This document shows, in pieces, positions 1 to 22,418 of a stretch of DNA of 22,418 nucleotides (its first letter is position 1; each line of letters starts with the position of its first letter). The stretch is taken from positions 1-22,418 of IMG/VR virus record IMGVR_UViG_3300007735_000489. One strand, written 5' to 3'. Below the pieces are notes generated by a model. It ran no database searches. It saw only the letters and a program-made list of their open reading frames with translations, and was not told the DNA's origin. Source of the stretch: a virus. A program made the translations under genes and the position numbers.

Positions 1-180
1 GGACAAGGTTTCGCTGACCTGGCCCTGCGTGTAAAGGACAATCGTCAAGTCCCCGGAGGTAGGGTCGGACTCGTATGCAATAATGTGGGAATACGGTACA
101 TAGAAGTTCTGCGAGTTAGCGTAAACAAGCGTCAGGAAACGAGTCCCGAAGGTGAAGGAGGTCAGTCTGCCAAGTGCCAT
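1..180 (-). CDS. N-terminal fragment of a small phage protein, cut by the left edge
   Basis: From ATG 180, in a TAATG junction with the preceding gene, the frame stays open for 60 codons to the left edge. It begins MALGRLTSFTFGTRFL and continues with aromatic and polar beta-like segments (NFYVPYSHIIAYESD, LTIVLYTQG). The tight junction and the open frame support a real gene. The visible part is too short to name a family; because it is coupled to a fibre-like gene, a virion role is likely. Confidence 0.6.
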   Translation of the reverse strand, partial: MALGRLTSFTFGTRFLTLVYANSQNFYVPYSHIIAYESDPTSGDLTIVLYTQGQVSETLS

Positions 181-734
181 TATACGCTCATTAAGCTGAG
201 TTGTCCGTTTATGAGACTTATTTGGCTCGTAGAACCCTTCTGCTCAATCCAAATCTCGTACTCCCCTGCCCCCTCCGCATACAGTTCAAGATAAGCCGAA
301 TGAGGGGCGGAAGAATGAAGGTGAACAGAAGATTTAGTCGTGTCATCAACAACGCCATTTCTTGCAATGTAGAAGTAATACTCACGACCATTCGTTCCGC
401 TAAAATTAACCATAGCGCTCACACGATAAGGAAGCGAATTAGCACCCGTCCAATCAACCCTCGGACTTGATTCATCGGCAACATTGTAGGCCGTAGAAAC
501 AACCGCACTCATTGCATAGGTCAGTTTTTCAGGAGTGTCAGGGGCAGCAGGAGTAAATGAGTGAGCCGTACTCGTGGACAAGCTCACGCATCCCCTTTCC
601 TTTAATAATACCGAAGAATCGGATAGATTCTCAAACAAAGTACCAACACGATTAGCGGTGTTCTGCGCAATGCCCGTTTCGTTCTTCACTACAAGTGAAG
701 CCGAATCCAAATTTGCTCTTGTTTCAATAGCCAT
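180..734 (-). CDS. Appendage or fibre-like virion protein
   Basis: This 184-residue protein has an N-terminal segment (VVKNETG, NTANRVGTLFENLSDS, about residues 14-40) of a type found at the N-termini of Bacteroidota phage structural proteins, probably an anchoring or trimerising element. The rest (about 50-184) is beta-rich, with FSGTNGREYYFYIARNG, a short loop, and AGEYEIWIEQKG, resembling the jelly-roll (TNF/C1q-like) domains used in phage fibres and decorations. There is no signal peptide. It has its own promoter core and joins the following gene at TAATG. Receptor binding or head decoration are both possible. Confidence 0.55.
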   Translation of the reverse strand: MAIETRANLDSASLVVKNETGIAQNTANRVGTLFENLSDSSVLLKERGCVSLSTSTAHSFTPAAPDTPEKLTYAMSAVVSTAYNVADESSPRVDWTGANSLPYRVSAMVNFSGTNGREYYFYIARNGVVDDTTKSSVHLHSSAPHSAYLELYAEGAGEYEIWIEQKGSTSQISLINGQLSLMSV

Positions 735-751
735 AATGTTTATTTATAGGT

Positions 752-759
752 CAAATATA
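752..759 (-). promoter_or_regulatory. Bacteroidota-type promoter core for the 184-residue gene
   Basis: The minus strand reads TATATTTG (full TAnnTTTG match) followed by ACCTATA, close to the TTTGCCCTAT version at 2858 and 12547. It sits in the 30-base gap before ATG 734, leaving a leader of roughly 13 bases. There is no TTG at standard -33 spacing. Confidence 0.4.
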
Positions 760-764
760 CGATT

Positions 765-1325
765 TTAACAAGGTTCGGTTGTGTTCAGACAAGCCGCATC
801 GCCAATCACCTCCACCTCCATATCCAAAGTAATAATGTACAAATTCGTGTCCCAGGCAATCTTCGCTCCCTCAAACTCGCTATCCAAGTTGTCCTTAATG
901 GAATACCCGGAACTCACACCAAGCACATCCACACTCACCGCACCGACACTCTGCGCCAAAGCCTCGTAGAGGCCCGTAATCTTGCTCTGGACGAGCGAAC
1001 TCACCTCGTAGGGTCTCTTACCCTTCCTGCGACCGATAATCACAAGACGCAAGGGATAAACGATTCTCAGCAGGTCTTGGCATCCAATAAAGTTGTTCTC
1101 GTCCGTGACCTCGGCCCGCTCCCTGCCATTGTATCGGATGTAGGCAATGCCCTCACTCCAATCGTAATCGTCCACAACGTGCCGATATTCCCCGTTGGAG
1201 CAATACACCGCAGGGATAATCTTGCCATCTCTATCGGGCAACAACTCGGCAAAGCCCGTATGCCGAACCAACTTGTAAGCGTTCAGCCGGGCGAATATCT
1301 CGTCAATAACCTGGGTGACTATCAT
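765..1325 (-). CDS. Possible tail completion or terminator protein
   Basis: This 186-residue protein starts in an ATGA overlap with the preceding gene. It opens with an amphipathic helix (VTQVIDEIFARLNAYKLV) and then shows mixed alpha/beta segments (RLVIIGRRKG, VSSLVQSKITGLYEAL, LYIITLDMEVEVIG). The size, helix-first layout and closing beta strand resemble tail terminator or tail completion proteins, which lie two to four genes after the capsid gene in siphoviruses. No sequence motif proves this. It is the last gene of the transcription unit that starts at 2853; a new promoter core follows. Confidence 0.5.
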   Translation of the reverse strand: MIVTQVIDEIFARLNAYKLVRHTGFAELLPDRDGKIIPAVYCSNGEYRHVVDDYDWSEGIAYIRYNGRERAEVTDENNFIGCQDLLRIVYPLRLVIIGRRKGKRPYEVSSLVQSKITGLYEALAQSVGAVSVDVLGVSSGYSIKDNLDSEFEGAKIAWDTNLYIITLDMEVEVIGDAACLNTTEPC

Positions 1326-1852
1326 AGTGTCGTTCTAAATAGCTTTGGGGTAAACAGCTTTGCGAAGGTTTCAACAAAAACAGCCTTCTCCTTTACGCTT
1401 AACTTGAAAATCGGGCCTCTTAAACGCTCCCAAGCCGCCTTAACGATATTAATCTCACCATCAGGCCCTCGCCTTGTTGTAATCTCTGCCACAAAGTTTG
1501 GCCCACCAAACATAAAAGGAGACCCCTCTGAACGCTTATGGAGGACTTTTAACTCGTTTCTCAAAGTGCCTGTAAATTCCAAATCCCAAGCCTCTACTTG
1601 CAAACCATACCTCTGTCTTAATTTAATGTAAGGCAGGGTATCGCCCTTTCTGTAATCTCGTTTAGGGTGTTCGGAATATCCACGCTTTATGAGATTCATA
1701 TCGGTAGCCAACTTCTTCTCGTGAATCCTCTTTTCAAGACCGTCAGGGCCATTGTGAGCCGCAACAGCCGCTCCACGCAAGGCATACAGCCTCGCTTCGG
1801 GCAAACGAGAAACTTGCGCCTGAACCTTCTTTATGTAATCATCAATCGTCAC
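1322..1852 (-). CDS. Head-tail connector-type protein, unknown family
   Basis: I place the start at GTG 1852, where GTGA overlaps the previous stop, giving 176 residues. The longest frame begins at a TTG 45 bases further upstream, deep inside the previous gene, and is less likely. The protein is basic, helical at its N-terminus (IDDYIKKVQAQVSRL) and C-terminus, with a middle section of charged beta-like segments (GDTLPYIKLRQRYG, FVAEITTRRGPDGEIN). It sits in the slot where siphoviruses carry HK97 gp10-like or other neck proteins, and its TGA overlaps the next ATG. The role is inferred from position only. Confidence 0.6.
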   Translation of the reverse strand: MTIDDYIKKVQAQVSRLPEARLYALRGAAVAAHNGPDGLEKRIHEKKLATDMNLIKRGYSEHPKRDYRKGDTLPYIKLRQRYGLQVEAWDLEFTGTLRNELKVLHKRSEGSPFMFGGPNFVAEITTRRGPDGEINIVKAAWERLRGPIFKLSVKEKAVFVETFAKLFTPKLFRTTL

Positions 1853-2853
1853 GGTATCAAAGAGGCTTGTCGCACCTTCTGCCTGCAAGAAAAGCAAGAC
1901 CCTTCAGGCAGATTGGCTTGTTCAAAGTAGCGTTGCATATATTGGTCGTATTGAGCTTGATAGTAGTTGCTCAATTCCTCGTTCATATCCCGATTAAAGA
2001 CAATTAATCCATTCAATCTCTTGGAAAATTGCATTTCTTTCAGCAAGAGCATCCCGGTCTTGTAAAGCAATGGATAGCCGAGTTGAGCAATGTGCGCACA
2101 AAGTAATGCCTCAAAACTGCAAGCGACATTGTATTGAACGCTCAACCCCCCGGTGAAAGCACCACCGCTGATATTGGTATCCAACAAAGGCGCACTAACA
2201 GGTATTTCAATCGCTCTCTCAAGCATACTTTCAGTCCAACGATAGCCCCTGCCGCATCCACCGCATCCATAAGTCGGATATAAACTTGTCTGAAATGATG
2301 CCACCGAAGTAGCATTGTAAAGCACCGCTAAATTGAGCATCTGACCGTTGGATTGGTAGGTCTTGTTCACCACAAGCCTTACTACCGAATTGGCCACCGA
2401 GGTCACATTGAAGGTGTCCAAAGTTGCTCCCGTCCTCAAATCAACTACCCTCACAGGCACTACGCCCGAACTTGGGAGCAGAAGACTGATGGAAGAAATG
2501 GTCACGGAGATGTAATCCACCTGCCTATATCGCATTCCTATTCCTCTCCATACCGCTGCGGCAGGGAGAGCCTGAACGCTCTCTGCATAGAATCCCAGAT
2601 CGCCATTCCAAGAAGAAGTCGTGTAATTCCAACGGCTCTGTAAGTAGGCCAAAGACTCGGCCTTCAGCATATTGGCCGCTTGGTCAATCTTGCGCTGAAT
2701 CAAGGTATAGGCCGTTTTATCCTCATCGTTTACGCCTGAATCAAGGTCAGGAAGGCTGATACCGGTCAAATCATTGATGTAGAGACCGCTAATTGGCTCC
2801 GAGCCTTCATCACAAAGACCGCGTATGCCGATGACATTATTCCAACAACTCAT
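1849..2853 (-). CDS. Conserved head-proximal virion protein, unknown
   Basis: This 334-residue protein is the first gene after the capsid terminator. It begins CWNNVIGIRGLCDEG and GLYINDLTGISLPDL, a Cys-containing start that I associate with proteins next to the capsid gene in Bacteroidota phages. A helix at about 47-70 and a beta-rich middle follow. Further features are CGGCGRGYRW (about 197) and CFSCRQK near the C-terminus. Because the next two genes are in connector positions, it may be a head-tail adaptor or head decoration protein, but no named family is recognised. It ends in a GTGA overlap with the next gene. Confidence 0.65.
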   Translation of the reverse strand: MSCWNNVIGIRGLCDEGSEPISGLYINDLTGISLPDLDSGVNDEDKTAYTLIQRKIDQAANMLKAESLAYLQSRWNYTTSSWNGDLGFYAESVQALPAAAVWRGIGMRYRQVDYISVTISSISLLLPSSGVVPVRVVDLRTGATLDTFNVTSVANSVVRLVVNKTYQSNGQMLNLAVLYNATSVASFQTSLYPTYGCGGCGRGYRWTESMLERAIEIPVSAPLLDTNISGGAFTGGLSVQYNVACSFEALLCAHIAQLGYPLLYKTGMLLLKEMQFSKRLNGLIVFNRDMNEELSNYYQAQYDQYMQRYFEQANLPEGSCFSCRQKVRQASLIP

Positions 2854-2857
2854 AGGG

Positions 2858-2865
2858 CAAAGTTA
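2858..2865 (-). promoter_or_regulatory. Bacteroidota-type promoter core abutting the 334-residue gene
   Basis: The minus strand reads TAACTTTG, a full TAnnTTTG match, followed by CCCT and then directly the ATG at 2853. The run CTTTGCCCTAT is identical to the box at 12547-12554. A TTG lies 16 bases and a TTTG 23 bases upstream. If transcription starts a few bases after the box, the message would be leaderless or nearly so. Confidence 0.48.
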
Positions 2866-2947
2866 CTAAAAATCAATGGCACAAGGTACAAAAGGGATTT
2901 TTTGCATAAAGCATCACAATCCAATACTTTCCGCAAAAGTTTACTCC

Positions 2948-2978
2948 AAAAGAAAAGGGGATGCTTTCGCACCCCCTT
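2948..2978 (-). terminator. Rho-independent terminator after the capsid gene
   Basis: The minus strand has AAGGGGGTGC, a GAAA tetraloop, then GCATCCCCTT: a ten-pair stem with one G-T pair, followed by TTCTTTT. It begins 23 bases after the capsid stop codon. The remaining intergenic bases to the next promoter (2866-2947) hold nothing else that I recognise. Confidence 0.87.
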
Positions 2979-3001
2979 CCCAAACTAAACCTAATCAGAG
3001 A

Positions 3002-4066
3002 TTAGGAGTTGTTCACCACACCTTCAAAGATGTAGTTGACACCGCGAAGCTGGTCGTTCAAGAAGAACACGTCAGAAGGCAATGTAACGAACTTGTAGGA
3101 GAGTCCCATAAAGAACTTCCATTGGTTACAATCCAACTGAGCATAGTAGTCAAACTCAAGCCCGGTTTCAGGGTCGGAGATTGTACCCTTCTTGATGGAC
3201 TCATCGTCAATGACACGGATACCAGAAGCACCACGGAAGGCATTGTAACGAATCATCTGCACACCGCCTGGGGCAAGGAATGCAAATCCGTTGGCATTAC
3301 CTTGGGCAGTACCGAGGCGAGGCTCAAAGAAGAAGTAAGACTGAGCGTCAGAGTTCATCATTTGCTGAAGGTCAACGTTAACCGTTGCGCAGCAATGAGA
3401 TTTCAACGCAGTCATATACTTCTGCACGAGTTCACCACCGAGGATGATGGGGCGATCCCAAGCCTCAGCGAGTTGGTATTGGTAAACCACATCGGACAAG
3501 AAGTCATCCAAGAAAACGCCTGTAGAGGTGTTTTTGGTCTTGGTGGTCAACAAGGTGCGAGCCACGTTAACGGTAGAACCTGGGTCGGAAGCGTACAAGC
3601 CATTGTTGGTGGCAATGAACGTAACGGCCTCTTGGTTGATGTACCGCTTAATGGCTTGCATATGCATAGCCAACTGCCGGGCGATGTAGGTCTCGTCATT
3701 TTCACAACGAGGGGCCAAATCGTCCAAGCCGATAGACCACCTGCGAGAAGCACCGGTGTTTGGGTCAATGTTGTAAACCCTTGAAGTTTCACCGTACTCT
3801 GGCCCCGCAGCACAGTTCAATGCCGCAGAAGTAGAGGTATTGGAATCAGTCATTCGTGGCTGATACACAACTTCCACCTGGCGGTAGTGACCGTTCTTGG
3901 TGTCAATTTGATTTTGAAGGATACCCGATTCGTTCATAGGGCTTGTGACCGCACGAAGGGTATTGATGTGTCCGGGGAACATCGTTGGATCGGCATTGAA
4001 GTAGCCTGCGTCCAACCGCTCCTGAATGTTCGGACACGATACGAAGGATGAAAAAGCGTATGACAT
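3002..4066 (-). CDS. Major capsid protein
   Basis: This 354-residue protein follows the scaffold gene and is followed by a strong terminator, the usual setting for a coat protein. The length suits an HK97-fold major capsid protein. The sequence is neutral, with many Asn, Ala, Gly and aromatic residues and a central helix-like stretch (ENDETYIARQLAMHMQAIKRYINQEAV, given here as residues about 122-149) where the spine helix would lie. There is no N-terminal delta domain, in agreement with a separate scaffold gene. The Cys-containing start (SFVSCPN) and SHCCATVN are notable. It begins at ATG 4066, preceded by an A-rich run (on the coding strand) instead of a Shine-Dalgarno site. Identity rests on context; I did not match a named capsid family. 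Confidence 0.85.
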   Translation of the reverse strand: MSYAFSSFVSCPNIQERLDAGYFNADPTMFPGHINTLRAVTSPMNESGILQNQIDTKNGHYRQVEVVYQPRMTDSNTSTSAALNCAAGPEYGETSRVYNIDPNTGASRRWSIGLDDLAPRCENDETYIARQLAMHMQAIKRYINQEAVTFIATNNGLYASDPGSTVNVARTLLTTKTKNTSTGVFLDDFLSDVVYQYQLAEAWDRPIILGGELVQKYMTALKSHCCATVNVDLQQMMNSDAQSYFFFEPRLGTAQGNANGFAFLAPGGVQMIRYNAFRGASGIRVIDDESIKKGTISDPETGLEFDYYAQLDCNQWKFFMGLSYKFVTLPSDVFFLNDQLRGVNYIFEGVVNNS

Positions 4067-4089
4067 TTTTTTGGAATGAAAGAAAAGTT

Positions 4090-4143
4090 TGTCGGCTATT
4101 TCTTGCCAAGCCAGGCACTATGGGGCTTATTGTCCCCCCGACA
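4090..4143 (-). promoter_or_regulatory. Candidate structured RNA leader before the capsid gene
   Basis: The 79-base gap between the scaffold and capsid genes can fold, on the minus strand, as an outer stem TGTCGG/CCGACA (4143-4138 with 4095-4090) that encloses two small hairpins: GGGG/CCCC with an eight-base loop, and TGCC/GGCA with a six-base loop. The fold would end 24 bases before the capsid ATG, leaving A/T-rich sequence around the start. A competing TGTC/GACA hairpin is possible. The stems are short, so this is a candidate only. Confidence 0.3.
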
Positions 4144-4145
4144 CA

Positions 4146-4961
4146 TCATCGTGCGTTTAATTCTTCTCTATGTTTTAAGGCTCTTGGATGCAAGAATCGC
4201 TCTCCACGAGTACCTTCTCTATCGGATGCCGAAGTGCGAATTGGCTCTTTACTTGGCTTTCCTGCTTCTCCTGCCTTTTTAAGCATTTGAGCCTTATCAG
4301 CCTCCGAGCGAACCAACTCTTCAGGTGTCAAATAACCGGTTCCCTTATCGTTCTTGATTTGGTTGCCGCCTTTATCCGTCACCACCAACTTCCCGTCCGA
4401 CAATGCAAAGATATAACGTTCATTCAATTCTAAGTCAAACCCCTTCCTTGCAAATTGGTTAACCGAATCGCTCCAAGCAAGATTTGACTTAATTTTCATC
4501 ACCTCTTGGTTAATAATGTAGTTGTCAATGGCCTTCTGCGACTCAATCTCCTTCTGCTCCAACTTCTGCGTCAACTCACCTGCCAAGGTTTCGTACTCAC
4601 TCTTCTGCTTCTTCAACTCGGCAAGTTGGGTCTTGTAAGCCTCATCGTCCTTCCCGGTACTCTTGGCCTGCTCCTTCAAGTCCTCAATCTGCGTATTGAT
4701 ACGCTGTTGGGCAACCTCAAACAAATCGGATAGTTTCTTGCCCTTCACATCGTCCTCGGTCAAGTTGAAGGCTCTCTTGAACTTTGTCTCAAGACTGCCG
4801 AGAGTTTTCCCTGTCACACGATTGCGGATGTCCTCATCATCAACGGCCACTTCACGGGACACATACTTCTTTGCAAGCTCTTCCTTGAACTCGTCAAGGG
4901 ATGCAAACTCTTTCTCTTGGTCAAACAGCCATTTGGCCATTTCTTTGGAATCTACGCTCAT
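4146..4961 (-). CDS. Capsid scaffolding protein
   Basis: This 271-residue protein is highly charged and helical. A central coiled coil at about residues 75-150 is rich in Glu, Lys, Gln and Leu. The N-terminus (WLFDQEKEFASLDEFKEEL) and the segment NLAWSDSVNQFARKGFDL are like phage minor structural/scaffold proteins of the DUF4355 kind. The C-terminus is basic (RFLHPRALKHREELNAR), as expected for the coat-binding end of a scaffold. It stands immediately before the coat protein gene. It should direct procapsid assembly and leave before packaging. No protease domain is visible. Confidence 0.82.
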   Translation of the reverse strand: MSVDSKEMAKWLFDQEKEFASLDEFKEELAKKYVSREVAVDDEDIRNRVTGKTLGSLETKFKRAFNLTEDDVKGKKLSDLFEVAQQRINTQIEDLKEQAKSTGKDDEAYKTQLAELKKQKSEYETLAGELTQKLEQKEIESQKAIDNYIINQEVMKIKSNLAWSDSVNQFARKGFDLELNERYIFALSDGKLVVTDKGGNQIKNDKGTGYLTPEELVRSEADKAQMLKKAGEAGKPSKEPIRTSASDREGTRGERFLHPRALKHREELNAR

Positions 4962-5320
4962 TTTCTACGGGTTTTAGTGGTTGGTTTGGTTTCTTCTGGT
5001 TGAGATTCTTCGTTAGGCTCAGACTCTTCGTAAGAGTCTTCATCGGGTACTTCAGGAGTCTGCTCCATCATCTCGGATGCGGTCAAAGGAGCCACAACTT
5101 CTTGCTCTTGTTGGCGAAGCATTGGTCTGCGTTTTGGCAGTTGCTCAATCACCTCCTGCCCAAAAATCTTTGGAGTGGTGGTTAACGCAGTATCGTCAAG
5201 GATACGCATACCGTACTTCTTCAGAAAGTCGGTGTTTCTTGCCACCTCAATGGTGACATAAATCTGCTCTCCATCCGCTCTCAATACGGGGACAACTCTG
5301 CCTGTGATTCTTTCATTCAT
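4958..5320 (-). CDS. Small acidic-tailed head-region protein, unknown
   Basis: This 120-residue protein has two parts. Residues 1-65 look folded (ERITGRVVPVLRADGEQIYV, then TDFLKKYGMRIL). From about residue 78 it is a disordered acidic tail (runs of Glu, Ser, Pro, Asp) ending in a basic cluster TKTRRK. It is the first gene of the scaffold-capsid unit and its TGA overlaps the scaffold ATG. The position suggests a role in head assembly, for example a scaffold partner or decoration protein, but I do not recognise the family. Confidence 0.7.
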   Translation of the reverse strand: MNERITGRVVPVLRADGEQIYVTIEVARNTDFLKKYGMRILDDTALTTTPKIFGQEVIEQLPKRRPMLRQQEQEVVAPLTASEMMEQTPEVPDEDSYEESEPNEESQPEETKPTTKTRRK

Positions 5321-5340
5321 ACATTTAAGGGTTTATGATG

Positions 5341-5348
5341 CAAATATA
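5341..5348 (-). promoter_or_regulatory. Bacteroidota-type promoter core before the capsid operon
   Basis: The minus strand reads TATATTTG (full TAnnTTTG match) with a TTTG 16 bases upstream at 5365-5368. It lies in the 43-base gap between the minor head gene and the 120-residue gene and leaves a leader of about 15 bases. It would drive the 120-residue, scaffold and capsid genes as one unit ending at the 2948-2978 terminator. Confidence 0.45.
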
Positions 5349-5363
5349 AACAATAATGGGCAT

Positions 5364-6173
5364 TCAAACCTGCGGAACAAGCCAATGCCTACAACGATAA
5401 CCTCCCAAATAAATGAAAATCGTTGCCTCGTCCGTACCGGGAATCTTTCCCTTCCAATCGCCCAACCTTCCCCACGACCGTATCGCCCCCTCATCAAAAA
5501 CCTTGCCATCCCTCGCCACACAAAACGGTCTTGAATCGTTCACCAATCCACCTGCATACCTGAACTTCTTAATCCCCAAAGCCTTACCCAAAGCGTAGGT
5601 GAAGGAGCGGTCAATCACCGCAAACATCGTGTCAGCAGTCAAGACCGCCATATTGAACAAGCGACCCTTTTTGTCAGGGCCACCGCCTACCATTATCTCG
5701 GTAATACCTCCCTCCAAAAGCGACCGGGCCGAACCCGAAGCAATGGACGCAAGGATAAAGTTTCGTATATAAGCGTATAGATTCGTCTCAAGGTTGGTCA
5801 AATCGTCAAACATTGAAGCCATCTGCTCCTCATAACCGACCTCTGAAGCCAAACCAGGATCAAGGCCCAGCTTCTTGTAATACTCCTTGGTCAAGTCGGC
5901 TTGCTTGTCAATTCGGTTCGCTAAGAATACCAACGCATCGTAATAACTGCTCCGAGATACAGCGTCCTTAAATTCGGCCATCAGAGCCTCTACACGAGCG
6001 TAATTGTCGGTGGATGATACAAGGTTGCCCTCGGTGTCATACGAGAGCCTGGAGAGCAGTAAAAGCAGTATTGCAAGTAACTCCTCCTGCGACTTGTCCA
6101 CCTTCTTGCCGAAATCTTCGCCAATCGTGTCTAAGCCTTCCTGCTTGGAGGCCGCAATCTGCTCTAAAGTCAT
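5364..6173 (-). CDS. Minor head protein, SPP1 gp7 / Mu gpF-like
   Basis: This 269-residue protein is helical through residues 1-205 and has the family's C-terminal motif at 213-265: DSRPFCVARDGKVF, then IRSWG, KIPGT, and YLGGYRCRHWLVP. This Cys/His-containing end is typical of phage head morphogenesis proteins that associate with the portal and stay inside the capsid. It follows the portal in an ATGA overlap, the canonical order. The N-terminal 200 residues are poorly conserved in the family. Its role is probably in procapsid assembly or in protecting or delivering DNA at the portal vertex. Confidence 0.88.
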   Translation of the reverse strand: MTLEQIAASKQEGLDTIGEDFGKKVDKSQEELLAILLLLLSRLSYDTEGNLVSSTDNYARVEALMAEFKDAVSRSSYYDALVFLANRIDKQADLTKEYYKKLGLDPGLASEVGYEEQMASMFDDLTNLETNLYAYIRNFILASIASGSARSLLEGGITEIMVGGGPDKKGRLFNMAVLTADTMFAVIDRSFTYALGKALGIKKFRYAGGLVNDSRPFCVARDGKVFDEGAIRSWGRLGDWKGKIPGTDEATIFIYLGGYRCRHWLVPQV

Positions 6174-8038
6174 TGGTTAAGGTTAAGTGGTTTCTTCTTC
6201 CTCTTCTTCTTCCTCCTCTCCTCTTCCTCTTCAGCAGGGGCAGGAGCAGCAGCACGGGCGTTCATCACGCTCTGCGGAGTCATCGTCCTGGGAGCTTCCT
6301 CGGCAGGCACAAGAGTCTTTGCAAGGGCAGAAAGGGTTTCCCTTTGTTCTTCCAGGGTCAGCGTCAAGAAAGCCTCGTTTTGGTCAATGGCAGTACGAAT
6401 CAAAGACTCCAACTCAAAGTGAAGGATGGCCTTCCATTTGGGAACAAGACCCGTAGAAACCAACGCCAAGACATCTTTGGTGTCAAGGTTGAATAACGGG
6501 TCGGCCTGAACCGCCAACTTCATAATCGCTGATTTCTCCTCTTGAATGGGGAATCGGGTCTCCAAATACTGTTGCGCCAACATCGCCTTGCTGAAGGTCG
6601 GAGCCTTCTCAATTTCAGCGGTCAATTCAGCATCGGTACGCATCTCAAAGTTCTGCGGATACCTTACCGCAGGCATCGCAAAGCCTTCGCCATACCGCAT
6701 CACCCCGATGGTGCTGATAGCGAACTCAAAGTCGTGGAAGACCGTGTTGGCAAAGCGGAGCAGGAAGGAATACAACTCCTCCCTGTCAATGGCCTTCCCT
6801 GTGGCAGTCTCACGGCCCGAAATCTTCTCGTTGTTCATTACATCAATGGACAACAACTCAAAGGCCATCTGAATGTTGGTAATGACCTGCTTGTTCAAGA
6901 AGTCAAGGATTTGTGGATCCAAGTCAATGAACCCGGCAGGCGGGATGTTCACCTTCGTCTCTACCTCGGTGGTAAAGCGATTCGGGGTCTGCACTTGATA
7001 GACCGACATCGGCCCGAACATCCGTTTCGTTCCCGATCCACCGCAGTTTGAACAAGCAATCGCCACCTTCTCCTCAAAGCCCAAAGCCTCCTCAACCTGC
7101 CCGGAGCCATTGCACTTGTCGCACTCGTCCACATACTCCCACTTCTGCAAGAAAGCGTGGCTGTACTTGGACATCTGCAAGGTGCTGAAATCGCACACCG
7201 CTTGGTCTAACGCAGGGATGGCCGGGGTGTAGAAGGATTGGAAGTAGTAATCGCCTTGCTCCTGCACCGAAATACCGCCCAAACGAGTGCAGGGCAGTTT
7301 GTTCATATCGTGCTTGTAGTAAAGCTCAATCTCAAACTCGTAATCGGCCTTCTTGCCCACCTGCTTGGCTATCTGAATCTCGTTCTTGTCAAAGATGAAG
7401 AATACGAGACCATCGTCCGTCTTGGTACGGCCATTCTCCACCTCCGAGCCGTAATCAGCCTTAATGATGGCGTACTCGTTCTCCTTCCAGGCCCAAACAC
7501 GCTTGGAGTGAAAGCAATGGGCTACCGGGGTGGTTTCAACGGTATCGTTGAATGTGCCATCCTCAAAGTATTGCAGATTCGCAGGCATAATCGCCAAGAC
7601 CGCGTTGGGGTCGGTCAAGGTCATAAAGCTCACAATCTGCTGAAAGTAGTTCTCCAAAGAGCCAAAACGAGGGTAGTCCTCGGTGAAATACCGCTCTACG
7701 GACGCATCTTCAAACCGCATCTCGTAGTTCTGGCGGTTCCAAACACGCCCCGCAATGTTCACGGCCTTGTGGAAGTAAGGCACGGTGATAGGCTTGTAGA
7801 TGTTCTTTCGGTAGTTGAACTCGTGGGGAAGCTCGTTGGGAGCCTTCTCCTTGAACAACTTTTCGGGAAAGGCATCGTAATCGGAGTGAATCCGAAGCCT
7901 CATCTCCATTTCTACGCAAGCCTTGTAGGTTGGGTAGAAGTCAGGAATGTAGAATTTGTCGGACTTTTTCTTCACTTCGTACTTCTTGTACTCGGCAATG
8001 ATATGGTCTAACAAGGGCTTGACCTGTTCGGTTGTCAT
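6170..8038 (-). CDS. Portal protein with inserted DnaJ-like cysteine motif
   Basis: This 622-residue protein has the length and layout of phage portal proteins, which form the dodecameric DNA entry ring of the head. It sits directly before an SPP1 gp7-like minor head protein, the standard order. Aromatic-rich residues 75-150 and the helix at 370-450 (IDLDPQILDFLNKQVITNIQMAF, EKISGRETATGKAIDREEL, given here in parts) fit the portal core and stem. Residues 306-335 contain CDKCNGSG and CSNCGGSG, two CxxCxGxG units like the zinc-binding repeats of DnaJ, which is unusual in a portal. The C-terminus has a Glu run followed by an Arg/Lys-rich run (about 598-617). Its TGA overlaps the next ATG. Portal identity is inferred from length, pattern and position. 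Confidence 0.8.
   Translation of the reverse strand: MTTEQVKPLLDHIIAEYKKYEVKKKSDKFYIPDFYPTYKACVEMEMRLRIHSDYDAFPEKLFKEKAPNELPHEFNYRKNIYKPITVPYFHKAVNIAGRVWNRQNYEMRFEDASVERYFTEDYPRFGSLENYFQQIVSFMTLTDPNAVLAIMPANLQYFEDGTFNDTVETTPVAHCFHSKRVWAWKENEYAIIKADYGSEVENGRTKTDDGLVFFIFDKNEIQIAKQVGKKADYEFEIELYYKHDMNKLPCTRLGGISVQEQGDYYFQSFYTPAIPALDQAVCDFSTLQMSKYSHAFLQKWEYVDECDKCNGSGQVEEALGFEEKVAIACSNCGGSGTKRMFGPMSVYQVQTPNRFTTEVETKVNIPPAGFIDLDPQILDFLNKQVITNIQMAFELLSIDVMNNEKISGRETATGKAIDREELYSFLLRFANTVFHDFEFAISTIGVMRYGEGFAMPAVRYPQNFEMRTDAELTAEIEKAPTFSKAMLAQQYLETRFPIQEEKSAIMKLAVQADPLFNLDTKDVLALVSTGLVPKWKAILHFELESLIRTAIDQNEAFLTLTLEEQRETLSALAKTLVPAEEAPRTMTPQSVMNARAAAPAPAEEEEERRKKKRKKKPLNLNQ
6187..6243 (-). repeat. 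Purine-rich low-complexity tract at the portal C-terminus
   Basis: On the minus strand this stretch is almost all A and G, dominated by GAA, GAG, AGG and AAG triplets, and encodes a short run of Glu followed by Arg/Lys. It is within the portal reading frame. The complementary strand would encode a Ser/Pro run, which is an artefact. Confidence 0.6.
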
Positions 8039-8090
8039 AACTATCGCTTTTTACCGCCTCTGCACTTACACATTGGGATGGAGTTTATGC

Positions 8091-8756
8091 TTACAAAGTT
8101 AAGCAATCACCACGACCAATTACTATTGACTTAGCCGCCTCAAGCAGCTTAATCTTGTTCTCAATGCCTTTAGTCCAATTTGCGTGATACATCAATACGT
8201 CTTTAGGAAGGCTTAAATTAGGATTCCCAACGCCATCCCAACCATTGCCGGTTTGACCTATGGTGTAATACCTTTCTGGAAGAAGAATGTGACCATAGTT
8301 CATCTCTGCAAGGGCCGCATTTAAGGATGGTTGGTCACAGTTAAAGCGAGTCCCCGTCATTGCGATGGTGCGACTTATCAATTCCAAAACCTTGTCCGTC
8401 TTTCTGCAAACGAAAAAGCCATTACAAGCCTGTCCACTCGGATGGTCTTTTTGAATGGCAAAATCCTTGTCACCCAAAAGGTTTGTTAAGTCGTGCCGTA
8501 TCGGGCCAAAGAACTCAATGTCAATATCGCAATGCAAGAATAGGTCATTGTAATTGAGAGCCTGCAACGCATCAAGAATGTTTATCATCCTCCTCTTCAT
8601 TGAGTCAGCCCATCCATCCTCAAAATACTCCCCGGTCTTGCAGTCCTGCGGAATACACCTTACTTCCAGGTTCATTCCATCTTCAAAAGGAAAAGAACCA
8701 AGAAAATAAGGGGCAAGCGATTTGTGACTTTCGGTTATGCAGGAAAAGACTTTCAT
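8091..8756 (-). CDS. GT77-like nucleotide-sugar glycosyltransferase
   Basis: This 221-residue protein begins MKVFSCITESH and has LFLHCDIDIEFFGPI at residues 72-86, with DID (77-79) as the DxD. FNCDQPSLNAALAE (138-151) and LMYHANWTKGIENKIKLL (188-205) follow, as in the nucleotide-diphospho-sugar transferase family of GT77-type enzymes, where the DQ-x-x-x-N segment and the late His complete the active site. It is the last gene of the cassette, starting at TAATG with the methyltransferase and ending just inside the next promoter core. It is cytoplasmic with no membrane segment. Donor and acceptor are unknown. Confidence 0.8.
   Translation of the reverse strand: MKVFSCITESHKSLAPYFLGSFPFEDGMNLEVRCIPQDCKTGEYFEDGWADSMKRRMINILDALQALNYNDLFLHCDIDIEFFGPIRHDLTNLLGDKDFAIQKDHPSGQACNGFFVCRKTDKVLELISRTIAMTGTRFNCDQPSLNAALAEMNYGHILLPERYYTIGQTGNGWDGVGNPNLSLPKDVLMYHANWTKGIENKIKLLEAAKSIVIGRGDCLTL
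8094..8101 (-). promoter_or_regulatory. Bacteroidota-type promoter core for the portal gene
   Basis: The minus strand reads TAACTTTG, a full TAnnTTTG match that overlaps the last codons of the GT77-like gene, with a TTG 15 bases upstream. It gives a leader of about 50 bases before the portal ATG at 8038. The stretch 8039-8090 holds no other gene or clear hairpin. Confidence 0.42.
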
Positions 8757-9382
8757 TAGGAGTTTGCTTTAATGCGTCTTATGATGGCTATGTTGTTGTC
8801 GTATTGGTTCTTGTCGCTCGGCATAGATACAATGTAGTACGCAAAAGATAGAGCCTCACTCATTTGGTCAAGGGATTGAACATACAGGCTCTTAGCGTAA
8901 TTGGTGATGTCCTCAATAACGTAAAGGCCATCGTCTTTCAATTTATGGATTGAGTTTCTCAAAAAAGTCATATTTGCGCTATGCTCATGTAGGCCATCGT
9001 CTATGATAATGTCAAACTGAACCTTATTGAGAGCCTTATTCTTCCACATTGCCTTGATTTTCTCATCGCTTTGTTGGTCGCAGTAGAAAGTCTTTATTCT
9101 TTCATCGTCTTGAAATAAGGACGATTCGTCAATGTCAGCACCATACAAGTTGGCAAAAGGGAAATACTTTGCCCAAGCCTTTAAGGAAGCACCGGGTATT
9201 CCATTTGCCCCCATATTACAAGGTATGTCCAAATTTGAAGTACCAATGCCTAACTCAAAGATATTCAGTTGTTTATCTCTAAGATGCCCAAACAACACCG
9301 AGTAGATTTCGGTGTAGTTATGCCAAGACCCACCCCTATCGCTCCCATTGGAGGTCATTAAATTACAGAGTTCAGTTTTCAT
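8756..9382 (-). CDS. SAM-dependent sugar O-methyltransferase (MycE/TylE-like)
   Basis: This protein has 208 residues from ATG 9382. I chose that start because it gives an 11-base overlap with the previous gene, whereas the longest frame starts 66 bases further upstream inside that gene. Residues 14-47 (SDRGG, HNYTEIY, then FELGIGTSN) and 67-85 (SLKAWAKYFP, LYGADID) follow the macrocin-type O-methyltransferase pattern. FDIIIDDGLHEH (123-134) provides the metal-binding aspartates and the catalytic histidine region, and LYVIEDI (153-159) closes the Rossmann core. Such enzymes methylate hydroxyls of deoxysugars using S-adenosylmethionine. In this cassette it probably caps a glycan. It joins the next gene at TAATG. 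Confidence 0.82.
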   Translation of the reverse strand: MKTELCNLMTSNGSDRGGSWHNYTEIYSVLFGHLRDKQLNIFELGIGTSNLDIPCNMGANGIPGASLKAWAKYFPFANLYGADIDESSLFQDDERIKTFYCDQQSDEKIKAMWKNKALNKVQFDIIIDDGLHEHSANMTFLRNSIHKLKDDGLYVIEDITNYAKSLYVQSLDQMSEALSFAYYIVSMPSDKNQYDNNIAIIRRIKANS

Positions 9383-10229
9383 TCTTAATGTGGCTTTTGA
9401 TTTTTGAATAAATGGTGTACTCCGAAGCATACTTGCGAACCCACGCATTCATCTGCTCAATAATGAGTTGTGGTGAAATAGATGCAATAATACCACCTAT
9501 CTCCTCCTTTGCCGTAATGGCTTTGGTGTAATACCTTAGATTCAACGCAAAGGGGATATGCTCAAGAACGTCGGGCGCACCCACATAAATCGGGATGGCC
9601 CGGCAGAGAATCGCGTCAATAATCTTGTCGGAGATGTAGCCCTGCCAAATGCCGTTCTCCATACACACCGAATAGCGGTACGGAATAAGGCCGTCAGCCT
9701 TGTTTTGCAACTCGCCCTTACCAAGACCAAGGCCACGCCCATAGACATCGGCATAGGCCGTCTGTGCAAGTTCACGGGCCAATTTAACGCGGTTCAAGTA
9801 GAATCCGTGGGAGATGCCACTCGTCACCATACTCAGCACCCGGCTCTTGCTGTCGGCAATGGAGTCCTTTAAGTAATCCGTGAGAGGCCCATCCATATGG
9901 TAGAACATCCCGCAGGGGAAGCCAACCAGGTTGCCCTTAATGCCGTAGGTGCTTGGGTGAGCGCAGGTGTAAACGGTGGAGCAGTACGATCCGATATTGC
10001 GGTCAAAGAAATCGTGGTCGGGTGGCTCTTGAATGAATCCGATAACCTTTTCCTTCGGTACGCGAGGCTCTGCGCCTTTCTTATCGTTGAACACCACAAG
10101 CCAATCGTAGGAATCGTCATCCACGAACCGAATGCCGTCCGATTCCTTCCAGAGTGACTGCTCCATAATCCTGCGGTTCAAGGAGGCAGAATCAGTCCAA
10201 TTACAAATCGCTCTTACCTTAATGCTCAT
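9372..10229 (-). CDS. Family 10-like (fucosyltransferase-type) glycosyltransferase
   Basis: This 285-residue protein carries the GT10 C-terminal signature: IPYRYSVCMENG (about 182-193), YISDKIIDAILCRAIPIYVG (198-217), then APDVLEHIP. In GT10 enzymes this region binds GDP-fucose. The N-terminal half (DWLVVFND, KVIGFIQEPP, VYTCAHPS) fits the acceptor-side domain. These enzymes are GT-B fold and metal-independent, which agrees with the lack of a DxD. GT10 enzymes can use other donors in bacteria, so fucose is likely but not certain. It begins one base after the previous stop and overlaps the methyltransferase by 11 bases. Confidence 0.85.
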   Translation of the reverse strand: MSIKVRAICNWTDSASLNRRIMEQSLWKESDGIRFVDDDSYDWLVVFNDKKGAEPRVPKEKVIGFIQEPPDHDFFDRNIGSYCSTVYTCAHPSTYGIKGNLVGFPCGMFYHMDGPLTDYLKDSIADSKSRVLSMVTSGISHGFYLNRVKLARELAQTAYADVYGRGLGLGKGELQNKADGLIPYRYSVCMENGIWQGYISDKIIDAILCRAIPIYVGAPDVLEHIPFALNLRYYTKAITAKEEIGGIIASISPQLIIEQMNAWVRKYASEYTIYSKIKSHIKNEN

Positions 10230-10230
10230 A

Positions 10231-10887
10231 TCAGAAGTTTTCAGGGATACAGCTCACAAAAGAACGCTGAATCAGTTTGTGGTTTCGCACATTGGTCTTA
10301 TACAGGTTCTTGTTGGCATAAAAACGAACCCTGTCCTCGTCATCGTGCTTAATGGTGCTGATACCGTTATGAAAGGCTTTTTGCTCAAATCCTTGAGCCT
10401 CAATGCGCCAATAGAAGTCCACATCGTCAAATCCCCAACCATCCACCACCTCGTTGTAACCGCGAACCCTGCTGAACAATTCCTTCCACACCATACAACA
10501 TCCCGTCCCATCTCCAAACCCCCAACCGGTCACAAACGAACCTCCTGCCATAACCTTCTGCCTGTGGTAGTTTACAAAGGATGGATTCGTCATCAAAGCG
10601 TCAGCGTCCATAAAAAGAAAGGTGTCTGCCTTCGGGGAAGATGCCAAGGCTCCCAAATTCCTTGCGTGGCTCAAATTAAAACCTTCCGCATCGTGCCTTA
10701 CGGCCCGAACCCGGTGGTCGCACAATTCCTCTACATAGTCTGCGCTCTTATCGGGATCCCCATAATCCACCACGATAATCTCATAGTTGTCACCGACCTG
10801 GCTCGTCCAAGTGGGCAATGCCTCCTCCAAGTGGTGCATACGGCCCTTGCAGGTGGTTATGATTGAGATAAATCCCTCTAATTCCAT
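10231..10887 (-). CDS. Family 2-like glycosyltransferase
   Basis: This 218-residue protein has the standard GT2 order: FISIITTCKGRMHHLEEAL at the N-terminus, YEIIVVDYGDPD around residue 35, NLSHARNLGA at about 71-80, LFMDADAL at 91-98 (DAD is the DxD motif), and GWGFDDVDFYWR at 150-161, like the GWG-E-D segment of galactosyltransferase-type GT2/GT7 enzymes. Length is usual for a compact GT-A domain, and no membrane anchor is present. It starts inside the preceding glycosyltransferase gene (10-base overlap) and stops one base before the next start, so it is translated as part of the cassette. The sugar and acceptor are unknown. Confidence 0.9.
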   Translation of the reverse strand: MELEGFISIITTCKGRMHHLEEALPTWTSQVGDNYEIIVVDYGDPDKSADYVEELCDHRVRAVRHDAEGFNLSHARNLGALASSPKADTFLFMDADALMTNPSFVNYHRQKVMAGGSFVTGWGFGDGTGCCMVWKELFSRVRGYNEVVDGWGFDDVDFYWRIEAQGFEQKAFHNGISTIKHDDEDRVRFYANKNLYKTNVRNHKLIQRSFVSCIPENF

Positions 10888-11828
10888 CGTATGAGCTGCT
10901 TTTGTTGCCCTGCGTGTTTTTGCCTAACAAGAGTATGCCATTTGTATTCGTGGGTCAATCCGAGATTAGCGTGGTATTGACCTAAAAGGTTGCAAGCCAT
11001 TTCCCAAGCCGAGTTATGCGTGAATCCTTCTCCTCCGTAAAGGCCAAGAATGTAATAATTTTCGTAAACCCATTTCACAATCTTACCCGTCATTGAATTG
11101 CGAAACTGAAAGTAAACGGGATTCAATCCACACCAAGGGTCAATGCGAAATTGAGCGCAGGCGATGTTGAACGCAAGTTCATCGGGGTAAGTGCCTCCCC
11201 ACGGCATCTTCAGCTTCGCTATCGGGATCCCGTTGTCAATGTTGTCTCTTACCTGCTCAAAGAACTCGGTGAGTTTCTTCCCCTTACGCAAGAACATAAA
11301 TGAGCTGTTTATAGCCGTGACCATTGCATCATCAGGCAGTTCGTGGTATTCCCAAATGGTGTCAAGCGTAGCCCATTGCATTTCTGGGAAGTCATGGCCA
11401 TTCTGCTTTAGGTTGGCCATTGGAGTTCTGCCTTCCGGGTCAGTCCAAGAAGCGGTTTGAGAAAAGAAGTGTTGGTCTTTTGGCAATGCCAACATCCTTT
11501 CAACCAAAGGCTTTAATGACTTGAGCGCAATGCCGTCAATGTCAAAGTAAAGGCTGTTGTCAAAGGCCATATACTTGTCAATTCGGGTCTTTGCTCTGCC
11601 AGGGCTGAATATCCTTCCATCAATGTAAAGGTCATCTCGGTCAATCAAGTCAATTTGGTTGAATACCCAATACTTGTGGCCTATCAGCACGTCCTTGCTG
11701 TCGCATATCAACTGAATCGGAATGTCATTGTCAAAGTGTTTGACCGATAGGGCGAAGTTGTACGCCATTTCGTGATAGGCCGCCTTTCCAAAAGCCATTA
11801 TCACTATGCCTGTTGTTTGTTCACTCAT
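10878..11828 (-). CDS. Glycosyltransferase, GT-A type, first gene of the cassette
   Basis: This 316-residue protein begins with a beta strand and hydrophobic core (TTGIVIMAFGKAAY) and has LYFDIDGIAL at residues 93-102, where DID (96-98) matches the DxD motif that binds metal and nucleotide sugar in GT-A glycosyltransferases. GGTYPDELAFNIA (about 225-237) resembles the acceptor-side segment of GT8-like enzymes. The C-terminus is basic with aromatic residues. There is no signal peptide or membrane segment, so it should act in the cytoplasm. It has its own promoter core and overlaps the next gene by 10 bases. The donor sugar and target cannot be read from sequence; the exact GT family is uncertain. 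Confidence 0.75.
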   Translation of the reverse strand: MSEQTTGIVIMAFGKAAYHEMAYNFALSVKHFDNDIPIQLICDSKDVLIGHKYWVFNQIDLIDRDDLYIDGRIFSPGRAKTRIDKYMAFDNSLYFDIDGIALKSLKPLVERMLALPKDQHFFSQTASWTDPEGRTPMANLKQNGHDFPEMQWATLDTIWEYHELPDDAMVTAINSSFMFLRKGKKLTEFFEQVRDNIDNGIPIAKLKMPWGGTYPDELAFNIACAQFRIDPWCGLNPVYFQFRNSMTGKIVKWVYENYYILGLYGGEGFTHNSAWEMACNLLGQYHANLGLTHEYKWHTLVRQKHAGQQKQLIRWN

Positions 11829-11833
11829 TTGTG

Positions 11834-11841
11834 CAAATATA
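11834..11841 (-). promoter_or_regulatory. Bacteroidota-type promoter core for the glycosylation cassette
   Basis: The minus strand reads TATATTTG, a full TAnnTTTG match, nine bases downstream of the preceding terminator's T tract. Only five bases (CACAA) separate it from ATG 11828, so a transcript from here would have almost no leader. No TTG -33 element is visible at normal spacing. Confidence 0.42.
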
Positions 11842-11850
11842 GGTCATTCC

Positions 11851-11881
11851 AAAAAAAATCCCCGACCATTGGCCGAGGATT
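11851..11881 (-). terminator. Rho-independent terminator after the 192-residue gene
   Basis: The minus strand has AATCCTCGGCC, loop AAT, then GGTCGGGGATT: an 11-pair stem with two G-T pairs, followed by six further T residues. It begins 20 bases after the stop of the 192-residue gene and separates it from the glycosyltransferase cassette. Confidence 0.88.
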
Positions 11882-11900
11882 CTTTTGCTTTACCGAGCAA

Positions 11901-12479
11901 TTACGCCCCGAAGATAGCGTCTGCGTTTGAAGGCGCAGGGTACTTCTGAGGCAGTTGGTCTGGGCCAAGGGAAGCACGAGCGGTGCAGTTGAACATCTGA
12001 AGCTCCTTGTTGGAAGCAGGGACATTCACAGGCAGACAAACGTAGTTCACGGGAAGAGTAATTACCATAACCTCGTTGGAGCCGCAGAGATAGAGAATCA
12101 ACCCTGTCACGCGCTTGTTGAGGGCGCGGTAAAAGTCAATGGTTCCATCCGTAGTGTTGGCATCCATCCAGGTGGCAGTAAAATCAAACCCGGCCAAGAG
12201 GCTTGTTGGGCCACATCCAACGGGATTGTCCACATCTACGGGAGATGCGTCAGGCACAGTTCCACGAATGTTCTTGATAATCTTGAGGTCTCCTGCGGCA
12301 ATAGCAGTAGCGTATTTTGCGCCATTGCTAAAATCGGCAGCAGTCGCAAAAGTTGCACCTGTACCGAAAGCGTCTTCCTCAAGAATACCTATCGCAGAAA
12401 TGCCTCCCCGATTGTATGAGCCACAAGCTACGAGTTCGTGGTCTGGTAAAGCGGAACAGCCATATTCTAAATAAGCCAT
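11901..12479 (-). CDS. Probable major tail tube protein
   Basis: This 192-residue protein is the short form of the paralogous pair and lacks the DUF1566-like domain. Alternating hydrophobic and polar stretches suggest a beta-rich subunit, with conserved cysteines shared with its paralogue (C8, the C of DNPVGC, NYVC and FNC). It has its own promoter core, a leader of about 60-65 bases, and ends 20 bases before a strong terminator. The only other such terminator in the window follows the major capsid gene. That expression layout suits a protein needed in hundreds of copies, and no other gene in the window is a better tail tube candidate. I did not recognise a named tail tube family, so the function is inferred from context. 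Confidence 0.55.
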   Translation of the reverse strand: MAYLEYGCSALPDHELVACGSYNRGGISAIGILEEDAFGTGATFATAADFSNGAKYATAIAAGDLKIIKNIRGTVPDASPVDVDNPVGCGPTSLLAGFDFTATWMDANTTDGTIDFYRALNKRVTGLILYLCGSNEVMVITLPVNYVCLPVNVPASNKELQMFNCTARASLGPDQLPQKYPAPSNADAIFGA

Positions 12480-12546
12480 TTGATTAAAATTGAAAGGATT
12501 TTGAGTTTGTCATTGGATGGCAGACAGGCCACATCGCACGATAGGG

Positions 12547-12554
12547 CAAAGATA
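12547..12554 (-). promoter_or_regulatory. Bacteroidota-type promoter core for the 192-residue gene
   Basis: The minus strand reads TATCTTTG, a full match to the TAnnTTTG -7 element, followed by CCCTAT. The 11 bases CTTTGCCCTAT are identical to the box before the 334-residue gene. It lies six bases after the upstream gene's stop and leaves a leader of roughly 60-65 bases before ATG 12479. I see no TTG -33 element at the usual distance. Confidence 0.5.
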
Positions 12555-12559
12555 ATACA

Positions 12560-13663
12560 TTAATAGGATTGAGAGCGAATGGCTAAAGCGCGAAAAGTGG
12601 TAGTCTTAAAGGTGCTACTTGCTGTGCTTGATCCACCGACCAAGAACTGAACGCGAGTGCCGCTGGTTCCACTTGTGTCGTTAGATGACCAAAAGAATGT
12701 GGTCGTTGGAATGTTGGTTGTATTGATAAATGTGCCGATATTGTTTTGCCACACATTATTTGCAATATTCAAAAGAGCGTCCCTTGTTGGCAAAACCCAA
12801 TCGCTGAATGTAGCGTGAGTTAGCCCACTTGCCCAACTTGCCGCAGGTGTAGCAATAATTCCCGATATGCCCGCACTAATAATCGCAGATGTATTTGCCG
12901 CGCTAAAAGATGTTGCCGCAAATGTAGCCACATTTACTCCTGGTACAGAAAGATTAGATGCCGACCATTGATATGTAGCGCTCATTGGGTCAACATCTGC
13001 AACTACATAGGCAAGTCTGTTTGCCGCGTCAACCTCAAACACAATGCCCCCTCCAAATAAAGAACCAACAGCAGGAGCCGGTGCAAGAATCTCCTTATTG
13101 CACGAAGTGAAAATCACGCTCGCGTTAGATGGCGCAGGGTATTTTTGAGGCAAATCCGAAGGGCCAAACGATGTCCTTGCGGTGCAGTTAAACTGTTGTA
13201 ATTCCCTGTTGGAGGAAGGCACAACAATAGGATTGCAAACGAAATTGGTGGCACTCTCCACAATCATTACCTCATTGCTTTTTGGGATATAAATAATGAG
13301 GTTGGCAACCCTTTTGTTTAACGCTCTGTAAAAGTCAATGTTTGAATCGGTCGTGTTTGCGTCAATCCAAGTTATCGTCCAATCAAAGCCCCCAACGATA
13401 GTGTTAGAAAAGCATCCTACCGGGTTGTCAATCTCCGAAGGCGTAGCGTCAGGAACCGTGCCTCGGATGTTGTTTATTACTACCATACGCCCTGAGTTGT
13501 AGGCATTGGTGTAAGCGGATGCGCTTGACCAATCGGCAGGAGTCACAAAATCGCTTGAATCCAAAAGAATGGCTATGGATGGGATACCCCCTAAGCCATA
13601 ATTACCACAATTAACAAGCTCGTGATTGGGAAGCGGTGGGCAACCATATTCAATGTAGGCCAT
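12560..13663 (-). CDS. Tail tube paralogue with DUF1566-like (C-type-lectin-like) C-terminal domain
   Basis: Residues 1-185 closely match the 192-residue protein encoded next (shared blocks NIRGTVPDA, DNPVGC, DFYRALNKRV, FNCTAR, LPQKYPAPSNA). After a short Ala/Pro linker (193-200), residues 204-367 follow the DUF1566/Lcl C-terminal pattern: GGGIVFEVD (204), YQWSAS (231), SDWVLPTRDAL (287), FFWSSND (323) and FRALAIR (357). DUF1566 domains are related to C-type-lectin-like folds used in surface binding. The gene therefore looks like a virion shell or tube subunit carrying a surface-binding domain, perhaps a minor decorated form of its neighbour. It starts at ATG 13663, 31 bases after the preceding stop. 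Homology of the N-terminal halves is certain; tail tube identity is inferred. Confidence 0.72.
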   Translation of the reverse strand: MAYIEYGCPPLPNHELVNCGNYGLGGIPSIAILLDSSDFVTPADWSSASAYTNAYNSGRMVVINNIRGTVPDATPSEIDNPVGCFSNTIVGGFDWTITWIDANTTDSNIDFYRALNKRVANLIIYIPKSNEVMIVESATNFVCNPIVVPSSNRELQQFNCTARTSFGPSDLPQKYPAPSNASVIFTSCNKEILAPAPAVGSLFGGGIVFEVDAANRLAYVVADVDPMSATYQWSASNLSVPGVNVATFAATSFSAANTSAIISAGISGIIATPAASWASGLTHATFSDWVLPTRDALLNIANNVWQNNIGTFINTTNIPTTTFFWSSNDTSGTSGTRVQFLVGGSSTASSTFKTTTFRALAIRSQSY

Positions 13664-13684
13664 TGTCTTAAAGGATTATAGCTG

Positions 13685-13692
13685 TAAAGATA
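13685..13692 (-). promoter_or_regulatory. Possible Bacteroidota-type promoter for the 367-residue gene
   Basis: The minus strand reads TATCTTTA, one base off the TAnnTTTG -7 consensus, with a TTTG 19 bases upstream (13712-13715), the spacing usual for Bacteroidota -33 and -7 elements. It lies 22 bases before the start of the 367-residue gene, overlapping the end of the preceding gene region. The last consensus base differs, so this is the weakest of the promoter calls. Confidence 0.25.
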
Positions 13693-13694
13693 CA

Positions 13695-15866
13695 CTATTC
13701 AAAGGTTAAGTCAAAAGTCAAGTCAAAGATGGTATCGTTTGCGTCAGGCGTAGGTTCAACGCCTGAATACAGATACGGGCCAACCCTTTGGTCATCCGGA
13801 GTTTCTTCGTATTCACCAAGGATTCCGGCACAGCAAAGCTCTTTCTTCAAATCCTGCTCCCTAACCTCAATCTCCAAAAACGCAGGGGCAACAAGCCTTG
13901 TGCGAATCCAGGTGGGCGAATAGGTTTCTGTTCTTGTGAAGTAGAAGTAAACGTCATTGCCATCATCAACCGAGAACCTGTCGTGCCGACACGCCAATCG
14001 CAGGAAGTTGTGAACGTGCTTCGGTGATAGGTTCACGACCATCTCCAAGAACTCCCTGCTCTCCGCGTAAACGATTCTCTTCTTGCCGTGGCTGTCTTGA
14101 TAGGTTATCGTCTCTCCATCGTACTGCGGATTGCGAAGCTCTCCGTAAATCCTTGTCAGGTGATACCATCGCTGAACGTTTAGCTCAGTAGAAAAGGTTG
14201 GATAGGTAAATCCAAAAGCGCAAACCTCCCTGTCCATCAATGCGTCTTGCCCTGCCTTAATCCTCAACGTACCGCAGTCGTTGGAAATGAGTTTGTAATC
14301 TGCCGAAACAAACACGTCCAAGTCTTGCGCGTACTCTTGAGCAGACTTGTTCTTGTCATTGCAACTTTCTTTGGTAAACCAAACCCTAAAGCAGGGGTTT
14401 TCTTCCAAAAGCGAAAAAGCCTCTCCAAGCTCGAATCGGTAATAGTAATAACTGTTTTGAGCCACCATTGGATAATTTGGCGCTGTCGCAGTATAATCCG
14501 AAGAAAAAAGCCTTTCCTCCCTAGAGGTTTGAATAAGCTGCTTGAACAGGTTTATCCTAAAGCTCGGTATGAGCGTGGCATCGTATGTCGCTATCTTCTC
14601 AACGGTTAAGTCGGATATTTTGTAGAAAAATAGATTTCCAAGTGGAGTTCCAGAGCAAATGGCTAATTTGGCCTGAGTGCTTGGGCCAAGTGTATAATAA
14701 TAAAACTCATAGTATCCCTTTCTCACATTCCCAAGACCCGTAAACGGTATCTCACCAATAGAATACTCGTTTCCCCCTAACTGAATTACACTTACAATTA
14801 TCTTATTAACAAATCCGATTTCTGAGGTTGGGGTTAATGAGTCAAGATAAAACCTGACTTTGTAATAAGAATATGGCGTATCAAAAGGCTGCGTTGCCGT
14901 TATTAAAGACGGCCTTTTGTCTTGGTTTGCGGTCGGGGGATTGTTGATATATTGGAGAACCTGGACAGTATTTGGAAATGGGCCTCCATTTGTATTTATC
15001 AAAGAGATTAATGCGGTGTTTGTGCTGAAATAAACATCGCCATTTGACCCAAAAGACGCAAAAGTTGGCACGTTAGCATTTGCGGGCTGAAAGCCATTGG
15101 CGTACCTTCTTGTCGTTAATACACCATTGTTTTCGCGCATTTGATAGTTATTGCCATTGGTTTTTAAGGAGAAATCGTTGTTGTATAAAGCCTCACCGCA
15201 ATATGGCTCGGTGGACTGCATACTGATTTGCTCTGTCTGAAACCCCCCTTCGCCATCATCTTCGTAAGTAATCGGCATCGCGTATTCTCCCGTCTTACAA
15301 TTTAGACAAGCCGAATCGTCATCAAAAACGCATTGAATCGTTAAATTGGTTATCTTGAATAAAGGAGCGTCATATTGCGATGCCCCGTATATTTCAATGT
15401 AAAAATTAGTTCCTCTTGTAGTGAGGTTTATTGGGTCACTTGTGCTAACAAGGGGGTTTACCACGATAGGAATGGAATACCACCCATTCCCTGTAATTCT
15501 AACCTCGTTAATGGATTTTATAATGACAGAAGAGCTGTCAAATGAATTTGGGCTTCCTCCATTGTATCCAAACTCATCAACGTAAAACCTCATCAGTGCA
15601 TAATTGCAACTTATCGGTTGGGCAAATTTGTAACTTGCATAGACTATAACTCCATTCAAAGGGGAATTGAAAAAGCTTAAATACGTTGGATCCACAAAAC
15701 TTAATTCACCCCCTACAACAAGCCAAGAATTGTTTGTTTGGTTGTTTCTATAATATCCCCCACCAATATCCGCTGGCAATGCCTGATTCGTTGCCCAATC
15801 CAAAGGAGTTATGGATGGCCCTAAAGTGTGTGGCGTTTGACCGAAAGGTTGGTTTGGATTTATCAT
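13695..15866 (-). CDS. Large tail-tip or fibre-like protein, unknown fold
   Basis: This 723-residue protein starts in an ATGA overlap with the preceding tail gene and is the last gene of that unit. The N-terminal two thirds are beta-rich, full of Asn, Tyr, Gly and Ser, as in receptor-binding or tail-tip proteins. A CLNC motif follows about residue 190. The C-terminal third is more charged and less repetitive (LNVQRWYHLTRIYGEL, YAESREFLEMVVNL, FLRLACRHDRFSV) and looks like a separate conserved domain. The protein ends with an acidic segment and the short tandem FDLTFDLTFE. It probably forms part of the tail tip with the 683-residue protein. No enzymatic motif is visible. Confidence 0.62.
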   Translation of the reverse strand: MINPNQPFGQTPHTLGPSITPLDWATNQALPADIGGGYYRNNQTNNSWLVVGGELSFVDPTYLSFFNSPLNGVIVYASYKFAQPISCNYALMRFYVDEFGYNGGSPNSFDSSSVIIKSINEVRITGNGWYSIPIVVNPLVSTSDPINLTTRGTNFYIEIYGASQYDAPLFKITNLTIQCVFDDDSACLNCKTGEYAMPITYEDDGEGGFQTEQISMQSTEPYCGEALYNNDFSLKTNGNNYQMRENNGVLTTRRYANGFQPANANVPTFASFGSNGDVYFSTNTALISLINTNGGPFPNTVQVLQYINNPPTANQDKRPSLITATQPFDTPYSYYKVRFYLDSLTPTSEIGFVNKIIVSVIQLGGNEYSIGEIPFTGLGNVRKGYYEFYYYTLGPSTQAKLAICSGTPLGNLFFYKISDLTVEKIATYDATLIPSFRINLFKQLIQTSREERLFSSDYTATAPNYPMVAQNSYYYYRFELGEAFSLLEENPCFRVWFTKESCNDKNKSAQEYAQDLDVFVSADYKLISNDCGTLRIKAGQDALMDREVCAFGFTYPTFSTELNVQRWYHLTRIYGELRNPQYDGETITYQDSHGKKRIVYAESREFLEMVVNLSPKHVHNFLRLACRHDRFSVDDGNDVYFYFTRTETYSPTWIRTRLVAPAFLEIEVREQDLKKELCCAGILGEYEETPDDQRVGPYLYSGVEPTPDANDTIFDLTFDLTFE

Positions 15867-17914
15867 TCCGTTAGAAGTTCAAAGGTAGTCATTCCTGTTT
15901 TAATGGAAAAAGAAATCTTCTTAATCCATCCCTTTCGCCCATCGCATAGAATGTACCCAAAGGGATTGTCAATAATGTCGTTTAACTGAGCAGTTGTAAT
16001 CGGATACTCAAAAGATAGCTCGTTCCTCATATCCGTATCAATTCCGCTTATATTCCACCAGGGGAATGTATTGTTTGACTTAGGAATCTTCCTTCCCGAT
16101 AGCAAATACCCATTCCTTGTCTTGTTAACGTGATTCCTTGCGACAAAATGATTAATCACAGAGAAACAAGTTTCTGCATCGTTGTTGAACGTAATTGTCG
16201 CAGGAGGAACTTGTTGGCCCGCCATATTGTACGTTTCTGTAATGCCAAGCCTTTTTACAGGATAGAAAGCCGCGTTATTTGGGTAACTTCCCGATGCTGG
16301 CAGTTTTTCAGCCATATAGATGTTCTCGTCAGAAATGTTGTCGGACAAATAGGAGGTATCGCCCCAATTCGCAGGATAGAATATGGACGTTGCATTCAAC
16401 GAGCTATCGGAGCAAGAATCCGTTGTAAATCCAATGCCTTGGTGCAAATAGAAGTTTGTCCGTGAACCCGTAAGCCCTGTCTGCAAAGCAGAGAAAACAA
16501 ACGTATCACCCCTTTTGAACATCAGGTCTTTAATATCTTCCACCTCAAATATCTGCGTTGATATATTGAAAGTGTCAGGCTCAGGCTCTATCTGTATGGT
16601 GTACGTTCCATCGGTGTTTCTCTTTGGTATAATGCAGAGATTGAAAAGCGAATAAACACCGGTGCTTAGGTCATCAAAGGAAATGTTCATCAACTCCTCT
16701 CTACCCTCAAACGGAGGACTTACAGAATTATTCGCAGAAGTGTTTTTCGGCCCAGACTTCAATATGTTGCCAGAGGTGAATATGAAGTTGTGCGCTCCGT
16801 AATTGAATTGCGTCTGAATGGTCAATGAGCTTGGAGAAGGACTTGTAGCCGTAAAGGTTATACTGCTCATATAATTCACGTCCGTAGTCCTGTTGTAAAA
16901 ACCCAAACAGGTGATGGACTGAACTTTCCAAGGAAATATCAACACTATTGGCAGTCCATTTGGGTATGCCTGACCCGGAGTGTTTACATTATCAGGAACA
17001 ATAACCCCAATGGGCAAATCGCCTTTATTGACCGCATTCCTGTTGAAAACATACACATTGGGCCAAGAAAGTGCGTCTATATTGAATGTCCTTGAAGAGT
17101 TTAGAGCTATCGCAAGATTTCTCCCAATATCCCTTTCGGTTATGTTGTTAAGTGCCGGATTGTCTATTCCTGGCAGATTTATTGTTTCTTCTATAATTAC
17201 ATCATCCCCAAAAATATCGCCCGATATTTTCAGTTTAATCACATACTCGTCAGACTGCGAAAGCGGAGGATAAAATAATGGAATAGGGTTAACAATATCA
17301 AGAACGACCAGCCAAGTGTCTGGAGAATAGGTGTACGCAGAATTAGATAAATAATTGCTTGTCGCATTGCACTTACCATCAGTAATGTATTTTAAGACGT
17401 AATCGGTTGTTTCAAGTATTTTGAACCACCGCTTGTTTATGGTGCTATGCGTACTTGCCGATGAATCGTAATATGGCGTTGTCGTTAATGTTCCTATGTT
17501 TGGAATGTTAACGCCTCCATCTGCAATAGAGGACATACTTTTGCCCCCATTTACAGGCACTTTGGTTTCGCTAAATCTGGTAATCCTGCTAATAATTGAA
17601 TCGTCTTCAATGGAGCAAGAAACTGTGCATTTTTCAAGATTAACCTCCAAGTCCTCAACGTAAATAATGCCCTTGAAATTCAGTCCATCATCGCATTGCT
17701 GAACTATGGTTATTGGAACGGTCTTGCAGGGAACATCCGAGTTGAAATATGAATAAAGAATATCATATCCATCCCCCCAAAATGTAACCTCCGAAATGAA
17801 GGTATTGAATATCCCTGGGTTTTGAGAATCCCTGTAAATATCAACCGTGGCATCCAACAAGCCCATAGGCTCATTCTGCAAGACAATGCCATCAAGCGTT
17901 ACGATGTAACTCAT
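15863..17914 (-). CDS. Large tail protein, probable distal tail or hub component
   Basis: This 683-residue protein directly follows the tape measure in an ATGA overlap, the position of distal tail and hub proteins in siphoviruses. The N-terminus has a pattern of aromatic and Gly residues (NEPMGLLDATVDIYRD, then FISEVTFWGDGYD) that I associate with Bacteroidota phage tail proteins of this slot. The middle is rich in Ser, Thr, Asn and short beta-like segments. The C-terminus (LSFEYPITTAQLNDIIDNP, GWIKKISFSIKTG, FELL) resembles a receptor-proximal beta domain. There is no signal peptide, membrane segment or recognisable lysis domain. Tail location is well supported by context; the exact role is an inference. 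Confidence 0.7.
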   Translation of the reverse strand: MSYIVTLDGIVLQNEPMGLLDATVDIYRDSQNPGIFNTFISEVTFWGDGYDILYSYFNSDVPCKTVPITIVQQCDDGLNFKGIIYVEDLEVNLEKCTVSCSIEDDSIISRITRFSETKVPVNGGKSMSSIADGGVNIPNIGTLTTTPYYDSSASTHSTINKRWFKILETTDYVLKYITDGKCNATSNYLSNSAYTYSPDTWLVVLDIVNPIPLFYPPLSQSDEYVIKLKISGDIFGDDVIIEETINLPGIDNPALNNITERDIGRNLAIALNSSRTFNIDALSWPNVYVFNRNAVNKGDLPIGVIVPDNVNTPGQAYPNGLPIVLIFPWKVQSITCLGFYNRTTDVNYMSSITFTATSPSPSSLTIQTQFNYGAHNFIFTSGNILKSGPKNTSANNSVSPPFEGREELMNISFDDLSTGVYSLFNLCIIPKRNTDGTYTIQIEPEPDTFNISTQIFEVEDIKDLMFKRGDTFVFSALQTGLTGSRTNFYLHQGIGFTTDSCSDSSLNATSIFYPANWGDTSYLSDNISDENIYMAEKLPASGSYPNNAAFYPVKRLGITETYNMAGQQVPPATITFNNDAETCFSVINHFVARNHVNKTRNGYLLSGRKIPKSNNTFPWWNISGIDTDMRNELSFEYPITTAQLNDIIDNPFGYILCDGRKGWIKKISFSIKTGMTTFELLTE

Positions 17915-20859
17915 TTGAATCTCCTTCTGTTTATGACCTTATCGGTCGTGCTTCTGCGAGATATGGCTTTCGCAAACTCATCAACGTTCTTAATGGCAAC
18001 CCTTCGGTTTTGCTTGAGTAAAGTCGCAAGTTCCGCTGTCTGCATATCAAACGAATTGGACACATTCTCCGCAAAAGAGCTTCCAAGACCCGCATTACCG
18101 CTTTGCTTGCGCATCACATCGGTATATCGCTTCGCCACAAACGCCTCAAACTCGTTATCACGAATGGCCTGAAGTACGGGCTTGTATTTGGTCGTTTCCT
18201 CTGCGGTCATCACCGATTCGCCTCGTGAGAGTCTTGCAGGGATACTGTCAGAAGTTGCTGTGCCTGGGCCTTGCAAATCAATTACCCCTTCTTTGAATCC
18301 TGGGAATTGCTGAGATTGAATTGTAGCAATCTGAATGCCTGTTGCGGCAGTAATCGCTGCAACTTCCCACCACCTACCTTTCCCGATTGCTTTCATAACG
18401 CCTAACGCTCCATCTATAATAGCCGATACTGTGGCGGCTTTCTTTTCGTGTTCAAATCGCTTCTTTGCAAGTTCAGCCGCTTTTCTTTCGTATTCCTGTT
18501 CGCTTATTAGCTTTTGTTCAAGCTGTCGTTTAAGGGCGATTTCTTCGTTATCATAAGCCGTAGATTGCAATTTGGTTATTTCAGAATACACATTTCCAAC
18601 GCCACCAATTATTTCGGAGACTCTCTCTAATTCAATAGAATCGGTAGCCTTTTTTCCAGCAGCTTCAACTTCGCCAAGGGCTTTTGTGAGTTCACCGAGA
18701 ACCTCAATGTCTTGCGTTTTAGACATCGCATCTTTGATGTCCCTCGCCATCTTCTCAAACATCTGCTTGGTTCTTGCGATTCTTTTTTCATAAGAATCAC
18801 CCTCATTCCTCTCAATCAGATCATTGGCTTTTTGTATAATATCAACAATCTTGTCTTGCGACTTTTGCGCTTCTTGCTCTTCTTTGTCGTTTAAGTCAAT
18901 AATTGTACTTTTTAGTTTTTCATTAATTAATTCTATTTTCTTAGCCTTCAACTCTTCTGAGTCGGTGGATATTCTTACCTTAAATACTTCAAGCGCGGCA
19001 ACCTCTGTTGCTAAAATCTGTTCAGCATTTAATCTTTCTTTTGTTCCTTTTTTTGTGGCCTCTACTGTTTTTTGAGCTGTTGCAACAGCAAGCTCAAGCT
19101 CGTTCTCTCTAATCTTGCGAATTTCTTGGTCAAGTATTTTCATCGGCTCAAGACTGACCTCTGGCTCTACAATGACCTCTGGAGCGTTGGGGTCATAACC
19201 TCCAAGCATCCTATCAACCTCCTTTATCTTTTGGTCAAGTTTGAATCTTTCAAGAGCTGCCGCTTGTGGTGAATCTGCGAGTTTAAGGTCATTAAGTGCT
19301 TTTGTGGCTATATAAACTCTTTTGAGTTGCTCTTGGTATTTAACGCTATTTTGAGATAGCTTTTCAAGTTCAAGATTCTCTTTTGCCAAAACCTCCTCTC
19401 TTGCCTTGATAGCTTCTTTGGCATTACTATCTGCTTCGTCTCTTTTTTGAGACTCTTCGTTTTCCTTTTCAGCAAAGACCTGCATTTGCTCAATTAGCAT
19501 ACCGTATCCCCTAAGCCTTTGTCTTTGTCTTTTTGCTTCAGCCTCATCAGTTGCTGCTATTTCAGTCTTCGCGTCTATCTCTGATTTCAGAGCCTTCATT
19601 CTGTCCTGAACCTCTTGCTTGGTCATTTTCGCAAGCTCTTTTCTGTTCTTTATTCCCTCAGCGTATTCAAGAGAGCCTCTCTCAAAAGCCCTTTGGTTTA
19701 ATGCGGCAACATCTTTCTCGTCAGCCATTATGCCTTTCCACCAACGAGTAATGCTTTCCGTAAAAATCCCAGAGCCATACGCTACCTCGTTTACGATTTT
19801 GTAATAAGATTGCCAAAATCCTTCGGAGTTTTGAAGGATGGCATTAATGTTCGTGAGCCTTTCTTCAAGCCACTTGAATCCCGAAGAAATGCTTTGAAAA
19901 TTTGTTTGACCGATATTTAGCTTAAATCTCTCCCAAGCATTTGAAGCCCTCGTAAGGGTTGCATCCAAAGACCCCGCTTTTCCCGCAAGGGCAGGGGCAA
20001 ATTCTTCCTCCAAGACCCTTGAAAATTCAGGCAGGATTTCTCTTGATATAATCTTCCCGTTCTCAAGAAGTTTCGTAAAACCAAGGTTGGTGACTTGTTG
20101 GGCAGGGTGAAGGCGGTTGTATGCCTTAGTCATCAAGTCGGATGCGCCAGGCAAGGCTTCACCCAACTGCCTACGCAATTCTTCCGCAGCGACAACGCCC
20201 TTGGAAAGCATTTGTTGCAAGGCGTAAAAGGCTCGTTGCGTTTGAAGCGAACCCGCACCGGCTGCTCGTAGGGCCGTTGCAACACGAACAAAAATGTCCT
20301 CGGTTGTTTTGGCCGAAAAACCCGCCGCCCGTGACGCAATACCAAAGGAAACAAACCCTTCGCTCAACTCTTGGAATCCAATGCCAAGCTTTTGGGCTAC
20401 CTCAAACAATCGGTTAAATGCCGCCTCTCCGCTTGCTGCGTTTTGAAAAACGAAGTTGAGCCTGTTTTGCATCAACTCGGTTTTTCTGGTCACATCAACG
20501 ATAGAACTACCAAACTGAATTACTTGGTCAACGGCAAAAACAGCGGCCATTCTTGACGCAACTCTGGTTAGAAGCCCCTCAAACGCATAAACCTCTTTTT
20601 GGGTTTTACGCAAAGAGTCACCCAACCTGTTTACATTGTTGTTGGTGGTATTGACCGAGTTATTGTAGTTGTTTATGATAGTAGTGGACTGATTAAGTCC
20701 TCCATTTGTAGCATTAACGCTTGAGCCAAGGCCCGACATAGCCTTTTGGGCTGCATTGGCCGCATTGGAAAGTTGCTGATTCTTCGCAATCAGTTCATCA
20801 AGTTTCCTCTTAAGGTCATCTACATTTGCATCATAGACAATGGATATTCTATCGGACAT
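17911..20859 (-). CDS. Tail tape measure protein
   Basis: This 982-residue protein sets tail length and probably leaves the virion during DNA ejection. Residues about 1-90 form coiled coil and an Asn-rich linker. Residues about 95-260 match the N-terminal tape measure domain (TIGR02675 type), with the diagnostic EELRRQLGEALPGA around residues 226-239. Residues about 400-800 are long charged helices rich in Glu/Lys. A hydrophobic stretch at about 808-850 could be membrane active. From 855 the tail has FKEGVIDLQGPG and SDSIPARLSRGESVMT, typical of tape measure C-termini. At about 0.15 nm per residue the tail would be near 147 nm. It starts with ATG 11 bases before the chaperone extension ends, and its TGA overlaps the next ATG (ATGA). 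Confidence 0.95.
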   Translation of the reverse strand: MSDRISIVYDANVDDLKRKLDELIAKNQQLSNAANAAQKAMSGLGSSVNATNGGLNQSTTIINNYNNSVNTTNNNVNRLGDSLRKTQKEVYAFEGLLTRVASRMAAVFAVDQVIQFGSSIVDVTRKTELMQNRLNFVFQNAASGEAAFNRLFEVAQKLGIGFQELSEGFVSFGIASRAAGFSAKTTEDIFVRVATALRAAGAGSLQTQRAFYALQQMLSKGVVAAEELRRQLGEALPGASDLMTKAYNRLHPAQQVTNLGFTKLLENGKIISREILPEFSRVLEEEFAPALAGKAGSLDATLTRASNAWERFKLNIGQTNFQSISSGFKWLEERLTNINAILQNSEGFWQSYYKIVNEVAYGSGIFTESITRWWKGIMADEKDVAALNQRAFERGSLEYAEGIKNRKELAKMTKQEVQDRMKALKSEIDAKTEIAATDEAEAKRQRQRLRGYGMLIEQMQVFAEKENEESQKRDEADSNAKEAIKAREEVLAKENLELEKLSQNSVKYQEQLKRVYIATKALNDLKLADSPQAAALERFKLDQKIKEVDRMLGGYDPNAPEVIVEPEVSLEPMKILDQEIRKIRENELELAVATAQKTVEATKKGTKERLNAEQILATEVAALEVFKVRISTDSEELKAKKIELINEKLKSTIIDLNDKEEQEAQKSQDKIVDIIQKANDLIERNEGDSYEKRIARTKQMFEKMARDIKDAMSKTQDIEVLGELTKALGEVEAAGKKATDSIELERVSEIIGGVGNVYSEITKLQSTAYDNEEIALKRQLEQKLISEQEYERKAAELAKKRFEHEKKAATVSAIIDGALGVMKAIGKGRWWEVAAITAATGIQIATIQSQQFPGFKEGVIDLQGPGTATSDSIPARLSRGESVMTAEETTKYKPVLQAIRDNEFEAFVAKRYTDVMRKQSGNAGLGSSFAENVSNSFDMQTAELATLLKQNRRVAIKNVDEFAKAISRRSTTDKVINRRRFK

Positions 20860-21154
20860 CTTTGTTTTGTTTAGCCTTGCGTTGCCTTTCCTCCTGGAAG
20901 TGCTTGAGCAAAGTTAAGACATCCTCAACGGATGTTTTCATATACTCCTTGTACAGAAATATATCGCCATCCGCAAGGAAGACGAAGAACTCACGCCAAT
21001 TTAGGTCGCTGAAGTAGAGTTCCGAGCCGATAGCTCTGATTTCAGGAGTTCCTGGGTCGCTTCCAGCCGGGAGGACGCCATCTCCCAGAAGATTGTCCAA
21101 TCTTCTTCTAAATGTGCGATATTGGGAAAGTATTGACTCAGCCCGGCTAAAACG
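20849..21154 (-). CDS. -1 frameshift extension of tail assembly chaperone (lambda gpT-like)
   Basis: The open frame begins directly after a TGA at 21163-21161 that overlaps the slippery heptamer, and runs for 101 codons to TAG at 20851-20849. After slippage the next codon is CGT at 21154-21152. The segment reads as a plausible protein: a basic helix, a Gly/Pro-rich linker (LLGDG, SDPGTPE), then charged helices. It ends 11 bases inside the tape measure gene. A stand-alone start at TTG 21100 would give 83 residues, but the frame has no ATG near its beginning and is open exactly from the slip site, so a fusion product is more likely. In lambda the T domain of gpGT recruits the tape measure; the same role is inferred here. 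Confidence 0.68.
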   Translation of the reverse strand, partial: RFSRAESILSQYRTFRRRLDNLLGDGVLPAGSDPGTPEIRAIGSELYFSDLNWREFFVFLADGDIFLYKEYMKTSVEDVLTLLKHFQEERQRKAKQNKDVR

Positions 21155-21645
21155 AAAAAATCATACAACTCCTTGCCTTTGTATGCATTACGGAAAGCCT
21201 CCACCTTCTTCTGCTCAAACTCGGCATTCCACTCACCTGGATTCTGGTCTTCACGAATCAAGACCGCCCCGGCTAACTCCATCATCACATCGGGGTGAAT
21301 CAGCATTTCCTTCCTTTTGCGCATCTCTCCGACCAAAAAGCCAATTTGCGCCAGGTTTTTGACCGCTGCGCCCGAAACTGATGCGTTCAGCGCGTTCTCC
21401 ATATTCTCCAAGAATACGTCCAACTCCTCCTTGCTCACCATCCGCTGCAACTGAATCACGAGGTCTTGGATCCGACCCATCCGCTCAATGGGGATGTCAA
21501 AGATGTTCTGGTAGATGTAATACTTATGGCCCTCGCAGACCAAGGCGAATTTCAGCCCCTTCATCATGTCGGGCTTGTAGGTTTCGTCCCATACCATTTG
21601 GGTTAACTCCTTTTTGAAGAGTTTGTAAACAATTTTGTGTATCAC
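21001..21645 (-). CDS. Tail assembly chaperone, unshifted product (lambda gpG-like)
   Basis: This 214-residue, mostly alpha-helical protein lies just upstream of the tape measure gene, the usual place for lambda G/GT-type tail assembly chaperones, which keep the tape measure soluble and guide tail tube assembly. The start is GTG at 21645, in a GTGA overlap with the membrane protein gene. Codons 163-164 form a T TTT TTC slippery heptamer at 21160-21154. From there the -1 frame is open to 20849, so a fraction of ribosomes should make a 265-residue fusion. Sequence similarity to gpG is not obvious by eye. The call rests on position, the overlapping open frame and the heptamer. Confidence 0.7.
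   Translation of the reverse strand: MIHKIVYKLFKKELTQMVWDETYKPDMMKGLKFALVCEGHKYYIYQNIFDIPIERMGRIQDLVIQLQRMVSKEELDVFLENMENALNASVSGAAVKNLAQIGFLVGEMRKRKEMLIHPDVMMELAGAVLIREDQNPGEWNAEFEQKKVEAFRNAYKGKELYDFFVLAGLSQYFPNIAHLEEDWTIFWEMASSRLEATQELLKSELSARNSTSAT
21087..21106 (-). other. Perfect inverted repeat in the chaperone frame overlap
   Basis: On the minus strand AGAAGATTG, two bases (GA), then CAATCTTCT form a perfect nine-pair inverted repeat; as RNA this is about eight pairs closed by a GGAC tetraloop. It lies 47 bases downstream of the slippery heptamer, inside the region read in both frames. The usual spacing for a frameshift stimulator is about 5-9 bases, so a direct stimulatory role is doubtful. 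It has no U tract and is not a terminator. Confidence 0.45.
21154..21160 (-). promoter_or_regulatory. Programmed -1 ribosomal frameshift slippery heptamer T TTT TTC
   Basis: On the minus strand the codons GAT TTT TTC of the chaperone gene contain T TTT TTC in the zero frame, a canonical X XXY YYZ heptamer on which P-site and A-site tRNAs can both re-pair after a -1 slip. The -1 frame carries a stop (TGA 21163-21161) just before the site and is open for 101 codons after it, which is the expected arrangement for programmed frameshifting. The site lies in the gene immediately upstream of a tape measure gene. Confidence 0.7.
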
Positions 21646-21947
21646 GATAGTTTAATAAAGATGAAATTGAGTGCTACGCCCATAATCATCACCACGGCCA
21701 TTTCAAGGGGATAGAAGCCGAACAGGGGGGATGTTAAGAGGTAGAAGATGCCTCCCCAAAACGAAGCCATACACCCCACGCAACCGTACACCGGTTTGTG
21801 GAGCATCGGATACTTGTTCGGGGGGAGAAGGTATCGCAGTCGCTTTTGCAGGCCGTGCAGGAGTTGCTCGTCCTCCATAGAGATGGAGAGCGACACGACC
21901 ATTAGGCTTACAATCAAGGCTCGGTAGAAGGTTTCAATGGTGTACAT
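21642..21947 (-). CDS. Small integral membrane protein with C-x-x-C motif
   Basis: This 101-residue protein has a weakly hydrophobic N-terminal helix (about residues 8-24), a charged middle (25-50), and two strong membrane segments (about 53-76 and 80-100). The second segment opens with YGCVGCMASFWGG, a CxxC at C56 and C59. Small membrane proteins with a Cys-x-x-Cys-x-S-x-W pattern occur in phages and bacteria (compare DUF1360), but their function is not known to me. It starts at a TAATG junction with the preceding gene and ends at a GTGA junction with the chaperone gene, so it sits inside the tail operon. A role at the host inner membrane (superinfection exclusion, lysis or DNA entry) is conceivable but is not shown by the sequence. 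Confidence 0.7.
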   Translation of the reverse strand: MYTIETFYRALIVSLMVVSLSISMEDEQLLHGLQKRLRYLLPPNKYPMLHKPVYGCVGCMASFWGGIFYLLTSPLFGFYPLEMAVVMIMGVALNFIFIKLS

Positions 21948-22282
21948 TACGTTAGTCGTTCAAATTCAAAAGAAAAGCAGGTTTGCGCGTCCTCGTGGAG
22001 GTCGTTGGTCATTTCTTGGGGGTCGTTGAAGTCGCAGGCGTTTTGGAGGTAGATTCTGACCTCGTAGGTTCGGCCCGTGGTGTAAATGGCTTCATCGGGG
22101 GTCAGCGTAATGTCTCCGTTGCCGTTGGTCGTGAGGTTGTAGGTGGTCTTGGAGTCAAGGGTCACATCGGTAATTACGACCTTGTAAGCCGTGGTTGGGT
22201 CGGCCTGGGCGAGGGTAAGGGTCTCGCAGCAGAGGTCAAAGGTTCCGATGGAGAGGCAGTCGGTGCATTCAAGGCAGCTCAT
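21947..22282 (-). CDS. Cysteine-rich small phage protein, unknown function
   Basis: This 111-residue protein starts with ATG inside an ATGA overlap with the gene before it. The N-terminus has closely spaced cysteines (CLEC, CTDC, then CC within residues 3-19). The rest alternates polar and hydrophobic residues, with Thr/Asp-rich turns, as in a small beta-sandwich, and there is a late pair of Cys residues (NAC, TCF). There is no signal peptide or membrane segment. The cysteines could bind a metal or form disulfides. Its neighbours are a terminase-like fragment and a membrane protein, which do not fix its role. I do not recognise the family; a small virion or neck protein is one possibility. 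Confidence 0.7.
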   Translation of the reverse strand: MSCLECTDCLSIGTFDLCCETLTLAQADPTTAYKVVITDVTLDSKTTYNLTTNGNGDITLTPDEAIYTTGRTYEVRIYLQNACDFNDPQEMTNDLHEDAQTCFSFEFERLT

Positions 22283-22418
22283 AGGTGGTTTGTTTCAGGG
22301 ATGAAGTTAGGCCCGAACTTGCTATACCCACTCCGCTTGAGGTGTTTGATGTACCACTCGTTCAGGAAGCTGTTGCAAAGATACCGAAAGCAGTCGGCAA
22401 AGTCGGACTGTTGGCTGA
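22279..22418 (-). CDS. C-terminal fragment, probable terminase large subunit
   Basis: The frame is open from the right edge to a TGA at 22281-22279, giving the last 45 residues of a protein whose start lies outside the window. The fragment contains SDFADCFRYLCNSFL followed by a basic stretch. In terminase large subunits the C-terminal RNase H-like nuclease ends with a metal-binding Asp in a 'D..D..RY' setting, and this fragment fits that pattern. Its place at the head of a virion gene block also fits. The stop overlaps the next start as ATGA, so the two genes are probably coupled. The family call is an inference from one short motif; another DNA packaging protein, or an unrelated protein, remains possible. 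Confidence 0.4.
   Translation of the reverse strand, partial: SQQSDFADCFRYLCNSFLNEWYIKHLKRSGYSKFGPNFIPETNHL

Follow-up and report, generated by a model that had tools for sequence, protein, structure and literature searches.

A very likely programmed -1 ribosomal frameshift upstream of the tape measure gene of an uncultured phage, with a conserved slippery heptamer and a covarying downstream stem

We analyzed positions 1 to 22,418 of the record IMGVR_UViG_3300007735_000489, which derives from an uncultured phage and is called the window in the following, and we describe on its minus strand what is very likely a programmed -1 ribosomal frameshift cassette producing G-like and GT-like tail assembly chaperones, as judged from comparison of sequences. 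Frameshifting is strongly supported, as the slippery heptamer and the -1 frame are conserved, synonymous change is suppressed and a stem located 5 nt downstream of the heptamer covaries, and the programmed -1 frameshift suggested in an earlier note on this DNA is strengthened by these data. The frameshift mechanism itself is familiar; what is new is that it involves a protein family without annotated homologues, that the phage probably infects Bacteroidota and that a stem downstream of the site covaries.

The zero-frame gene (21645-21001, minus strand, as all features of the cassette) starts with a GTG codon, which overlaps the stop codon of the preceding gene (21642-21947), and encodes a G-like protein of 214 aa that is conserved over its full length in relatives at 56-98% identity. 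This reading frame contains the heptamer TTTTTTC at 21160-21154 in the phase T|TTT|TTC, i.e., in the zero frame, 50 codons before the zero-frame stop. In the -1 frame, a TGA at 21163-21161 is followed by 103 open codons counting both Phe codons; the extension encoding the T-like domain (21160-20849) comprises 101 codons past the heptamer and terminates with a TAG at 20851-20849, 9 nt inside the next gene. Between 21153 and 21001 the final 50 zero-frame codons and the zero-frame stop are also part of the -1 frame. Two frameshift-linked products are thus predicted, the 214-aa protein and a fusion of 265 aa, which is composed of the first 164 residues common to both products and 101 residues of the -1 frame. 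The gene directly following is the tape measure protein gene (20859-17911; Pfam TMP_3 7e-26, PHROG tape measure 1e-46). Recomputing coordinates, phase, the length and end of the -1 frame and both product lengths reproduced the values of the earlier note, and the gene order given there holds as well. Its TGA directly before the heptamer is present in the window but is not a conserved feature, as the -1 frame of relatives is open for 0-20 codons upstream of the site.

Heptamers of the type XXXYYYZ in the zero frame are by themselves common in the window, with 37 found in 7196 codons. The site at 21160-21154 has the longest open -1 run among the 37 (103 codons, followed by 78 and 63), and it is the only one of them within the gene preceding the tape measure gene. 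The case that it stands above chance comes from comparative evidence. Relatives were collected from scans of viral contigs and range in identity from 98% down to about 56%. The exact sequence TTTTTTC is present in 179 of 179 related loci in which the site is readable; these loci include overlapping segments of the same contigs and correspond to 61 distinct sequences, which at 90% nucleotide identity fall into about 10 clusters. In every full-length relative with the exception of L050 the -1 frame spans 96-121 codons, and in all intact relatives it is kept at approximately 100 codons, about 50 of which lie beyond the zero-frame stop. In L050, in which the heptamer is found at about position 3542, an apparent 1-nt deletion shortly past the site breaks both frames; this is likely, if not proven, to be a sequencing error. 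Loss of the heptamer or stop codons in the -1 frame of relatives had been named beforehand as observations that would refute frameshifting; since the relatives keep both the heptamer and, save L050, the open frame, the proposal withstands this comparison.

Both frames of the overlap also show signs of constraint. Synonymous differences were counted at degenerate codons with conserved amino acids in four independent lineage pairs. Upstream of the heptamer, 207 of 506 such zero-frame codons differ, compared with none of 12 at the three heptamer codons (Asp-Phe-Phe), 8 of 70 in the first 20 codons past it and 18 of 51 in the next 19 codons. Even when the heptamer codons are left out, the overlap differs from the upstream region (26/121 vs. 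207/506; Fisher p = 6e-5), and when pairs of 9 lineages are considered, the Asp-Phe-Phe codons show 0/108 synonymous differences with an upstream fraction of about 0.5. Moreover, substitutions within the overlap are shifted toward position 2 of zero-frame codons, corresponding to position 3 in the -1 frame, and beyond the zero-frame stop they fall mainly on third positions of -1 codons, as in coding sequence. The suppressed synonymous change together with this substitution pattern shows that both frames are under selection and that the switch point coincides with the heptamer. The suppression just past the heptamer may partly be due to an RNA stem rather than to the second frame.

This stem, a candidate stimulator that is absent from the earlier note, starts 5 nt past the heptamer (spacer 21153-21149). 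RNAalifold applied to 14 relatives yielded seven base pairs between a 5' arm AGCCGGG (21148-21142) and a 3' arm CCCGGCT (21071-21065), and both arms carry compensatory changes: AGCCGGG/CCCGGCT is found in the window and L201 types, AGGCGGA/TCCGCCT in the L176 type and AGGCGGG/CCCGCCT in other relatives. The stem is kept in all intact distinct sequences, with the outermost pair being lost in the type represented by L057 and L058; the spacer is 6 nt in the L057 type and otherwise has the canonical length of 5 nt, both values being inside the range of 5-9 nt for stimulatory structures. Across 29 distinct sequences 98% of the stem cells are paired, while slid partners pair at 57% or less. The covariation score of the stem was reached in none of 500 column shuffles and drops when the partners are slid. 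As the column-shuffle control ignores relatedness, two further checks were performed. Of the 74,500 helices of 6 bp that are possible in the gene, no other combines two doubly changed columns with pairing of 97% or more. Furthermore, a tree calculated with FastTree from the region upstream of the heptamer, i.e., outside of the stem, places about three double substitutions at stem pairs, two at one pair and one at another. The covariation comes from only two of the seven pairs, and four of the seven are invariant. The entire predicted stimulatory hairpin region (21153-21060) has a minimum free energy of -34.4 kcal/mol (z -3.6), and in all eight representatives the folding energy of the 94-nt segment lies between -31 and -38 kcal/mol (z -3.5 to -4.4), with no shuffled sequence being equally stable. 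The inner hairpin helices are short, invariant and without covariation and the inner fold varies among lineages, and we therefore claim the outer stem only.

The open -1 frame could also be a separate overlapping gene with an internal start, e.g., the TTG at 21100 that is present in the -1 frame of the window and of several relatives, in which case the heptamer would be incidental. We regard this as very improbable. The L105 and L055 lineages have CTG in place of the TTG at 21100, and beyond this position in L066 the -1 frame lacks ATG, GTG and TTG up to codon 83; none of these start codons is conserved in the -1 frame among the relatives, which argues against internal initiation. An internal start also leaves the invariant heptamer, the suppression of synonymous change from the heptamer on and the stem at a 5-nt spacing unexplained. 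Slippage of RNA polymerase on the T run, a transcriptional instead of a ribosomal event, would likewise give a fused frame, and we see hardly any room for it here. Polymerase slippage usually needs runs longer than six T, and the run at the switch point has just six T, with no longer run in any of the 179 loci. The presence of such a run exactly at the switch point fits this mechanism, which is known elsewhere, as reported for tssM of Citrobacter (PMC4256274), but under it neither the zero-frame phase nor the terminal C nor a stem 5 nt downstream would be needed.

A further alternative accepts the frameshift cassette and concerns its products, which could serve another virion or assembly function than tail assembly chaperones; it would be favored by the finding that no homology to any chaperone family was detected. 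Neither half gave a significant match in PHROGs, Pfam, PDB sequences or phage records, and hhalign of both proteins against lambda G and T revealed no detectable homology. A scan of bacterial genomes for the G family found no prophage, and the AlphaFold models of the two halves, with pLDDT values of 48 and 54, are too poor for use. Gene 25, located before the tape measure gene of Polaribacter phage P12002L, the nearest named phage, was considered as a frameshifting homologue and rejected, as it has no such heptamer site. Known tail chaperones are highly divergent, so that a missing sequence match is weak evidence, and with no detectable homology the chaperone assignment draws on position and architecture. 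Arguments against another function are that the locus directly precedes the tape measure gene, that its architecture is of the G/GT type, the two products having a common N-terminus, and that phage SPP1 offers a precedent (PMC6316719); we consider such a function unlikely. From position and architecture we infer, on sound grounds, that the two products are tail assembly chaperones of the G/GT type; the tail chaperone proposed earlier fits the position and layout of the locus, although homology to known chaperones was not found.

Frameshifting in tail assembly chaperone genes is a classical and widely conserved phenomenon (PMC5009743). As in lambda G/GT, the -1 slip would take place close to the end of the gene that precedes the tape measure gene and would yield two products with a common N-terminus. 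The locus differs from lambda in the heptamer, which in lambda is GGGAAAG and precedes the G stop by 6 codons, compared with 50 codons in the window phage, and in the length of the T domain (144 aa in lambda as annotated, 101 in the window phage). Another T-run heptamer, T TTT TTG, is used for the -1 slip of E/E+E' of phage P2, where the tail assembly gene concerned also precedes the tape measure gene; P2 differs in being a myovirus and in the last base of the heptamer. A close likeness by published description is to SPP1 gp17.5/gp17.5*, whose gene directly precedes the tape measure gene and was described as having a putative -1 frameshift site, UUUUUUC, with two chaperone products having 112 of 173 residues in common and a fusion of 297 aa (PMC6316719). 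Heptamer, location before the tape measure gene and a shift far before the zero-frame stop are the same, and the 112 shared residues of 173 compare with 164 of 214 in the window phage. In contrast, the host of SPP1 belongs to the Firmicutes, which use Shine-Dalgarno pairing, and the SPP1 fusion is longer than the 265 aa of the window phage. The lambda layout seen originally thus stands with regard to the G/GT-type architecture, but the distance from heptamer to stop matches SPP1 instead. The heptamer does differ from that of lambda, as had been pointed out, but it is no novelty because SPP1 17.5/17.5* has the same heptamer and a long overlap (PMC6316719).

In the proposed mechanism, tRNA-Phe would fill both the P and the A site at U UUU UUC of the G-like gene while ribosomes pause at the RNA hairpin of about 90 nt starting 5 nt downstream. 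Both tRNAs would slip back by one base, from UUU UUC to UUU UUU, in a minority of these passages. Unshifted ribosomes would complete the 214-aa G-like protein, and shifted ribosomes would produce the 265-aa fusion of the first 164 residues and the 101-residue T-like domain. The shared part may coat the tape measure protein and the T-like part may recruit tail tube subunits, with the slip rate setting the ratio of the two chaperone products.

A strong Shine-Dalgarno match is found in one of 22 genes of the window and a weaker one in two or three, and the best named matches are to the Polaribacter phages P12002L/S, for the tape measure protein (best by E-value, 1e-20) and the portal protein (8e-6). 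Because Shine-Dalgarno sequences are nearly absent and the best matches of tape measure and portal are in Polaribacter phages, the host likely belongs to the Bacteroidota, which agrees with the phage having been called Bacteroidota-type before. An upstream Shine-Dalgarno-like element, an optional feature of frameshift sites, was considered as a stimulator and rejected: AAGGAG upstream of the heptamer is restricted to the clade of the window, and AAGGCG, GGTCAG, GGCCAG or AAGGGG are found elsewhere. This is expected since the phage makes little use of Shine-Dalgarno pairing.

On balance we lean toward the reading that uncultured, probably Bacteroidota-infecting phages set their chaperone ratio by an RNA of about 90 nt with a triple purpose, encoding two frames and forming a covarying hairpin that acts as the sole stimulator without help from a Shine-Dalgarno element upstream, the ribosomes of their hosts relying little on Shine-Dalgarno pairing. 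If true, -1 frameshifting driven by RNA structure would have a defined example in Bacteroidota, and the segment would be a compact frameshift signal for hosts with little Shine-Dalgarno pairing. An incomplete literature search found no described tail-chaperone frameshift in Bacteroidota phages, which is weak evidence of novelty. The locus would extend tail-chaperone frameshifting to an uncultured phage family, with the covarying stem and the dual-frame constraint as comparative evidence, and a function is proposed for two proteins otherwise lacking annotation.

Several other genes of the minus strand deserve mention. The gene directly before the chaperone gene (21642-21947) encodes a 101-aa protein that looks membrane-associated, with hydrophobic stretches and a CVGCM motif, and that has no family match. 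Adjacent genes at 12560-13663 and 11901-12479 encode paralogous proteins with the motif MAY[IL]EYGC.PLP.HELV.CG, the longer of which (12560-13663) carries a C-terminal extension weakly resembling Lcl_C (E 8e-4, below the cut-off); they are possibly major tail proteins or tail decorations, located downstream of the tape measure gene rather than before the chaperone gene. The gene at 6170-8038 likely encodes the portal protein, as it matches the portal of a Polaribacter phage, and residues 302-341 of its product form a CxxC zinc-finger-like segment resembling the central domain of DnaJ (E 1e-4, below the cut-off). A run of sugar-modifying genes at 8091-11828 lies within the structural module and includes glycosyltransferases of families 2 and 10, a nucleotide-sugar transferase and a gene weakly matching a methyltransferase. 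The gene at 11828 is closely preceded by TATATTTGC (11829-11848, minus strand), which resembles the Bacteroidota -7 promoter motif, TAnnTTTG.
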